DNA of 64,000 nt from contig NZ_JASFDV010000006.1 of the NCBI RefSeq assembly GCF_030766825.1, positions 62,001-126,000 on the forward strand, written 5' to 3'. Shown here one piece after another: positions 1 through 64,000 of this stretch; position 1 is the stretch's first letter, and the number at the start of each line of letters is the position of its first letter. The DNA is from Nocardiopsis sp. CC223A (GTDB lineage: Bacteria > Actinomycetota > Actinomycetes > Streptosporangiales > Streptosporangiaceae). A model generated the notes under the pieces. The model saw only the letters and a program-made list of their open reading frames with translations. It was not told the origin of the DNA and searched no databases. A program made the position numbers and the translations under genes.

Positions 1-365
1 CAGTTGGACACGCACACCAATGCGTCGGCGCAGTGCGCGTTGACCATGTACTCCACGGCGTCGGCGATCAGCTCGCGGCTGGGCAGCGAGTACAGCATGC
101 CGCCGTGGCCCATGGCGATGCCGTCGTCGACGGCGATGGTGTTGAACTCGCGGGGGACGCCGCCGGCGGCGCGCACGGAGTCGGCGACGACGTCGGCGAC
201 CTCGCGCAGGTGCACGTGCCCGGGGACGAACTGGGTGAAGCTGTTGGCCACGGCCACGATGGGCTTGCCGAAGTCCTCGCTCTGTACGCCGGTGGCGCGC
301 ATGAGGGCGCGCGCTCCCGCCATGTTCCGGCCGTGGGTGACGGTGCGTGAGCGTAGGGGTGGCAT
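1..365 (-). CDS. ilvD: Dihydroxy-acid dehydratase, N-terminal part (cut by window edge)
   Basis: Reading leftward from an ATG at 365, the protein begins [20 protein letters not shown] and continues with [20 protein letters not shown] and [20 protein letters not shown], which are hallmark stretches of IlvD. It is cut just after VCVSNC, where the family has a cysteine that ligates the iron-sulfur cluster. IlvD dehydrates 2,3-dihydroxy-3-methylbutanoate and its isoleucine counterpart in branched-chain amino acid synthesis in the cytoplasm. About 121 codons are present, roughly a fifth of the usual length; the rest lies left of the window. Identification is by motif and is strong. Confidence 0.93.
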
Positions 366-494
366 GGCGCGGACTCCCATCGATACGGGTGTTTCCCCTT
401 GATGGTAGTCCCCTTTCGATGCGCCTGCGGTCTCAGGGGGAAAGACGGCGGGTCCGTATGACGAGACGGAGGGTGGGTTCGCCCTGTTCCGGTC

Positions 495-562
495 GGGGCC
501 GCCGGCCGGCCCCGGACATACGTGAGGCCCGGCTGCCACCACGTTGTGGTCCGGCCGGGCCC
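495..562 (-). terminator. Two hairpins downstream of the NERD gene
   Basis: A perfect 8-bp stem pairs 495-502 with 508-515 around a 5-base loop. A second hairpin pairs 527-534 with 555-562 and has an inner CCAC/GTGG stem. Both sit just beyond the stop of the minus-strand gene ending at 576. There is no clear U-run, which is common for terminators in such GC-rich genomes. Confidence 0.5.
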
Positions 563-575
563 GATGGGTCGTGCG

Positions 576-1394
576 TCAGTGGCGCGGTGGCAGAGCCCGC
601 TCGGCGGCCGCGTAGATCTCCTCGATCTCCTGCTCGGTCAGGCGGTCCCGGCCGGTGCGCAGCCACTTGCGGACCTTGGTGCCGGAGATGATGTCCACGC
701 CCCGCAGCCGGTGGCTGTCCCAGGGCATGCCGGGTCCGTAGATGGCCAGGGAGGCGCGCACCTTGATCTCGCGGCCGAGCTCCTTGCTGATGAGCTCCTC
801 TGCGCGTTTGGCCTCCTCCAGAGCCTCGTCGATGCGCTGGTTCTTGTTGAAGCGCCCGTGGTAGAGCTGTTCGAGCTTGTTGCGCAGCGGCAGCCGCTTG
901 TCCCAGGACTCGGAGTCGATGGCGAACGCGCCGCGCCGCCCCACGATGAAGTGGTCGATCTGGCCGTTGCCGCCGGGCACCGCGCGGGCGTGCAGGACCT
1001 TGTAGCCGAGCTGCTTCATCACCTTGAGCTGGACCTCGGTCTTGCGCTGTGCGGCCGAGGGCTTGCGCCAGCGGGGGATCTCGGATTCGCGCCGGGACTG
1101 GTACACCGAGATGCCGACCATGGTGGCGATGCCCAGGGTCGCGCCGATGCGCCAGTCGGATGCGATGAATCCGCAGACGATCGCGACGACGAGGGCCACG
1201 GCCCCGCGTACGGCCCATTTGCGGACCGCGCCCTTCTCGCGGAGGGCGCCGTAAAGCATTCTTGCGCCCGAAATGTCCCTTTGATTCTTTTGGTTGGGGA
1301 AGAAGAGGCTTTCGGGCCTGTCCGGCTCCGGCCTCTGGGGCGACGGGTTCACTCTGGTTGCCGATTCCACGTCGGACAGGTTAGTTCCACTCAT
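576..1394 (-). CDS. NERD-domain membrane protein
   Basis: 272 aa. A hydrophilic N-terminal segment (1-55) is followed by two hydrophobic segments (about 62-100, including AVRGAVALVVAIVCGFIA) and then a NERD (nuclease-related) domain at about 115-235 with VPGGNGQIDHFIVGRRGAFA. NERD domains are a distant branch of the PD-(D/E)xK nuclease fold and are frequent in actinobacterial membrane proteins of unknown role. The position where many NERD proteins have an E-x-K reads IDSESWD, so nuclease activity is uncertain. It is transcribed away from the amidase gene, which starts 170 bp upstream of it. The start ATG lies at 1392-1394 with only a weak AGGA upstream. Family assignment is good; function is unknown. 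Confidence 0.8.
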   Translation of the reverse strand: MSGTNLSDVESATRVNPSPQRPEPDRPESLFFPNQKNQRDISGARMLYGALREKGAVRKWAVRGAVALVVAIVCGFIASDWRIGATLGIATMVGISVYQSRRESEIPRWRKPSAAQRKTEVQLKVMKQLGYKVLHARAVPGGNGQIDHFIVGRRGAFAIDSESWDKRLPLRNKLEQLYHGRFNKNQRIDEALEEAKRAEELISKELGREIKVRASLAIYGPGMPWDSHRLRGVDIISGTKVRKWLRTGRDRLTEQEIEEIYAAAERALPPRH

Positions 1395-1564
1395 ATTCGA
1401 GTCCTAGTGCATTACTTCTCACACTTTCCCCCCTTGTTCCGTGGCCCACAGGAGGATTCGGTGTGCAGGGGGCGGGGAAGGATGGATGGTTCGTCGATCT
1501 CTCCAGAGAACTTCGGTTCCACCTCTCGTGGTGCCCGTTGGCGTGCCCGCTAATCTGGGTCGGT

Positions 1565-3004
1565 ATGACCCAGATGCATGACCTTCCGGCCCACCGGCTC
1601 GCCGCGATGGTCCGCAGTCGTGAACTGTCCCCTCGTGAGATCACAGAGCACGTCCTGTCCCGGACCGAGCGCCATGGGCCCGACTGCGGCGCCTACATTA
1701 CGGTCATAGCGGAAAAGGCTTTGGATCAAGCCCGATACGCGGAGAAGCGTGTGATGAGCGACACGCCGGAGAGCCTGCCCCCGCTGCTCGGGATCCCCGT
1801 CCCCATCAAGGACCTCGACCTCCTCGCCGGTGTCCGGGCCACCTACGGCTCCCGCGTCCTGGCCGACAACATCGCCCCCATCGACTCCGACACCGTCGCC
1901 CGGCTGCGTGCCGCGGGGGCCGTCTTCACCGGCAAGACCAACACCCCCGAGTTCGGGTCCAGCTGCTACACCGAGAACGCCGTCGCCCCGCCCGCCCGCA
2001 ACCCCTGGAACCCGGAGCTGTCCCCGGGCGGCTCCAGCGGCGGCGCCGCGGTGGCCGTGGCCGCCGGACTGGCCCCCGTCGCGCACGCGAGCGACGGCGG
2101 CGGGTCCATCCGCATCCCGGCCTCGGTCTGCGGGCTCTTCGGCCTCAAGCCCACGCGCGGCCGCATCTCCGGCGCCCCGGTCAAGCCCGACCTCGTCGGC
2201 CTGTCCACCAGCGGGCCCCTCACCCGCCACGTCGCCGACGCCGCGCTGATGCTCGACGTGATGTCCGGGAACCGCCCCGGCGACTACTACACCGCTCCGC
2301 CGCTGCCGCCCGGCGAGACCTTCGCCGACCACGTTCTGCGCGAACCGGGGCGGCTGCGCATCGGTCACTACGCCCACACGGGCTCGGCCGGGCTGCCCGT
2401 CCACCCCGACGTCCTGGCCGCCCACGAGTCCACCCTGCGCCTGTTCGCCGACCTGGGCCACGAGATCGAGGAGATCCCCGAACCCGGCGACGCCCACTTC
2501 GGCGGCACCTTCGTTGACGACTTCGCCGTCATCTGGGCGGCCATGGCCTCGGTCATGCCGGTCCCGGCCGAGCGCGAGCCCGAGCTCGGGGATCTCAACC
2601 GCTGGCTGCGCGAACGCGCCCGTGCCCTCCCGGCCCCCGAGTACATCGCCGCCGGCGCCCGCCTCCAGCGCGGCATCCGCTCGTGGCTGACCGCCACCGA
2701 GCCCTACGACGCGGTGGTCACCCCGGTGCTGGCGCAGCCCCCGGTGCCCGTCGGGTACTTCGTCGGGGACGGGCCGGAGGAGGAGTTCCGGCGGATGACC
2801 GCGTTCACCCCGTTCACGTCGGTCTTCAACGTCACCGGCCAGCCGTCCATGAGCGTGCCCCTGCACCACGCGCCCGACGGCGCACCGCTGGGCTCCATGG
2901 TCACCGGCCGGATGGGCGGCGAGCCGCTGCTGCTGTCCCTGGCGGCGCAGCTGGAACGGGCGCGGCCCTGGGCCGACCGGGTCCCCCCGGTCTGGAACCG
3001 CTGA
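1565..3004 (+). CDS. Amidase signature family hydrolase
   Basis: 479 aa from ATG 1565 (MTQMHDLPAHRLAAMV). The reading frame is open further upstream, but the residues before this ATG do not look like family sequence. The Ser-cisSer-Lys triad is visible: Lys82 in PVPIKDLDLL, Ser157/Ser158 in GGSSGGAA and nucleophile Ser181 in DGGGSIRIPAS. Relatives hydrolyse amides, and a related fold forms GatA of the tRNA-dependent amidotransferase, but here there are no gatB or gatC neighbours and the sequence resembles stand-alone amidases. The substrate cannot be told from the sequence. It is convergent with the MFS gene, whose stop lies 27 bp beyond. Confidence 0.87.
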   Translation: MTQMHDLPAHRLAAMVRSRELSPREITEHVLSRTERHGPDCGAYITVIAEKALDQARYAEKRVMSDTPESLPPLLGIPVPIKDLDLLAGVRATYGSRVLADNIAPIDSDTVARLRAAGAVFTGKTNTPEFGSSCYTENAVAPPARNPWNPELSPGGSSGGAAVAVAAGLAPVAHASDGGGSIRIPASVCGLFGLKPTRGRISGAPVKPDLVGLSTSGPLTRHVADAALMLDVMSGNRPGDYYTAPPLPPGETFADHVLREPGRLRIGHYAHTGSAGLPVHPDVLAAHESTLRLFADLGHEIEEIPEPGDAHFGGTFVDDFAVIWAAMASVMPVPAEREPELGDLNRWLRERARALPAPEYIAAGARLQRGIRSWLTATEPYDAVVTPVLAQPPVPVGYFVGDGPEEEFRRMTAFTPFTSVFNVTGQPSMSVPLHHAPDGAPLGSMVTGRMGGEPLLLSLAAQLERARPWADRVPPVWNR

Positions 3005-3009
3005 GCGGG

Positions 3010-3050
3010 CGGCCGGGCGGCGGCCGCGGGTCAGTCCGCGGGCCGCCCGG
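3010..3050. terminator. Imperfect hairpin between convergent amidase and MFS genes
   Basis: The segment 3013-3029 pairs imperfectly with 3036-3050 around the loop GTCAGT. It lies between the amidase stop and the MFS stop, and overlaps the MFS stop codon. It could end both transcripts; confidence is modest because the stem has mismatches and no T-run. Confidence 0.35.
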
Positions 3051-4389
3051 CCGGAGGCCGGGGGACCCCGTCCGGGCCGGGCTCCGCCACCGGCGCGACC
3101 ATCCCGGCCGCACCCGCCGGGGGCACGGCCTCGGCGACCCCGGCGACCTCCACCGGGACCGCGTCCGCCGCCTCCTGCGCGGGCGCCTCGGCCGGGGCCT
3201 GGGGAACGAACGCGCTCAGCAGCGCCGCCACCGCCACCAGCACGGTCGCACCCAGCACCCCGCCCGTGATCCCCATGAGGTCGATCAGCCCGCCCGCCAG
3301 CGGGCCGGCGACCGCGCCGCCCGTGCCCAGCGCCGTGGTCATCCACCCGAACGCCTCGGCCCGCCGGTCGGCGGGGGCCAGGTCGCCCAGCCGCGCCATC
3401 GTGGCGGCCAGGGTCGGGGCGATCGCCAGGCCGGACAGGAACAGCAGCGGTGCGACCCACAGGGGAGTGGACAGCTCCACCAGCGGCGGCGTGAACGGAA
3501 TCAGCACCGCGACGCCCGCCGCGGAGGCGAACGAGCGCCGTACCAGCCGGGGCCTGCCCCGCAGGCCGCCCGCGATCGCGCCGCCCACCAGCGAGCCCAG
3601 CGCCCACACCGACGCCAGCACCATCACCAGGTGCGGAGCGTTCAGTTCGTTGGCCCAGGCCACGATGACCAGGTCCACGCCCATGATCCCGCTGACCATC
3701 AGCAGGCACATCGCGAACAGCACCACCAGGGCGGGCTCGCGCAGCAGACTGCGCCGCGGCCCGCTGGCCGCCGGCGCCGCCCCGGCCTCCACCGGGGCCG
3801 GCCCGGTCGCCCCGGCCCGGCGCAGCGCCAGGGCGAAGCCCAGCGCGCCCAGCAGTCCCAGCACCGCGAGCATCACCAGTGCCCAGCGCGGCCCGGCGAA
3901 CGCCACCGCACCGGCGGTCAGGATGGGGCAGAAGACGAACAGCAGCTCCTGTGCGGTGGCCTCGGCCGCGTAGATGGCCTGCCGTTCCGGGCCGCGGGTG
4001 AGCCGCGGCCACAGGGCCCGCACGATCTGGTTCGCGGGGGTGCCGAACAGACCGGTCCCCAGCGCCAGTGGGATGGACACCCACCACAGCGATGCAGGCA
4101 GCCACGTCAGCCCCAGCAGACCCACCGTGAACACCACACCGCACACCAGCACCAGCCGGTCGGTGCCGCCCCTGTCCGCCATCCGGCCGCGCAGCGGCCC
4201 CACCAACGCGATCCCCAGCGTGAACGCGCCCGCCACCAGGCCCGCCAGCGAGTAGGAACCGGTCCAGTCGACCACCAGGAAGGTGACCGCGATCATCAAC
4301 CCCGGCGTGTAGAACCGCGCGGTCAGGGACCAGGCCAGCAGGGACAGCACATGGGGGACGGCGAAGAGCCGGCGGTAGTTGGCGAGCAC
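3031..4389 (-). CDS. Major facilitator superfamily transporter
   Basis: 452 aa with about twelve hydrophobic segments. The stretch VGPLRGRMADRGGTDR (about 62-77) is the conserved MFS loop between helices 2 and 3 (GxxxDRxGxR type). The C-terminal tail after about residue 400 is rich in Pro, Ala and Glu and is probably cytoplasmic and disordered. It starts with GTG at 4389. Relatives are proton-coupled exporters of drugs or metabolites; no substrate can be assigned. It is divergent from malQ across a 262-bp gap that contains a short CCGGC tandem repeat. Confidence 0.85.
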   Translation of the reverse strand: MLANYRRLFAVPHVLSLLAWSLTARFYTPGLMIAVTFLVVDWTGSYSLAGLVAGAFTLGIALVGPLRGRMADRGGTDRLVLVCGVVFTVGLLGLTWLPASLWWVSIPLALGTGLFGTPANQIVRALWPRLTRGPERQAIYAAEATAQELLFVFCPILTAGAVAFAGPRWALVMLAVLGLLGALGFALALRRAGATGPAPVEAGAAPAASGPRRSLLREPALVVLFAMCLLMVSGIMGVDLVIVAWANELNAPHLVMVLASVWALGSLVGGAIAGGLRGRPRLVRRSFASAAGVAVLIPFTPPLVELSTPLWVAPLLFLSGLAIAPTLAATMARLGDLAPADRRAEAFGWMTTALGTGGAVAGPLAGGLIDLMGITGGVLGATVLVAVAALLSAFVPQAPAEAPAQEAADAVPVEVAGVAEAVPPAGAAGMVAPVAEPGPDGVPRPPAGRPAD

Positions 4390-4490
4390 ACCCCCAGATT
4401 ATGCAGAGAGTGCAGTCAGGGGGCCATCCGATTATCGATACGACCGGTGTCATGGCCGTGTGCCCGACGGTGTGTCACCCTCCGGTCAGC

Positions 4491-4518
4491 CCGGCCCGGC
4501 CCGGCCCGGCCCGGCCCG
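4491..4518. repeat. CCGGC pentanucleotide tandem repeat
   Basis: Five perfect CCGGC units and a partial sixth lie between the divergent MFS and malQ genes. It is likely a slippage-prone simple repeat. It lies upstream of both starts, so length changes could in principle alter promoter spacing. Confidence 0.8.
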
Positions 4519-4651
4519 TCGCGACGCGCCCGACCGGGCCCGGAACGACCACCGCTTTTCCCCGCAGGACGGCCGTGACCGGACGGCCATCGGCCGGTAC
4601 CGGCCCGTCCTTCCGGTGTACGGAGTCACAGGTAGGGCATGATCGGTTTCT

Positions 4652-6688
4652 GTGAGGGACGTTCAGCTGGCCCGTGTGGCCGAGCAGTACGGTGTCGCGA
4701 CGAGCTACGAGGACTGGCGGGGCCGCAGGGTCCCGGTCGACCTCGACGTCATCCGCCATGTCCTGGCCGCCCTGGGCGCGGACCCGGACCGGGAACCGCC
4801 GGACCGGGAGCCGAGCCTGCTCCCGCCCGCGGTCGTCCTGCGCGAGGGCAAGGCGCCCGACCCGGTGCTCCCCGAGGGGGTGCACAGCACCGTCGAGACC
4901 GCCGACGGCTCCCTGCTGCCCTTCGACCAGGGCCTGCCCCTGGGCGTCCACACACTGCGCGTCACCCACCGCGGCGCCGAACACGACGCGCCCCTGCTGG
5001 TGGTCCCCGACCGGATCGACCCCACCGCCCTGCGCGAGAACCCGCGCCTGTGGGGGGTCATGACCCAGCTCTACAGCGTGCGCTCCCGGGCCTCCTGGGG
5101 CATCGGCGACCTGCGCGACCTCGCCGAGATCTCGGACTGGAGCGCCCGCGACCTGGGCGCCGACTTCGTCCTCATCAACCCGGTGCACGCCACCGAGCCC
5201 GTCGTCCCGGTGGAGCCCTCCCCGTACCTGCCGGTCAGCCGCCGCTACGCGAGCCCGCTGTACATCCGCATCGAGGACGTCCCCGAGTACTCCCGGCTGG
5301 ACCCCGCCCAACGCGAGGGCGTCCAGCGCCTCGCCCGGCCGCTGCGCGAACGCGGCCGCACCGCGGACCTGCTCGACCGCAACGCCGTCTGGGAGGCCAA
5401 GCGGACCGCTCTGGAGATCCTCTTCCAGGTGCCCCGCGCCCCGGGCCGCGAGGCCGCCCTGCGCGCCTATCTCGAACGCGAGGGCCGGCCGCTGGTGGAG
5501 TTCGCCACCTGGTCGGCGCTGGCCGAGGAGTACGGGCCCGACCACCGGACCTGGCCCGCGCACCTGCGCGACGTCACCGACGACTCCGTGGGCCGGGCCG
5601 CCCTGGACCGCTGGCCCCTGGTGGAGTTCCACCGCTGGCTCCAGTGGCTCCTGGACGAGCAGCTCGCCCAGGCCCAGACCACCGCCCGTACGGGCGGCAT
5701 GGATGTGGGCGTGGTGCACGACCTCGCCATCGGCGTGCAGGCGGGCGGCGCCGACGCCTGGATGTTCGGCGACGCCCTGGTCCAGGGGCTGCACGTGGGC
5801 GCCCCTCCCGACGAGTTCAACAGCCTGGGCCAGGACTGGGGACAGCCGCCGTGGCATCCGCGCCGCCTGGCCGAACGCGGCTACGGGCCGCTGCGGCAGA
5901 TCCTCGGCCAGGCCCTGCGCCACGCCGGCGGGGTGCGCATCGACCACGTCATGGGCCTGTTCCGCCTGTGGTGCGTGCCCGAGGGCGCCTCCGCCGACCA
6001 GGGCACCTACGTCACCTTCGACCACGAGGGCACCGTCGGCGCCCTGTTGCTGGCCGCGCGGCGGGCCGACGCCGTCGTCATCGGCGAGGACCTGGGCACC
6101 GTCGAGCCGTGGGTGCGCGACCACCTGGCCGACCGCGGCATCCTGGGCACCTCGGTGCTGTGGTTCGAGCAGGAGCCCGACGGTTCCCCGCGCACGCCCG
6201 GCGACTGGCGCGCCGACTGCCTGGCCACGGTCGCCACCCACGACCTGCCCCCGGTGGCGTCGTTCCTGTCCGCCGAGCACGTCGAGCTGCGGGACCGGTT
6301 GGGACTGCTGCCCCGGCCGCTGGAGGAGGAGCGGGCCGACGCCGAGGCCAGGGTGGAGCGCTGGCGGGCACTGCTCGTGGAGCTGGGGCTGCTGGACGAG
6401 GACGCCGACCCGCTGGCCGACCCGGCCGCCGTGGTCACCGCCATGCACGCCTACCTCATGGCGACCCCGGCCCGGATGGTCGGGGTGGCGCTCACCGACG
6501 TGGTGGGGGAGCGGCGCATGCAGAACCAGCCGGGCACCGGCACCGAGTACCCGAACTGGCGGATCCCGCTCACCAACGGCGAGGGAGAGCCCGTCCTGGT
6601 GGACGAGCTGCTCGCCGACCCGCGCATGGTGTCGCGCATCCGCCGCACCCTGGGCCCGTTCGGCGACGGGCGCGGCCGCACCCTGTAG
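4652..6688 (+). CDS. malQ: 4-alpha-glucanotransferase (amylomaltase)
   Basis: 678 aa from GTG 4652. This is a GH77 enzyme that transfers alpha-1,4-glucan chains between maltodextrins or to glucose in cytoplasmic glycogen/maltodextrin metabolism. Expected catalytic positions are visible: nucleophile Asp431 in GVRIDHVMGLF, acid/base Glu479 in VVIGEDLGTVEPWV and Asp531 in ATHDLPPVASF. The N-terminal 130 residues form the extra beta domain typical of actinobacterial MalQ, and length matches the family. It stands alone, convergent with pepN. Confidence 0.94.
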   Translation: MRDVQLARVAEQYGVATSYEDWRGRRVPVDLDVIRHVLAALGADPDREPPDREPSLLPPAVVLREGKAPDPVLPEGVHSTVETADGSLLPFDQGLPLGVHTLRVTHRGAEHDAPLLVVPDRIDPTALRENPRLWGVMTQLYSVRSRASWGIGDLRDLAEISDWSARDLGADFVLINPVHATEPVVPVEPSPYLPVSRRYASPLYIRIEDVPEYSRLDPAQREGVQRLARPLRERGRTADLLDRNAVWEAKRTALEILFQVPRAPGREAALRAYLEREGRPLVEFATWSALAEEYGPDHRTWPAHLRDVTDDSVGRAALDRWPLVEFHRWLQWLLDEQLAQAQTTARTGGMDVGVVHDLAIGVQAGGADAWMFGDALVQGLHVGAPPDEFNSLGQDWGQPPWHPRRLAERGYGPLRQILGQALRHAGGVRIDHVMGLFRLWCVPEGASADQGTYVTFDHEGTVGALLLAARRADAVVIGEDLGTVEPWVRDHLADRGILGTSVLWFEQEPDGSPRTPGDWRADCLATVATHDLPPVASFLSAEHVELRDRLGLLPRPLEEERADAEARVERWRALLVELGLLDEDADPLADPAAVVTAMHAYLMATPARMVGVALTDVVGERRMQNQPGTGTEYPNWRIPLTNGEGEPVLVDELLADPRMVSRIRRTLGPFGDGRGRTL

Positions 6689-6701
6689 CGCCGGACACGG
6701 T

Positions 6702-6742
6702 ACGGGCCCGGGGTGGATCCGAGGGTCCACTCCCGGGCCCGT
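6702..6742. terminator. Bidirectional terminator between malQ and pepN
   Basis: A long GC-rich hairpin pairs 6702-6717 with 6726-6742, sixteen pairs with one bulged T. It sits between the malQ stop (6688) and the pepN stop (6763), which converge, so it can serve both. Confidence 0.72.
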
Positions 6743-6762
6743 CCGTGGCTTCGCGGGTACGG

Positions 6763-9306
6763 CTAGCGCGCCTCGCCCGCGGCGATGTCCACGGCGCGGG
6801 CCTTCAGCGCCCGCTCCACGCCGGCGCGCCCCTCCACCAGCAGGCGCCGCAGCGCGGGGGCGGGGGAGTTCTCGGCGATGTAGGCGTCGGTGCGCTCGAT
6901 CGTCGCCTCCTCCACCAGGCCGCCCGGGTACATGAACTCGGCGAAGGTCTGCGCGAACTCGCCCGTCCACTTCTCCCAGGCCGGGGCCAGCTGCGCGAAG
7001 TACTTCTCCACGTAGGGCCGGTACAGGTCGGCCTGGCCCGGCTCCACGAAGCCCAGCAGCACCGACCGGAACTCGGCGTTGGCCAGCTCCTCGCCCACGA
7101 TCCGGTCCCAGGCCGCGGCCTTGGCCGCCGCGGTCGGGATCGCCGCCCGCGCACCGGCGGCGTGCCGCTGCCCGGCGGCCGTCGCGTCGTTCTTCAGCTC
7201 GGCGTCGATCTCCGCCTCGCCCGCCTTGCCGGTGGCCACCAGGCGGCGCAGCAGCGTCCACCGCAGCTCGGTGTCCACCACCAGGCCGTCCACGGTGATC
7301 GCGCCGTCCAGCAGCCCCTGGAGCAGGGACAGGTGGGCGTCGCCGACCGCGCTGGAGGCCAGCGCGTTGACGTAGGCCAGTTGCAGGTCGCCGCCGGGCT
7401 CGGCGGCCGTCAGCAGCTCGCGCAGGCGCTCCGACAGCTTCTCGAAGCCGAACGGGCGCCATGCCGGGTCGGCGTAGTTGTGCAGGGCCGAGACGGCCTG
7501 GCGCAGCAGCGTCTGGGCGACCATGACGTCGTCCACGCCGTCGATGCCGGAGATGACCAGGTCCACGTAGTCGCGGGCGGGCATCTCTCCGTCGCGGGTC
7601 ATGTCCCAGGCGGCGCCGAAGGCCAGCGCCCGGGGCAGGGACTCACGGATGCCCCCGATGCCGTCCACGACCGTGCCCAGGGACCGCTCGTCCAGCCGGA
7701 TCTTGGTGAAGGTCAGGTCGTCGTCGTTGATGAGGACCAGGTCCGGACGGGCCTTGCCGACCAGCTCCGGCACCTCGGTGCGGGCGCCGCTGACGTCCAG
7801 CTCCACCCGGTCACGGCGCACGATGCCGGAGTCGGTGCGGTCGTACAGGCCGATCGCCAGCCGGTGCGAGCGCAGCGTCGGGTGCTCGGGGGCCGCCTCC
7901 TGGAGCACCGCGAACGAGGTGAAGTCCCCGTTCGCATCCACCTCGAAGTCCGGGCGCATCGTGTTGACGCCGGTGGTCTCCAGCCACTCGCGCGACCAGC
8001 CCGACAGGTCCCGGCCCGAGGCCGCCTCCAGGTGCTTGAGCAGGTCCTTCAGCTCGGTGTTGCCGAAGGCGAACTCCTGGAAGTAGGCGCGCACGCCCGC
8101 GAAGAACGCGTCCACACCCACGTACGCCGCCAGCTGCTTGAGTACCGAGGCGCCCTTGGCGTAGGTGATGCCGTCGAAGTTCACCTCGACCGCCTGGATG
8201 TCGACCATGTCGGCGGCGATCGGGTGGGTGGAGGGCAGCTGGTCCTGGCGCAGCGCCCACGACTTCTCCACGTTCGCGAACGTGGTCCAGGCGTCCGTCC
8301 ACTTGGTGGCGTTGGCCTGGCAGTACACACTGGCGTAGGTGGCGAAGGACTCGTTCAGCCACAGGTCGTCCCACCAGCGCATGGTGACCAGGTCGCCGAA
8401 CCACATGTGCGCCATCTCGTGCAGGATCGTCTCGGCGCGCCGCTCGTAGCGGGCGTCGGTCACCCGGGAGCGGAAGACGTAGTCCTCCAGGAACGTGACG
8501 GCGCCCGCGTTCTCCATGGCCCCCGCGTTGAACTCCGGCACGAACAGCTGGTCGTACTTGCCGAAGGCGTAGCGGACCCCGAACAGGTCGTGGAAGAAGT
8601 CGAAGCCCTGCTTGGTGACCTCGAACAGGGCGTCGGAGTCCAGGTGCTCGGCCAGCGACGCCCGGCAGAAGAGGCCCAGGTCGATGCCGTCGTGGGTGTC
8701 GCGCACCTCGTGGTACGGGCCCGCGATCAGCGCCGTGATGTAGGTGGACATGCGCTCGGTGGCGGGGAAGTGCCAGCGCACCCGCTCCTCGCCCGCCGCC
8801 TCGCGCGTCACGTCGGGCGCGCTGTTGGAGACCACGGTCCACGACGGCGGCGCGAACACGGTCAGTTCGAACGTCGCCTTCAGGTCCGGCTGGTCGAAGG
8901 ACGCGAACATGCGGTGCGCGTCGGCGGTCTCGAACTGTGTGTACAGGTACACCGAGTCGTCCACCGGGTCCACGAAACGGTGGAGGCCCTCACCGGTGCG
9001 CATGTAGGCGGCGTCGGCCACCACGGTCAGCTCGTTGTCGGCGGCCACCTCCGGCAGCGCCAGGCGCTCGCCGTCGAACAGTTCGGCCGGGTCGAGTTCC
9101 GCCCCGTTCAGCGTCGCCGACAGCACCCGGGGTGCCGCCAGCTCCACGAACGTCCGCGCTCCGGGCTCCGAAGAGGAGAAGCGGACCACGGTGGTGGACC
9201 GGAAGGTCTCGTCACCGGTGGTGAGGTCGAGTGTCACCTCGTAGGAGTCGACGCTCAGAATCCGCGCCCGCTCCCGAGCCTCGTCCCGGGTCAGGTTCCC
9301 TGCCAC
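6763..9306 (-). CDS. pepN: Aminopeptidase N (M1 zinc metallopeptidase)
   Basis: 847 aa from GTG 9306, preceded on its strand by GGAGGGAGC. It removes N-terminal amino acids from peptides in the cytoplasm. The M1 signatures are intact: substrate-binding GAMEN at 262-266 and the zinc site HEMAHMWFGD at 296-305, followed by the third zinc ligand Glu319 in LNESFA. The C-terminal half is the ERAP1-like helical domain. Length is typical of the PepN of actinobacteria. It is divergent from the DsbA-like gene. Confidence 0.95.
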   Translation of the reverse strand: MAGNLTRDEARERARILSVDSYEVTLDLTTGDETFRSTTVVRFSSSEPGARTFVELAAPRVLSATLNGAELDPAELFDGERLALPEVAADNELTVVADAAYMRTGEGLHRFVDPVDDSVYLYTQFETADAHRMFASFDQPDLKATFELTVFAPPSWTVVSNSAPDVTREAAGEERVRWHFPATERMSTYITALIAGPYHEVRDTHDGIDLGLFCRASLAEHLDSDALFEVTKQGFDFFHDLFGVRYAFGKYDQLFVPEFNAGAMENAGAVTFLEDYVFRSRVTDARYERRAETILHEMAHMWFGDLVTMRWWDDLWLNESFATYASVYCQANATKWTDAWTTFANVEKSWALRQDQLPSTHPIAADMVDIQAVEVNFDGITYAKGASVLKQLAAYVGVDAFFAGVRAYFQEFAFGNTELKDLLKHLEAASGRDLSGWSREWLETTGVNTMRPDFEVDANGDFTSFAVLQEAAPEHPTLRSHRLAIGLYDRTDSGIVRRDRVELDVSGARTEVPELVGKARPDLVLINDDDLTFTKIRLDERSLGTVVDGIGGIRESLPRALAFGAAWDMTRDGEMPARDYVDLVISGIDGVDDVMVAQTLLRQAVSALHNYADPAWRPFGFEKLSERLRELLTAAEPGGDLQLAYVNALASSAVGDAHLSLLQGLLDGAITVDGLVVDTELRWTLLRRLVATGKAGEAEIDAELKNDATAAGQRHAAGARAAIPTAAAKAAAWDRIVGEELANAEFRSVLLGFVEPGQADLYRPYVEKYFAQLAPAWEKWTGEFAQTFAEFMYPGGLVEEATIERTDAYIAENSPAPALRRLLVEGRAGVERALKARAVDIAAGEAR

Positions 9307-9540
9307 GCCACGCTCCCTCCACGGCCGCCGTCGTCGCCGGCCGGATCACTGCACCGGGCGCGACGACCCGGACCGGGGGGAACACCTCGGGGCGGAGCGT
9401 CGTCGGGGCCGGTGGATCGGTTGTCGATTCGGCTTCGATCCTGCCACGCACGGGGGCGGAATGCGCAACCGAGATCGAAGGTTGTAGCGCTACGTCGACC
9501 CCCAGGGGTACCGCCCCCACTCTCTTGCGAGGAGCACTCC

Positions 9541-10176
9541 ATGACGCAGACCACCGCGGACATGGGCGAGCAGGACATCGCCCACGCGGACATGTGGTTC
9601 GATCCGGCCTGTCCCTGGGCCTGGATCACCTCCCGCTGGCTGCTGGAGGTCGAGAAGGTCCGCCCGGTGCGGGTGCGCTGGCACGTGATGAGCCTGAGCG
9701 TCCTCAACGAGGGCCGCGACCTTCCCGAGGACTACCGCCGGATGCTGGACGGGTCCTGGGCCGCGGTGCGCGTGTGCATCGCCGCCGAGCGGCGTTTCGG
9801 GGCCGAGGTCCTGGGCGCCCTCTACACCGCCCTGGGCACCCGCTTCCACAACAACGCCGAGCCCCGCACCGAGGAGACGATCCGGGCCGCCCTGGCCGAC
9901 GCGGGCCTGCCCGGGGACCTGGCCGCCGCCGGTGACTCCACCGAGTACGACGAGGCCCTGCGCGCCTCCCACGCCGAGGCCATGAAGCTGGTCGGGGAGG
10001 ACGTGGGCACCCCCGTCGTCCAGGTCGAGGACACCGCTTTCTTCGGCCCGGTCATCACCCCCACCCCGCGCGGCGAGGAGGCCGGGAAGCTCTGGGACGG
10101 CGTCCGCCTGGTCGCCGGGACCGAGGGCTTCTTCGAGCTCAAGCGCACCCGCACCCGCGGCCCCGTCTTCGACTGA
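9541..10176 (+). CDS. DsbA-family protein (mycothiol-dependent nitroreductase Rv2466c-like)
   Basis: 211 aa from ATG 9541 with GCGAGGAG upstream. The protein resembles Mycobacterium tuberculosis Rv2466c along its length (DFWFDP-type N-terminus, [34 protein letters not shown]). Rv2466c is a thioredoxin-fold oxidoreductase with a CPWC active site that uses mycothiol. Here the site is CPWA at residues 24-27, so the second cysteine is missing and a monothiol (mycothiol-linked) mechanism is the only one possible. It has no signal peptide and should be cytoplasmic. Confidence 0.85.
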
Positions 10177-10193
10177 CCGCGGGGATGCGCAGT

Positions 10194-10286
10194 GGCTTCT
10201 CGGCCAGGTCCGACCGACCGGCACCGACAGGCCGTCCGTTGGACGATTCGTCGGCCCGCTCGGATGAGGAGTTCGGCCGAGAAGCC
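10194..10286. repeat. 12-bp inverted repeat with 69-bp spacer
   Basis: GGCTTCTCGGCC at 10194-10205 is exactly complementary to GGCCGAGAAGCC at 10275-10286. It lies 18 bp after the stop of the DsbA-like gene. It could be a long-armed transcription terminator or a remnant of a small repetitive element. A second GC palindrome follows at about 10311-10338. Confidence 0.6.
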
Positions 10287-10308
10287 CCGCCGCGGTCTTG
10301 TCCGTCCG

Positions 10309-10340
10309 CCCGCCCGGCCGGCCGGGCGGACGGACGGACG
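10309..10340. repeat. GC-rich palindrome
   Basis: TCCGTCCGCC near 10310 is mirrored by GGCGGACGGA near 10326-10335, centred on GGCCGGCC. It can fold into a strong hairpin between the DsbA-like gene and the small ORF at 10447. Terminator or structural repeat; no coding potential seen. Confidence 0.5.
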
Positions 10341-10446
10341 GCGAACCGGGGACGGCCCCGGGCGCGGCGCGTGATCCGGGGCGCGCCCGGGTGCACACTG
10401 GAGGGGGCCGCGGTGGCGGCCGCCCACGACGACGGAAGGACCGGCC

Positions 10447-10605
10447 GTGCCCGAACCCGACGACGACCGCAGGGTCGAGTTCCTCGACGACCTCGACGTC
10501 CTGCCCGACACCACCTCCGACGAGGGCGCGCTGGGCTGGGGCGACGACGTCTCCGACGACTCCACCGACCGCCTGATCGCCGAGCGCCCCCCGCACTGGG
10601 ACTGA
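10447..10605 (+). CDS. Small acidic hypothetical protein (52 aa)
   Basis: GTG at 10447 follows the good ribosome site GGAAGGA by seven bases and opens a 52-codon frame ending at TGA 10603. The product is very acidic ([20 protein letters not shown] at the N-terminus, [12 protein letters not shown] in the middle) and ends RPPHWD. No domain is recognised. The ribosome site and biased third positions argue it is translated. It lies 101 bp before the aldehyde dehydrogenase on the same strand and may share its transcript. Confidence 0.6.
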
Positions 10606-10706
10606 ACCCCGCACCGGTTCTGAAAGGACCCCGGCCGCCATCGGTGGGTCCACCGGTCGGGCGTCCCGCACTGGCCGACCGAATCCGGTTCTGCGACAGT
10701 GGGGGC

Positions 10707-12122
10707 ATGCGATCCCTCTACATCGACGGCGCCTGGCGCGACTCCGCCTCCGACGAGGCCCTGGACGTGATCGACCCGGCGACCGAGCAGGTCATCGACA
10801 CCGTTCCGGCCGGGGACCCCAAGGACGTCGACGCCGCGGTGGCGGCCGCCGCGGCGGCCCTCCCGGCCTGGTCGGCCCTGGCCCCCGGCCGCCGCGTCAC
10901 CCACCTGGCCCACGCGCTGGACCTCTTCAACGAGCGCATCGACGACATCGCCGCCCTGCTCACCCGGGACGTGGGCGCCCCGGTGAAGTTCTCCCGCACC
11001 GTGCAGGCGGGTCTGCCCGCGCTCATGTTCCGGACCTACATCGACCTGGTCGAGGAGAGCGGCGAGCGCTACTTCGAGGGCGAGGAGCTGGGCAACTCGC
11101 TCATCATCCGCGAGCCGGTCGGCGTGGTCGGCGCCATCACCCCGTGGAACTACCCGCTGCACCAGATCGTGCTCAAGGTCGTGCCCGCCCTGCTGGCGGG
11201 CAACACGGTCGTCCTCAAGCCCAGCGAGGTCGCCCCGCTGAGCGCCTACGCCCTGGCCGAGGTGTTCCACGACGCGGGCCTGCCCGCGGGCGTGTTCAAC
11301 CTGGTCTCGGGCACCGGCCCGGTCGTCGGCGAGGCCATCGCCGCCCATCCGGGGGTCGACATGGTCTCGTTCACCGGATCCACCCGCGCCGGCGTGCGCG
11401 TCTCCCAGGTCGCCGCCGAGACCGTCAAGCGGGTCGCCCTGGAACTGGGCGGCAAGTCGCCCAACGTGATCCTGCCCGACGCCGACCTCACCGCCGCCGT
11501 CAAGCGCGGCGTCGCCGACGTCATGCGCAACACCGGCCAGAGCTGCAACGCCCTCACCCGCATGCTCGTCCACCGGGACTCCTACGATGAGGCCGTCGCC
11601 CTGGCCGCGCAGGCCGCCGCCAAGTACGTCCCCGGCGACCCCAAGGACGAGTCCACCCGGCTGGGCCCGCTGGTCTCCGCGACCCAGCTGGACAAGGTCC
11701 GCTCCTACATCGAACTCGGCGTCCGAGAGGGCGCCCGCCTGGTCACCGGCGGCCCCGAACCCGTCGAGGGCCCCGGCTACCACGTCCGCCCCACGGTCTT
11801 CGCCGACGTGCGCAACGACATGCGCATCGCCCGGGAGGAGATCTTCGGCCCGGTCCTGGCCCTCATCCCCTACGACACCGAGGAGGAGGCCGTGGCCATC
11901 GCCAACGACACCGACTACGGCCTCAACGCCGCGGTGTGGTCGGGCGACCCCGAGCGCGGCCTGGCGGTCGCCCGCCGCCTGCGCGCCGGACAGGTGGAGC
12001 TCAACGGCGGTGCGCTCAACCCGCGCGCGCCCTTCGGCGGCTACAAGCGCTCCGGCAACGGGCGCGAGTGGGGGCTCTCCGGCCTGGAGGAGTTCTGCGA
12101 GGTCAAGGCCGTGCAGATGTGA
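10707..12122 (+). CDS. Aldehyde dehydrogenase family protein
   Basis: 471 aa from ATG 10707 ([13 protein letters not shown]). It is an NAD(P)+-dependent aldehyde dehydrogenase with the catalytic Cys280 in [11 protein letters not shown], the general base Glu246 in [12 protein letters not shown], the cofactor loop TPWNYPL and the structural EEIFGPVL. Length is normal. The substrate aldehyde cannot be deduced. The best-scoring family resemblance is to broad-specificity betaine/acyl aldehyde dehydrogenases. It is followed by a small membrane protein gene. Confidence 0.92.
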
Positions 12123-12251
12123 CCGGCCGGTGTGTCCGGACTCACGGCCCGGAACGGTTCATACCAGGAATCGGCCCCGGTGAGAATCGCGTTGTGGGGT
12201 GTGGAAAAATTCCGACTGGTCATCCCTGGTCGAACCCAATCGAGGTGTGAG

Positions 12252-12398
12252 TTGAGCAACAAGCCCGCGGTCTCCAAGGCAGGACCCCTCGGCAAGGACA
12301 TCAAGATGATCGTGATCAGCAACGTGATCGCGATCGCCTCCATGGCCCTCTTCGCCGTGCTGGGTCTGAGCGTCGCGGCCGCCGCAGGCGCCGCCTGA
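12252..12398 (+). CDS. Small single-span membrane protein (48 aa)
   Basis: TTG at 12252 follows GAGGTG by about six bases and opens 48 codons. The product has a basic start (SNKPAVSKAGPLGKDIK) and one hydrophobic helix (IVISNVIAIASMALFAVLGL) ending in an Ala-rich tail. The frame extends upstream to 12132, but the residues there look non-coding and the ribosome site favours the TTG. A strong terminator follows at once, so it is the last gene of its unit. Function is unknown. Confidence 0.55.
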   Translation: MSNKPAVSKAGPLGKDIKMIVISNVIAIASMALFAVLGLSVAAAAGAA

Positions 12399-12418
12399 CC
12401 CTCGGTCACAGACGCGTC

Positions 12419-12455
12419 CGACGCCCCGCCCGTCCCCTCGACGGGCGGGGCGTCG
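12419..12455 (+). terminator. Strong intrinsic-type terminator
   Basis: A perfect 16-bp stem pairs 12419-12434 with 12440-12455 around a five-base loop. It lies 20 bp after the small membrane protein gene and 30 bp before rpiB, so it probably isolates rpiB from upstream transcription. Confidence 0.8.
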
Positions 12456-12485
12456 TGCATCGCGCCCCCGGCGACCTGCGACACT

Positions 12486-12959
12486 GTGTCCGTGCGTGTT
12501 TACCTTGGATCAGATCATGCGGGCTACGAGCTCAAAGAACACCTCGTCTCCTGGCTGAAGGAGCGCGGCCACGAGGTCGTCGACGCCGGGCCGTTCGTCT
12601 ACGACGCGGTGGACGACTACCCGCCCTTCGTCCTGCGCGCCGCCGAGGGCGTCGCGGCCGACCCCGGTGCGCTGGGCGTCGTCATCGGCGGCTCCGGCAA
12701 CGGCGAGCAGATCGCCGCGAACAAGGTCGCGGGCGTCCGCGCCGCGCTGGCCTGGAGCGAGGACACCGCCCGGCTGGCACGTGAGCACAACGACGCCAAC
12801 GTGCTCGGCATCGGCGGCCGGATGCACACCCTGGACGAGGCCACGCGCTTCGTCGAGGTCTTCCTGGCCACGCCCTACAGCGACGAGGAGCGGCACACCC
12901 GCCGCATCGCGATGCTGAGCGCCTACGAGGAGACCGGCGAGCTCCCGCCCCTGCCCTGA
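12486..12959 (+). CDS. rpiB: Ribose-5-phosphate isomerase B
   Basis: 157 aa from GTG 12486 (MSVRVYLGSDHAGYELK); GTG 12492 is an equally possible start. It interconverts ribose 5-phosphate and ribulose 5-phosphate in the pentose phosphate pathway. The family signatures GSDHAGYELK, VVIGGSGNGEQIAANK and HNDANVLGIGGRMH are intact and length matches mycobacterial RpiB. No ribosome site is visible close to either start, which would fit a leaderless or very short-leader mRNA. Confidence 0.94.
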   Translation: MSVRVYLGSDHAGYELKEHLVSWLKERGHEVVDAGPFVYDAVDDYPPFVLRAAEGVAADPGALGVVIGGSGNGEQIAANKVAGVRAALAWSEDTARLAREHNDANVLGIGGRMHTLDEATRFVEVFLATPYSDEERHTRRIAMLSAYEETGELPPLP

Positions 12960-12990
12960 CCGGATGTCCCCGGCCGGCCCGGGAACCGAG

Positions 12991-13065
12991 CGCCCCCGTC
13001 CGCGAACCCGGGCGGGGGCGCACACGCGCGGGCCCGGGAACGGGTTTGGGCTGATCCCAAACCCG
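12991..13065 (+). terminator. Hairpins after rpiB in a 385-bp gap
   Basis: Two inverted repeats lie in the gap 12960-13344. One pairs CGCCCCCG near 12991 with CGGGGGCG near 13013-13020. The other is a perfect 10-bp stem, CGGGTTTGGG at 13041-13050 with its complement at 13056-13065, loop CTGAT. Either may end rpiB transcription. The rest of the gap shows no gene. Confidence 0.55.
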
Positions 13066-13344
13066 CGATTATGGGGGAGAACACCGACGGATGCACGTGC
13101 CAGTCGGACACCCCCCGCGCTACAGTTCGTGCACAGCGGCTCGGTTCCGCCCCGGCCGCCGCCCGGCGGTGCCCACCGTCCGCCGCCACGACCGCGGGCG
13201 GGTCCCCACACCGCCCTCCGCCCGTCGCACGTCCCGAGCCGGGGACGACGTCGGGGCCCCGCCGGACCGTCACGGCCGCGGCGCGGGCCACCGAGCCGAC
13301 CGACACCGAACCCCCGCGGGCGGGCGCGCCCGCACAGAGGATTG

Positions 13345-14448
13345 ATGAAGCCCACACCGAACGCCAAGGCCACCCGACTGCTGCGCACCACCGTGCAGCG
13401 GATCGTTGCGGTCCTGCGGCGCAAGGTGCTCTTCCGCTACCGGCTCGTCCTCATCACCCTGGTCACCCTGGCCGTCGGCATCGGCGTCGGCGCCGTCTGG
13501 GGTCCGGCCGGGTGGTTCCCGCCCAGCTCCACCATCCTCACCGTCCTGGCCGGCGGCCTGCTGCTCAAGCGCAAGAGCCTGGCGGCCCTGCTCGGCGTGG
13601 TCGCGGCCGTCCTGGTCTTCGTCGCCTACATGCTCGACTTCGGGCAGGTCGGTCCCGGGCTGCTGGTCACCATCGGCGTCACCGCCGTGCTGTCCTACCT
13701 GCTGTCGGGCGTGCGCGAGCGCCTGGGCGTGCAGGGCCTGAGCGGCGAGATGATGCTCCTGGACCTGCGCGACCGGCTGCGTCAGCAGGGCCGCCTGCCC
13801 GGCCTGCCGACCGGCTGGGGCCGCACCGCCGTCCTGCGCCAGGCCGGGGGCTCCTCCTTCGGCGGCGACTTCGTCGTCTCCCACCGCGACGGCGACCGGT
13901 TGGACATCGCCGTGGTCGACGTCTCCGGCAAGGGCGTCGACGCCGGGACCCGCGCCCTGATGCTCTCGGGCGCCTTCAGCGGCCTCATCGGCGCGGTGCC
14001 CACCAAGGACTTCCTCGCCCACTGCAACGACTACCTCATGCGCACCGGCGGCGGTGAGGGATTCGTCACGGCCGTCCACCTCAACGTGGACCTGTCCACC
14101 GGCGAGTACAGCATCGCCTCCGCCGGCCACCCGCCCGCGGTGCACTACGACGCGGGCACCGGTTCCTGGGCCACCACCGAGGCCAAGGGCGTGGTCCTGG
14201 GCGTCATCCCGGAGATGACCTACGCCTCGGTCCGCGGCCGCCTGCGGCCCGGTGACGCCCTCATGCTCTACACGGACGGCCTCATCGAGACCCCCGGCGA
14301 GGACCTCGACGCCGGCATCGACCGGCTGCTCGGCGCCGCCGAGACCCTGGTGACCAGGGGATTCTCGACCGGCGCCGGGAAGATGGTCGACGTCCTCAGC
14401 AAGGACAAGAACGACGACTGCGCCCTGGTCGTCCTCTGGCGCGCCTGA
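13345..14448 (+). CDS. Membrane-anchored SpoIIE-type PP2C serine/threonine phosphatase
   Basis: 367 aa from ATG 13345 (MKPTPNAKATRLLRTTVQR), with AGAGGA upstream. Three hydrophobic helices occupy about 32-125, followed by a cytoplasmic phosphatase domain. Metal-binding motifs of the SpoIIE/PP2C group are present: GGDFVVSHRDGDRLDIAVVD with DVSGKG, GDALMLYTDGLIE and KNDDCALVVL. Such enzymes dephosphorylate anti-sigma-factor antagonists in partner-switching stress or developmental pathways. No sensor (PAS/GAF) domain or anti-sigma kinase is seen here or next door, so the signal and target are unknown. Confidence 0.88.
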   Translation: MKPTPNAKATRLLRTTVQRIVAVLRRKVLFRYRLVLITLVTLAVGIGVGAVWGPAGWFPPSSTILTVLAGGLLLKRKSLAALLGVVAAVLVFVAYMLDFGQVGPGLLVTIGVTAVLSYLLSGVRERLGVQGLSGEMMLLDLRDRLRQQGRLPGLPTGWGRTAVLRQAGGSSFGGDFVVSHRDGDRLDIAVVDVSGKGVDAGTRALMLSGAFSGLIGAVPTKDFLAHCNDYLMRTGGGEGFVTAVHLNVDLSTGEYSIASAGHPPAVHYDAGTGSWATTEAKGVVLGVIPEMTYASVRGRLRPGDALMLYTDGLIETPGEDLDAGIDRLLGAAETLVTRGFSTGAGKMVDVLSKDKNDDCALVVLWRA

Positions 14449-14709
14449 CCCGCCGGCGACACCCCCGGGGGCGGGTGCGGACCCCTCCCCGACCCCCGGA
14501 CGGGTAAGGTTCGGGTTGCTCCCCGTCCCGCGTACGGCGGCCGTCCCCGTACACGTCCCCGGATACCCGTGCGCGCCCTCCCCGTTCCCGGCGCCGACTC
14601 CGCGCGGTCCACCACACCAGTGACGACGGGACCCGGAGCCGTCATCCGCAACCGGTGTCGCCCGCGGCCGTGCCCTGCGGGCGCAGGAGAACGCGAGGGG
14701 GTGCTTCGC

Positions 14710-16053
14710 ATGTCAGAAGGCGAGCGCGCTGAAGAACTCACCGAACTGGTCGAGAACAACGACCTGACGGGAATCCGGCTCTGGTTGGCCGAACATAGGC
14801 CCTACGAGATCGCCGACGAACTCGCCCGCATGGCGGGCGGGCAGGCGATCATCCCCTTCCGGCTCCTGGACAAGGACCGCGAACTGGAGGTCTTCGAGGA
14901 ACTCGACCCGGGCCAGCAGCAGGCCATCCTCCTGAGCCTGCGCGACGGCGCCTTCCACGAGCTCCTGGAGGAGATGGACCCCGACGACCGGGCCCGCCTC
15001 ATCGGGGAGGCCCCGGCCAAGATCGCCACCCGCGCACTGGCCGGGCTCAGCCCCGCCGAACGCCGGATGACGGCGGCGCTGCTGGGCTATCCCGAGGACT
15101 CCGTCGGCCGGTTCATGACGCCCGAGACCGTCGTCCTGCACCGCGACCTCGCCGTCGGCCGAGCCCTGGAGATCGTCCGCGCCAAAGGAGCCGACGCCGA
15201 GACCATCTACACCCTTCCGGTGGTCACGGACGGCCGCCGCCTGGTCGGCACCGTCACCCTGGGAGACCTGGTCGTCAACGACGACGCACGGCTGATCAAG
15301 GACATCGTGGACGTACTGGCTCCGCGGGTGCGGGCCACCCACCCGGCCGAGGACGCCGCCCGCCTGATGCAGGAGGCCAACCTGGTCTCCCTGCCGGTGG
15401 TCGACTCCGAGGACCGGTTCGTGGGCCTGCTGACCTTCGACGACGCCCTGGAGCTCATCGAGGCGGCGGACTCCGAGGACATGGCCCGCCAGTCCGGTGC
15501 CAGCCCCGTCGGCGACCACTACGTCAGCGTCGGGGTGCTGCGCCTGGTCGGCGCCCGCTCGGTGTGGCTCATGCTGCTCATCGTGGCCGCCACCCTCACC
15601 GTCAACGTGATGCAGGTCTTCGAGGCCACCCTGGAGGAGGTCACGGCGCTGGCGGTGTTCGTGCCGATGCTCATCGGCACCGGCGGCAACGTCGGCGCCC
15701 AGTCCGCCACCGCGATCGTGCGCGCCCTGGCCGTCGGCGAGGTGCGGGTCCGCGACCTGCCCCAGGTCATCTGGAAGGAGGCCCGGGTCGGACTGCTGCT
15801 CGGCGTGATGCTCGCCGGCCTGGCGCTGGCCATCGGCGCCCTGCTGGTCGGACTCCAGGTCGCCGTGGTGGTGGCCTGCTCGGTCGTCGCCATCTGCACC
15901 TGGGCGGCGATCATCGGCTCGTCGATGCCGCTGCTGGCCCGCAAGGTGGGCGTGGACCCGGCGGTGGTCTCCTCCCCGATGGTGGCGACCCTGGTGGACG
16001 CCACCGGCCTCATCATCTACTTCTCGGTCGCGCGCCTCGTCCTGCACGTCTGA
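14710..16053 (+). CDS. mgtE: Magnesium transporter MgtE
   Basis: 447 aa from ATG 14710 with GAGGGGG eight bases upstream; GTG 14701 is an in-frame alternative. Domains are in the usual order: MgtE N-domain (1-125), a CBS pair (about 130-255) and a five-helix membrane domain (about 280-447) with the pore signature GTGGNVGAQSATAIVRALA. It is a Mg2+-gated Mg2+ channel/transporter of the plasma membrane. I saw no recognisable M-box riboswitch in the 261-bp gap before it. Confidence 0.94.
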   Translation: MSEGERAEELTELVENNDLTGIRLWLAEHRPYEIADELARMAGGQAIIPFRLLDKDRELEVFEELDPGQQQAILLSLRDGAFHELLEEMDPDDRARLIGEAPAKIATRALAGLSPAERRMTAALLGYPEDSVGRFMTPETVVLHRDLAVGRALEIVRAKGADAETIYTLPVVTDGRRLVGTVTLGDLVVNDDARLIKDIVDVLAPRVRATHPAEDAARLMQEANLVSLPVVDSEDRFVGLLTFDDALELIEAADSEDMARQSGASPVGDHYVSVGVLRLVGARSVWLMLLIVAATLTVNVMQVFEATLEEVTALAVFVPMLIGTGGNVGAQSATAIVRALAVGEVRVRDLPQVIWKEARVGLLLGVMLAGLALAIGALLVGLQVAVVVACSVVAICTWAAIIGSSMPLLARKVGVDPAVVSSPMVATLVDATGLIIYFSVARLVLHV

Positions 16054-16121
16054 CACAGTGGCATAACCCGCGTGACACCGGGTATCGCCTTGGATGCAGG
16101 ACGGACCTGAGGGGGGAATAC

Positions 16122-16322
16122 ATGTCCGGTGCCGGAGATGCGTTCGACAAGCTGAAGAAGGCCGTCGACGACAACGCCGACAAGGTCGAGGGGCTGGTCG
16201 ACAAGGCCGCGGACGCCGCCAAGAAGGCGACCGGCGGCGCCCATGACGACAAGATCGACAAGGGCGCCGACGCGGCGACCGACTACCTGCGCAAACAGGC
16301 CGAGAAGAACAAGGAGCAGTAG
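16122..16322 (+). CDS. Small charged protein, MT0933/Rv0909-like antitoxin family
   Basis: 66 aa from ATG 16122 with GAGGGGGG upstream. It is Lys/Asp/Ala-rich and helical, with GGAHDDKIDKGADAATDYLR resembling the C-terminal signature of the MT0933-like antitoxin family. No toxin-like gene is adjacent: mgtE lies before it and an M23-like gene after it. It may be a stress-related small protein rather than a true antitoxin. Confidence 0.65.
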   Translation: MSGAGDAFDKLKKAVDDNADKVEGLVDKAADAAKKATGGAHDDKIDKGADAATDYLRKQAEKNKEQ

Positions 16323-16357
16323 GTCGGTCCACGGGGGTGGGAGCGGGCGTCCAGAAT

Positions 16358-17224
16358 ATGGAGATGCCCGATCCCACCCCGTCCCGCGTCCAGGTCGCCC
16401 TGGCCCGCGTCCGCGTCCCCCTCATGTGGGTCGCGGGCGCCGCTCTGCTCGCCGGGTACGCCGGCCTGTCCTGGTGGGCGGGCTGGTCCCTGTTCGCCGT
16501 CGCGCTGGCCGTGTACCTGCGCCTGGGCACCGTCCGCTGCGCCCCGCGGGTCCTGCGGCCCCCGGTGCGGGGGCGGTGGATGGCGCTGACGAGTCCGGTG
16601 GACGCGGTCCCCAGCCAGGGCACCCACGCCTACGGGCAGACCCACGCCCTGGGGCTGGTCGCCGAGGACGGGACCCGGCCCGACATCGGGTGGCGGCCGC
16701 TGAGCCGTCCGCCGCGGGACTTCCCCGCGTTCGGGCGGCCCGTGTACGCGCCCGCCGACGGGGTCGTCGTCGCCGTGCACGACCGGCGCCGCGACCACCG
16801 CAGCCGCAACTCCTGGCCGTGGCTGCTGGGTTCGGTCGTGGAGAACACCCTGCGCGAGCTGCGCGGACCGGCGGGCCTGCTGGGCAACCACGTGATCATC
16901 GACACCGGCGGCGCGTACGTGCTGCTGGGCCACCTGGAAAGGGGGTCCATCGGGGTCCGCCCGGGGAGCCGGGTGGCGGCGGGCGATCCGATCGCCCGCT
17001 GCGGCAACTCGGGGGCGTGCACCGAGCCGCAGGTGCGGATGCAGCTCATGGACCACCGGTGGCCGCTGGTGGCGGCGGGGCTGCCCTTCCTGTGGGAGGC
17101 CGGGTGGGACGGGAGGCCCGGTACCGCGGGGCTTCCCGAGACCTGGCGGCCGTTCGACGTCCCCGCTGGTCAGAGCGGCTCCGAGGGAGGCTACCCTGAG
17201 GCTGATCAGGTAAGGCGTGCCTAA
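16358..17224 (+). CDS. M23 peptidase-like membrane protein with degenerate active site
   Basis: 288 aa from ATG 16358; GTG 16337 and ATG 16364 are alternatives and none has a strong ribosome site. Two membrane segments (about 20-60) precede a LytM/M23-like domain. The fold signatures are clear (THAYGQTHALGLV, PADGVVVAVHD, GNHVIIDTGGAYVLLGHLERG, CGNSGACTEP). However, the zinc-site Asp of the first motif is Gly/Leu (HALGLV) and the C-terminal HxH normally found as PHxHFQ reads PQVRMQ. At least two metal ligands are therefore missing and the protein is probably not a working endopeptidase; it could bind or regulate wall enzymes. Its stop codon lies inside an iron-box-like palindrome. Confidence 0.75.
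   Translation: MEMPDPTPSRVQVALARVRVPLMWVAGAALLAGYAGLSWWAGWSLFAVALAVYLRLGTVRCAPRVLRPPVRGRWMALTSPVDAVPSQGTHAYGQTHALGLVAEDGTRPDIGWRPLSRPPRDFPAFGRPVYAPADGVVVAVHDRRRDHRSRNSWPWLLGSVVENTLRELRGPAGLLGNHVIIDTGGAYVLLGHLERGSIGVRPGSRVAAGDPIARCGNSGACTEPQVRMQLMDHRWPLVAAGLPFLWEAGWDGRPGTAGLPETWRPFDVPAGQSGSEGGYPEADQVRRA
17206..17224 (+). promoter_or_regulatory. Iron-box-like operator (DtxR/IdeR/DmdR type)
   Basis: TCAGGTAAGGCGTGCCTAA agrees at 14 of 19 positions with the Streptomyces DmdR iron box (TTAGGTTAGGCTCACCTAA) and keeps the outer AGG...CCTAA dyad. It ends 21 bp before the GTG of the [2Fe-2S] gene, where it would cover the promoter. This suggests iron-dependent repression of that gene. The match is by eye. 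Confidence 0.55.
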
Positions 17225-17245
17225 TGTTCCAGTGAGGGGGGCGGT

Positions 17246-17767
17246 GTGGGCGAGATCGACGGGCGACCCTGTCGGCTCACGGTCTGCCGCGGCTGCTGCT
17301 GCGGGACCAGGAAGAAGGTCCCGGGCGTCGACCACAAGGCCCAGCTCGCCCGTCTCTCCGCCATCGACGACCACGCCGGCCGCACCGTGCCGGTCCGCAC
17401 CAGCAAGTGCCTGGGCATCTGCTTCCAGGCCAACGTCGTGGTCGTGCAGCCCTCCCAGAAGGGCCACGCCGCCGGGGGCAGGCCCGTGTGGCTCGGTGAG
17501 ATGACCGAGGACGGGCTGCTCGACGCCCTCGACGACTGGATCTTCGACGGCGGCCCGGGCCTGGCCCCGCTGCCCGACGCCCTGGCCGACCACGTCACCT
17601 CCAAGGACGCCAAGAAACCCAAGAAGCGCAAGCGCCCCAAGAAGGCCAAGGCCGCCGAGAAGGAGCGCAAGGCCGAGAAGGCCGCCCGCCCCGCGAAGAA
17701 GGGCGACGAGAAGAAGCGCCGCAAGAAGGACAAGGGCAAGAAGGGCAAGCGCCGCAAGAAGAAGTAG
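17246..17767 (+). CDS. Thioredoxin-like [2Fe-2S] ferredoxin domain protein with Lys-rich tail
   Basis: 173 aa from GTG 17246, with GTGAGGGGGG upstream. Residues 1-115 form a (2Fe-2S) ferredoxin domain of the thioredoxin-like class: cysteines at 9, 14, 17-19, 55 and 59, including CRGCCCG and CLGICF. Residues from about 118 to the end are an almost pure Lys/Arg tail (for example DEKKRRKKDKGKKGKRRKKK), which relatives I know do not need for cluster binding. Such proteins may sense or carry iron-sulfur electrons. The iron-box-like site immediately upstream points to control by iron. The tail could bind nucleic acid or polyphosphate; this is inference. Confidence 0.78.
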   Translation: MGEIDGRPCRLTVCRGCCCGTRKKVPGVDHKAQLARLSAIDDHAGRTVPVRTSKCLGICFQANVVVVQPSQKGHAAGGRPVWLGEMTEDGLLDALDDWIFDGGPGLAPLPDALADHVTSKDAKKPKKRKRPKKAKAAEKERKAEKAARPAKKGDEKKRRKKDKGKKGKRRKKK

Positions 17768-17791
17768 CGCCGGCCCGACCCCGCCTCCCCC

Positions 17792-19660
17792 TCAGTGGTC
17801 CTGCGGCGCGAACTGGGTCCGGTACAGCGCCGTGTACAGGCCGCCCCGGCCCAGCAGCTCCTCGTGCGTGCCCCGCTCCAGGATCCGCCCGTCCTCCAGG
17901 ACCAGGATCTGGTCGGCCTCGCGCACCGTCGCCAGCCGGTGTGCGATGACCAGGGAGGTGCGCCCGGACAGGGCCTCGGCCAGCGCCTCCTGGACCGCGG
18001 CCTCCGACTCCGAGTCCAGGTGCGCGGTGGCCTCGTCCAGCACCACCACCGACGGGGAGCGCAGCAGCAGCCGGGCGATCGCCAGGCGCTGCTTCTCGCC
18101 GCCCGACAGCCGGTAGCCGCGGTCGCCCACCATCGTGTCCAGCCCGTCGGGCAGCTGCTCCAGCAGCGGGCCCAGCCGCGCCATCCGCAGCGCCGCCTCC
18201 ATCTCCTCGTCGGTGGCGTCGGGCCTGGCGTAGCGCAGGTTCGCGCCCACCGTGTCGTGGAACAGCTGGGCGTCCTGGGTGACCACGCCCACCGCCTCGC
18301 GCAGCGAGTCCGCGGTGGCCTCGCGCAGGTCCAGCCCGCCGATGCGCACCGCGCCCTCGGTCGGGTCGTACAGCCGCGACACCAGGTGCGTCAGCGTCGT
18401 CTTGCCCGCGCCGGAGGGGCCCACCAGGGCCACCATCGTCCCGGGCTCGGCCCGCAGCGACACCCCGCTCAGCACCTGGGTGTCGTCGGAGCCGCGCCCC
18501 TGCGGGTTCAGCTCCAGCGACGCCACCGAGGCCTCCTCGGCACCCGGGTAGCGGAACGACACGTTGTCGAACTCCACGCCCACCGGACCGCGCGGGATCG
18601 GCCGGGCGTCCGGCGACTCCTTGATCGCGGGCTCCAGGTCCAGGATCTCGAAGACCCGGTCGAAGGACACCAGCGCGGTCATGATCTCCACGTGCACGTT
18701 GGACAGACTCGTCACCGGCCCGTACAGGCGCACCATCAGCGTGGTCAGCGCCACCAGCGTGCCGACCTCGAACGCGCCGTTCACGGCCAGCACCCCGCCG
18801 ACGCCGTAGACCATCGCGGTGGCCAGCGCGGTGACGGTGCCCAGCATGGTGAACAGCAGGCCGCCGAACACCGCCTGGCGCACGCCCAGGTCGCGCACCC
18901 GGTCGGCCCGGCGGGCGAACCCGTCGGCCTCGTCCCGCGGGCGGCCGTACAGCTTGACCAGCATGGCCCCGCCGACGTTGAACCGTTCCGTCATCAGGGA
19001 GCTCATGTCGGCGTTGGTGTCCATCGCGTCCCGCGAGATGTGTGCCAGCCTGCGGCCGATCAGCTTGGCCGGGATCAGGAACAGCGGCACCAGTGCCAGC
19101 GCCAGCAGGGTCACCTGCCAGGACAGCGCCAACATGGTGATGATCACAGCGGTGGCGCTCACCAGGTTGGACACCACCGATTGCAGGACCGATGTGATCG
19201 CCCGCTGGGCGCCGACCACGTCGGTGTTCAGCCGGCTGATCAGCGAGCCGGTCTGGGTGCGGGTGAAGAACGCCAGCGGCATCTTCTGCACATGGGTGAA
19301 GACCTGCGTGCGCAGCAGGTAGATGATGCCCTCGCCGATACGGGCGGACAGCCATCGGCCGGTGAGCGCGAGCACGCCCTCCAGCAGGGCCAGGCCGCCC
19401 GCGGCGGCGGCCAGGCCGATCACCAGGGAGCCGTCCCCGGCGACGATGCCCCGGTCGATGATCGTCTTGAGCAGCAGCGGGTTGGCCACCACGATGGCGG
19501 CGCTCACCGACGTCACGAGCAGGAACAGAAGTATCGCCCGCCAGTGGGGGCGGGCGTAGGAGGTGATGCGACGGGTGATGCCGGGGGGCAGTTCCTGCCC
19601 GCGGGCGCTTCCGTCGTTGACCAGGGCCCTGTAAGAGGGCCGACCGGACATCATGGTCAT
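17792..19660 (-). CDS. ABC exporter, fused permease and ATPase
   Basis: 622 aa. An ABC transmembrane domain with six helices (about 35-325) is fused to a nucleotide-binding domain with Walker A GPSGAGKTT (about 410), signature LSGGEKQR and Walker B VVVLDEA, then the switch His in VIAHRLATV. This is the lipid/drug exporter architecture (MsbA/LmrA-like), working as a dimer in the plasma membrane. The N-terminus has two close ATG codons; the first (19660) has CGAGG upstream. It stands alone, so the substrate is unknown. Confidence 0.9.
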   Translation of the reverse strand: MTMMSGRPSYRALVNDGSARGQELPPGITRRITSYARPHWRAILLFLLVTSVSAAIVVANPLLLKTIIDRGIVAGDGSLVIGLAAAAGGLALLEGVLALTGRWLSARIGEGIIYLLRTQVFTHVQKMPLAFFTRTQTGSLISRLNTDVVGAQRAITSVLQSVVSNLVSATAVIITMLALSWQVTLLALALVPLFLIPAKLIGRRLAHISRDAMDTNADMSSLMTERFNVGGAMLVKLYGRPRDEADGFARRADRVRDLGVRQAVFGGLLFTMLGTVTALATAMVYGVGGVLAVNGAFEVGTLVALTTLMVRLYGPVTSLSNVHVEIMTALVSFDRVFEILDLEPAIKESPDARPIPRGPVGVEFDNVSFRYPGAEEASVASLELNPQGRGSDDTQVLSGVSLRAEPGTMVALVGPSGAGKTTLTHLVSRLYDPTEGAVRIGGLDLREATADSLREAVGVVTQDAQLFHDTVGANLRYARPDATDEEMEAALRMARLGPLLEQLPDGLDTMVGDRGYRLSGGEKQRLAIARLLLRSPSVVVLDEATAHLDSESEAAVQEALAEALSGRTSLVIAHRLATVREADQILVLEDGRILERGTHEELLGRGGLYTALYRTQFAPQDH

Positions 19661-19733
19661 ATGGGCCTCGATTCGCGTTACGCGTGGGTCAACAACCGCT
19701 CGCGTGTCCCGCTTCCCGAGGTGTCCCCGACGC

Positions 19734-20225
19734 TCAGAGGGCGTGGGCGAGCCTGCCCAGCGCGGCGGTGGTGGAGCGGCCGGGCGTGAAGGGCAGCTCC
19801 CAGGCGAGGGCGCCCAGCGCCTCGGCGCCCAGGATCTTGGCCCGGGTGTAGCGGTCCCCGGCGGTGAAGGCCAGGGCGGCCGGGGCCAGCGGTCGCAGGA
19901 CCTCGGCGTAGGCCGACCAGTCGGCGACCCCGGGGGGTCCGTCGATGATGAAGGACCCGGTCACACAGCCCAGTGCGGCGATGGTCTCGGCACGCTCCTC
20001 GGCGGGGTTGACCGGGCGTCCGGGCCCCTTCCAGGCGCGGACGCGCTCGTCGCACTCGATGCCGACGACCAGGGGCAGGCCGCGGTCGGCGATGGCCTGG
20101 AGGAAACGGATGTGGCCGACGTGCAGGACGTCGAAGACCCCGGTGACGACGGCGGGACGCTCCAGCCCCTCCGGTCGTGCGAACCAGCGCGTGCTCAGTG
20201 CCGTACCCGTGCCCGTGTCCGTCAT
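19734..20225 (-). CDS. Cytidylyltransferase-like nucleotidyltransferase
   Basis: 163 aa from ATG 20225. The N-terminal VVTGVFDVLHVGHIRFLQA contains the HxGH nucleotide-binding motif of the TagD/RfaE-C family, which joins CTP or ATP to a phosphorylated sugar or alcohol. It is a single domain without a kinase partner, and shorter or similar in length to stand-alone relatives. Neighbours (an ABC exporter and tRNA genes) give no hint of the substrate. Confidence 0.78.
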   Translation of the reverse strand: MTDTGTGTALSTRWFARPEGLERPAVVTGVFDVLHVGHIRFLQAIADRGLPLVVGIECDERVRAWKGPGRPVNPAEERAETIAALGCVTGSFIIDGPPGVADWSAYAEVLRPLAPAALAFTAGDRYTRAKILGAEALGALAWELPFTPGRSTTAALGRLAHAL

Positions 20226-20394
20226 CCAGTCACCCGATTCTCACAGGGGTGCCCGTGTCCGGTTTCGTCGGCGACCCCGCCCGAAAGGTCAACGTACCCG
20301 GTCGGGCCGGGTATTCCGCGGCCGGGTCCGAACGACGTTCGGACCTGTGGGGGAGTTCACCCCGACGCAGGTCCGCGGGACGCGGTGCACGCGA

Positions 20395-20426
20395 GCGGGG
20401 GCCGGTGCTGGTGCACCGGCCCCCGC
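20395..20426 (-). terminator. Terminator of tRNA-Gly
   Basis: A perfect 13-bp stem pairs 20395-20407 with 20414-20426 around the loop CTGGTG. It begins ten bases beyond the 3' end of the minus-strand tRNA-Gly. Confidence 0.78.
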
Positions 20427-20435
20427 CGTGTGAGG

Positions 20436-20506
20436 AGCGGGCGACGAGAATCGAACTCGCATGACCAGCTTGGAAGGCTGGGGTTCTACCATTGAACTAC
20501 GCCCGC
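20436..20506 (-). tRNA. tRNA-Gly (anticodon TCC)
   Basis: The minus strand reads GCGGGCGTAGTTCAATGGTA at its 5' end and folds as a 71-base cloverleaf. The acceptor stem GCGGGCG/CGCCCGC, the anticodon arm with loop CTTCCAA and the T-arm loop GTTCGATTC are all present. Anticodon TCC reads glycine GGA/GGG codons. CCA is not encoded. Confidence 0.96.
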
Positions 20507-20529
20507 GTGGCGCCGGAGCCTTCGAGTTT

Positions 20530-20559
20530 CCTCTAGACTCGTTGAGCCGACGGGGACAA
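20530..20559 (-). promoter_or_regulatory. Possible promoter of tRNA-Gly
   Basis: On the minus strand TTGTCC (20554-20559) and TAGAGG (20530-20535) are spaced by 18 bp, and the tRNA 5' end lies 24 bp downstream. The -10 element is weak in its last bases, so this is tentative. Confidence 0.4.
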
Positions 20560-20672
20560 GAGTACAGTCTCCGCAGCGTTGGTCGCACACTCCTTTCGTG
20601 GAACGTGCGGACGGCGTGTTCGGTCCGTGCCGGGAACCCGGAACCGAACACGGTGTTCGGGGAGCAGGTGCA

Positions 20673-20747
20673 CGGGGTGTGGCGCAGCTTGGTTAGCGCG
20701 CATGCTTTGGGAGCATGAGGCCGCGGGTTCGAATCCCGCCACCCCGA
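20673..20747 (+). tRNA. tRNA-Pro (anticodon TGG)
   Basis: A 75-base cloverleaf begins CGGGGTGTGGCGCAGCTTGG. The acceptor stem CGGGGTG pairs with CACCCCG, the anticodon loop is CTTTGGG and the T-loop contains GTTCGAATC. Anticodon TGG reads proline CCA/CCG codons. It lies upstream of tig on the same strand, with a 224-bp gap. CCA is not encoded. Confidence 0.96.
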
Positions 20748-20971
20748 CGAAACCGGCCACTGCGGCGGCTCCGGCCGTGCGCGGTGGCCCCCTGCGCATC
20801 TGCCCTAGACTTGGTGCGATCAGCAGGAAACTGTAAGTCCCAGCCCGTCGCAGGGCACCCCGACGCCGGAGATCGTCAGATCGGGCGGGGGTGCGCGCGT
20901 GCATTCGCCGTTGTGTGGTGCGCCTGCGGGCCGACGCGGACACCAGCCGGCAAACCTAGGAGTACCGCCCC

Positions 20972-22435
20972 GTGAAGACCGTTGTCGAGGAGCTGAGCCC
21001 GACCCGGGTCAAGCTGACCATCGAGGTGCCCTTCGAGGAGCTCGATCACGCTTTCGACGTGACCTACAAGTCGCTCGCGAAGCAGGTTCGGATCAAGGGC
21101 TTCCGCCCGGGCAAGGCGCCGGCGCGACTGATCGACCGTTACGTCGGTCGCGGCGCTGTGATCAGCGAAGCGGTCAACCACGCCGTTCCCGAGCTCTACA
21201 ACGAGGCCATCCAGAAGGAGGAGATCTTCGCGCTCGGCCAGCCCGACGTGGAGGTCACCAAGCTGGAGGACAACGACGAGCTCGCCTTCACGGCCGAGGT
21301 CGACATCCGCCCCAAGTTCGAGGTCTCCGACTACAAGGGGATCGAGGTGACCGTCGACAACGCCGAGGTCACCGAGGAGCAGATCGACGAGCAGCTCGGC
21401 TTCCTGCGTGAGCGCTTCTCGACCCTGGTCGGCGCCGAGCGCCCGATCGAGGACGGGGACCACGTCTCCATCGACCTGTCCGCCGCCGTCGACGGTGAGA
21501 AGCTTGAGGACGTCGCCGTCAGCGGCTACTCCTACGAGGTCGGTACCAACACCATGCTGGAGGGCCTCGACGAGACCCTGCGCGGCCTGGAGGCCGGTGC
21601 CGAGGCCACCTTCACCACCACCCTGGTGGGCGGCGAGCACGAGGGCCGGGAGGCGGACGTCACCGTCACCGTGCACAGCGTCAAGGTGAAGGAGCTGCCC
21701 GAGCTGGACGACGAGTTCGCCCAGCTGGCCAGCGAGTTCGACACCATCGCCGAGCTGCGCGAGGACGTGCGCACGCGGATGACCGAGGTGCGCCGCATCC
21801 AGCAGCTGTCCTCCGCCCGTGACAAGGCCCTGGAGAAGCTGATCGAGTCGATCGAGCTGCCGCTGCCCGACGCGGTCGTCGACGAGGAGATCCAGCGCCG
21901 CCGGGAGAGCCTGGAGCAGCAGCTCGCGCAGAGCGGCCTCACCAAGGAGGCCTACCTGGAGTCGCAGGAGAAGACCGAGGAGGAGTTCGAGGAGGAGCTC
22001 ACCACCGGTGCGCGCTCCGCGGTCAAGGCCGGGTTCATCCTCGACCAGCTGGCCATCCAGGAGGACCTGAGCGCCGACCAGGGCGAGCTCAGCCAGTACG
22101 TGTTCGAGCAGGCCCAGCGCATGGGCGTCAGCCCGGACCAGCTGGCCCAGCACCTGGTGCAGTCCAACCAGATCCGCGTCGCCTTCACCGAGGTCGTCCG
22201 CGGCAAGGCCATGGACCTGGTGCTGTCCGCCGCGAAGGTCACCGACGAGGACGGCAACGTCATCGAGCAGGAGACCGCCGAGGAGAAGGCGGCCAAGGCC
22301 GCCGCCGAGGCCGCGGTCGAGGGCCTGGAGGTCCTGGAGGACGTCGAGGAGGCCCCCGCGGCCGAGGCGACCGAGGCCGAGGACGCCGAGGACAAGGACG
22401 CCGAGGACACGGCCAAGGCCGACGAGGCCAAGTAG
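20972..22435 (+). CDS. tig: Trigger factor (ribosome-associated chaperone / peptidyl-prolyl isomerase)
   Basis: 487 aa from GTG 20972 with CTAGGAG upstream. It binds the ribosome near L23 through the N-terminal domain, where GFRPGKAPARLIDRY carries the GFRxGxxP signature, and folds nascent chains. The PPIase domain (about 160-245, with EDGDHVSIDLSA) and the C-terminal chaperone domain follow. The last 50 residues are an Ala/Glu/Asp-rich acidic tail typical of actinobacteria. It precedes clpP1-clpP2-clpX, the conserved order. A TAGACT at 20806 could be its -10, but no good -35 is seen. Confidence 0.96.
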   Translation: MKTVVEELSPTRVKLTIEVPFEELDHAFDVTYKSLAKQVRIKGFRPGKAPARLIDRYVGRGAVISEAVNHAVPELYNEAIQKEEIFALGQPDVEVTKLEDNDELAFTAEVDIRPKFEVSDYKGIEVTVDNAEVTEEQIDEQLGFLRERFSTLVGAERPIEDGDHVSIDLSAAVDGEKLEDVAVSGYSYEVGTNTMLEGLDETLRGLEAGAEATFTTTLVGGEHEGREADVTVTVHSVKVKELPELDDEFAQLASEFDTIAELREDVRTRMTEVRRIQQLSSARDKALEKLIESIELPLPDAVVDEEIQRRRESLEQQLAQSGLTKEAYLESQEKTEEEFEEELTTGARSAVKAGFILDQLAIQEDLSADQGELSQYVFEQAQRMGVSPDQLAQHLVQSNQIRVAFTEVVRGKAMDLVLSAAKVTDEDGNVIEQETAEEKAAKAAAEAAVEGLEVLEDVEEAPAAEATEAEDAEDKDAEDTAKADEAK

Positions 22436-22461
22436 TCCCGGCGGTCCCGCCGAGCACTCAC

Positions 22462-22498
22462 GGGCCCCGCACGACCCCTCCCGGGTCGGGCGGGGCCC
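22462..22498 (+). terminator. Terminator after tig
   Basis: A 9-bp outer stem (22462-22470 with 22490-22498) encloses a 6-bp inner stem (22472-22477 with 22483-22488). It lies 27 bp after the tig stop and separates tig from the clpP promoter region. The remaining gap up to clpP1 holds the ClgR-like site and no gene. Confidence 0.7.
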
Positions 22499-22644
22499 GC
22501 CGCTTCCCCGGGGCCGCCCTCGGACCCCGGGGCGCGGGCTCCCCGGGAGTCCCGTGCGGCGCCGGAGCGCCCCTTATTCCCGCTCCCGACCGCCTTCTTG
22601 TTCGCCGTCGGGAGAACAGGGCCTGCCGGGCTTGTGTCACCCTG

Positions 22645-22658
22645 CGCTCAAAGCGAAC
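22645..22658. promoter_or_regulatory. ClgR-type operator upstream of clpP1
   Basis: CGCTCAAAGCG at 22645-22655 matches exactly the core CGCYNANRGCG of ClgR sites described in Corynebacterium, and is followed by AAC as in WWS. ClgR activates clpP and other protease genes in actinobacteria. The site is 100 bp before the clpP1 start, a suitable distance for an activator. The match was made by eye. Confidence 0.6.
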
Positions 22659-22744
22659 AGGCACGGTATCCGTGCAACCCCGGTGTCGGTCGGCGTTAGT
22701 GTCGCTGTATCGCAACCGTTTCGATTCCGGAGCAGGTGACGAGA

Positions 22745-23371
22745 GTGCCGCCGATCTTTGATGAGTCCCCGCGATTCGACGCTCGTACGTCGGAGACGCA
22801 GTTTTCCCCTTTTCTTGAGCAGACGCCTCAGCGCCTGTTGCGCCAGCGAATCGTTTTCCTCGGCCAGCAGGTCGATGACGAGATCGCCAACCGCCTGGTG
22901 GGCGAGCTCCTGCTGCTGTCCGCAGAGGACCGCCAGCGGGACATCACGCTGTACATCAACTCGCCCGGCGGTTCCGTGACCGCGGGCATGGCGATCTACG
23001 ACGTGATGCAGTACATCCCCAACGACGTCCGCACCGTGGGCATCGGCATGGCCGCCTCGATGGGCCAGATGCTCCTGTGCGCCGGTGCCCCCGGCAAGCG
23101 CTACGCGCTGCCGCACACCCGAGTCATGATGCACCAGCCGTCCGGCGGCATCGGGGGCACCGCCTCCGACATCCGCATCCTCGCGGACCAGCTGATGTAC
23201 GTGAAGAAGATGTTCATCGAGAAGATCTCCGAGCACACCGGTCAGACGGTCGAGCAGATCGAGAAGGACGCCGACCGCGACCGCTGGTTCACCGCGCAGG
23301 AGGCCAAGGACTACGGCTTCATCGACGAGGTCCTGGAGGGCACGCTCGACGTGACCCGGGACCGCGGGTAG
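22745..23371 (+). CDS. clpP1: ATP-dependent Clp protease proteolytic subunit 1
   Basis: 208 aa from GTG 22745; AGGTGA lies five bases before this codon, which is why it is preferred to the in-frame GTG 22736. It is a serine protease that forms the mixed ClpP1P2 barrel fed by ClpX or ClpC. Catalytic Ser105 (GMAASMGQM) and His130 (VMMHQPSGG) are present, with the Asp in EKDADRDRW. The pair clpP1-clpP2 is spaced by 117 bp. A ClgR-like box lies upstream. Confidence 0.95.
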   Translation: MPPIFDESPRFDARTSETQFSPFLEQTPQRLLRQRIVFLGQQVDDEIANRLVGELLLLSAEDRQRDITLYINSPGGSVTAGMAIYDVMQYIPNDVRTVGIGMAASMGQMLLCAGAPGKRYALPHTRVMMHQPSGGIGGTASDIRILADQLMYVKKMFIEKISEHTGQTVEQIEKDADRDRWFTAQEAKDYGFIDEVLEGTLDVTRDRG

Positions 23372-23488
23372 CGAGTGGTCGGTGATCGGAACCGTCGGGG
23401 CCCGGAGCACCCGGGGCCGGCACGGTGACCTCGCCCGACCCGGCGGTGCCGGGATCGGCGTAGTGCGTGGAAGCGTGGAAGGCGTGAA

Positions 23489-24145
23489 ATGACCGAGTTC
23501 AACCCCTTTATCGGCGGCACGGCCCCGATGTCTCCCCAGGGCCGCTACGTCCTGCCGTCCTACGTGGAGCGGACGTCCTACGGCGTCAAGGAGATGAATC
23601 CGTACAACAAGCTCTTCGAGGAGCGGATCATCTTCGTCGGCGTGCAGATCGACGACACGTCGGCCAACGACCTGATGGCGCAGCTCATCACGCTGGAGCA
23701 GCTCGACTCCGAGCGCGACATCCAGATGTACATCAACTCGCCCGGCGGTTCGTTCACGTCGCTCATGGCGATCTACGACACCATGCAGTTCGTCCGTCCG
23801 GACATCCAGACGGTGTGCATCGGCCAGGCCGCCTCCGCCGCGGCGATCCTGCTGGCCGGCGGGACCAAGGGCAAGCGGGGCGCGCTGCCCAACGCCCGTA
23901 TCCTGATCCACCAGCCCGCCACCGAGGGCATGCACGGTCAGGCCAGCGACATCGAGATCCAGGCCAACGAGATCACCCGGATCCGCACCCAGCTGGAGAC
24001 CACCCTGGCGCGGCACACGGGCCGCACGCCCGAGCAGGTGTCCAAGGACATCGAGCGCGACAAGATCCTCACGGCTGAGGAGGCCAAGGAGTACGGCATC
24101 ATCGACTTCGTGCTCCCGTACCGCAAGGCGTCCCTGAACAAGTAG
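23489..24145 (+). CDS. clpP2: ATP-dependent Clp protease proteolytic subunit 2
   Basis: 218 aa from ATG 23489 with GGAAGG six bases upstream. Its start region ([31 protein letters not shown]) resembles M. tuberculosis ClpP2. The catalytic Ser (GQAASAAAI), His (LIHQPA) and Asp (SKDIERDK) are intact. It assembles with ClpP1 into the active tetradecamer. A good terminator follows, so clpX probably has its own promoter or is reached by read-through. Confidence 0.95.
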
Positions 24146-24175
24146 ACCCTGCGGGCACAGGTCGAGAAAGCGTCG

Positions 24176-24233
24176 ACCGGACCGGCCGCCAACCCGCCCG
24201 GAAGGGCCCGGTGGTGAAGCCGGTCCGGTTTTT
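24176..24233 (+). terminator. Intrinsic terminator with T-run after clpP2
   Basis: ACCGGACCGGC at 24176-24186 is exactly complementary to 24219-24229, and the stem is followed by five T residues (24229-24233). An inner GC stem fills the loop. This is the most canonical rho-independent terminator of the window. Confidence 0.85.
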
Positions 24234-24358
24234 CGCTTAGTCTGGCGAAAGAGCGACACACGGATCGCCCGTCCGCGAGCGGACGGGTGCGGGGTATTCG
24301 GACCCCGCACCGCCGCGGCACGCGGCATCGGCGGCCTTAAGTTTCGAGGAGTGGCTGG

Positions 24359-25630
24359 GTGGCACGCATCGGCGACGGCGGGGACCTGCTGAAGTGCTCG
24401 TTCTGCGGCAAGAGCCAGAAGCAGGTGAAGAAGCTCATCGCCGGCCCCGGCGTCTACATCTGCGATGAGTGCATCGACCTCTGCAACGAGATCATCGAGG
24501 AGGAGCTCGCCGACTCCACCGAGCTCTCCTGGGATGCGTTGCCCAAGCCGCGGGAGATCTACGAGTTCCTGGATTCGTATGTGATCGGGCAGGAGCAGGC
24601 GAAGAAGGCGTTGTCGGTGGCGGTCTACAACCACTACAAGCGGGTGCGCTCGGAGGGGGAGCGTCCGGGTGGTGAGGATGTGGAGATCGCGAAGTCGAAC
24701 ATCCTGTTGTTGGGGCCGACGGGGTCGGGCAAGACGTTGTTGGCGCAGACGTTGGCGCGGATCTTGAACGTGCCGTTCGCGATCGCGGATGCGACGGCGC
24801 TGACCGAGGCGGGGTATGTCGGTGAGGATGTGGAGAACATCCTGTTGAAGTTGATCCAGGCGGCCGATTACGACGTGAAGAAGGCCGAGACGGGGATCAT
24901 CTACATCGATGAGGTGGACAAGGTCGCGCGCAAGAGCGAGAATCCGTCGATCACGCGGGATGTGTCGGGTGAGGGGGTGCAGCAGGCGTTGTTGAAGATC
25001 TTGGAGGGGACGACGGCGAGTGTGCCTCCGCAGGGTGGGCGGAAGCATCCGCATCAGGAGTTCATTCAGATCGATACGACGAATGTGTTGTTCATCTGTG
25101 GTGGGGCTTTTGCCGGGTTGGACAAGATCATCGAGTCGCGTACGGGGCGGCAGGGGATGGGGTTCAATGCGGTGTTGCGGTCGAAGGAGGAGCTCGCCGG
25201 GGGTGGTTTCGGTGAGGTGATGCCGGAGGATCTGTTGAAGTTCGGGATGATTCCGGAGTTCATCGGTCGGTTGCCGGTGATCACGAGTGTGCATGATCTG
25301 GATCGGGAGGCGTTGATCCGGATTTTGACGGAGCCGCGTAATGCGTTGGTGAAGCAGTATCAGCGGTTGTTCGAGTTGGACGGTGTGGGGTTGGAGTTCA
25401 CGCCGGATGCGTTGGAGGCGATCGCTGAGCAGGGGATCATTCGGGGGACGGGTGCGCGTGGGTTGCGGGCGATCATCGAGGAGGTGTTGTTGTCGGTGAT
25501 GTACGAGGTGCCTTCGCGTGAGGATGTGGGTCGGGTGATCATCACGCGGGAGACGGTGATCGACAACGTCAATCCCACGATCGTGCCGCGGGCGCAGGCC
25601 AAGCCCGAGCGCCGCGAGAAGTCCGCCTGA
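24359..25630 (+). CDS. clpX: Clp protease ATP-binding subunit ClpX
   Basis: 423 aa from GTG 24359 with GAGGAG upstream. It unfolds tagged proteins for ClpP1P2. The N-terminal zinc-binding domain has Cys13/Cys16 (CSFC) and CDEC. The AAA+ domain has Walker A GPTGSGKT (about 120), Walker [10 protein letters not shown], the pore loop GYVGED and sensor motifs, and the ClpP-contacting IGF-type loop region. Length is standard. Codon usage is mosaic: from about 24530 to 25590 leucine is mainly TTG and aspartate GAT, while both ends use the CTG/GAC pattern of the rest of the window (see findings). Confidence 0.97.
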
Positions 25631-25651
25631 GCCCGCGGCCGCAGCGCGTGA

Positions 25652-25687
25652 AAGGACGGCGCCCTCCTCCGGGAGGGCGCCGTCCTT
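25652..25687. terminator. Bidirectional terminator between clpX and the DUF305 gene
   Basis: A perfect 16-bp stem pairs 25652-25667 with 25672-25687 around a four-base loop. It begins AAGGACGG and ends CCGTCCTT, so it can act on both strands. It lies between two convergent genes. Confidence 0.85.
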
Positions 25688-25696
25688 CGCGTCGGG

Positions 25697-26407
25697 CTAC
25701 TCCTCGTTTTCGAGGACGGCCTCCATGCGGTCGATCTCGGTGTTCTGCTCGGCGATGAGGTCGTTGGCCATCTTCATCACCGTCTGGTCCTTGCCGTTCT
25801 CCAGGACCTCCTCGGCCATGGTCACCGCGCCCCGGTGGTGCTCGGTCATCAGCTCCACGAACAGCCGGTCGAACTCGTCGCCGTCGGCGGCCTCCAGCCG
25901 GTCCATGTCCTCCTCGGCGACCATGCCCGGCATGTCCTCGTGGTCCACCTGGAGATCGCAGGTCGGGACCTCGCCCTCCTCGTGGTGGTCGCCGTCCCCC
26001 TCCAGCCCGCAGAAGTTCTGGTGGGCGGGGTTCTCCCGGGCCGGGCCGAAGACGTTCGTCTCCAGCCAGCTCTCCATGGCGGTGATCTCCGGCCCCTGGG
26101 CGGCGCTGATCCGCTCGGCGATGCCGCCGATGCCTTCGCGCCGGTGACGCTCGGGGGCCAGCTCGGTCATGTCCAGGGCCTGGGCGTGGTGCTCGATCAT
26201 CTTCACCAGGTAGACGACGTCGGCCTCGTTGTGGCCCTGCTCCTCGGCCAGGGCGGCGATCTGCTCGGCGGTGGCCGGGGAGGACGACTCCCCGGGCGCG
26301 CCGGGGGCGATGACGTTCGCCGACTCCTGCGGCTCGTCCTCCCCGGTGCAGGCCGAGGCTCCCAGGAGCGCGAGAGCGGTTCCTGCCGCGAGTACCAGGC
26401 GACGCAC
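25697..26407 (-). CDS. DUF305 lipoprotein
   Basis: 236 aa from GTG 26407 with GGAGGAC upstream. A lipoprotein signal (MRRLVLAAGTALALLGASAC, Cys20) is followed by a linker and a DUF305 domain, which is ferritin-like and helical. The paired His motifs are present: VKMIEHHAQALDM (about 70-82) and MTEHHRGAVTMAEE (about 190-203). Between them is an acidic His/Cys segment (NFCGLEGDGDHHEEGEVPTC). DUF305 proteins are often linked to copper or other metal handling at the cell surface; here no metal transporter is adjacent except a CaCA exchanger 4.4 kb away. Confidence 0.85.
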   Translation of the reverse strand: MRRLVLAAGTALALLGASACTGEDEPQESANVIAPGAPGESSSPATAEQIAALAEEQGHNEADVVYLVKMIEHHAQALDMTELAPERHRREGIGGIAERISAAQGPEITAMESWLETNVFGPARENPAHQNFCGLEGDGDHHEEGEVPTCDLQVDHEDMPGMVAEEDMDRLEAADGDEFDRLFVELMTEHHRGAVTMAEEVLENGKDQTVMKMANDLIAEQNTEIDRMEAVLENEE

Positions 26408-26737
26408 GGGGTGTCCTCCAAGAACGGGGGTGTGGGACGGGCCCGGGGCTGTGCGCCGCCTCCGGCGCGGTGGACCCGGTCGGAGGAGAACGCTCTGCTG
26501 GGCTTTCTACTCACTCCCCGGGTGCTTTGTCCACCCTTGCGGGTGTGTCTCCACCGTTTTGTTCACTCCGTGTGTCCCGGGCACCCCGTCTGTCGGATCT
26601 GGTCCTTGTGTGCTCATTGCGGTGTCTCTCCTGGTCCGCGGCCTGCCGGGGGGTGCGACACAAAGTAGGCGATCTGTTGCCCTGTGTGTCGGGGGTGGGT
26701 CGTGGGCGGGCAGACCGGGTGTTGGGGGAGTCCGTGC
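26408..26737. other. Non-coding stretch before the LVIVD pseudogene
   Basis: No frame here has both a start with a ribosome site and the usual third-position bias. The + strand is unusually T-rich for this window, especially 26500-26700. It probably holds the promoter of the DUF305 gene at its left end and decayed sequence upstream of the pseudogene. Confidence 0.5.
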
Positions 26738-27372
26738 CGCGCACTCCTGCGCCGGGTCGGTGCCGGTACGGCCGCGGTCCCGCCGGCCGCCGCGACCGCG
26801 CTCCCCGGAGCGGCGGCGGTCACGGAACAGGACGTCTTCGCCGAAGGGGTGGTCCGGGTGCGGGCTGCCCGAGCCCGCGCCGCTGGACCGGGAGGACGCC
26901 TTCGACTCCGACCCGGCGTTCACCGGCGACCACGCCATCGGCGGCGACTACGACGGGTTCGCCGTCCACGACATCTCCGACCCGAGCCGGCCCCGGGTGG
27001 TGTCCACGGTCCTGTGCCCGGACGGCCGGGGCGACGTGTCGGTCGGCGGCGACCTGCTGTACCTCTCCGTCGGCTACCCGTGTGAGAGCGACGGGTGCGG
27101 TGCTCCGGCGGCACCGGTCACCGATGTCGGTGGACGTCCCCCGGGGCGGGCGCCTGAACATCGCCCGGGTGCACCGCCGGTGGGGCATGGTGGACATCCC
27201 CGAGCCCGGCCGGGTCCGCTTCCGGTGGACCAAAGACCTGCCCGTCGGCAAGCGTGCCGACGCCGACGACCGGCTCACCGATCCGCGCCTGGAACGGGCG
27301 CAGGGCGTGGTTATGGACGAGTTCAACTCCCAATTGCAACCGTCCTTTTTCGGGTATGGGCAGCAGCCGTAA
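26738..27372 (+). pseudogene. Decayed LVIVD-repeat paralog
   Basis: Pieces of the secreted LVIVD family seen downstream occur in three frames. A signal-peptide-like piece (AGTAAVPPAAATALPGAAAV) lies near 26760-26820. An N-terminal domain piece (DPAFTGDHAIGGDYDGFAVH, then VLCPDGRGDVSVGGDLLYLS) follows in another frame at about 26900-27120. A C-terminal piece (LTDPRLERAQGVVMDEFNSQ) ends at TAA 27370 in the third. Compared with the intact copies, some 750-900 bp of the middle is missing or unrecognisable. Ends are approximate. It precedes two intact paralogs in the same direction and is most simply a dead tandem copy. Confidence 0.72.
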
Positions 27373-27489
27373 TGGTGATCGCGACCGGGGGAAACGCGGG
27401 GGCCGGAGGACCGCCGACCGGAGCGGGCACATCATCGGCCTCCGCAAGAACCTAGGCACCCCGCGTGGCCGGATCGGGTCGTGTGGACA

Positions 27490-27560
27490 GTGTGTTAACC
27501 GGCGTGTTTCTTTTGTTCCCCCCTATACAGATAGATGTTGAAGTGTGTACTTTCTTCCTG
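27490..27560 (+). promoter_or_regulatory. AT-rich probable promoter of the first intact LVIVD gene
   Basis: The segment contains GTTAAC, a pyrimidine run and TATACAGAT (27524-27532), much richer in A/T than its surroundings, and lies 30-100 bp before the start at 27590. TATACA would serve as a -10; no convincing -35 is seen. Confidence 0.4.
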
Positions 27561-27589
27561 TTCAGCGTCGGACCCGAACAGGAGCCCCC

Positions 27590-29014
<1,425 letters not shown>

Positions 29015-29064
29015 CCGCCCCGTAGACGCCCCCGGCCCTCCGGGGCAGGGGCGGGTGACGTGAG

Positions 29065-29095
29065 AGGGGCCGCGGCCGTGCACGCCGCGGCCCCT
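29065..29095 (+). terminator. Terminator between the two LVIVD genes
   Basis: A perfect 12-bp stem pairs 29065-29076 with 29084-29095 around CGTGCAC. It lies 50 bp after the first gene and 41 bp before the second. Confidence 0.75.
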
Positions 29096-29136
29096 TCACG
29101 TACCCCCTGACCACCCCCTAGTGCACAGGAGTCCCG

Positions 29137-30540
29137 ATGCCCGCACCACGCAACAGGAGAGGCCCGCGTCGCTCCGTCGCCCTGGCGGCGACCGCCGCGG
29201 CCTCCCTGCTCGTGGGTCTGCTCGGCCCGGCGACCGCATACGCGGACACGCCCCCGGCCGACTCGATCCACAGCTCCAACATCGAGCACGTGGCCTACGT
29301 GCCCAAGCCCTCCACCGTCCGCAACGTCAACTCCGACCTGGCGTTCACCGGCGACTACGCCATCGGCGGCAACTACGACGGCTTCGTCATCTACGACATC
29401 TCCGACCCGGAGAACACCACGGTCCTGACCGAGGTCCTGTGCCCGGGCGGCCAGGGCGACGTGTCGGTCAGCGGCGACCTGCTGTACCTCTCCGTCGACT
29501 ACGCCCGGGCCAGTGACGAGTGCGGTGCTCCGGCCGTGCCCACCAGTGACCCGAACGGGTTCGAGGGCATCCGGATCTTCGACATCTCGGACAAGGAGAA
29601 CCCGCAGTACGTGGCGGCGGTGCGCACCGACTGCGGTTCGCACACCAACACCCTCGTCCCGGGCAAGGACGGCGAGAGCGACCTCATCTACGTGTCGTCG
29701 TACTCGCCCTCGTCCAACTTCCCGAACTGTCAGCCGCCGCACGACAAGATCTCCATCATCGAGGTGCCGCACGACGACCCGGCCTCGGCCGCGATCGTCA
29801 ACGAGCCGGTGCTGTTCCCGGACGGCGGCAACCACGACCAGGACAACCTGCTGCTGCCCACCCAGGGCTGCCACGACATCACCGTCTACGCGGAGAAGGA
29901 CATCGCGGCGGGCGCCTGCATGGGCGACGGCGTCCTGATGGACATCTCCGACCCCGTGAACCCGGTGGTCACCGAGGTCGTCCAGGACCCGAACTTCGCG
30001 TTCTGGCACTCGGCGACGTTCACCAACGACGCCCGGAACGTGCTGTTCACCGACGAGCTGGGCGGCGGCGGTGCCCCGACCTGCACCGAGGAGATCGGCG
30101 GCGACCGCGGCGCCAACGCCATCTACACCATCGGCGGCACCGACGCGGAGCCGGAGCTGGACTTCGCCAGCTACTACAAGATCGACCGGCACCAGGGCGA
30201 CCAGATCTGCGTGGCGCACAACGGTTCGCTCATCCCGGTCCCGGGCCAGGACTTCTTCGTCCAGTCCTGGTACCAGGGCGGTGTGTCCGTCATGGACTTC
30301 AACAACCCGAGGAAGCCGAAGGAGATCGCCTTCTTCGACATGGACTCCCGGGTCGAGGAGGGTGTCCTGGACAACGACACCTGGTCCACGTACTACTACA
30401 ACGGCTACATCTACTCCAACGACATCACCCGGGGGCTCGACGTCCTGAAGGTGACCGACCCGCGCCTGCGGTCGGCCGAGCGCATCACGTTCGACGAGCT
30501 CAACCCGCAGAACCAGGAGGGCTACCGCCCCGGCCGCTAG
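29137..30540 (+). CDS. Secreted LVIVD-repeat protein (second intact copy)
   Basis: 467 aa from ATG 29137 with AGGAG upstream. A signal peptide (about 1-36, SVALAATAAASLLVGLLGPA, cleavage near AYA-DT) precedes the same repeat domain: YDISDPENTTVLTEV, FDISDKENPQYVAAV, MDISDPVNPVVTEVV and VMDFNNPRKPKEIAFF, ending FDELNPQNQEGYRPGR. It is a tandem paralog of the preceding gene. A small insertion (NHDQDNLLLPTQ) and the divergent N- and C-terminal parts distinguish it. A terminator between the genes suggests separate transcripts. Confidence 0.82.
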   Translation: MPAPRNRRGPRRSVALAATAAASLLVGLLGPATAYADTPPADSIHSSNIEHVAYVPKPSTVRNVNSDLAFTGDYAIGGNYDGFVIYDISDPENTTVLTEVLCPGGQGDVSVSGDLLYLSVDYARASDECGAPAVPTSDPNGFEGIRIFDISDKENPQYVAAVRTDCGSHTNTLVPGKDGESDLIYVSSYSPSSNFPNCQPPHDKISIIEVPHDDPASAAIVNEPVLFPDGGNHDQDNLLLPTQGCHDITVYAEKDIAAGACMGDGVLMDISDPVNPVVTEVVQDPNFAFWHSATFTNDARNVLFTDELGGGGAPTCTEEIGGDRGANAIYTIGGTDAEPELDFASYYKIDRHQGDQICVAHNGSLIPVPGQDFFVQSWYQGGVSVMDFNNPRKPKEIAFFDMDSRVEEGVLDNDTWSTYYYNGYIYSNDITRGLDVLKVTDPRLRSAERITFDELNPQNQEGYRPGR

Positions 30541-30638
30541 ACGCCGTCCGGGAACAGCGGTGGCACGGCGGGGCCTGTTCCGGCAGGGCGGGTGAACACA
30601 CCCGGCCGCCACCGGTCCACCGATACCGGACGGGCCCC

Positions 30639-30672
30639 GACCGCCTCGGCCCAGGGCAGGGCCGAGGCGGTC
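30639..30672 (+). terminator. Terminator after the second LVIVD gene
   Basis: A perfect 13-bp stem pairs 30639-30651 with 30660-30672, loop CAGGGCAG. It stands 98 bp after the stop codon and 103 bp before the exchanger gene. Confidence 0.72.
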
Positions 30673-30775
30673 CGGCCGCCGCCCCCGACGGGTTCGCACG
30701 GACGCCGTATGCGAACCCCGCCACGGGGTAGCCCTCGCGGAGAAGGTTTTCCACGAGCCGGGTAGGGGGCGTCCG

Positions 30776-31780
30776 TTGCTCTGGGAGGTGGCGGCGATCA
30801 CGGCCGCGGCGCTGGTCCTCGTCATGGTCGGGGGCCCGTTCACCCGGCTGGTCGACCGTCTCGCCGACCGCACCGGCATGGGCGAGACCCTGGCCGGGAT
30901 CGTCCTGATCGGCATGGTCACCTCCCTGCCCGGTCTGATCACCAGCATCATCGGGGCGGCCCACGGCGACGCCTCCTTCGCCATGAACAACGCCCTCGGG
31001 GGAATCGCGGCCCAGACGGTGTTCATCGCCCTGGCGGACATGTTCTACCGGCGCGCGAACCTGGAGCACGCCGCCGCCTCACTGCCCAACCTCCTCGCCC
31101 CGACCGGGCTGTGCATCATGCTCGGTGTGGTGCTGGTGGCCGGCGCGGGGCCGCCGCTCGACATCCTGGGCGTCCACCCGGCCTCACTGCTGCTCGTGGC
31201 CTGCTACCTGTACTGGCTGAGGTTGTCGCGCAAAGTCCGCGCCGAACCCATGTGGCGCGTCGAGCACACCCGCCACACCCGGCCGGACGTGCCGACCCCG
31301 GCCCCCGAGGACGGTGAATCGCTCGGCGGCATGTGGACGCGGTTCGCGGTGCTCGCCGCGGTGGTGGCCGCGACCGGCTACGTCGTGGGCGAGGCCGGGC
31401 TCTCCCTGGCCGAACAGACGGGGGTGTCGAGCGGACTGGTCGGCGCGCTGGTCACGAGTGTGGTCACCTCCCTGCCCGAACTGGTGACGGTCCTCTACGC
31501 GGTCCGCATCCGGGCACTGCACCTGGCGCTCGGCGACATCATCGGGGGCAACGGCTTCGACGTGCTCTTCCTGTCCGCTTCCGACGTCGCCTACCGGGAG
31601 GGTCCCCTCTACGCCGCGATGGACGAGCGGGTGGTACTGCTCACCGGCCTGGGCATCGTGCTCAACCTGCTGGTCTCGGCGGGGCTGATCCGCCGTCAGG
31701 AATCCGGGATCGGCTTCGAGGGCATCGCCATGTTCGCCGCCTACGCGCTCGGCGTGGCCATGCTGGTCTCCCTCGGCTAG
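30776..31780 (+). CDS. CaCA-family cation exchanger (Na+/Ca2+ antiporter-like)
   Basis: 334 aa from TTG 30776, preceded by GTAGGGGG. About ten membrane helices carry two inverted alpha repeats. The first is TSLPGLITSIIGAAHGDASF with NNALGGIAAQ, and the second is TSLPELVTVLYAVRIRALHL with LGDIIGGNGFD. These are the ion-binding signatures of the CaCA superfamily. It would exchange Ca2+ or a similar cation for Na+ or H+ across the plasma membrane. The first repeat has TSLPG in place of the common TSxPE, so one acidic ion ligand is missing there. It lies in the same direction as the LVIVD genes but after a terminator. Confidence 0.83.
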   Translation: MLWEVAAITAAALVLVMVGGPFTRLVDRLADRTGMGETLAGIVLIGMVTSLPGLITSIIGAAHGDASFAMNNALGGIAAQTVFIALADMFYRRANLEHAAASLPNLLAPTGLCIMLGVVLVAGAGPPLDILGVHPASLLLVACYLYWLRLSRKVRAEPMWRVEHTRHTRPDVPTPAPEDGESLGGMWTRFAVLAAVVAATGYVVGEAGLSLAEQTGVSSGLVGALVTSVVTSLPELVTVLYAVRIRALHLALGDIIGGNGFDVLFLSASDVAYREGPLYAAMDERVVLLTGLGIVLNLLVSAGLIRRQESGIGFEGIAMFAAYALGVAMLVSLG

Positions 31781-31937
31781 GGCCTGTTCGGCGGATGCCT
31801 TCGTGCGGCTCGGCGCTTGCGCCGGATGCGGGGGCTGCCCGGCGGCTCCGCGGAGGTATAGCGCCGAAGGTGTCCGTAAGCGGGAGGTACCGGGCCGAAG
31901 GCGTCCTTTGAGGGTGGCGGTGGGCTACGGGTGGGCG

Positions 31938-32228
31938 GCGGCGGGCGGCGGACGGGTGGAATGATCCGCCGGACACGTCCCGGGTCCGTTCCCGATCTCC
32001 GGCGTCGCGGTGGTCGGTCACGGGTGTCAGCCGAAGAGGCGGTCGGTGGGCGCGTTCAGAACCTCGGTCATCCGGCCGGTGAGGGGGCGGCGGACGGGTG
32101 GGTGGAATGATCCGCCGGACACGTCCCGGGTCCGTTTCCGATCTCCGGCGTCGCGGTGGTCGGTCACGGGTGTCAGTCGAAGAGGCGGTCGGTGGGCGCG
32201 TCCAGGACCTCGGTCATCCGGCCGGTGA
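31938..32228. repeat. Imperfect 146-bp tandem duplication containing the 3' end of the FolC-like gene
   Basis: Two copies lie head to tail: about 31938-32082 and 32083-32228, with a period of 146 bp. Matching landmarks are GGAATGATCCGCCGGACACG near 31958 and 32104, and GGTCGGTCACGGGTGTCAG ending at 32030 and 32176. A few substitutions and a four-base insertion separate them. The right copy encodes the true C-terminus (MTEVLDAPTDRLFD) of the minus-strand FolC-like gene; the left copy encodes a shadow of it (MTEVLNAPTDRLFG). The rest of the 31781-32172 gap shows no gene. Confidence 0.85.
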
Positions 32229-33420
32229 AGTAGACCGTGCCCAGGGCCAGCACCCGGTCGCCCAGGGCGGCCACCCGGGCGGGTGAGAGGTCGGCGGCGT
32301 CCACCCGGCCCCAGTGCGCGGGCGGGGCGTACTCGAACCGCAGGTGCGCCTCGGGCAGGCGCACCATGGTGACCGGCAGGTCGCCCAGCACGGCCACGGC
32401 CCCGGAGACGTCCTTGTGGTCGGGCAGGCACAGCAGCACGTGGTCCACCCGGCCCCAGGCGGCGCGCGCGTGGGCCAGCGCCGTGGCCACCCCCACCCGG
32501 TCGATCGCCGAGTCCACGATGACCTCGGCGCCGTCCGCGCCCGGAACCGGGTGCCGCGACAGCCGGGCGGGGAGCCGCAGGGTGCGCAGCACCGCGTGCA
32601 GCCGGTCCGGTTCCAGCGGTCCCCGGCCCAGGTACTCCAGCATCCGGGCGGCCGCGGCCGTGCCCAGCACGCCCGAGGCGGCCGACAATCCCGGCGGGCG
32701 CAGGCGGGCGGGCGGTTCCGTCCCGGGCGCCTGCGGATCGGCGATCTCGGCCCGCACCCGGCCCCCGGTCGCCTCCGCCAGTGCGGCGTCCACGGCGGCG
32801 GCGACCTCCGGGGTCTGCGGCAACCGGACCAGGCTCCGGGTGCGCTCACCGGCCACCCGGGTCTTCTCCCGGGCGATCTCGGCCACGGTGTCCCCGAGAA
32901 TTCCCATGTGTTCGGCGAAGACCGCACCGAGGGCGACCACCTCCGGGCCGATCAGCCGCAGTTCGTCGCGGTACCCGCCCATCCCGGCCTCCAGCACGCA
33001 CACGTCGGCGCCGGCGTCGCGGGCGTGCAGCAGGGCGGCGACGAGGAACAGGCCGCTCGGCGCCAGGTACCCGCCGGACTCCGCCGGGGCGGGCAGCGAG
33101 CGCCGGGCCCGGTCGATCCGCGCGCCCAGGGCGTCCAGCACCTCCCCGGTGACCGAGGTCCCGTCCAGCCGCACCCGCTCCCGGTAGGAGCGGAAGCTCG
33201 GCCCGGTGGCCAGCACGGTCCGCAGTCCCGCCGAGGACAGCGCGGCCGCCGCCGTGGTGGCCGTGGTCCCCTTGCCCTTGGAACCCACCACCCCCAGCAC
33301 CGGCGGCCGGTCCCCGTCCAGGTCCAGGGCGCGCATCAGCTCCCGGGCACGCTCCAGGCTGCGGGTCGAGCCGGCGGTGCGGCCGGACCACTCGGAGAAG
33401 AAAGGGTCAAGGTCGGGCAT
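32173..33420 (-). CDS. FolC-like Mur ligase family protein
   Basis: 415 aa. A P-loop GSKGKGTTATT (about 46-56) corresponds to GTNGKTST of folylpolyglutamate synthases, and VLEAGMGGYRDELRLIGPEV with EHMGILGDTVAEIAREKT mirrors the second FolC signature. The C-terminal ligase domain contains VIVDSAIDRVGV. It is thus an ATP-dependent amide ligase relative, but it differs from the genuine folC that starts 118 bp away in the opposite direction, and the GLDHTE-type motif is replaced. It may join an amino acid to some other acid. Its start ATG is at 33420 and its 3' end is duplicated downstream. Confidence 0.75.
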   Translation of the reverse strand: MPDLDPFFSEWSGRTAGSTRSLERARELMRALDLDGDRPPVLGVVGSKGKGTTATTAAAALSSAGLRTVLATGPSFRSYRERVRLDGTSVTGEVLDALGARIDRARRSLPAPAESGGYLAPSGLFLVAALLHARDAGADVCVLEAGMGGYRDELRLIGPEVVALGAVFAEHMGILGDTVAEIAREKTRVAGERTRSLVRLPQTPEVAAAVDAALAEATGGRVRAEIADPQAPGTEPPARLRPPGLSAASGVLGTAAAARMLEYLGRGPLEPDRLHAVLRTLRLPARLSRHPVPGADGAEVIVDSAIDRVGVATALAHARAAWGRVDHVLLCLPDHKDVSGAVAVLGDLPVTMVRLPEAHLRFEYAPPAHWGRVDAADLSPARVAALGDRVLALGTVYFTGRMTEVLDAPTDRLFD

Positions 33421-33538
33421 GCCCCCAGTATGCTCCCGGTCATATCACGGTCCGGACTTCGTACCCGGAGGTCACACTCCCGCTGGGACGCGTACACTGA
33501 CGCGGTGTGTACACCCCGACCCCGATCTCTCAGCAGCC

Positions 33539-34891
33539 GTGAGTGAGGACCGCGCCGACGCGCGCTACGCCGAAGTGACGGCGCAGATCCTCGCCCGGGC
33601 GCCCGAGACCGACATCGACCCCCGCTTGGACCGCGTCCGCACCCTGCTGGACCTCTTGGGCGATCCACAGCGGAACTTCCGGGTCATCCATGTCACGGGC
33701 ACCAACGGCAAGACCTCCACCGCCCGCATGATCGACGCGCTCATGCGCGCCCGGGGCCTGCGCACGGGCCGCTACACCAGCCCGCACCTGCGCACCGTCC
33801 GGGAACGCATCGTCGTCGACGGGGAGCCCGTCTCGCAGGAGCGGTTCGTCGAGACCTTCGACGACATCCGCCCCTACATCGAGATGGCCGACGCGATGAA
33901 CGACGCTCCCTTGTCGTTCTTCGAGATCCTGACGGTGATGGCCTACGCGGTCTTCGCCGACACCCCGGTCGACGTGGCCGTCGTCGAGGTGGGCATGGGA
34001 GGGCGCTGGGACGCCACCAACGTGGTGGACGGCGACGTCGCGGTGATCACACCCATCGGTATCGACCACACCGAATACCTGCCCGACACCGTCGAGGGCA
34101 TCGCCGAGGAGAAGGCGGGCATCATCAAGCCCGACTCCATCGCGGTCGTCGCCCAACAGCCGGTGGCCGCGGCCGAGGTCCTGTTGCGCAACGCGTCCGA
34201 GGTCGGCGCCCGAGTGGCCCGCGAGGGCCTGGAGTTCGGGGTGCTGGGCCGCGAGGTCGCGGTGGGCGGTCAGCAGATCGCCGTCAAGGGCCTCACCGGA
34301 AGCTACGACGACCTCTTCCTGCCGATGTTCGGCGCCCACCAGGCATCGAACGCCGCCGTGGCCGTGGCCGCGGTCGAGGCGTTCGCCGCCGCGGGCGAGG
34401 ACGCGGCCGGCCTGGACCCCGCCATCGTCGCCGAGGCCCTCGCCGGGGTCGATTCCCCCGGGCGTCTGGAGGTGGTGCGCACCAGCCCCACCGTCATCGC
34501 GGACGCCGCCCACAACCCGGCCGGAATGATCGCGACGGCCGCCGCCGTGGAAGAGGCCTTCGGCTTCTCCCGCCTGGTGGGCGTGGTCGCGATCATGGCC
34601 GACAAGGACGTCGAAGGGATCCTGGATCCCTTGGAACCGTTGCTCGACGAGATCGTCGTCACCCGCAACTCCTCACCCCGTTCCCTCGACCCGGAGTCCC
34701 TGGCCGCCATCGCGGTGGGGATCTTCGGCGAGGACCGCGTCCACCTGGCGCCCCGACTCGACGACGCGATCGACCTGGCCGTGGGCCGGGCCGAGGCCGA
34801 GGGCGAGTTCGGCGGCTCCGGGGTGCTCGTCACCGGTTCGGTGGTCACCGCGGGAGACGCGGTCCACCTGCTGCGCGGCGCGGGGGAGTAG
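33539..34891 (+). CDS. folC: Bifunctional folylpolyglutamate synthase / dihydrofolate synthase
   Basis: 450 aa from GTG 33539 (MSEDRADARYAEV). The frame is open further upstream across the divergent neighbour, so only this start is plausible. ATP site HVTGTNGKTSTARM (about 54-67), second motif VVEVGMGGRWDATNVV and DHTEYLPDTVEGIAEEKAGI, and the C-terminal Asp-Ala-Ala-His of IADAAHNPAG are all present. It adds glutamate to dihydropteroate and folates. It starts the unit folC-DUF4233-ndk, the same order as in Streptomyces. There is no clear ribosome site. Confidence 0.94.
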   Translation: MSEDRADARYAEVTAQILARAPETDIDPRLDRVRTLLDLLGDPQRNFRVIHVTGTNGKTSTARMIDALMRARGLRTGRYTSPHLRTVRERIVVDGEPVSQERFVETFDDIRPYIEMADAMNDAPLSFFEILTVMAYAVFADTPVDVAVVEVGMGGRWDATNVVDGDVAVITPIGIDHTEYLPDTVEGIAEEKAGIIKPDSIAVVAQQPVAAAEVLLRNASEVGARVAREGLEFGVLGREVAVGGQQIAVKGLTGSYDDLFLPMFGAHQASNAAVAVAAVEAFAAAGEDAAGLDPAIVAEALAGVDSPGRLEVVRTSPTVIADAAHNPAGMIATAAAVEEAFGFSRLVGVVAIMADKDVEGILDPLEPLLDEIVVTRNSSPRSLDPESLAAIAVGIFGEDRVHLAPRLDDAIDLAVGRAEAEGEFGGSGVLVTGSVVTAGDAVHLLRGAGE

Positions 34892-34927
34892 CGGACCGAC
34901 GCTCTCACTACGAAGGGAATTCCCACC

Positions 34928-35314
34928 GTGCGTGTCGTCTGCGCCGTCGTGCTGGCCTTCGAGGTCATCGTCATCGGCCTCTTCATCCCCGTGGCCGTGA
35001 CCCTGGCGGGTATGGACCCCGTCTTCGCCGGAAGCCTGTGGGGCACCATGGCCGTCGCGGCCCTGGTGCTCGCCGGGCTCCAGAAGTACCGCTGGGCCCA
35101 CTACGCGTCCTGGGCGCTCCAGGCCGCGTTCCTGTTCACCTCGTTCATGCTCCCGGGGGGCATGCTGGTCGCCGTGGTCTTCGTGTCCCTGTGGGTGACC
35201 GGTGTCATCCTGGGCCGGCGGACCGACGAGATGAAGGCCGCCCACAGGGCGCGGGCCGAGGCCGAGGCCGCCCGGGAGGCCGAGACCGCCGTCGGGGCCT
35301 CGTCGGAGTCCTGA
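34928..35314 (+). CDS. DUF4233 membrane protein
   Basis: 128 aa from GTG 34928 with AAGGGA upstream. Four hydrophobic helices (about 3-25, 35-52, 60-80, 82-95) are followed by a charged Ala/Glu-rich tail. DUF4233 genes are regularly found between folC and ndk in actinobacteria; the function is unknown. It lies 36 bp after folC. Confidence 0.85.
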   Translation: MRVVCAVVLAFEVIVIGLFIPVAVTLAGMDPVFAGSLWGTMAVAALVLAGLQKYRWAHYASWALQAAFLFTSFMLPGGMLVAVVFVSLWVTGVILGRRTDEMKAAHRARAEAEAAREAETAVGASSES

Positions 35315-35407
35315 ACGCGATAGTGTGACGCACGTTTCCGCGTGCACAGACGCCGTGGGCGTCGTGCCCTCGCGCCACGCGGAGTCCAGTGAGGAGTTGA
35401 ATCGCAC

Positions 35408-35815
35408 GTGGAACGCAGCCTCGTACTCATCAAGCCGGACGGCGTCCGCCGCAACATCGTCGGCGAGGTCATCTCGCGCATCGAGCGCAAGGGCCTGAAG
35501 ATCGTCGCGATGGAACTGCGCACGCTCGACGCCGACACCGCCAAGACCCACTACGAGGAGCACTCCGAGCGGCCGTTCTTCGGCTCCCTGGTGGAGTTCA
35601 TCACCGGTGGCCCGCTGGTGGCGCTGGTGGTCGAGGGCGAGCGCGCCATCGAGGCGTTCCGCGCCCTCGCCGGTGCGACGGACCCGGTCACCGCCTCCCC
35701 GGGCACCATCCGCGGCGATTTCGCCCTGGAGGTGCAGCAGAACATCGTGCACGGCTCGGACTCCACCTACTCCGCCGAGCGCGAGATCAAGCTGTTCTTC
35801 CCCGACCTGGGTTGA
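35408..35815 (+). CDS. ndk: Nucleoside diphosphate kinase
   Basis: 135 aa from GTG 35408 with GAGGAG upstream. It transfers the gamma phosphate of ATP to nucleoside diphosphates through phosphohistidine His115 in [16 protein letters not shown], the family signature. Length is standard. It is the last gene before a strong terminator. Confidence 0.96.
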
Positions 35816-35839
35816 TCCCGGTCGCCGGAACCCGTGGCA

Positions 35840-35870
35840 GAAGGGCCGCCCCCACCGGGGGCGGCCCTTC
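35840..35870 (+). terminator. Terminator after ndk
   Basis: A perfect 14-bp stem pairs 35840-35853 with 35857-35870 around the loop ACC. It lies 24 bp after the stop of ndk. Confidence 0.83.
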
Positions 35871-36273
35871 GCGCCGTCCGGGGGCGATTGCGCCGAACCC
35901 CCCGCACGGCAGGGGCTTCGCGGCTACGCTGTACCTTTCCGGAACCTCCGCCGTGTCCGGGCCCCTCCGTCGGGGGCGGGAGTCCTCGGCGGACCGCTCG
36001 ACGGGCGGCCGTTCCCCGTCCTCCCCAGGCGTCCCCCGGAGCGTCCAGGGCCCCGCCCGAGCCCCGCCGCCCTCCGGCGGCCGGGCCGTGCCGTCCCCCC
36101 GCCCTTCCGTCTGCGCGCCGTGGACCCGGGGAAGACAACGATTCGGTGTGTTTGCGTAACCAGGTAAGTGCCGACCGTTACGATACGGGGGACTGAATAC
36201 CTATCGTGCCGGAACGACTACGTATGGTCGCCCCGTGCAACCACGTCCGACACGGCGCCTCTGAGGACGTTAC
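35871..36273 (+). promoter_or_regulatory. Gap between ndk and mreB; probable mre promoter region
   Basis: No gene is seen in these 400 bp. The right end is the least GC-rich part, with GCGTAACCAGGTAAGTGCCG and then GTTACGATACGGGGGACTGA (36150-36197), and should contain the mreB promoter. TACGAT at 36179 is a possible -10, but no -35 at the proper spacing is seen. Confidence 0.35.
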
Positions 36274-37308
36274 ATGCCGAACAACCTTGCTTTTCTCGGC
36301 CGGGACATGGCCGTCGACCTGGGGACCGCCAACACGCTCGTGTACGTGCGTGGCCGCGGCATCGTCCTGAACGAACCCTCGGTCGTCGCCCTCAACACCT
36401 CGACCGGCAAGATCGTCGCCGTGGGCATCGAGGCCAAACAGATGATCGGCCGCACCCCGACCAACATCACCGCCATCCGCCCCCTCAAGGACGGCGTCAT
36501 CGCCGACTTCGAGATCACCGAGCGGATGCTGCGCTACTTCATCCAGAAGATCCACCGCCGCCGCCACTTCGCCAAACCCCGCATCATCGTCGCCGTCCCC
36601 AGCGGTATCACCTCCGTGGAGCACCGCGCGGTCAAGGAGGCCGGATACCAGGCGGGCGCCCGCCGGGTCTACATCATCGAGGAGCCCATGGCCGCCGCCA
36701 TCGGCGCCGGGCTCCCCGTCCACGAGCCCACCGGCAACATGGTCGTCGACATCGGCGGCGGCACCACCGAGGTCGCCGTCATCTCCATGGGCGGCATCGT
36801 CACCTCCCAGTCCATCCGGGTCGGCGGCGACGAGCTGGACCAGGCGATCATGACCTTCGTCAAGAAGGAGTACTCCCTGATGATCGGGGAGCGCACCGCC
36901 GAGGAGCTCAAGCTCGCCATCGGCTCGGCCTACCCGACCGGGGCCGAGGAACTGCACGCCGAGGTGCGCGGCCGCGACCTGATCAGCGGCCTGCCCAAGA
37001 CCATCGTCATGGCCGAGTCCGACGTCCGCCAGGCCGTCGAGGAACCCGTCACCGCCATCATCGACGCGGTCCGCACCAGCCTCGACAAGTGCCCGCCCGA
37101 GCTGTCCGGCGACATCATGGACCGCGGCATCGCCGTCACCGGCGGCGGCGCCCTGCTGCGCGGCCTGGACGAGCGCCTCCTGCACGAGACCGGGATGCCC
37201 ATCCACGTCGCGGACAACGCCCTGGACTCGGTCGCCATCGGCTCCGGCACCTGCGTGGAGAACTACGAACGCCTCCACCAGGTCCTCGTCCCCGAGCGGC
37301 GGCGCTGA
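36274..37308 (+). CDS. mreB: Rod shape-determining protein MreB
   Basis: 344 aa from ATG 36274 with GAGGA upstream. This bacterial actin polymerises on the membrane and positions wall synthesis; in mycelial actinomycetes it chiefly serves spore wall and aerial hyphae. Actin-fold motifs are visible: phosphate-1 [13 protein letters not shown] (13-25), phosphate-2 [16 protein letters not shown] and adenosine motif [13 protein letters not shown]. Its stop overlaps the mreC start (TGATG), so the two are translationally coupled. First gene of mreB-mreC-mreD-mrdA-rodA. Confidence 0.96.
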
Positions 37309-38210
37309 TGCTGCGCGACAGCCCGAGGTCCCGGCTCACCCTGACGGTGCTCGTCGTCCTGTCGGTGGTCCTGCTGGTCCTGGACGGGCGTCCCGGCCGG
37401 GACCCGGTCACCGCGGCGGCCCGCGCGGGCGGCGAACTGGTCTTCGCCCCCGCCGCCGCGGGCGTGGGGTACGTGGCCGCGCCGGTCGGCGACCTCTACG
37501 ACACCGTGCGGCGCGCGCCCGGGGCCGCCGACCGCATCGCCGAACTCGAAGAGGCCAACGCCGAACTGGAGGAGGAGCTGCACGCCGCCCGCCTCGACGA
37601 GGGCCGCGCCGAGCACCTCGACGAACTTCTGCACCTGTCCGGGCTGGGCGGCTATGAGATCGTCCCCGCCCAGGCGGTCACCCGAACCACCCCGCGCGGC
37701 TACGCCGACGTCGCCACCATCGACGCCGGGACCGAGTCCGGGATCGACACCGACATGACCGTGGTCAACGGCCGGGGGCTGGTCGGCCGGGTCATCGAGG
37801 CCGGTCCGCGCACCGCCACCGTGCTGCTCGCCACGGACGTCACCTCGGCGGTCGGCGCCCGCCTGGAGTCGACCCGCAAGATCGGCGTCGTCACCGGCGG
37901 CACCGTGCCCGGCGGGCCCGCGGCCGACCTCACCCTGGAGCTGTTCGACATGGAGGCCCCGGTGGAGGCCGGGGACCGGCTGGTCACCCTCGGCTCGCAC
38001 GAGGGGGCGCCGTTCGTCCCGGGTGTGCCCATCGGCACCGTCGAGGACGTGCAGGTCTCCCCGGGGGCGCTCAGCCGTATCGCGGTGCTGACACCCGCGG
38101 TCGACTTCGCCTCGCTGGACCTGGTCGGCGTCGTCGTCGCCGGTCCCGCCGAGGACCCCAGGGACTCCGTGCTCCCGCCCAAGCCCGACGCACCCGAGAG
38201 GGAGAAGTAG
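37308..38210 (+). CDS. mreC: Rod shape-determining protein MreC
   Basis: 300 aa from ATG 37308. One N-terminal membrane helix (LTLTVLVVLSVVLLVLDG), a coiled coil (about 75-100, ELEEANAELEEELHAARLDE) and the MreC beta-domain (about 115-270, with GLVGRVIEAGPRTATVLLATD) are in the expected order. MreC links MreB to the extracytoplasmic wall enzymes. It overlaps mreB by one base and is 2 bp from mreD. Confidence 0.93.
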   Translation: MLRDSPRSRLTLTVLVVLSVVLLVLDGRPGRDPVTAAARAGGELVFAPAAAGVGYVAAPVGDLYDTVRRAPGAADRIAELEEANAELEEELHAARLDEGRAEHLDELLHLSGLGGYEIVPAQAVTRTTPRGYADVATIDAGTESGIDTDMTVVNGRGLVGRVIEAGPRTATVLLATDVTSAVGARLESTRKIGVVTGGTVPGGPAADLTLELFDMEAPVEAGDRLVTLGSHEGAPFVPGVPIGTVEDVQVSPGALSRIAVLTPAVDFASLDLVGVVVAGPAEDPRDSVLPPKPDAPEREK

Positions 38211-38212
38211 CC

Positions 38213-38785
38213 ATGAGGTCCGCCGTGACCCTGCTCGCGGTGGCCGCGGTCGTGCTCGTCCAGGCGGTGGTCGTCAACCGGCTGCCGTTCGGCGCGCTCT
38301 CCGACGGCGGCCCCGGTCCCGACCTGGCGGTCGCCGCCGTCGTCGCCCTGGCCCTGACCACCGGACCCGCGGCCGCCGCGGGCTGGGGGTTCGGTATCGG
38401 CCTGGCCCTGGACGTGCTGCCCCCGGCCGACCACGCGATCGGCCGCTACGCCCTGATCCTGTGCCTGGCCGGGTACCTGGTGTCGCTGATCCACCGCAAC
38501 ACCGGGGCGCCCGGCGGGGTGGGCGCCCGCACCTCGCGCCTGTTCGCCCTGGGCACCGTCCTGGTCACCGCGCTCGGCGTCGGCCTGGCCTACGCCGGGC
38601 TGGGCGTGCTCATGGGCGACCCGCGCACCGGCCTGTCCGACATCGCGGTCGCCGTCGGTGTCGGCGCCGGGCTCACCCTGGCGGCGGCCCCGCTGGTGAC
38701 CCTGCCCCTGCTGTGGCTGCGCGAGGCCCTGTCGGACCACGAGTTCGCCACCGTCCAGGGGCCCATGTCCCCCCGGGGGTGGTGA
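38213..38785 (+). CDS. mreD: Rod shape-determining protein MreD
   Basis: 190 aa from ATG 38213. It is almost wholly hydrophobic with five or six helices and the PDLAVAAVVALAL and GFGIGLALDVLPP stretches expected of MreD. It works with MreB and MreC in the elongation complex. Its stop overlaps the start of mrdA (GTGA). Confidence 0.9.
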   Translation: MRSAVTLLAVAAVVLVQAVVVNRLPFGALSDGGPGPDLAVAAVVALALTTGPAAAAGWGFGIGLALDVLPPADHAIGRYALILCLAGYLVSLIHRNTGAPGGVGARTSRLFALGTVLVTALGVGLAYAGLGVLMGDPRTGLSDIAVAVGVGAGLTLAAAPLVTLPLLWLREALSDHEFATVQGPMSPRGW

Positions 38786-40896
38786 CCGTGCGCCGACCTC
38801 CGGTGGACCCGACCCTGCCCGGACCGCGCCTGGGGCGTGTCGGCCTCGTCCTCGCACAGATCCTCGTCGTGGCCCTGTTCGCCACCCTGGGCGCGCGCCT
38901 GTGGTACCTCCAGATCCCGATGGCCGACCACTACCGGGACCTGGCCGTCGCCAACCACCACCAGCGGCTCGTCGTGCCCGCTACCCGCGGCCAGATCCTC
39001 GACGCCACCGGCCGCCCCATGGTCGCCAACCGCACCGAACTCGTCGTCTCCGCCGACTACCACGAGCTCATGGGCATGGACGACGGCGGCGAACAGGTCC
39101 TGTCCGACCTCTCCGGGGTCCTCGACGTCCCGGTGGAGGAGCTCCGGCAGCGCATGCGCCTGTGCGGACCCGAGGTGGAGCGGCCCTGCTGGCCCGGCTC
39201 CCCCTACCAGCCGGTCACCCTGGCCGAGGACATCGAGCCGGCCATCGCGCTACAGATCATGGAGAGCTCCGACGACTTCCCCGGCATCACCGCACAGGCC
39301 CACGCCGTGCGCGAGTACCCCAACGGCGCCCGGGCCGGGCAGATCCTCGGCTACCTCCAGCCCGTCACCCAGGAGGAGCTGGAGGCGCGCGAGGAACTGC
39401 GCACCCAGTTCACCGGCATCGACCAGGTCGGCCGCGACGGCCTGGAAGCGGTCTACGACTCGCAGCTGCGCGGCACCGCGGGCGTGCGCACCCTGGGCGT
39501 GAACAACCACGGCGAGGTCATGGACGTCATCTCCGACCGGCCGCCCGAGGCGGGGATGCACATCATCACCCACCTGGACATGGGCGTGCAGGAGATCGTC
39601 GAGGACGCGCTCGCCGAGGGGATGCGGGCCGCCCGCCCCCGGTACAGGGCCGACTCCGGGGCCGCCATCGTCATGGACGTGCGCAACGGCGGCATCATCG
39701 CGATGGCCAGCCTGCCCACCTACGACCCCGCCATCTGGCAGGGCGGCATCGACCAGGAGACCTTCGACGAGCTGCTCAGCGCCGAGGCCGGGGAGCCGCT
39801 GCTGTCGCGCGCGGTCCAGGGCCAGTACCCGCCCGGCTCCACGTTCAAGGTGTCGTCGCTGTCGGCCGCGGTCGAGAACGGCTACTCGCTGCGCAGCACC
39901 TACGCCTGCCCCGGATCGGTCAACATCGCCGGGCAGAACTACGAGAACTACGCGGGCGGCGGGCACGGCACCATCGACCTGCACCGGGCCATCGTGGTCT
40001 CCTGCAACACGATCTTCTACAACTTCGGCTACCAGCTCTGGCTCAAGGACGGCGGCCTCGAACCCGAGGGCGAGCCCAAGGAGGCCATGGCCGAGATGGC
40101 CCGCGGGTACGGGTTCGGCGCCCCCACCGGCATCGACCTGCCCTATGAGACGAGCGGGCGCATCCCCGACCGCGAGTGGAAGCGCACCTTCTGGGAGGAG
40201 ACCCGGGAGAACAACTGCCGCCGCGGCGAGGAGGGCTACCCCGAGATCGCCAAGACCAACCCGTCCCACGCCGCCTACCTCAAGCTCCTGGCCTACGAGC
40301 AGTGCGTGGAGGGGTTCCAGTGGCGGGCCGGGGAGGCCGTCAACTTCTCGATCGGCCAGGGCGACGTGCTGGTCAGCCCGCTCCAACTGGTCCGCGCCTA
40401 CGCCGCCATCGCCAACGGCGGCACCGTGTACGAGCCCCGGGTGGCCCGGGCGCTGGTCTCGGCCGACGGCCGTGTCGTGGAGGAGATCGAGCCGGTCGTC
40501 GCCGGTAAGGTGCCGGTGAAGGACGAGACCCTCCGCTACCTCCAGGACGCACTGGAGGAGGTCACCAAGACGGGCACCGGCGGCGGCGCCTTCGGGGACT
40601 TCCCGCAGGACCGGGTGTCCGTCGCCGGCAAGACCGGTAGCGCCGACGCCCAGAACCGGCAGGTGTCGTCCTGGTTCGTGTCCTACGCGCCCGCCGACGA
40701 CCCGCGGTTCGCCGTCGTCGTGTTCGTCTCCCAGGGTGGCACCGGAGGTGCCACCTCCGCGCCCATCGCCCGGAAGATCTACGAGGGCATCTACGGGTTC
40801 GGCGACTTCGAGGAGCCCGCCCTGCCCGGCGGTGAGCCCCGCGCCGACCTGCCCGTGGTGCGCCCCGACGGTTCCATCGACCCTCTGGACCGGTGA
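38782..40896 (+). CDS. mrdA: Penicillin-binding protein 2 (class B transpeptidase)
   Basis: 704 aa from GTG 38782, which overlaps the mreD stop by four bases. An N-terminal membrane anchor (about 18-38) is followed by the pedestal domain and the transpeptidase domain. Active-site motifs are intact: Ser353-Thr-Phe-Lys356, SCN in VVSCNTIFYN, and Lys617-Thr-Gly. It cross-links peptidoglycan during elongation or spore wall formation together with RodA, whose gene starts 3 bp later. The C-terminal tail is short and acidic. Confidence 0.95.
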   Translation: MTVRRPPVDPTLPGPRLGRVGLVLAQILVVALFATLGARLWYLQIPMADHYRDLAVANHHQRLVVPATRGQILDATGRPMVANRTELVVSADYHELMGMDDGGEQVLSDLSGVLDVPVEELRQRMRLCGPEVERPCWPGSPYQPVTLAEDIEPAIALQIMESSDDFPGITAQAHAVREYPNGARAGQILGYLQPVTQEELEAREELRTQFTGIDQVGRDGLEAVYDSQLRGTAGVRTLGVNNHGEVMDVISDRPPEAGMHIITHLDMGVQEIVEDALAEGMRAARPRYRADSGAAIVMDVRNGGIIAMASLPTYDPAIWQGGIDQETFDELLSAEAGEPLLSRAVQGQYPPGSTFKVSSLSAAVENGYSLRSTYACPGSVNIAGQNYENYAGGGHGTIDLHRAIVVSCNTIFYNFGYQLWLKDGGLEPEGEPKEAMAEMARGYGFGAPTGIDLPYETSGRIPDREWKRTFWEETRENNCRRGEEGYPEIAKTNPSHAAYLKLLAYEQCVEGFQWRAGEAVNFSIGQGDVLVSPLQLVRAYAAIANGGTVYEPRVARALVSADGRVVEEIEPVVAGKVPVKDETLRYLQDALEEVTKTGTGGGAFGDFPQDRVSVAGKTGSADAQNRQVSSWFVSYAPADDPRFAVVVFVSQGGTGGATSAPIARKIYEGIYGFGDFEEPALPGGEPRADLPVVRPDGSIDPLDR

Positions 40897-40899
40897 CCC

Positions 40900-42069
40900 A
40901 TGACCGTACACGCCCCGCGCGGGATCGACCTGGGCCGCACCGCGGTGACCGCCGCCGGCGCAGCCCGCAGGCTGGACTGGGTCCTGGTGCTGGCGGTGGC
41001 CGCGCTGTGCGCGATCGGCTCCCTGCTGGTGTGGTCGGCCACCCAGCCCGGTGACGGCGGGAACCCGCTGGACGCCACCGAGCACCTGCGCAAGCACCTG
41101 GCCCACCTGGCCGTGGGCTGGGCGGTGTGCCTGGCCGTGGCCGCCGTCGACTTCCGGACGGTCCGCGCGTACGCGCCCGTCGTCTTCATCGTCACCGTCG
41201 TCGCGCTGGCCCTGGTGCTGACACCGCTGGGCGCCGTCATCAACGGCTCGCGCGGGTGGATCGTGGTGGGCGGCTTCCAGTTCCAGCCCAGCGAGCTGTC
41301 CAAGGTGGGTCTCATCCTGGTGCTGGCCACCCTGCTGGGGGAACCCCGCGACGGCGAGACCCGGCCGATGACCCGGGACGTGCTGTTCTGCCTGCTGGCG
41401 CTCGCGGTACCGCTCTCCCTGGTCATGCTCCAGCCCGACCTGGGCACCACACTGGTGCTGGGGGCCATCTTCCTGGGGATGCTGACGCTGTCCGGGGCGC
41501 CGGTCTTCTGGGTGGCCGGCATGCTGCTGTCCGGGGTGGCGGCCGGGTTCTGCGTCTGGTGGTTCGACATGCTGGAGCCCTACCAGCTGGACCGCATCGC
41601 CACGCTGGTGGACCCGTCGGCGGACCCGCAGGGCGCCGGGTACAACTCCAACCAGGCGCTCATCGCCGTCGGGTCGGGCGGGTTCGACGGGACCGGGCTG
41701 TTCCGGGGGGAGCAGACGCACGGCCGGTTCGTGCCCGAACAGCACACGGACTTCATCTTCACGGTCGCCGGGGAGGAGTTGGGGTTCGTCGGGGCCGGGC
41801 TGGTCATCGGACTGTTCGCGGTGATCCTGTGGCGGATCCTGCGCATCGCCCTGGGCTGCGACCAGCCCTACCCGCGCCTGCTGTGCGTGGGGGTGGCGTC
41901 CTGGTTCGGATTCCAGACCTTCATCAACATCGGCATGGGGCTGGGGATCGTCCCGGTGACCGGTCTGCCGCTGCCGTTCGTCTCCTACGGCGGCACGGCG
42001 CTGCTGGCCAACCTGCTGGCGTTGGGACTGGTGCTCGGGGTGAACTCCCGGGACCGGGGGTTCGAATAG
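40900..42069 (+). CDS. rodA: Rod shape-determining protein RodA (SEDS glycosyltransferase)
   Basis: 389 aa from ATG 40900. About ten helices carry the SEDS signatures GSRGWIVVGGFQFQPSELSK, LQPDLGT, EQHTDFIFTVAGEELGFVG and LPLPFVSYGGT. RodA polymerises glycan strands from lipid II and pairs with PBP2. Last gene of the mre unit. The stop overlaps a small GGGGG/CCCCC hairpin. Confidence 0.95.
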   Translation: MTVHAPRGIDLGRTAVTAAGAARRLDWVLVLAVAALCAIGSLLVWSATQPGDGGNPLDATEHLRKHLAHLAVGWAVCLAVAAVDFRTVRAYAPVVFIVTVVALALVLTPLGAVINGSRGWIVVGGFQFQPSELSKVGLILVLATLLGEPRDGETRPMTRDVLFCLLALAVPLSLVMLQPDLGTTLVLGAIFLGMLTLSGAPVFWVAGMLLSGVAAGFCVWWFDMLEPYQLDRIATLVDPSADPQGAGYNSNQALIAVGSGGFDGTGLFRGEQTHGRFVPEQHTDFIFTVAGEELGFVGAGLVIGLFAVILWRILRIALGCDQPYPRLLCVGVASWFGFQTFINIGMGLGIVPVTGLPLPFVSYGGTALLANLLALGLVLGVNSRDRGFE

Positions 42070-42083
42070 GGGGCACGCCCCCT
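42068..42083 (+). terminator. Short hairpin at the end of rodA
   Basis: AGGGGG (42068-42073) pairs with CCCCCT (42078-42083) around CACG, starting in the rodA stop codon. It is a weak candidate for the end of the mre transcript. Confidence 0.4.
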
Positions 42084-42397
42084 GGAGCGTCGTGACTTTC
42101 GCGCGGGTGCGTCCTTACAGGTCATCGCGATGGCCGACCGGCGCTGGCGGGCCATCACGCGTCGGCGGTCCGCTGACCGGGGTGGAGGCCCCGCCGAAGG
42201 CGGCGGCACACCGGCCCGGCGGACACCGCCGACGCGTGTCTGCGAGAACCGGGCCGGAAAAGCCACACCAAAAGCCACACCACTCGGTGGGACACCATCC
42301 GAACAGGTCCTGTGGAGAACCCGGAACGGGGACGGCCGCGCCGGTAGCCTGAAAGGGCAGCTTGGTCCACGTCCGCCGATCGAAAGTCTCCAGACCC
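42084..42397 (+). other. Gap before the radical SAM gene with a direct repeat
   Basis: No gene is seen. The 12-base sequence AAAAGCCACACC occurs twice in immediate succession (about 42257-42280) and is followed by a short GC hairpin-forming stretch. The repeat may bind a regulator or be a chance duplication. Confidence 0.4.
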
Positions 42398-44335
42398 ATG
42401 ACCGTCGAAAGCCTCTTTCCGCGACTGGAGCCCCTGCTGGCCCGGGTGGGCAAGCCCATCCAGTACGTGGGCGGTGAGCTCAACTCCGTCGTCAAGGAGT
42501 GGGACGACACCCGGGTGCGCTGGGCACTGATGTACCCCGACGCCTACGAGGTGGGGGTGCCCAACCAGGGCGTGCAGATCCTGTACGAGGTCCTCAACGA
42601 GCGCGAGGGGGTGCTGGCCGAGCGCGCGTACGCGGTCTGGCCGGACATGGAGGCCCTGCTGCGCGAGCACGGGGTCGAGCACTTCACCGTCGACTCCCAC
42701 CGTCCACTGGGCGCCTTCGACCTCATCGGGGTCAGCTTCGCCAGCGAGATGGGCTACACCAACCTGCTCACCGCGCTGGACCTGGCCCGGATCCCGCTGC
42801 GCACGGCGGACCGGCGCGAGGGGCACCCGATCGTGCTGGCCGGCGGGCACTCGGCGTTCAACCCCGAGCCCATGGCCGACTTCCTGGACGCGGTGGTGCT
42901 CGGCGACGGCGAGGAGATCAGCCTGGCGATCACCGAGATCGTCCGCGAGTTCAAGGACGAGGGGGAGCCAGGAGGGCGCGACGGGCTGCTGCTGCGGCTG
43001 GCCGCCACCGGCGGGGTGTACGTGCCGCGCTTCTACGACGTGGACTACCACGAGGACGGGCGCATCGCCGCGTACTCGCCCAACCGGCCGGGGGTGCCCG
43101 AGACGGTCCTCAAGCACACCGTCATGGACCTGGACCGGTGGCCCTACCCGAAGAAGCCGATCGTGCCCACCGCGGAGTCGGTGCACGAGCGCTACAGCGT
43201 GGAGATCTTCCGCGGCTGCACCCGCGGCTGCCGGTTCTGCCAGGCGGGGATGATCACCCGGCCGGTGCGCGAGCGCAACAAGGAGACCATCACCTCCATG
43301 GTCCGCGAGGGGGTGAAGAACTCCGGCTTCCAGGAGGTGGGCCTGCTGTCGCTGTCCAGCGCCGACCACAGCCAGATCAAGGACATCGCCAAGGAGCTGG
43401 CCGACGGCTACGAGGGCACCAACACCGGGCTGTCGCTGCCCTCCACCCGGGTGGACGCCTTCAACATCGACCTGGCCAACGAGCTCACCCGCAACGGCCG
43501 CCGCTCGGGGCTGACCTTCGCCCCGGAGGGCGGCAGCGAGCGGATGCGCCGGGTCATCAACAAGATGGTCACCGAGGAGGACCTGATCCGCACGGTCACC
43601 GCCGCCTACGCGGCGGGCTGGCGGCAGGTCAAGCTGTACTTCATGTGCGGGCTGCCCACCGAGGAGGACGAGGACGTGCTGGCCATCGCGGACCTGGCCA
43701 CCGAGGTCATCCGCACCGGCCGCGAGGTGACCGGGCGCCGGGACATCCGCTGCACGGTGTCGATCGGCGGGTTCGTGCCCAAGCCGCAGACCCCGTTCCA
43801 GTGGGCGGCCCAGACCTCGCACGAGGTGGTGGACGCCCGGCTGCGCAAGCTGCGCGACCGGCTGCGCTCGGACCGCGCCTACGGCAAGGCCATCGGGCTG
43901 CGCTACCACGAGGGGCGGCCGTCGATCATCGAGGGCCTGCTCTCCCGGGGCGACCGCCGGGTGGGCCGGGTCATCGAGGAGGTGTGGCGTTCGGGCGGCC
44001 GGTTCGACGGCTGGAGCGAGCACTTCTCCTACGAGCGCTGGAGCAGGGCGGCCGAGGCCGGCCTGGCCGAATACCCGGTGGACGTCGACTGGTACACCAC
44101 GCGTGAGCGGGACGAGGACGAGGTGCTGCCCTGGGACCACCTGGACGCGGGACTGGACCGCTCCTGGCTGTGGCAGGACTGGCAGGACTCCCTGCACGGC
44201 GAGGAGTCGCTGGAGGTCGACGACTGCCGCTGGAACCCCTGCTATGACTGCGGCGTGTGCCCCAGCATGGGAACCGAGATCCAGATCAACGCCCCGGCGG
44301 AGGGCCGCCCCACCCTCCCCCTCACCGTCGTCTGA
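42398..44335 (+). CDS. B12-binding-type radical SAM protein (TIGR03960 family)
   Basis: 645 aa from ATG 42398 (MTVESLFPRLEPLLARVGKP). A Rossmann/cobalamin-binding-like N-terminal domain (about 30-200) is followed by a radical SAM domain with CTRGCRFCQAG, the CxxxCxxC cluster site, at about 277. The C-terminal CYDCGVC adds more cysteines. In most bacteria this family is paired with DUF2344 (TIGR03936) and lies near rne; the two are thought to act together on an unknown substrate, perhaps RNA or ribosome related. Here the DUF2344 gene is 3.8 kb away because of an insertion. Confidence 0.88.
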   Translation: MTVESLFPRLEPLLARVGKPIQYVGGELNSVVKEWDDTRVRWALMYPDAYEVGVPNQGVQILYEVLNEREGVLAERAYAVWPDMEALLREHGVEHFTVDSHRPLGAFDLIGVSFASEMGYTNLLTALDLARIPLRTADRREGHPIVLAGGHSAFNPEPMADFLDAVVLGDGEEISLAITEIVREFKDEGEPGGRDGLLLRLAATGGVYVPRFYDVDYHEDGRIAAYSPNRPGVPETVLKHTVMDLDRWPYPKKPIVPTAESVHERYSVEIFRGCTRGCRFCQAGMITRPVRERNKETITSMVREGVKNSGFQEVGLLSLSSADHSQIKDIAKELADGYEGTNTGLSLPSTRVDAFNIDLANELTRNGRRSGLTFAPEGGSERMRRVINKMVTEEDLIRTVTAAYAAGWRQVKLYFMCGLPTEEDEDVLAIADLATEVIRTGREVTGRRDIRCTVSIGGFVPKPQTPFQWAAQTSHEVVDARLRKLRDRLRSDRAYGKAIGLRYHEGRPSIIEGLLSRGDRRVGRVIEEVWRSGGRFDGWSEHFSYERWSRAAEAGLAEYPVDVDWYTTRERDEDEVLPWDHLDAGLDRSWLWQDWQDSLHGEESLEVDDCRWNPCYDCGVCPSMGTEIQINAPAEGRPTLPLTVV

Positions 44336-44790
44336 CGGCAAGTGCGGTCCATGAGCGCCCTCCGGCAGGTCCCGGCCCGCCTTCCGACCTTCCGGTCGGC
44401 CCTGGGTCCTCAGCGGGATTCGTCGTTCCTGTCCGGAAGGCGTCCGCGGGCATTCGCCCGCGGGCCCACGTGACCGCACAAGAGCCCGGCCGCGGGCCCC
44501 ACCCACGGTGACCGGGGACCGGGCACCGTCCGGTATCCCGGCGCCCCGTCTCCGCCCGCCGGGACCCGGTGCGGTGACACGGGCCGCCGCCTGCTCCTCG
44601 TCCAGGAGGGCGAAGAGGAGGCCCACGGTCGTCACCCCGGTCTCCGGAGCCTCCCCGGCGTCGCGCCGACGCCGACCCCGGTACGGGCGGGGGCGCCCCG
44701 GCGCGGCTTCGGGACGGAGCAGCGGACCGGCGCGGGCCGAGCGGTGCGCGGGGCGGCCCTCACCTCCGGGCCGCGACCGGATCCGGCCGC
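44336..44790. other. Gap between the radical SAM and FkbM genes
   Basis: No gene is seen in 455 bp. A perfect 8-bp hairpin (CCGCGGGC at 44444-44451 with 44456-44463, loop ATTC) may end the radical SAM transcript. The rest is GC-rich sequence with no ribosome sites. Confidence 0.5.
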
Positions 44791-45561
44791 TCAGGGCCGC
44801 AGTGCGCCCTGGACGGTGAACAGGTGGTTGCGGGTCCGGGGGTCGGCCCTCGACGCCGGGACCCACCGGCCCGATCGCCAAGTGCGCATCTCATAGCCCC
44901 GCGACCGTAGGGCGCCGACGACCTCGGCACCGGACAGCCCGTACTTGTCCAGGTGCCGGTCCTCCACCTCCAGCAGTAGGGCGGGCCGGTCCCGGGCCAA
45001 CACCTCAAAGGCTCCCTCCAGCACCGACATCTCGAAGCCCTCCGTGTCGATCTTCATGAACGCCACCCGGTCCACCCCCGCCGCTGCGCACACCGCGTCG
45101 ACGGTGTCCGCCCGGACGCGCAGGGTCCGCTCCGAGGAGAAGGAGATCCGCCGTCCCGGCCGCCGCAGCCCCGACCGCGGGTACGCCCACCCGTGGACCG
45201 GCAGCCCGAACCGGTAGGGGAGCGCGAGGTCCAGCTCCCCCGCCCGTGGGCCCAGCGCGGTGTTGTGCGTGATCACGTGGCGGGCGCCCGAGGCCCGCCG
45301 GCCCGCGTCGAGGATCCGGTAGGGGACCGGCAGCGGCTCGAAGGCGTGCACCGCCCCCCGGGACCCGACCAGCGCGGCCAGCGGGTGTGTGTACATGCCG
45401 TACCCTGCCCCGATGTCCAGGCACACGTCCCCGGGGCGCACGAACCGTGACAACCCCAGGATCTCGGGTTCGCTCAGCGACACCACTGCGCACCCCCGCA
45501 GCAGCCCGGCTGCGGCGCGCGATCGGAGGGGCACCGCCTCCCCTGTTCGGTCGACGACCAT
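44791..45561 (-). CDS. FkbM-family SAM-dependent methyltransferase
   Basis: 256 aa from ATG 45561 with AAAGGAC upstream. The SAM-binding motif is DIGAGYGMYTHPLAALVG (about 49-66) and the FkbM signature is FMKIDTEGFEMSVLEGA (about 168-184). Relatives O-methylate sugars or natural products. It is located alone on the minus strand, before a two-component pair, and no biosynthetic genes are near, so the substrate is unknown. Confidence 0.83.
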   Translation of the reverse strand: MVVDRTGEAVPLRSRAAAGLLRGCAVVSLSEPEILGLSRFVRPGDVCLDIGAGYGMYTHPLAALVGSRGAVHAFEPLPVPYRILDAGRRASGARHVITHNTALGPRAGELDLALPYRFGLPVHGWAYPRSGLRRPGRRISFSSERTLRVRADTVDAVCAAAGVDRVAFMKIDTEGFEMSVLEGAFEVLARDRPALLLEVEDRHLDKYGLSGAEVVGALRSRGYEMRTWRSGRWVPASRADPRTRNHLFTVQGALRP

Positions 45562-45676
45562 ACGTCCGTCCTTTCGTCCGCTCGATGCGCACGAAGTTAG
45601 GGCGGCCGGGGGCGTGTGCGGATCCCCCCGCAGAGCCCAATCGACCGGGCCCGCCTGGCTCGGCGGAGCCAGGCGC

Positions 45677-46342
45677 TCAGCGCCCTCCGGCCGTGACCAG
45701 TCCGCTCTCGTAGGCGAACACCACGGCCTGGGCCCGGTCGCGCAGGCCGAGTTTGGCGAACACGCGACCCAGGTGGGACTTCACGGTCTCCTCGGCGATG
45801 CCCAGTGCGGCGGCCGCCTCGCGGTTGTCCGACCCGGCCGCGACCGCCCGCAGCACGTCGGTCTCCCGGGCGGTCAGTGCCGCCAACCGGGCCGCCTCGG
45901 CGGGAGGCCTCCCGGGGGAGCGGGCCGCGAACGCCTCGATCAACCGCCGGGTCACCGCAGGGGCCAGCAGGGCATCGCCCTCCGCGACCACGCGCACCGC
46001 TGTGACCAGGTCCTCCGGCGGGGAGTCCTTGAGCAGGAACCCCGAGGCTCCCGCGCGCAACGCCGCGTACACGTACTCGTCCGCGTCGAAGGTCGTCAGG
46101 ATGACCACGCGCGGCCGGTACCCGTCGGAGGACAGCAGCTCCCGCGCGGCCTCCAACCCGTCCATGACGGGCATCCGCACGTCCAGGAGCACGACGTCCG
46201 GGTGCAGTTCGCGAGCCATGGCGAGGGCGGCCCGACCGTCCCCCGCCTCGCCCAGCACGAGGATGTCGCGTTGCGCCGCCAGCAGGGCGGAGAACCCGGC
46301 CCGCACCATGGCCTGGTCGTCCGCGATCAGGACCGAGATCAC
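45677..46342 (-). CDS. NarL/LuxR-family response regulator
   Basis: 221 aa from GTG 46342. The receiver domain has the acidic pair DD8-9, phospho-acceptor Asp54 in VLLDVRMPVMDG and Lys in FLLKDSPPE. The C-terminal LuxR helix-turn-helix is LTARETDVLRAVAAGSDNRE with VKSHLGRVFAKLG. It overlaps the histidine kinase gene by four bases (GTGA), so the pair is one operon and one system. Confidence 0.92.
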   Translation of the reverse strand: MISVLIADDQAMVRAGFSALLAAQRDILVLGEAGDGRAALAMARELHPDVVLLDVRMPVMDGLEAARELLSSDGYRPRVVILTTFDADEYVYAALRAGASGFLLKDSPPEDLVTAVRVVAEGDALLAPAVTRRLIEAFAARSPGRPPAEAARLAALTARETDVLRAVAAGSDNREAAAALGIAEETVKSHLGRVFAKLGLRDRAQAVVFAYESGLVTAGGR

Positions 46343-47643
46343 CGCATCCGCCTTCGCTCACGTCGTGTCCGGAACCCGATGAGTCTCCACCGGGGATCGG
46401 TCCGCCGTCGCTCCCGGTGACCGGTTCCGGCCACCGGGACCGGCAGCCGGACCAGCAGTTCGAACCCGCCGTCCCAGCACGGACCGGCGCTCAGCGTGCC
46501 GCCCAGAGCGGTCACGCGTTCGCGCAGCCCGGCCAGGCCGTGCCCGGACCCCGGGAGGGGGTGGACCGGACCGGTGGCGGGCGGAGGGGCGTTGACCACC
46601 GACACGGTGACGGCGTCGTCGGACGCCTCCACGCGCACCCGCGTGGGAGCCCCGGGCGCGTGCCGCAGCACGTTGCCGGTCCCCTCCCGCACGGTTCTGT
46701 GGACGAGGAGCGCGATGTCCTCCCCGGGCAGGGGATCCCCCGGCATCTCCAGTTCGACGGGGGTGCCCGCGCGGCGTACCGCCTCGACCACGGCGACCGT
46801 GTCCTCGGGGCCGGGGGCCGGGCGGCCCTCCGCCCCGCGCAGGACACCCACCAGGTCGCGCATCTCCGCCAGAGCCGCGCGCGAGGCCGCGCCGATCTCT
46901 TCCAGTTCCGCGCGGGCCGCCCCGCCCAGGTCACCGGACAGCCGGTAGGGGGCGGTCCCGGTGCGCACGGCGATCGCCGACATGTGGTGGGCGACCACGT
47001 CGTGCAGTTCCCGCGCTATCCGCAGCCGCTCCTCCGTCAACCGGCGCCGGCCGCGTTCCTCCGCCACCGCCAGCGAGTCCAGGCGGTGGACCGCCCGGGC
47101 CCGGCCGAGCAGTGCCGCCGTGCACACCAGCAGCGACCACAGCAGCAGGCCCGTCATCGCGCCGTAGGGGTCGGTCAGGGCCAGGGCCGTGGCGAGTCCG
47201 GCGGCCAGGGTCAGCGCCAGCGCGGGGACCCACACCCGGCGCGGCACGGACAGCGCGAGCACGTACACCACGGGCAGCAGCAGGGCCAGTTCGTCCAGGG
47301 ACCACGGGACGGGGGGCGGCGCCGGGAGCAGGGGGCGCAGCGGGACGGCCGCGACCAGCAGCGCCCAGGCCGACGGCCAGGCGGCCGCGGGCCGCCACCG
47401 GCACAGCGCCAGGGGGGCGGCCGTGACCAGGGAGATCACGGGGCCCGCCGGGCCGAGGCCGTGGCCGATGCCCAGGACCGCGGACCGGAACACGAAAAGT
47501 GCGCAGGCCGCCGCCGCGAAGGGCCACACGGGCAGCAGGGGGAGTTCGCCCCCGTCCGGGCCGGGGTGCGGTGACGGGGGGACCCGGGCCGTTCGCGCGA
47601 GGCGGATCCAGGCCCGAACCGCGGACACGGCGCTGTCGATCAC
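46339..47643 (-). CDS. Sensor histidine kinase (HisKA_3 / DesK-like)
   Basis: 434 aa from GTG 47643. Five or six membrane helices (about 40-180) form the sensor, with no large extracellular loop, so it probably senses the membrane or something within it. The dimerisation domain has phospho-acceptor His214 in ARELHDVVAHHMSA, and the ATPase domain has REGTGNVLRHA and GSGHGLAGLRERV. It phosphorylates the partner regulator encoded just downstream. Target genes are unknown. Confidence 0.9.
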   Translation of the reverse strand: MIDSAVSAVRAWIRLARTARVPPSPHPGPDGGELPLLPVWPFAAAACALFVFRSAVLGIGHGLGPAGPVISLVTAAPLALCRWRPAAAWPSAWALLVAAVPLRPLLPAPPPVPWSLDELALLLPVVYVLALSVPRRVWVPALALTLAAGLATALALTDPYGAMTGLLLWSLLVCTAALLGRARAVHRLDSLAVAEERGRRRLTEERLRIARELHDVVAHHMSAIAVRTGTAPYRLSGDLGGAARAELEEIGAASRAALAEMRDLVGVLRGAEGRPAPGPEDTVAVVEAVRRAGTPVELEMPGDPLPGEDIALLVHRTVREGTGNVLRHAPGAPTRVRVEASDDAVTVSVVNAPPPATGPVHPLPGSGHGLAGLRERVTALGGTLSAGPCWDGGFELLVRLPVPVAGTGHRERRRTDPRWRLIGFRTRRERRRMR

Positions 47644-48137
47644 ACCGCACAGCTTAGGGAGGCCCGGAGAAGGAGGGGGCGCGCAGAGGGAGCACAGGGG
47701 CGGTGGAGTAGGATTCCCGCTCCGGGCGCCGCCTGTGCGGCGGTCCTCGACCCTGTGAAGGGGAGCGCCCGGGGGAGAGAAGGTGTACGGCCCGGCGCCC
47801 CGCTCGCGCCGGGCCGTACGTGTAATAGGACTCGCGGCTCCGTGGGGGGGTTGCCATGGGTTCGGGATTTTCTTTGGATTTTTTTTCCGGACCCCCGCGT
47901 TCTGGTGGTGAACACCGGTTCACTCGGCGCGCAACCTTCGCGGCGGCCCGCTCGAAGTCCCATCGGGACTTTTCGAGCGCAGGTCAGTGGGGCAGATACC
48001 GGATGCGTGGTCCTGTCGGACGCACGTGCAACGGGGCACCCGCCGGTTCGCCGGTCCAGGTGCACCATCGCGCACCGTACGCTGAACAGGACGAGGAACA
48101 GTCCATCGCCGGTCGCCCCGCGGCCGCTCCGAGGGAC
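47644..48137. other. Divergent gap between the kinase and DUF2344 genes
   Basis: No convincing gene lies in these 494 bp. A perfect 14-bp hairpin pairs 47785-47798 with 47806-47819. A T-rich tract follows (ATTTTCTTTGGATTTTTTTT, about 47869-47888), striking against the GC-rich surroundings. It should contain promoters for both flanking genes. Confidence 0.5.
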
Positions 48138-48998
48138 ATGAGGAAAGGAGTTGAGCTGCCCCCCGCACCCGAGGGCACCACTTCACCCTCCACCGCCGCA
48201 CCCGGACAACGGCTTCGCGTCCGCTACGCCAAACGCGGGCGCATGAGGTTCGCCAGCCACCGGGACATCGCCCGGGCACTGGAGCGAGCCCTGCGCCGGG
48301 CGGACGTACCGGTGGCCTTCTCCGCCGGCTTCTCGCCCCACCCGAAGGTCTCCTACACCGGCGCGGCCCCCACCGGGGTCGCCAGTGAGGCGGAGTATCT
48401 CGAACTCACCCTCGCGCAGGAGCGGGAACCCGTCCGGGTCGGGACCGACATCGACGCGGCCATGCCGGACGGCATCGACATCATCGAGGTCGTCGAGGCC
48501 CGGGTTCCGGGACTGGCCGAGCGGCTCCAGGCCTCCGTATGGCGGGTGGAACTGGACGGGGTCGGAGTCGACGAGGCGGAGAGCGCCGTCGGGGCCTACC
48601 TGGCGGCCGAGACCGTCGAGGTGGAGCGGATGACCAAGAAGGGCCGCCGCCGATTCGACACCCGACCGGCGGTGGTCGGCATCGATGTGTGTCGTGGACC
48701 CGGGCGTGCCCCGAGGGAGCAGGACACCACATATGCCATACTTCGGATGGTCGTACGGCACACCACACCGGCCGTTCGACCGGACGACGTGCTGACCGGC
48801 CTCCGCCACGTGGCCGACCTCGCGCCGCAGTCATCAGTGACGATGACCCGGCTGGCGCAGGGGCCACTGAACGAGGCGACAGGTGCGATCGCTGACCCGC
48901 TCGCCGTGGACCGAAACGAATCCGGACCGGCGGACGACGCCGAAGAGCGGGGCGACAGCGCACCACAGCCGTCGGCGCCCATGACGGGACCGCGCTGA
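48138..48998 (+). CDS. DUF2344 / TIGR03936 radical SAM-linked protein
   Basis: 286 aa from ATG 48138. The family core starts at RLRVRYAKRGRMRFASHRDI (about 24) and continues ALRRADVPVAFSAGFSPHPK. The ATG has GAGGGA almost touching it, and a better ribosome site (GGAAAGGAG) lies 3 bases inside the frame before a CTG, so the true start is uncertain. The frame also runs on upstream to 47856 without family sequence. It is the usual partner of the TIGR03960 radical SAM protein and sits before rne as in other actinobacteria. Confidence 0.85.
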   Translation: MRKGVELPPAPEGTTSPSTAAPGQRLRVRYAKRGRMRFASHRDIARALERALRRADVPVAFSAGFSPHPKVSYTGAAPTGVASEAEYLELTLAQEREPVRVGTDIDAAMPDGIDIIEVVEARVPGLAERLQASVWRVELDGVGVDEAESAVGAYLAAETVEVERMTKKGRRRFDTRPAVVGIDVCRGPGRAPREQDTTYAILRMVVRHTTPAVRPDDVLTGLRHVADLAPQSSVTMTRLAQGPLNEATGAIADPLAVDRNESGPADDAEERGDSAPQPSAPMTGPR

Positions 48999-49046
48999 TG
49001 AGCGGCCCCGAAGCGGGGAACGTGGGCGCCACCACAGGACTTTGCC

Positions 49047-49070
49047 CCGACGGCACCCCGGTGCCGTCGG
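49047..49070 (+). terminator. Palindromic hairpin between DUF2344 and rne
   Basis: An 11-bp perfect stem pairs 49047-49057 with 49060-49070, with CC at the turn. It lies 49 bp after the DUF2344 stop and 90 bp before rne. Confidence 0.6.
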
Positions 49071-49159
49071 CGCTGACACTGCGACGACAGTTCTCGTGAG
49101 CCGCGCCGCCGACCGAGAGGTCGCGGCGCGCCCGGGGACTTTGACGGGAGACCGCCCGG

Positions 49160-52100
49160 ATGCTCGACAACGAGCCCAGCAACGGTGCAGACGACACCGT
49201 GGGTACAACTGAAACAACCGAAACGAGGGCGGCGACGTCCCCCGTGGGGGGAGGCGAGGTGCGCGTGACCACGCCCGCACCGGCCAAGGGCGTGCGCCGC
49301 GCGGCAGGACCGCCCCCCGAGCCCGACGACGTCTTCGTCCCCCCGGCCAAGCCCGTGACCACGCTCGCGGGCTCCGGCGAGGGCGGCACGGTCAAGGTCA
49401 CCTCCGCGACCCCGGTGCGGCGACGCACGGTGCGCGTCGAGGACCGGCCGCTGGACGTCCCCGCGACCCCTCCGGCCGCCCAGAGGGCTCCGGAGAAGGA
49501 GAAGGCCCCGGAGAAGGAGAAGAAGGACGGGCCCGAGGCCGCCGAGCCCGCCAAGAAGACCCGTACGCGCCGCACCCGCGCGGCCGCCGTCGAGCCCCCC
49601 GCGGCGGCCGAGCCCGAACCCCGGACCCGTGCGCGCCGTTCGCGCACCCGGGCCGCCGCCGAGCCCGAGGCCGCACCCGAGACCACCGCCGTCTCCGAGA
49701 CCGAGGAGGAGCAGGAGGAGGCCGCCCGGACCGGCGCCGTCTTCCAGGCCCCCTCCATGCTCTTCCAGCCTCCCGTGGTGGCCGCCGCGCCGCCCGCCGC
49801 CCCCGCGCCGCTCAAGGGTGACACCGAGGACGAGGACGACACGGAGGACGAGGCGGACGAGGAGACCGCCGAGGACGAGTCCGCCGAGGAGACCGCTGAG
49901 GAGACCGGCGCGGAGGAGTCCGCCGAGGAGCGGCCCGGACGCCGCCGTCGCCGCCGCGGCGGCCGGGGCCGCGGCCGCTCGCGTTCCGGTGACGACGCCG
50001 AGGACACCGAGGACGAGGCCGAGGCCGCCGTCGAGGAGGCCGGCTCCGAGGACTCCGCCGACGCCGCCGAGGAGGACGAGCGCGGCGGTAGCCGCCGTCG
50101 CCGCCGTCGCCGCCGCCGTTCCGCCGGCGGGGGGAGCGAGGCCACCCCCGACGACCCGCCCAACACCGTGGTCCGGGTCCGCGAGCCGCGCGCGGAGCGG
50201 CCCATCTCGGACGAGGTCCAGGCCGTGCGCGGGTCCACCCGCCTGGAGGCCAAGAAGCAGCGCCGCCGCGAGGGCCGCGAGCAGGGCCGCCGCCGCGCCC
50301 CGATCGTCACCGAGTCGGAGTTCCTGGCCCGTCGCGAGGCGGTCAAGCGCGACCTGGTCATCCGCCGCACCGGCGACCGCACCCAGATCGCCGTCCTTGA
50401 GGACGACATCCTCGTCGAGCACTACGTCGACCGTGCCACCCACCGCTCCTACGTGGGCAACGTGTACCTGGGCCGGGTGCAGAACGTGCTGCCGTCGATG
50501 GAGGCCGCGTTCGTCGACATCGGCAAGGGCCGCAACGCCGTCCTGTACGCGGGCGAGGTCAACTGGGACTCGTTCGGCCTGGACGGCCAGCCCAAGCGCA
50601 TCGAGTCGGTGCTCAAGTCCGGCCAGTCGGTCCTGGTGCAGGTCACCAAGGACCCGATCGGTCACAAGGGCGCGCGCCTGACCAGCCAGATCAGCCTGCC
50701 CGGCCGTTACCTCGTGTACGTGCCCGGCGGTTCGATGACCGGTATCAGCCGCAAGCTCCCCGACAAGGAGCGCGCCCGCCTCAAGCAGATCCTCAAGAAG
50801 GTCATGCCCTCCGGCGCGGGCGTCATCGTCCGCACCGCCGCCGAGGGCGCCAGCGAGGAGGAGCTGGAGCGCGACATCTCCCGCCTGGCCAACCAGTGGG
50901 AGTCCATCAAGCGCAAGTCCAAGTCGGCCAACGCCCCGGCCCTGCTCAACAGCGAGCCCGACCTGACCATCCGGGTCGTACGGGACGTGTTCAACGAGGA
51001 CTTCTCCAGCCTGGTGGTCTCCGGTGACGAGGCCTGGGACACCGTGCACGACTACGTCGAGCACGTGGCGCCCAACCTCGCCGAGCGGGCCTCCCACTGG
51101 ACCGAGGACCGCGACGTCTTCGCCGCCTACCGGATCGACGAGCAGATCAACAAGGCGCTGGACCGCAAGGTCTGGCTGCCCAGCGGCGGTTCGCTCATCA
51201 TCGACCGCACCGAGGCGATGACGGTCGTCGACGTCAACACCGGCAAGTTCACCGGTCAGGGCGGCAACCTTGAGGAGACCGTCACCAAGAACAACCTGGA
51301 GGCGGCGGAGGAGATCGTCCGCCAGCTCCGGTTGCGCGACATCGGCGGCATCATCGTCATCGACTTCATCGACATGGTCCTGGAGTCCAACCGCGACCTG
51401 GTGCTGCGGCGGATGCTCGAATGCCTGTCCCGGGACCGCACCAAGCACCAGGTGGCCGAGGTCACCTCGCTGGGCCTGGTGCAGATGACCCGCAAGCGGG
51501 TGGGGCAGGGGCTGCTGGAGGCCTTCTCCCACACCTGCGAGCACTGCAGCGGCCGCGGCCTGATCCTGGCCACCGAACCGGTGGAGGGCAAGGGGGCCGC
51601 CACCGGCGGCAACGGCGGCGGACGCAAGAAGAAGGGCAAGGGCAAGGGGGAGGCCGAACCGGCCGAGACCCCCGCGGCGCAGGAGAGCGCCGTCGAGGAG
51701 CCCGAGCCCGCGGCCCCGGTCGCGGAGGAGGCCCCCGAGCCCGCCGACAAGCCGGCCAAGAAGTCGGAGAAGAAGGCCGCCAGGGGCAAGAAGGCCGACG
51801 ACACCGACGCGGAGGAGAAGGCCGAACCCAAGCGGACCCGCAAGCGCACCACGCGCTCGCGTAAGACCGCGGAGGGCAAGGCCGCCGACCAGGCCGCCGA
51901 GCCGGCACCGGTCGCCGAGGAGCCGCAGGAGGCCGCAGAGGCGGCCGCGGACGGGGCACCGCCCGAGGAGGCCCCGGCCGCGCGCCGGACCCGGCGCACC
52001 GCGACCCGCCGGACCGCCCGCGTGGCCGCCGAGGCCGTGGGCGAGCCGGAGACCGTGACCGATACCACCGCGTCGGCCGAGGGCGACGAGGAGGCCGGGG

Positions 52101-52171
52101 AGCGGCCCAAGCGCCGCCGCACCCGGCGGACCAGGGCGGCGGCCTCGTCCACCGCCGTGGACGCCGGCTGA
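49160..52171 (+). CDS. rne: Ribonuclease E/G
   Basis: 1003 aa from ATG 49160 with GGGAG upstream. The catalytic core occupies about 395-815: S1 domain (YVGNVYLGRVQNVLPSMEAA), the metal-binding Asp in VVDVNTGKFTG (about 691) and in VIDFIDMV, and the zinc link CEHCSGRG (about 792). It is flanked by long low-complexity arms: N-terminal Ala/Glu/Arg-rich blocks with RRRRRGGRGRGR-type patches and a C-terminal Lys/Glu/Arg region. These are typical of actinobacterial RNase E and are likely to bind RNA and degradosome partners. It processes rRNA and mRNA. It precedes rplU-rpmA. Confidence 0.95.
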   Translation: MLDNEPSNGADDTVGTTETTETRAATSPVGGGEVRVTTPAPAKGVRRAAGPPPEPDDVFVPPAKPVTTLAGSGEGGTVKVTSATPVRRRTVRVEDRPLDVPATPPAAQRAPEKEKAPEKEKKDGPEAAEPAKKTRTRRTRAAAVEPPAAAEPEPRTRARRSRTRAAAEPEAAPETTAVSETEEEQEEAARTGAVFQAPSMLFQPPVVAAAPPAAPAPLKGDTEDEDDTEDEADEETAEDESAEETAEETGAEESAEERPGRRRRRRGGRGRGRSRSGDDAEDTEDEAEAAVEEAGSEDSADAAEEDERGGSRRRRRRRRRSAGGGSEATPDDPPNTVVRVREPRAERPISDEVQAVRGSTRLEAKKQRRREGREQGRRRAPIVTESEFLARREAVKRDLVIRRTGDRTQIAVLEDDILVEHYVDRATHRSYVGNVYLGRVQNVLPSMEAAFVDIGKGRNAVLYAGEVNWDSFGLDGQPKRIESVLKSGQSVLVQVTKDPIGHKGARLTSQISLPGRYLVYVPGGSMTGISRKLPDKERARLKQILKKVMPSGAGVIVRTAAEGASEEELERDISRLANQWESIKRKSKSANAPALLNSEPDLTIRVVRDVFNEDFSSLVVSGDEAWDTVHDYVEHVAPNLAERASHWTEDRDVFAAYRIDEQINKALDRKVWLPSGGSLIIDRTEAMTVVDVNTGKFTGQGGNLEETVTKNNLEAAEEIVRQLRLRDIGGIIVIDFIDMVLESNRDLVLRRMLECLSRDRTKHQVAEVTSLGLVQMTRKRVGQGLLEAFSHTCEHCSGRGLILATEPVEGKGAATGGNGGGRKKKGKGKGEAEPAETPAAQESAVEEPEPAAPVAEEAPEPADKPAKKSEKKAARGKKADDTDAEEKAEPKRTRKRTTRSRKTAEGKAADQAAEPAPVAEEPQEAAEAAADGAPPEEAPAARRTRRTATRRTARVAAEAVGEPETVTDTTASAEGDEEAGERPKRRRTRRTRAAASSTAVDAG

Positions 52172-52190
52172 GCCGAGCGGGACGTGGGCC

Positions 52191-52225
52191 CGGTCCGGGC
52201 CGGGGGCACCCCCCGGCCCGGACCG
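52191..52225 (+). terminator. Terminator after rne
   Basis: A perfect 16-bp stem pairs 52191-52206 with 52210-52225 around CAC, 19 bp after the rne stop. Confidence 0.82.
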
Positions 52226-52526
52226 CGGCACGTGTGCAGGCCCGTGGCGGGGCGATGGTAATCTGATGGACGGTGCGTCGGCGCGCTCCTCGTGATCGCG
52301 CGCCCCGACACCAAGTGCTCTCCACGCAGGGTTTGTTTCCCTCAGATCCCCGCGCCCCGCTACAGGCAACAGTGGATCGTGGAACGAGGACTCCCCGTAG
52401 TTCCCACACGGGGCGGTCCTCCCGGCCCGCCCGTCAGGGCATCCGGCCGGACCCGGACCCCGAACACATGTCTCGGGGATTGGTCCCGAGCATTATTCGT
52501 TGAGCGAGCAGGAAGAGAGTTACGCG
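52226..52526 (+). promoter_or_regulatory. Leader region of rplU-rpmA
   Basis: TAATCT at 52259-52264 is a fair -10 hexamer, though no good -35 is seen. A small hairpin (52472-52477 with 52485-52490, loop GATTGGT) lies about 35 bp before the rplU start and could be part of a ribosomal-protein leader. No gene is seen in the stretch. Confidence 0.4.
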
Positions 52527-52838
52527 GTGTACGCGATCGTGCGAGCGGGCGGCCGTCAGGAGAAGGTGTCCGTCGATGACGTCCTGAACATCGACAAGGT
52601 CTCTGCCGAGGCCGGCGCCACCATCACGTGGCAGCCCATCCTCGTCGTGGAGGACGGCAACGTCGTCAGCGACACGGACAAGCTGAGCGGCTACACGGTC
52701 ACCGCCGAGGTTCTCGGCGAGACCAAGGGCCCCAAGATCAACATCCTGAAGTACAAGAACAAGACCGGTTACAAGAAGCGCCAGGGTCACCGCCAGAAGC
52801 ACACCCAGGTCCGCGTCACCGGCATCTCGGCGAAGTAG
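52527..52838 (+). CDS. rplU: 50S ribosomal protein L21
   Basis: 103 aa from GTG 52527 (MYAIVRAGGRQEKVSVDDVL), with GGAAGAG eight bases upstream. The frame also opens at TTG 52500, but the family begins at MYAI and the ribosome site fits only the GTG. The C-terminal signature KNKTGYKKRQGHRQKHTQVRV is intact. It binds 23S rRNA next to L20. Thirteen bases separate it from rpmA. Confidence 0.96.
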   Translation: MYAIVRAGGRQEKVSVDDVLNIDKVSAEAGATITWQPILVVEDGNVVSDTDKLSGYTVTAEVLGETKGPKINILKYKNKTGYKKRQGHRQKHTQVRVTGISAK

Positions 52839-52851
52839 GAGGATCTGAGAG

Positions 52852-53112
52852 ATGGCACATAAGAAGGGCGCATCGTCCAGCCGTAACGGCCGCGACTCGA
52901 ACGCCAAGCGCCTGGGTGTCAAGCGCTTCGGCGGCCAGGCCGTCCAGGCCGGCGAGATCCTCATCCGCCAGCGCGGCACCAAGTTCCACCCTGGCGCCAA
53001 CGTGGGCCGTGGCGGCGACGACACGCTGTTCGCGCTGGTCGCCGGCGAGGTCAAGTTCGCCAACTTCCGTGGCCGCAAGGCCGTGAACATCGTTCCCGCC
53101 GCCGCCGAGTAG
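52852..53112 (+). CDS. rpmA: 50S ribosomal protein L27
   Basis: 86 aa from ATG 52852 with GGAGG upstream. It begins [20 protein letters not shown], so there is no N-terminal extension of the Firmicutes type. The N-terminus reaches the peptidyl transferase centre. It forms an operon with rplU and is followed by a terminator. Confidence 0.97.
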
Positions 53113-53137
53113 GGCACGCGCGAACGTTCGTTGTTCA

Positions 53138-53171
53138 CAGAGGCGGGCCAGGGAACACTGGCCCGCCTCTG
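53138..53171 (+). terminator. Terminator after rplU-rpmA
   Basis: A perfect 14-bp stem pairs 53138-53151 with 53158-53171 around GGAACA, 26 bp after rpmA. obgE is then reached only by read-through or from its own promoter. Confidence 0.82.
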
Positions 53172-53244
53172 GTGTTGTCACCAGGTGACGCACACATTTC
53201 CCACCGGGCCGCCCCGCGGCCGGAGCAGTGAACCGAGGAGAACC

Positions 53245-54609
53245 ATGCCCGACTTCGTCGACGAGGCGGTCTTGCACGTCAAGGCCGGGAACGGCGGGCA
53301 CGGTTGCGCCTCCGTCCACCGCGAGAAGTTCAAGCCGCTGGGCGGGCCCGACGGCGGCAACGGCGGCCGGGGCGGCGACGTCGTCCTGGAGGTCGACGCC
53401 CAGACCGCCACCCTGCTGGACTACCAGCGCCGCCCGCACCGCAACGCCCAGAACGGCACCCCGGGCATGGGCGGCCACCGCAGTGGGGCCAACGGCGACG
53501 ACCTGGTCCTGTACGTGCCCGACGGCACCGTGGTCACCCGCATGGACGGCGAGGTCATCGCCGACCTGGTCGGCCACGGCACCCGCCTGGTGCTCGCCCA
53601 GGGCGGCAGCGGCGGCCTGGGCAACGCCGCACTGGCCTCCAAGAAGCGCAAGGCCCCCGGCTTCGCCCTCAAGGGCGAGGAGGGCGAGGCGTTCGACGTG
53701 CGCCTGGAGATGAAGACCATCGCCGACGTCGGCCTGGTGGGCTTCCCCAGCGCCGGGAAGTCCTCGCTCATCGCCGCGATGTCGGCCGCCCGGCCCAAGA
53801 TCGCCGACTACCCGTTCACCACCCTGATCCCCAACCTCGGTGTGGTCGAGGCGGGCACCACCCAGTACGTGATCGCCGACGTGCCCGGCCTGATCCCCGG
53901 CGCCAGCGACGGCAAGGGCCTGGGCCTGGAGTTCCTGCGCCACATCGAGCGCTGCTCCACCCTGCTGCACGTCCTGGACTGCGCCACCTACGAGCCGGGC
54001 CGCGACCCGGTCAGCGACCTGGAGGCCCTGGAGGCGGAGCTGACCGCCTACGGAGAGGCCACCGGCGTCGACCTGTCCGACCGCCCGCGCATCGTCGTCC
54101 TGAACAAGGTCGACGTGCCCGAGGCCCGCGAACTCGCCGAACTCGTCGGACCCATGCTCACCGAACGCGGCTACCGGGTGCTGGAGGTCTCCGCCGCCTC
54201 CCGCGAGGGGCTGCGCGAGCTGTCCTTCGCCCTGGCCGAGCAGGTCTCCGCGGCCCGCGAGGCCGCTCCGGCCGCCGAGCCCACCCGCATCGTCATCCGG
54301 CCCAAGATGATCGGCGACGTGCCCTTCGAGGTCGTCCCGCTGGGGAACAACGCCTTCCAGGTCCGCGGTGAGAAGCCCGCCCGCTGGGTGAGCCAGACCG
54401 ACTTCTCCAACGACGAGGCCGTCGGCTACCTCGCCGAGCGCCTCAACCGCCTGGGCATCGAGGAGCAGCTGGCCAAGGCCGGGGCCACCGAGGGCGCCGA
54501 GGTCCACATCGGTACCGAGGAGGACTCCGTGGTCTTCGACTGGGACCCGTCCCTGGACGCCGAGGCCGTCCCGTCCGGCCCGCGCGGGACCGACGCCCGG
54601 CTGGGCTGA
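53245..54609 (+). CDS. obgE: GTPase ObgE/CgtA
   Basis: 454 aa from ATG 53245, with GAGGAG five bases upstream; the frame is open earlier but the family starts at [17 protein letters not shown]. Domains: glycine-rich Obg fold (1-158), G domain with GFPSAGKSS (about 166), [16 protein letters not shown] and NKVD, and the actinobacterial OCT domain (about 350-440). It acts in ribosome assembly and stress or development control. It is followed 75 bp on by proB. Confidence 0.96.
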
Positions 54610-54683
54610 ACCGCGCGGGGAAGCATCGGCCCGGCCGCACAGGCAAGACGGGCGCGGCTCCGCCGCCCGGACCGCGCCCTCGG

Positions 54684-55865
54684 ATGGAAAGCCCCCTTAC
54701 GGTGCACAGCGCAGAACAACTCGAACAGACCGGCTCCGTTCAGGAGGCCCGCGGGCGTGCGGCCGTCGCCGCCGCCCGCCGGGTCGTCGTCAAGGTGGGG
54801 TCGTCGTCGCTGACGACCCCCGACGGCCGGATCGACTCCGGCCGCATCCGGGACCTGGTCGAGGTGCTGGCGTCCCGCCGCGCCCTGGGCCAGGAGGTCA
54901 TCCTGGTCTCCTCCGGTGCGGTGGCCGCCGGCATGACCCCGCTGGGGATGCGCACGCGCCCCCGTGACCTGGCCTCCCAGCAGGCCGCCGCCAGCGTCGG
55001 CCAGGGCCTGCTGCTGGCCGCCTACACCGCCGAGCTGGCGGGGCACGGCATCAACACCGCCCAGATCCTGCTCACCGTCGAGGACCTGATGCGGCGGGTG
55101 CAGCACCGCAACGCCCAGCGCACGCTGCGCCGCCTGCTGGACATCGGCGCCCTGCCGATCGTCAACGAGAACGACACCGTCGCCACCCACGAGCTGCGGT
55201 TCGGCGACAACGACCGGCTGGCCGCCCTGGTGGCCCACCTGATGAAGGCCGACGCCCTGGTCCTGCTGTCGGACGTGGACGCCCTCTACGACGGGAACCC
55301 GGCCGAGCCGGGCTCCCGGGTGGTGGGCCTGATCTCCGGTCCGGACGACCTGGAGGGCATCGACATCGGCTCCTCGGGCAAGCGCGGAGTGGGCACCGGC
55401 GGCATGGTCACCAAGGTGGCCTCGGCGCGCATCGCCACCGAGGCGGGGGTGAACACCCTGCTCACCTCCGCCGCCAACGCCCGCGCGGCGCTGGCGGGGG
55501 AGGGGGTCGGCACGCTCTTCGCCGCCGCCTCGGGGCGGCGCCCCTCGGCCCGCCAGCTGTGGCTGGCCCACGCCACCGCCGGGCGCGGCAGCCTGGTCCT
55601 GGACCCGGGCGCGGTGGCCGCGGTGGCCCGCGACAAGGCGTCGCTGCTGCCCGCCGGGGTGGTGGACGTGCTCGGGGAGTTCAGCGCCGGGGACCCGGTG
55701 GACCTGCGCGACGAGCAGGGCACCGTGGTGGCCCGCGGCCTGGTCAACTACGACTCCGCCGAGGTGCCCGACCTGATGGGCCGCTCCACCCGGTGGCTGG
55801 CCCGGGAACTGGGCCCCTCCTACGAGCGCGAGCTGGTCCACCGCGACGACCTCGTCGTCCTGTGA
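54684..55865 (+). CDS. proB: Glutamate 5-kinase
   Basis: 393 aa from ATG 54684; GTG 54702 is an alternative. The amino acid kinase domain has VVVKVGSSSLTTPDGRID (about 34-51), ILVSSGAVAAGM, IVNENDTVATHELRFGDND and GTGGMVTKV, and a PUA domain follows (about 295-375). It makes gamma-glutamyl phosphate in proline synthesis. In most actinobacteria proA follows closely; here it is 5.4 kb away. The last 15 codons (YERELVHRDDLVVL, stop) recur in diverged form at 57712. Confidence 0.95.
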   Translation: MESPLTVHSAEQLEQTGSVQEARGRAAVAAARRVVVKVGSSSLTTPDGRIDSGRIRDLVEVLASRRALGQEVILVSSGAVAAGMTPLGMRTRPRDLASQQAAASVGQGLLLAAYTAELAGHGINTAQILLTVEDLMRRVQHRNAQRTLRRLLDIGALPIVNENDTVATHELRFGDNDRLAALVAHLMKADALVLLSDVDALYDGNPAEPGSRVVGLISGPDDLEGIDIGSSGKRGVGTGGMVTKVASARIATEAGVNTLLTSAANARAALAGEGVGTLFAAASGRRPSARQLWLAHATAGRGSLVLDPGAVAAVARDKASLLPAGVVDVLGEFSAGDPVDLRDEQGTVVARGLVNYDSAEVPDLMGRSTRWLARELGPSYERELVHRDDLVVL

Positions 55866-55866
55866 C
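55821..55866 (+). repeat. Direct repeat, left copy (3' end of proB)
   Basis: Forty-six bases covering the last codons of proB match 57712-57757 at about 40 of 46 positions in the same orientation. The two copies enclose the DUF4276 and ATPase genes. See the matching right copy. Confidence 0.8.
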
Positions 55867-55884
55867 CCCGGTCCGCGACACAGA

Positions 55885-56568
55885 TCAGCCGGGTTGCCTG
55901 GTTCCGAGGCGTTCTTCCACGGCTCGGAACCAGGCGTCGGCGTGCGGGCACTGGCGTCGGATCTCCTCCACACCGGCCAAACAGACGGTGTCGGGGCCGT
56001 CCCTGGTCTTGCGGTAGGTCGGGTACAACCCCTCGATCCGTTTCGAGGGCGCGGTGTTCGGACCGTCGTTGACCAGCTCAGGACCTCCCGCGCTCTCGAC
56101 GATTGCGCGGAGTGAGTCGGCAAGCCTCGGTTCTTCCACGAGTTCGCCCAGGGTCTCCGCACAGGCGAGTACCCAGGCCTCGGTCTCGTGCAGGATCAGG
56201 TAGGGAAGGAAACGGGGGTCGCCCACGGCCTCGGCGATGGCGGATTCCACATGGGCGACCCGGTCGTACGGCGTCCCTTGCGGCCTGTTCTTCATCCCCG
56301 GTGCGTCCGACGGGGCGCCGTAGTAGTCCACCAGGGTGGTGAGCACCTGGATCGAGGTGTCGCGCAGGAGCAGTCGGACATCCCGGTCCAGTGCGTTCCA
56401 ACGGCCGACGCCTCCCTTGCTGTCGGGACCCGCGACGGTACGCCTCGTGGTGAGGACGGACACCGTCACGTAGGTGTCGTGTGAGGTGAAGTAAGGCCGC
56501 AGCGTCTCGGTGGCGAGGTTCTCCTCGGTCTGGCCCTCGCAGAGGATGTGCAGCCTGCGCACGTTCAC
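55885..56568 (-). CDS. DUF4276 family protein (TOPRIM-like)
   Basis: 227 aa from GTG 56568, which overlaps the stop of the ATPase gene by four bases; the frame is open upstream but the family begins at VRRLHILCEGQTEENLA. CEGQTEE resembles motif 1 of TOPRIM nucleases (EGxxE), and LVDYYGAPSD and HETEAWVLA are typical of DUF4276. DUF4276 proteins are commonly encoded next to an AAA ATPase, as here, and such pairs are suspected of defence roles. I infer that the two proteins work as a split OLD-type nuclease. G+C and codon bias are looser than in proB, suggesting transfer. Confidence 0.78.
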   Translation of the reverse strand: MNVRRLHILCEGQTEENLATETLRPYFTSHDTYVTVSVLTTRRTVAGPDSKGGVGRWNALDRDVRLLLRDTSIQVLTTLVDYYGAPSDAPGMKNRPQGTPYDRVAHVESAIAEAVGDPRFLPYLILHETEAWVLACAETLGELVEEPRLADSLRAIVESAGGPELVNDGPNTAPSKRIEGLYPTYRKTRDGPDTVCLAGVEEIRRQCPHADAWFRAVEERLGTRQPG

Positions 56569-57683
56569 CTTCGCTCGGAGCGGGGGCGTCCCCCCAGGAG
56601 GTTCTTCTGCCACAGTTCGCCCAGGGAGTACTCCTCCAGCCACATCTGGAGCTCTTCCGGCCTGGGCCGGTGGAAGACGGAGGCTCCCGCCTCCCGTTCG
56701 ACCACGATCAGATCCTCCAACGCCACCTGGTCGATCAGGGTGACGGATTGGGTGGCGATGACGATCTGGCTGTCGACGCTCGCCGCATGGATCATCTCGC
56801 CGAGTTGCACGATGGCGTAGGGGTGCAGGCCGAGTTCGGGTTCGTCCAGAACGATGATCCCCGGTCTGCCCGGCATGTTGAGCAGGGTGGCCAGGCAGAC
56901 GAAACGCAGGGTGCCGTCGGACATCGCGCTGGCAGGGAAGACGTTCTCGCTGTCCTGTTGGGTCCAGCGCAGCCGTACACGCTCGTTCTGTTCGACCAGC
57001 ACGAAGTCGCGGAAGAACGGCGCGATGCCCCGCACATCGCGGAGGATGCGGTTGTAGACTTCGGGCTCCCCATCCCGCAGACGCAGCAGCACGGCAGCCA
57101 GGTTGGCGGCGTCGGGGTGCAGGGCGAGGTCGTCGGCCGTATAGCCGTTGCCCTTGACGGGGGCGTTGGCACTGGTGTCGTGGAAGTGGAAGACACGGCA
57201 GCCGCCGAGCCGCTCCAACACTGGCTCGGAGACCGACCGGAGTTCCGCGGAGGCCCCGACTTCGCCACTCGACACCTCGGGGAGCAGGCTTTCCTTCGAT
57301 CCCCTTGTGACCGAGATGGCCGTAGGGGCGAGCCCTTCTTCAGCGGGCGCGGAGATCATCTCCCTGCTGAAGACCAGTGAGTCATCCGTTGTGGGAACCA
57401 TTGCCGCTTCGTAGGTGACGAGGCCGAATCGTGCTCTGAGGATGATCTCGCCGCTCGGCTCCGGTCCCTTGTGGAGCAGGTTGGATGCCCCGCCGCTTTG
57501 AAGGGTGTGCATCCCCAGGCGTCCATCGGCGATCTTGCCGATCATCTCCAGCGCCGCGATGAAATTGCTCTTGCCCGACCCGTTCGCTCCGACCAGGACG
57601 TTGACATGCCCCAACTCGACCGTGGCCGAGCGAATCGAGGTCAGGCCTTCGATGGTCAGGGAGCTGAGTCTGCGGCGTTCCAT
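56565..57683 (-). CDS. AAA family ATPase (OLD/AAA_21-like)
   Basis: 372 aa from ATG 57683. It has an ABC/SMC-like split ATPase: Walker A VGANGSGKSN (31-40), a middle insert, the signature-like ASAMSDGTLRFV (about 252-263) and Walker B IIVLDEPELGLHP (about 276-288), then a switch stretch IVIATQSVTLID. It lacks its own nuclease domain; the overlapping DUF4276 gene may supply it. Its G+C is a little lower than its neighbours'. It is transcribed first in the pair, and its promoter must lie in or near the duplicated proB end. Confidence 0.83.
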   Translation of the reverse strand: MERRRLSSLTIEGLTSIRSATVELGHVNVLVGANGSGKSNFIAALEMIGKIADGRLGMHTLQSGGASNLLHKGPEPSGEIILRARFGLVTYEAAMVPTTDDSLVFSREMISAPAEEGLAPTAISVTRGSKESLLPEVSSGEVGASAELRSVSEPVLERLGGCRVFHFHDTSANAPVKGNGYTADDLALHPDAANLAAVLLRLRDGEPEVYNRILRDVRGIAPFFRDFVLVEQNERVRLRWTQQDSENVFPASAMSDGTLRFVCLATLLNMPGRPGIIVLDEPELGLHPYAIVQLGEMIHAASVDSQIVIATQSVTLIDQVALEDLIVVEREAGASVFHRPRPEELQMWLEEYSLGELWQKNLLGGRPRSERR

Positions 57684-57711
57684 ACGACAACCCTAGCCAG
57701 AGCCGGGCCGC

Positions 57712-57757
57712 TACGAGCGCGTGCCGGTCCACCGCGGCGACCTCGTCACCCGGTGAC
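57712..57757 (+). repeat. Direct repeat, right copy (diverged proB 3' end)
   Basis: This segment reads YERVPVHRGDLVTR and a stop, against YERELVHRDDLVVL and a stop in proB. It differs at six of 46 bases from 55821-55866 and is in the same direction. It lies just upstream of the ATPase start on the opposite strand. It looks like a displaced proB end, as left by an element that inserted at, and re-created, the 3' end of proB. Confidence 0.8.
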
Positions 57758-57924
57758 GCCGCTCCCGGGACGGCCGCCCGCGAGAGCCCCGTGGACGGCC
57801 GCCCACGGGGCCGGATCTCGGCGACACGGCCCCGGTGCCCGCAGATGTCCCCGGCCCGGGAGAGAATCCGGTCACAGGGACATGGAAGGGGCGGGTCCCC
57901 CGCCCCCAGGGGAAGGAGTGCCCC

Positions 57925-58812
57925 ATGCCGAGCTTGACGGCGCGGCTGCTGTCATTGGCGCTGCGTGTGGTGCGCAAGCGCCCGATGGGCTCGGTGGAGA
58001 GCGCCCGGGAGTGGCTGTACGAGCCCAAGGACGACCCCGCGCCCCCGCACTGGGTCGCCCAACGGCACTGGATCGGCCTGCGGACGGTCGCCGGCTTCCC
58101 CGTCTACACCGTTCTCCCCCGCGACACGGAGAACCCGGTGAAGGCGGTGCTGTACGTGCACGGCGGGACCTACGTCAGCGAGATCTCCGCGTGGCACTGG
58201 GTGCTCGTCTCCCGGATGGCCGACACGGGCTGCCGGGTGGAGGTGCCGCTCTACGGGCTGGCGCCCGAGCACACCTACCGGGAGGCCTTCCCGTTCCTGA
58301 CACAGGTCTACCGGGAGCTGTCGGCGGACGTGGCGCCGGAGCGGACCGCGTTCGCGGGCGACTCCGCGGGCGGCGGCCTCGCGCTGGCCCTGGCCCAGAC
58401 CCTGACCGGCGCGGGGCTGCCGGAACCGGCGCGGCTGATCCTGATCTCCCCGTGGGCCGACCTGACGATGTCCAACCCCGAGATCGCCGAGGTGGACGAA
58501 CGCGACCCCTGGCTGAGCCCGGTGGGGATGCTGGAGGCGGCGAAGTCCTGGTCGGGCGGGGACGACCTGGCCCTGCCCCGGCTGAGCCCGGTGTACGGGG
58601 AGCTGGCGACCCTGCCGCCCATGGACCTCTACATCGGCACGCGCGACGTGCTGCTGCCGGACACCCGCCGCCTGCGGGACCTGGTGGCCGAGGTCGGGGG
58701 CACGGTCCGGCTCAGCGAGGAGGAGGGCGCCTTCCACGTGTACCCGCTGGTCCCGGTGCCCGAGGGCGGCCCGGCGCGGGCCGAGATCCTGCGGACCGTC
58801 CGGGACCTGTGA
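57925..58812 (+). CDS. Alpha/beta hydrolase (hormone-sensitive lipase-like)
   Basis: 295 aa from ATG 57925 with GGAAGGAG upstream. Motifs of the HSL group are present: oxyanion HGGTYV (about 84), nucleophile elbow GDSAGGG (about 153), Asp in GTRDVLLPD and His in EGAFHVYPL. It should hydrolyse short acyl esters. It converges on a pair of short-chain dehydrogenases, a grouping seen in lipid or ester metabolism clusters. Confidence 0.88.
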   Translation: MPSLTARLLSLALRVVRKRPMGSVESAREWLYEPKDDPAPPHWVAQRHWIGLRTVAGFPVYTVLPRDTENPVKAVLYVHGGTYVSEISAWHWVLVSRMADTGCRVEVPLYGLAPEHTYREAFPFLTQVYRELSADVAPERTAFAGDSAGGGLALALAQTLTGAGLPEPARLILISPWADLTMSNPEIAEVDERDPWLSPVGMLEAAKSWSGGDDLALPRLSPVYGELATLPPMDLYIGTRDVLLPDTRRLRDLVAEVGGTVRLSEEEGAFHVYPLVPVPEGGPARAEILRTVRDL

Positions 58813-58814
58813 CC

Positions 58815-58846
58815 GCCCGCGGCGCCCGGAACCGGGCACCGCGGGC
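58815..58846. terminator. Bidirectional terminator between hydrolase and SDR genes
   Basis: GCCCGCGG (58815-58822) and GCCCGG (58824-58829) pair with CCGGGC (58832-58837) and CCGCGGGC (58839-58846), with one C/A mismatch and a two-base turn. It lies between convergent genes. Confidence 0.72.
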
Positions 58847-58852
58847 GCGAGG

Positions 58853-59602
58853 TCAGGTCATCCGGCGTACCACCGACAGCGGCAGCCGCTTCAACAGGAA
58901 CCCGATCGGCACCCACGGCCAGGCGGGGACGTACGCCTTGACCCTGCGCTTCTCGATGGCCGCGACCATGGCGCGCACACCCGTTTCGGTGTCGACCATG
59001 AACCGGGTCCGCTGCTCGACCTTCTCGTTCATCTCGGAGCGGATGTAGCCGGGGTGGACGACCGACACGTCCACACCGGGGATGTTCTCGGCCCGCACCC
59101 CCTCGGCGAGGGCGGACACGCCCGCCTTGGTGGCGGCGTAGACGGTCATGGAGCGGCGCATGCCGCGCAGCGCCGACATGGACGAGATCACCACCAGGTG
59201 GCCGCGGCCCTGCTCCCGGAAGATCTCCAGGGCCGCCTCCACCTGGGCCAGTGCGCCCACGAAGTTGGTCATGGCGGTCTGCCGGTTGGCGTCGAACCGG
59301 CCGGTGCCCAGCGCCGCGCCCTTGCCCAGCCCGGCGTTGACCACCACCCGGTCCACCGTCCCCAGTTCCCCGGCGAACTCGCCGAAGACCCGGAAGACGG
59401 CGTCGTCGTCGGTGACGTCCAGGGCCTTGAGCACCACGCGCCGACCGGGGTGGGCGGCGGCGATCTCCGCGCGCAGCCCCTCCATCCGGTCCGTGCGCCG
59501 GGCGCACAGGCCCAGGTCGTAGCCGAGCGCAGCGAACCGGCGGGCCATCTCGGCCCCCAGCCCGGCGCTGGCCCCGGTGATGACGACGGTGCCCTTGCTC
59601 AC
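58853..59602 (-). CDS. Short-chain dehydrogenase/reductase
   Basis: 249 aa from GTG 59602, which overlaps the upstream SDR stop (GTGA). Cofactor motif TGASAGLG (9-16), NAG in VVNAGLG, catalytic Ser in ISSMSA and YAATK. ARR after the second strand (LCARRTDRM) suggests NADP(H). The C-terminal part has a hydrophobic segment (WPWVPIGFLLKRLPLSVV), so it may sit at the membrane. Substrate unknown; cotranscribed with the next SDR. Confidence 0.87.
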   Translation of the reverse strand: MSKGTVVITGASAGLGAEMARRFAALGYDLGLCARRTDRMEGLRAEIAAAHPGRRVVLKALDVTDDDAVFRVFGEFAGELGTVDRVVVNAGLGKGAALGTGRFDANRQTAMTNFVGALAQVEAALEIFREQGRGHLVVISSMSALRGMRRSMTVYAATKAGVSALAEGVRAENIPGVDVSVVHPGYIRSEMNEKVEQRTRFMVDTETGVRAMVAAIEKRRVKAYVPAWPWVPIGFLLKRLPLSVVRRMT

Positions 59603-60423
59603 ACCTTCTCCTTCGCCGCGGACCCGCCGACATGCCTGAGCATCTGCCCGGCCACGGCCCGCATGGTCCGGTCGTACAGGGGGCGGGCCAGCCGCTTGGC
59701 CCAGAACGCGCTCTTGGCCTGTGCGTCGGGGAGGATCAGGTGGGTGCCCCGGTCCACGGCGCGCACCACGCGGGCGGCGATGTCCTCGGCGCCCAGGCGC
59801 GACCCGTTGATGAGCTTGACCGCGCTCTTCTCCACCTCGGGGTCGCTGCCGCGCAGGGACGAGGCCAGGTTGGTGCGGAAGAACGAGGGGCACACCACCG
59901 ACACCCGTACCCCGAACGGGTGGAGTTCGTGGAGCAGGGTCTCGCTGAGCGCGACCACGGCCGCCTTGGTGGCGTTGTAGGAGCCCATCGCGGGCGGGTG
60001 GATGAGCCCGGCGGCCGAGGCGGTGTTGACGATGTGGCCCGAGCCCCGGCGCTTGAACAGCGGGGTGAAGGTGCGGCAGCCCCGCACCACGCCGAACAGG
60101 TTGATCTCGGTGATCCAGCGCCAGTCGTCCATGCCCAGGACGTCGATGCGGCCGCCCGCGGCGACCCCGGCGTTGTTCACCAGGACGTCCAGGCCGCCCC
60201 AGTGCTCTTCGACCCAGGCCAGGGCGCCGGCCCAGTCGTCGTCGGAGGTGACGTCCAGGCGCAGGTAGTCGGCACCCGCGGGCAGGTTCGCGGGCGCCTC
60301 CTCGGCCAGGTCGGTGGCCAGCACGCGGTCGCCCCGCGCACTGAACTCGGCGACCAGGGCCGCGCCCAGTCCGGAGGCGCCGCCGGTCACCAGGACGGTG
60401 CGGGGGGTGGAGGAGGTGGTCAT
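59599..60423 (-). CDS. Short-chain dehydrogenase/reductase
   Basis: 274 aa from ATG 60423. Cofactor motif TGGASGLG (about 13-20), NNAG, Ser in NTASAAG and YNATK. Asp after the second strand (LATDLAEE) suggests NAD(H). It is a paralog-like partner of the following SDR and they overlap by four bases, so they form one operon. The tail (RRPLYDRTMRAVAGQML-like) is basic and may touch the membrane. Confidence 0.87.
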   Translation of the reverse strand: MTTSSTPRTVLVTGGASGLGAALVAEFSARGDRVLATDLAEEAPANLPAGADYLRLDVTSDDDWAGALAWVEEHWGGLDVLVNNAGVAAGGRIDVLGMDDWRWITEINLFGVVRGCRTFTPLFKRRGSGHIVNTASAAGLIHPPAMGSYNATKAAVVALSETLLHELHPFGVRVSVVCPSFFRTNLASSLRGSDPEVEKSAVKLINGSRLGAEDIAARVVRAVDRGTHLILPDAQAKSAFWAKRLARPLYDRTMRAVAGQMLRHVGGSAAKEKV

Positions 60424-60601
60424 GTCCGGCTCCGTGTTCCATCGGTTCGCTGTCGAACGACGGGAACCCGGTGCGCCAGGTCGGGTCCGTCGGCGGATGC
60501 GCCGCCCTGCGGCGCCGCGTCGCGCCCTTGATCCTAGTGAACGCCGTTCGGGTATCCCCGCGGCGGTCCTGCCCACCGTCCCCGGGGTGCGTCCGGACCC
60601 C

Positions 60602-60607
60602 TATCAT
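60602..60607 (+). promoter_or_regulatory. Possible -10 of the PemK/MazF-like gene
   Basis: TATCAT lies seven bases before the ATG at 60614, so transcription would begin at or next to the start codon and give a leaderless mRNA, which is common in actinobacteria. No -35 is seen. Confidence 0.4.
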
Positions 60608-60613
60608 GCCCAG

Positions 60614-61060
60614 ATGAGCGAACGTACGGCACAGCACAGAGACGACCACCCCCACCGCGGTGAACTGCGGGAGATCCCCACCTCCGAGAACGCCACCAAG
60701 CTCGTCTACGCCCCCGAACGGGACGGCCTGGCCGACGCGGGCGAGATCGTGTGGACCTGGGTCCCCTTCGAGGAGGACCCCTCCCAGGGCAAGGACCGGC
60801 CGCTGTTGGTGGTCGGCCGCAAGGGCCGCCGCCTGCACGGGCTGATGCTGTCCTCCCAGCGCCCCGAGCAGTGGGAGCTCCAGGACTGGCTGCCCATCGG
60901 CTCGGGCCCCTGGGACCGCGAGGGCCGCGACTCCTTCCTGCGGGTGGACCGCCTCTTCGAGTTCGACGAGGACGACATCCGCCGCGAGGCCGCCATCCTG
61001 GACGAGGAGATCTTCTGGCTGGTCGCCGACGTCCTGCGCAGCCGCTACGGCTGGAGCTGA
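60614..61060 (+). CDS. PemK/MazF-like protein
   Basis: 148 aa from ATG 60614. After a polar N-terminus, GEIVWTWVPFEEDPSQGKDRPLLVVGRKG (about 43-71) matches the beta-barrel start of PemK/MazF-like proteins. The end is YGWS. No antitoxin gene precedes it: the upstream neighbours are SDRs on the other strand. Such stand-alone copies are widespread in actinobacteria and may not be toxins; RNase function is not demonstrated. Confidence 0.68.
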   Translation: MSERTAQHRDDHPHRGELREIPTSENATKLVYAPERDGLADAGEIVWTWVPFEEDPSQGKDRPLLVVGRKGRRLHGLMLSSQRPEQWELQDWLPIGSGPWDREGRDSFLRVDRLFEFDEDDIRREAAILDEEIFWLVADVLRSRYGWS

Positions 61061-61246
61061 ACCCGGACGCGCCCGGGCCGGCCGGCCCGGGCGCCGGTCC
61101 GACCCGTGGACGCGAGCAGGCGGAGGAAAGGGCCGGGCGGGGCGGGGCCCGGGCGGATAGGCTGGACCGATCACCCCGGCCCGGTCCTTCGACGCGGCAG
61201 GACCCGGGCGTGCGGGGTCCCTCCCGAATCCCGAGAGAGTAACGCC

Positions 61247-62521
61247 ATGAGTGACATCGAGCGCGAGGTCCGCGCGGTAGCCGAACGTGCAGGGGACGCG
61301 GCGGCCGACCTCGCCCCGCTCAGCCGGGCGGTCAAGGACGCCGCCCTGGAGGCGATCGCCGACGCCCTGGTCAAGCGGGCCGACGAGATCACGGCCGCCA
61401 ACGCCCGGGACGTGGCGCGGGCCCGCGAGGACGGCACCTCCGAGGCCATGATCGACCGCCTCACACTGACCCCGCAGCGCATCGAGGCCATCGCCGACGC
61501 CGTCCGCGAGATCGTCGAGCTGCCCGACCCGGTGGGCGAGTCGGTACGCGGCGGGGTGCTCCCCAACGGCCTGGACCTGCGCCAGATCCGTGTTCCGCTG
61601 GGCGTGGTCGGCATCATCTACGAGGGCCGCCCCAACGTCACCGTGGACGCCGCCGCGCTGTGCCTCAAGAGCGGCAACGCCGCCCTGCTGCGCGGCTCCT
61701 CCTCGGCCTACGACTCCAACACCGCCATCGTCGGCGTCATCCGCGACGCCCTGGCCGACACCGGGGTCCCCGTCGACGCCGTACAGCTGGTGCCCGGCCG
61801 CACCCGGGAGTCCTCCCTGGCGCTGATGCGCGCCCGCGGCCTGGTCGACGTCCTCATCCCGCGCGGCGGCGGCTCCCTCATCCAGGCCGTGGTCCGCGAC
61901 TCCACCGTCCCGGTCATCGAGACCGGCGAGGGCCTGTGCCACGTGTACGTGGACGCCGGGGCCGACCTCGACAAGGCGGTGGCCATCACCGTCAACGCCA
62001 AGGCCCAACGGGTGTCGGTGTGCAACTCCGCCGAGACCCTGCTGGTGCACGAGGCCGTCGCGGAGGAGTTCCTGCCGCGGGTGCTGGCCGAGCTGGCGCA
62101 GGCCGGCGTGACCGTGCACGGCGACGCCCGGGTGCGCGAGATCGCCGCCGCGCACACCTCGCCCGCCGACGTCGTCGAGGCCACCGAGGAGGACTGGGCC
62201 ACCGAGTACCTGTCCTCGGACCTGGCGGTGCGGGTCGTGCCCACCATCGACGACGCGCTGGCGCACATCCGCCGCTACTCCACCAAGCACACCGAGGCCA
62301 TCGTCACCGATTCCCTGAAGACCTCCCGTTACTTCGTGTCCCGGGTGGACGCGGCCGCGGTGATGGTCAACGCCTCCACCCGGTTCACCGACGGCGGCGA
62401 ATTCGGATTCGGTGCGGAAATCGGCATCTCCACTCAGAAACTGCACGCCCGTGGCCCCATGGGCCTGACCGAGATGACCTCCACAAAGTACATCGTGACC
62501 GGTGACGGCCATGTGAGGTGA
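61247..62521 (+). CDS. proA: Gamma-glutamyl phosphate reductase
   Basis: 424 aa from ATG 61247 ([16 protein letters not shown]). It reduces gamma-glutamyl phosphate to glutamate semialdehyde in proline synthesis. Motifs include [20 protein letters not shown], catalytic Cys259 in [13 protein letters not shown] and the C-terminal [13 protein letters not shown]. It is separated from proB by the accessory genes and so probably uses its own promoter. Confidence 0.96.
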
Positions 62522-62537
62522 GCCGTCCCCACCCGTG

Positions 62538-62571
62538 CGGGCCGCCTCCGGACACCGTCCGGGGCGGCCCG
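62538..62571 (+). terminator. Terminator after proA
   Basis: A 9-bp outer stem (62538-62546 with 62563-62571) encloses CCGGA/TCCGG (62548-62552 with 62558-62562), 17 bp after the proA stop. Confidence 0.75.
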
Positions 62572-62668
62572 TGCCGTACCCGGTCCCGCCGGGCGGAACG
62601 GGTCGGCCGGTGTGTCCACCGGCTGCCATTGTCACCTGGAACGTTTTCCCAGCGGAAACCTGGACAGA

Positions 62669-62682
62669 AGCGAATCTTCGCT
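62669..62682. promoter_or_regulatory. Palindrome in the promoter region of the secreted protein gene
   Basis: AGCGAATCTTCGCT is a perfect 6-bp dyad with a two-base centre, within the only AT-rich part of the gap 62522-62810 and 130 bp before the start. It may be an operator. TACTTT at about 62715 is a possible -10. Confidence 0.35.
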
Positions 62683-62810
62683 CAGCAAGTATTCCCAAAG
62701 CGACGAGAGATCGGTACTTTCACTGAGGTGTCTTCCGACGCTCTCACCCCGCTCGGGTACCCCCGGGAGCGTCGTCACCCCCACGGTCACGATGAAAGGA
62801 ATCCCCCCGC

Positions 62811-63782
62811 ATGAAGATCCGGAGCTCGGTCGCTGCCGCGGCCACGGCCGCCCTGGCCGTCGGCGGCGTCACGCTCATGGCCGCTCCCGCTCAGGCGGAC
62901 CTGGTCACGCTCTGCTCTGGCCACGGCGGCGCCATCACGCTGCCCACCGACCTCGCGGTCCCCGCCGGCAAGAGCTGCTTCCTGGACGGCACCGTCATCC
63001 AGGGTGACGTCATTGTCCGCAAGGGCGCGAACCTGCACATCCTGGGCGGTGAGATCGAGGGCGACGTCAAGGTCCAGCCGGACGGCTACTTCGACGCCTC
63101 CGAGACCACCGTCGACGGCCGTGTCGTCAACCGCGGCTCGTACGGCACCTACCTGGAGGACAGCAGCGCCGGCGCGGCCCTGCGCACCGTCCCGGTCGAG
63201 GGCGCCGCCAACGACGGCTTCGCGTTCGTCGTCGACTCCTCCGTCAAGAACATCAACGCCCAGACCGGTGCCGTCTACGTCGAGGGCTCCCGGGTCGGCG
63301 GCGCCGTCAAGGGCACCGGTGTCGAGTACGTCGACATCTACGACTCCGTCGTGCGCGGCGCGCTGACCGTCAGCGGTTCCACCGGTGGCGGCATCCTCTG
63401 CGACAGCGAGGTCCTCGGCGCGGCGTCCTACACCGACGGCGCCGGCCCGGTGGCCGTCGGGGCGGGCGAGCAGGAGGGCTTCTGCGCGTCGGTCAACTAC
63501 ATCGACGGCACGCTGACCGTCACCGGCATCTCCGGTGGCGCCTACATCGACAACAACATCATCGGCGGCGACCTGGCCGTGTCGGGCAACACCCCGACCG
63601 CCCAGATCGGCGAGAACAACCGCGTGCGCGGCGACATCCTCACCCAGGAGGTGGCGCTGCGCTCCTTCAGCACCGCCGTGGCGGAGGAGTTCGAGGAGCA
63701 CGAGGAGGACCTGGTCGAGGAGGTCGAGAGCGCCCGCGCCGAGACCGTCGACGAGGCCATGGCCGCCGGTCCGGCCTTCTAG
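62811..63782 (+). CDS. Secreted protein with bactofilin/beta-helix-like repeats
   Basis: 323 aa from ATG 62811, with AAAGGA upstream. A signal peptide (1-29, SVAAAATAALAVGGVTLMAA, cleavage near AQA-DL) precedes a Gly/Val/Asp-rich domain with short repeated strands such as GTVIQGDVIVRKGANLHILG and GEIEGDVKVQ, which suggests a right-handed beta-helix. A few Cys (CSGHGG, SCFLDG, LCDSE, FCASV) may form disulfides. The end (EEFEEHEEDLVEEVESARAE) is an acidic helix. No family with known function is recognised. It stands alone with its own terminator. Confidence 0.75.
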   Translation: MKIRSSVAAAATAALAVGGVTLMAAPAQADLVTLCSGHGGAITLPTDLAVPAGKSCFLDGTVIQGDVIVRKGANLHILGGEIEGDVKVQPDGYFDASETTVDGRVVNRGSYGTYLEDSSAGAALRTVPVEGAANDGFAFVVDSSVKNINAQTGAVYVEGSRVGGAVKGTGVEYVDIYDSVVRGALTVSGSTGGGILCDSEVLGAASYTDGAGPVAVGAGEQEGFCASVNYIDGTLTVTGISGGAYIDNNIIGGDLAVSGNTPTAQIGENNRVRGDILTQEVALRSFSTAVAEEFEEHEEDLVEEVESARAETVDEAMAAGPAF

Positions 63783-63813
63783 GACCTGCGACCGCACCAC
63801 CGCTCCACGCGCA

Positions 63814-63846
63814 TCGGCGCCGCCGGCACAGTGCCGGCGGCGCCGA
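63814..63846 (+). terminator. Nearly perfect palindromic terminator
   Basis: Sixteen bases (63814-63829) are complementary to 63831-63846 with a single base at the centre. It lies 32 bp after the secreted protein gene. Confidence 0.8.
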
Positions 63847-63914
63847 GCCTCGTGTGCGCGGGTCCCGGGTGCTGCTACGGTGCGGGCGACGACGAGGTCG
63901 CGAGGAGAGAGCCC

Positions 63915-64000
63915 ATGCCCACCACCGAACGCTACGGCGACCACTCCAGCGGGATCGTCCACCGCTGGGATCCTGCGGGCGGGGGCGGCGGGGGAGCGGG
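63915..64000 (+). CDS. Start of an unidentified gene (cut by window edge)
   Basis: ATG 63915 follows GAGGAGAG by eight bases. The 28 visible residues begin MPTTERYGDHSSGIVHRWDP. Similar openings (ERYGxHxSQ...WxP) occur in some alpha/beta hydrolases, but too little is present to decide. Confidence 0.55.
   Translation, partial: MPTTERYGDHSSGIVHRWDPAGGGGGGA

Follow-up and report, generated by a model that had tools for sequence, protein, structure and literature searches.

A HEC-01 gene pair between two copies of the proB 3' end in Nocardiopsis resembles an insertion with long target duplication

Nobusato et al. 2000 and Furuta et al. 2010 are said to have described insertion with long target duplication, at first in Helicobacter pylori, as a process that involves restriction-modification genes. 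For genes of this kind it is also known from the accessible portions of four papers (PMC3874152, PMC3031569, PMC1643837, PMC4978471), the first of which gives the direct repeats of the target, in the text available, as 'in the order of 100 bp' and of variable length (PMC3874152). For the majority of defence genes, no mobile element that carries them can be recognised. For the HEC (Hma-embedded candidate) systems a preprint, Payne et al. 2024, is reportedly the cited source. No anti-phage test of HEC-01 was found in the accessible part of the literature, where HEC-06 is named, and a literature search under the name DUF4276 returned no paper. Likewise, no published case of HEC-01 with a long target duplication was found in a search that missed most subscription papers and preprints. 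Here, a HEC-01 pair is described in the window, i.e. the whole stretch of 64,000 nucleotides of the Nocardiopsis sp. CC223A genome (G000) that was analysed. The anatomy of the locus is that of an insertion with long target duplication, from which a probable movement of the pair is deduced by sequence comparison.

The repeated proB end and the enclosed gene pair

The last 46 bases of proB (55820-55865, with the TGA stop at 55863-55865) recur at 57711-57756 with 40/46 identities. An earlier note on this DNA had described this repeat with its six differences, which is confirmed at positions one base below those noted. The match can be extended to 55 nt with 85% identity (Table 1). Read from the window sequence, the distal copy translates to YERVPVHRGDLVTR followed by a stop, and its six changes hit five codons, in all of which the amino acid is altered. 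With 57690-57800 as the query, the own genome yields the segment itself and, besides the end of proB, two weak matches on other contigs.

Orthologues of proB are present in 40/40 genomes of the genus. In 38 of the 39 Nocardiopsis relatives, examined over at most 8 kb beyond proB, the best match to the 46-base end reaches 24-29/46, where the contigs of L052, L062 and L065 stop within about 0.15-2 kb; the 39th, Nocardiopsis sp. N85 (G016), contains a second proB end with 46/46. Chance is thereby excluded, and the similarity of 40/46 in the window is, as had been supposed, better than this background. The proB 3' end of the sister genome G006, which lacks the pair, is identical to the proximal copy of the window in 46/46 positions. 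As the distal copy is altered at six bases, the proximal copy represents the working end and the distal copy a relic. Two earlier expectations are not supported on this point, namely that the right copy would be closer to the native proB of relatives and that the end of proB had been rebuilt from the incoming element: it is the left copy that equals the end of the pair-less sister, and the right copy is the decayed one.

Table 1. Positions of the repeat arms, the enclosed pair and the flanking genes in the window.
Feature	Coordinates	Strand	Evidence
proB (glutamate 5-kinase), host gene with duplicated 3' end	54684..55865	+	AA_kinase PF00696 E 7.1e-40; PUA PF01472 E 3.7e-18
Proximal repeat arm, native working proB 3' end	55820..55874	+	last 46 bases of proB identical to pair-less sister G006
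HEC-01B, DUF4276 protein, 227 aa, predicted TOPRIM-like fold	55885..56568	-	PF14103 E 2.5e-44; PADLOC HEC-01B E 4.1e-72
HEC-01A, OLD-like ABC/AAA ATPase, 372 aa	56565..57683	-	AAA_21 E 6.6e-26; PADLOC HEC-01A E 2.7e-130
Distal repeat arm, decayed second proB 3' end	57711..57765	+	40/46 to proximal arm
Alpha/beta hydrolase gene, right flank of insertion	57928..58812	+	PF07859 E 1.6e-37

Exactly two genes are located between the copies, both on the minus strand and with GTGA at 56565-56568 as their overlap. Their description as a DUF4276 protein and an AAA ATPase with a four-base overlap is borne out by the Pfam matches, and also in agreement with the earlier note no integrase is present between the copies in the window. 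Being adjacent (overlapping) HEC-01A and HEC-01B genes, the pair conforms to the PADLOC definition of HEC-01. The best profile match of HEC-01A is the OLD-family endonuclease 6p74 (E 1.7e-10). The DUF4276 model is nearest to the C-terminal region of OLD, followed by PARIS and GajA, and a PDB profile search with DUF4276 yielded nothing useful. For this protein, E11-G12-x-x-E15 and D81 are invariant in 27 sequences, the latter as D81-x-Y83, in which the second D of DxD is absent; E ... DxD are presumably the acidic motifs of a TOPRIM nuclease of the OLD type. An action against phage is predicted for the cargo, in the manner of an OLD/PARIS-like ATPase combined with a TOPRIM nuclease. A gene at 60614-61057 was labelled by eye and is taken to be PemK.

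The proB locus across Nocardiopsis

In 15/39 relatives the same hydrolase gene follows within 340 bp after proB, with one proB end each, and no second end is found in any pair-less relative searched, as had been anticipated for genomes without the pair. The earlier proposal that the pair entered as an element at the end of proB can thus be kept with respect to an insertion that separates proB from the hydrolase gene, its usual neighbour, and is not supported with respect to a proB end supplied by the element. Other sequence is found after proB in 17 relatives. None of these 17 contains other cargo between two proB ends, and none of 10 of their ORFs, for which Pfam gives names including GH114, SUFU and DUF2306, has a PADLOC match; the end of proB does not emerge from this as a recurrent insertion site for defence genes.

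The HEC-01 pair itself follows proB in the window genome, in N85 and in N. flavescens (G011). The arms of N85 comprise 68 nt with 97% identity, and N. flavescens harbors the pair at the same place with no second proB end. A DUF4276 relic is located nine bases past the proB stop in G037, and in N. ansamitocini the pair lies inside the proB-proA interval, 3.7 kb from proB. The genome nearest to that of the window, G006, has no pair, one proB end and other sequence before the hydrolase gene; a 190-aa ORF after proB therein has no Pfam or PADLOC match.

The HEC-01A sequences of the window genome, N85 and N. flavescens form one clade with a support of 100/100. The differences at fourfold sites between the window genome and N85 are 0.28 and 0.26 for the pair versus 0.16-0.26 for the flanking genes, and 0.24 and 0.31 versus 0.10-0.24 in the comparison with N. 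flavescens. The single clade together with fourfold differences near those of the flanks makes inheritance in place likely, although the values of the pair are somewhat above those of the flanks, which weakens the argument that both evolved in step; a later transfer of the pair among relatives may have taken place. The repeated presence of the pair near proB is probably in part a matter of descent. Five variants are common to both N85 copies and absent from the window genome, G006 and N. flavescens, so the N85 copies are either the recipient's own DNA or have been homogenised. This pattern would fit a target duplication with subsequent homogenisation, or a later duplication, and would not fit a foreign proB end.

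Repeats around other HEC-01 and DUF4276 loci

A locus was counted as bracketed in the case of direct repeats of 45-400 nt with at least 78% identity and at least 50 bits, the arms being within 2.5 kb. These values were fixed after a first look at the repeats, and a later set of 14 loci is the sole test after fixing. Bracketing is found at 6/46 HEC-01 loci versus 1/1221 placebo positions in the same loci, at 1/14 of the further DUF4276 loci versus 0/290 placebos, and at 5/702 placebos around toxin-antitoxin loci. Altogether, 7/60 loci (six independent sites) compare with 6/2213 placebos (p 9.5e-9), or 5/58 if the window and its N85 orthologue are removed (p 3.8e-6); 53/60 loci show no such repeat. 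Left out before counting were nine duplicate records, L122, L140 and L147 with short flanks, the fragment L148, and L226 and L227 as duplicates of L109 and L131. Three of the 46 loci (L099, L120, L125) and one later match were counted on weaker or looser brackets, all within the limits given above. Two candidates remained uncounted: L130 (Kineosporia), flagged by a gap-tolerant flank test, where the repeat lies within two paralogue-like genes which by their look we take to be IMP-dehydrogenase paralogues, and L142 with a 22-nt repeat below countable length. A wider HEC-01A search in 396 genomes of the phylum draw gave 1 match besides the window.

The scar also occurs away from proB, which the earlier note had missed: other copies of the pair are surrounded by it in unrelated genes. 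In L134, a Nitrospira MAG, the pair is arranged tail to tail with a glycosyltransferase gene and is followed by a 200-nt, 84% copy of the 3' end of that gene, beyond which HicA/HicB genes and a third copy of 309 nt are located. In L216 (genome G045) the pair is flanked on both sides by the 5' end of a histidine kinase gene, in copies of 120 nt with 91% identity. The arm is formed by 127 nt of the 5' end of a secreted-protein gene in L120 (Nonomuraea corallina), by 100 nt of an mgtE-like 5' end in L125 (Kibdelosporangium), which holds an IS-type transposase inside, and by 79 nt of non-coding DNA (78%) in L099; in these three loci the arms are 0.2-1.8 kb from the pair, with other sequence within the interval. 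The targets, i.e. proB, glycosyltransferase, mgtE-like, secreted-protein and kinase genes and one non-coding stretch, are unrelated. The arms of the window, N85 and L216 and the inner arms of L134 enclose only the pair besides small unassigned ORFs. HEC-01A and HEC-01B are the best PADLOC models for both proteins of L134 and L216, as is the case for the ATPases of L125 and L120. In 7/8 Pseudonocardiaceae genomes HEC-01 is located upstream of mgtE and a repeat is present in one only; the six others, K. philippinense aside, show none.

An uninterrupted single-copy site in a pair-less relative is clear for L216, and for the window is given by gene order only. The sister of the L216 genome, G110, has the ABC-transporter gene next to the kinase gene, with no pair in the interval and a single copy of the repeat stretch. 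The L216 arms are 91% identical to each other and 80% and 76% to G110; being closer to each other than to the sister, they are copies of the recipient's own target, which was duplicated after the split of the two species. For L120 an empty site was not found, the best other matches of its host gene being at most 51%, and its neighbour gene is adjacent only in L165, in another arrangement; an empty site for L125 was also looked for and not found. The N. corallina pair aligns to the loci of six other species over about 1.8-1.9 kb only (L145 in three pieces). Its flanks have no match above 90 nt at E 1e-10 to the same six loci and are unrelated.

As a control, 40 loci of the antitoxin family PF02604, all of the same family, were treated as a 0.7-kb unit, with 3/40 bracketed, and as a 1.85-kb unit, with 2/40, giving 4/40 in all. 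Some of these arms sit inside neighbouring genes away from the cassette; the genes at these loci carry SDR, IMP dehydrogenase, HTH and ATPase labels assumed by eye. As the rate is similar, the scar is not peculiar to HEC-01, and a specificity for this pair is ruled out by the control, which argues for a general repair route over a HEC-01-specific enzyme. The mechanism thus probably extends to toxin-antitoxin pairs as well.

Origin of the duplication and relation to known systems

The pair is best explained as a two-gene cassette that arrived at the end of proB and duplicated about 50-70 bases of its target, a reading to which a probability of roughly 0.6 is assigned. In the route we infer, the chromosome would break with the two strands cut far apart at the target, and host repair would join the cassette into the staggered break. 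Fill-in of the overhangs would copy the stretch between the cuts and leave one copy on each side, of which the one still attached to the body of proB would be kept functional by selection and the far one would be free to decay. The insertion would be older than the split of the window species from N85 and N. flavescens; the pair would later have been lost in G006 and the far copy in N. flavescens, and the two copies would have been kept alike in N85. More generally, the comparisons suggest that the pair likely spreads without a recombinase of its own, by insertion and duplication of roughly 50-200 target bases.

A different order of events, in which the pair first came to lie beside proB and a later tandem duplication with deletion of the extra pair left the second proB end, is unlikely, even if it ranks ahead of the other alternatives. 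It would account for the pair without repeat in N. flavescens, for the single repeat among the seven HEC-01 loci upstream of mgtE, and for the five private variants of the N85 arms, as expected after recent duplication or conversion. However, the sister of the L216 genome lacks both pair and duplication, and the 8/55 changes of the far copy in the window correspond to an age near the split from N85 (half of 0.16-0.28 at fourfold sites, a rough estimate). Slightly less weight is given to a decayed integrative element at the 3' end of proB, whose arms would be attL and attR and whose integrase would be lost or act in trans. Gene 3' ends with an in-frame stop are typical of many integrase sites; the arm at proB is of this kind and is seen at the same place in two genomes, the window and N85. 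Against such an element, the arms of the window, N85, L216 and L134 enclose no recombinase, no block of attachment-site identity is shared, and the arms of other loci show no sequence relationship and comprise 5' ends and non-coding DNA as well. Moreover, the arms of N85 and L216 are both of the recipient type, and in other species the same pair is found at different sites, with different targets duplicated.

Uptake of a relative's DNA followed by homology-aided illegitimate recombination, by which the pair would have come in with a donor proB end and the recipient end been left behind, predicts the same anatomy, and related species do carry the pair at this place. It is nevertheless improbable, as the proximal end in the window equals that of the sister with no donor signal (that of a same-species donor would be invisible) and both L216 arms are recipient-type. 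Chance similarity or a paralogue background in GC-rich DNA is practically negligible: short repeats are common in the region, yet 40/46 stands against 24-29/46 in 38 relatives and the placebos give 6/2213, by which this explanation is already refuted.

Returning to the cassette insertion, a scar around one pair in unrelated targets and phyla, together with an empty site, provides a searchable signature of recombinase-free movement. A far broader view is highly speculative, namely that HEC-01 and other small nuclease or toxin conflict cassettes form a class of recombinase-free mobile genes: these cassettes, or the damage they cause, might cut the chromosome by nicks spaced far apart near gene ends, and on repair they might be inserted with 50-300 bp of the target duplicated; the host gene would be restored each time and the cassettes would become stacked in arrays, as in the Nitrospira locus, where three glycosyltransferase ends surround HEC-01 and HicAB.

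Among known systems, HEC-01 of PADLOC provides the best-matching models for both proteins and is defined by its genes only, the insertion scars being outside its definition. The OLD, Gabija, PARIS and retron-Eco8 ATPase-TOPRIM systems are related through the profile match of the ATPase to 6p74; unlike these, the pair consists of two separate genes with a DUF4276 partner in which the second DxD acidic residue is not conserved. With insertion with long target duplication, as far as the accessible text of the sources describes it, the locus shares a compact defence cassette, the lack of a recombinase and flanking repeats of the target. The latter are within about 50-300 bp in the window (55 nt, 85%), N85 (68 nt, 97%), L216 (120 nt, 91%) and L134 (200 nt, 84%), in all of which the unit is recombinase-free, whereas L125 holds a transposase. 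Contrary to the published cases with their restriction-modification cargo, the cargo here is the HEC-01 ATPase/DUF4276 pair, the hosts are Actinomycetota and a Nitrospira MAG, and the arms are located at gene 3' or 5' ends. Since the cargo is HEC-01, the locus represents a variant of insertion with long target duplication and not a copy, and a mechanism known until now from restriction-modification genes would be extended to an ATPase/DUF4276 pair.

Genomic positions and cassette stacking

Within Pseudonocardiaceae, HEC-01 (the ATPase/DUF4276 gene pair) has a conserved location upstream of an mgtE-like gene, which lies 1.8-5 kb downstream of the pair in seven of the eight genomes examined (L124-L129, L146). 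The Nitrospira region is a stacked array of cassettes, in which the 3' end of a glycosyltransferase gene occurs three times around HicAB and HEC-01 and three HicB-like stretches share 89-92% mutual identity. The ORF found in the sister species G006 has no match in Pfam or PADLOC.

Features discussed, with their coordinates
Feature	Coordinates	Details
Hairpin	window 55895-55936	tail-to-tail junction of proB and DUF4276 gene; predicted fold
TAnnnT-like hexamer	window 57684-57700	directly 5' of ATPase ATG; by eye
Cassette array	L134:234-10379	Nitrospira MAG contig
190-aa ORF	L031:1436-2008	G006, at position held by pair in window
Toxin-antitoxin genes between direct repeats	L272:7572-8654	repeat 72 nt, 94%
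Toxin-antitoxin genes between direct repeats	L248:6711-8575	repeat 183 nt, 98%
Long direct repeats	window 26897-30533 and 22845-24106	

Other direct repeats

The repeats flanking the toxin-antitoxin genes of two control loci are pieces of the adjoining genes. The long direct repeats elsewhere in the window (1272 nt at 82%, 216 nt at 85% and 297 nt at 71%) are probably repeated genes or domains.

Junction and possible start signals of the pair

The strong hairpin downstream of proB, with -45.8 kcal/mol and a z of -4.2 for a fold of 86 nt, is perhaps a terminator common to both converging genes. At the other end of the pair, the hexamer is found in the window and in the cassettes L099, L111, L112, L118 and L144 as TAGGGT or TAAGCT, on the minus or plus strand. 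Judged from sequence, its position immediately ahead of the start codon would correspond to the arrangement of a leaderless transcript.
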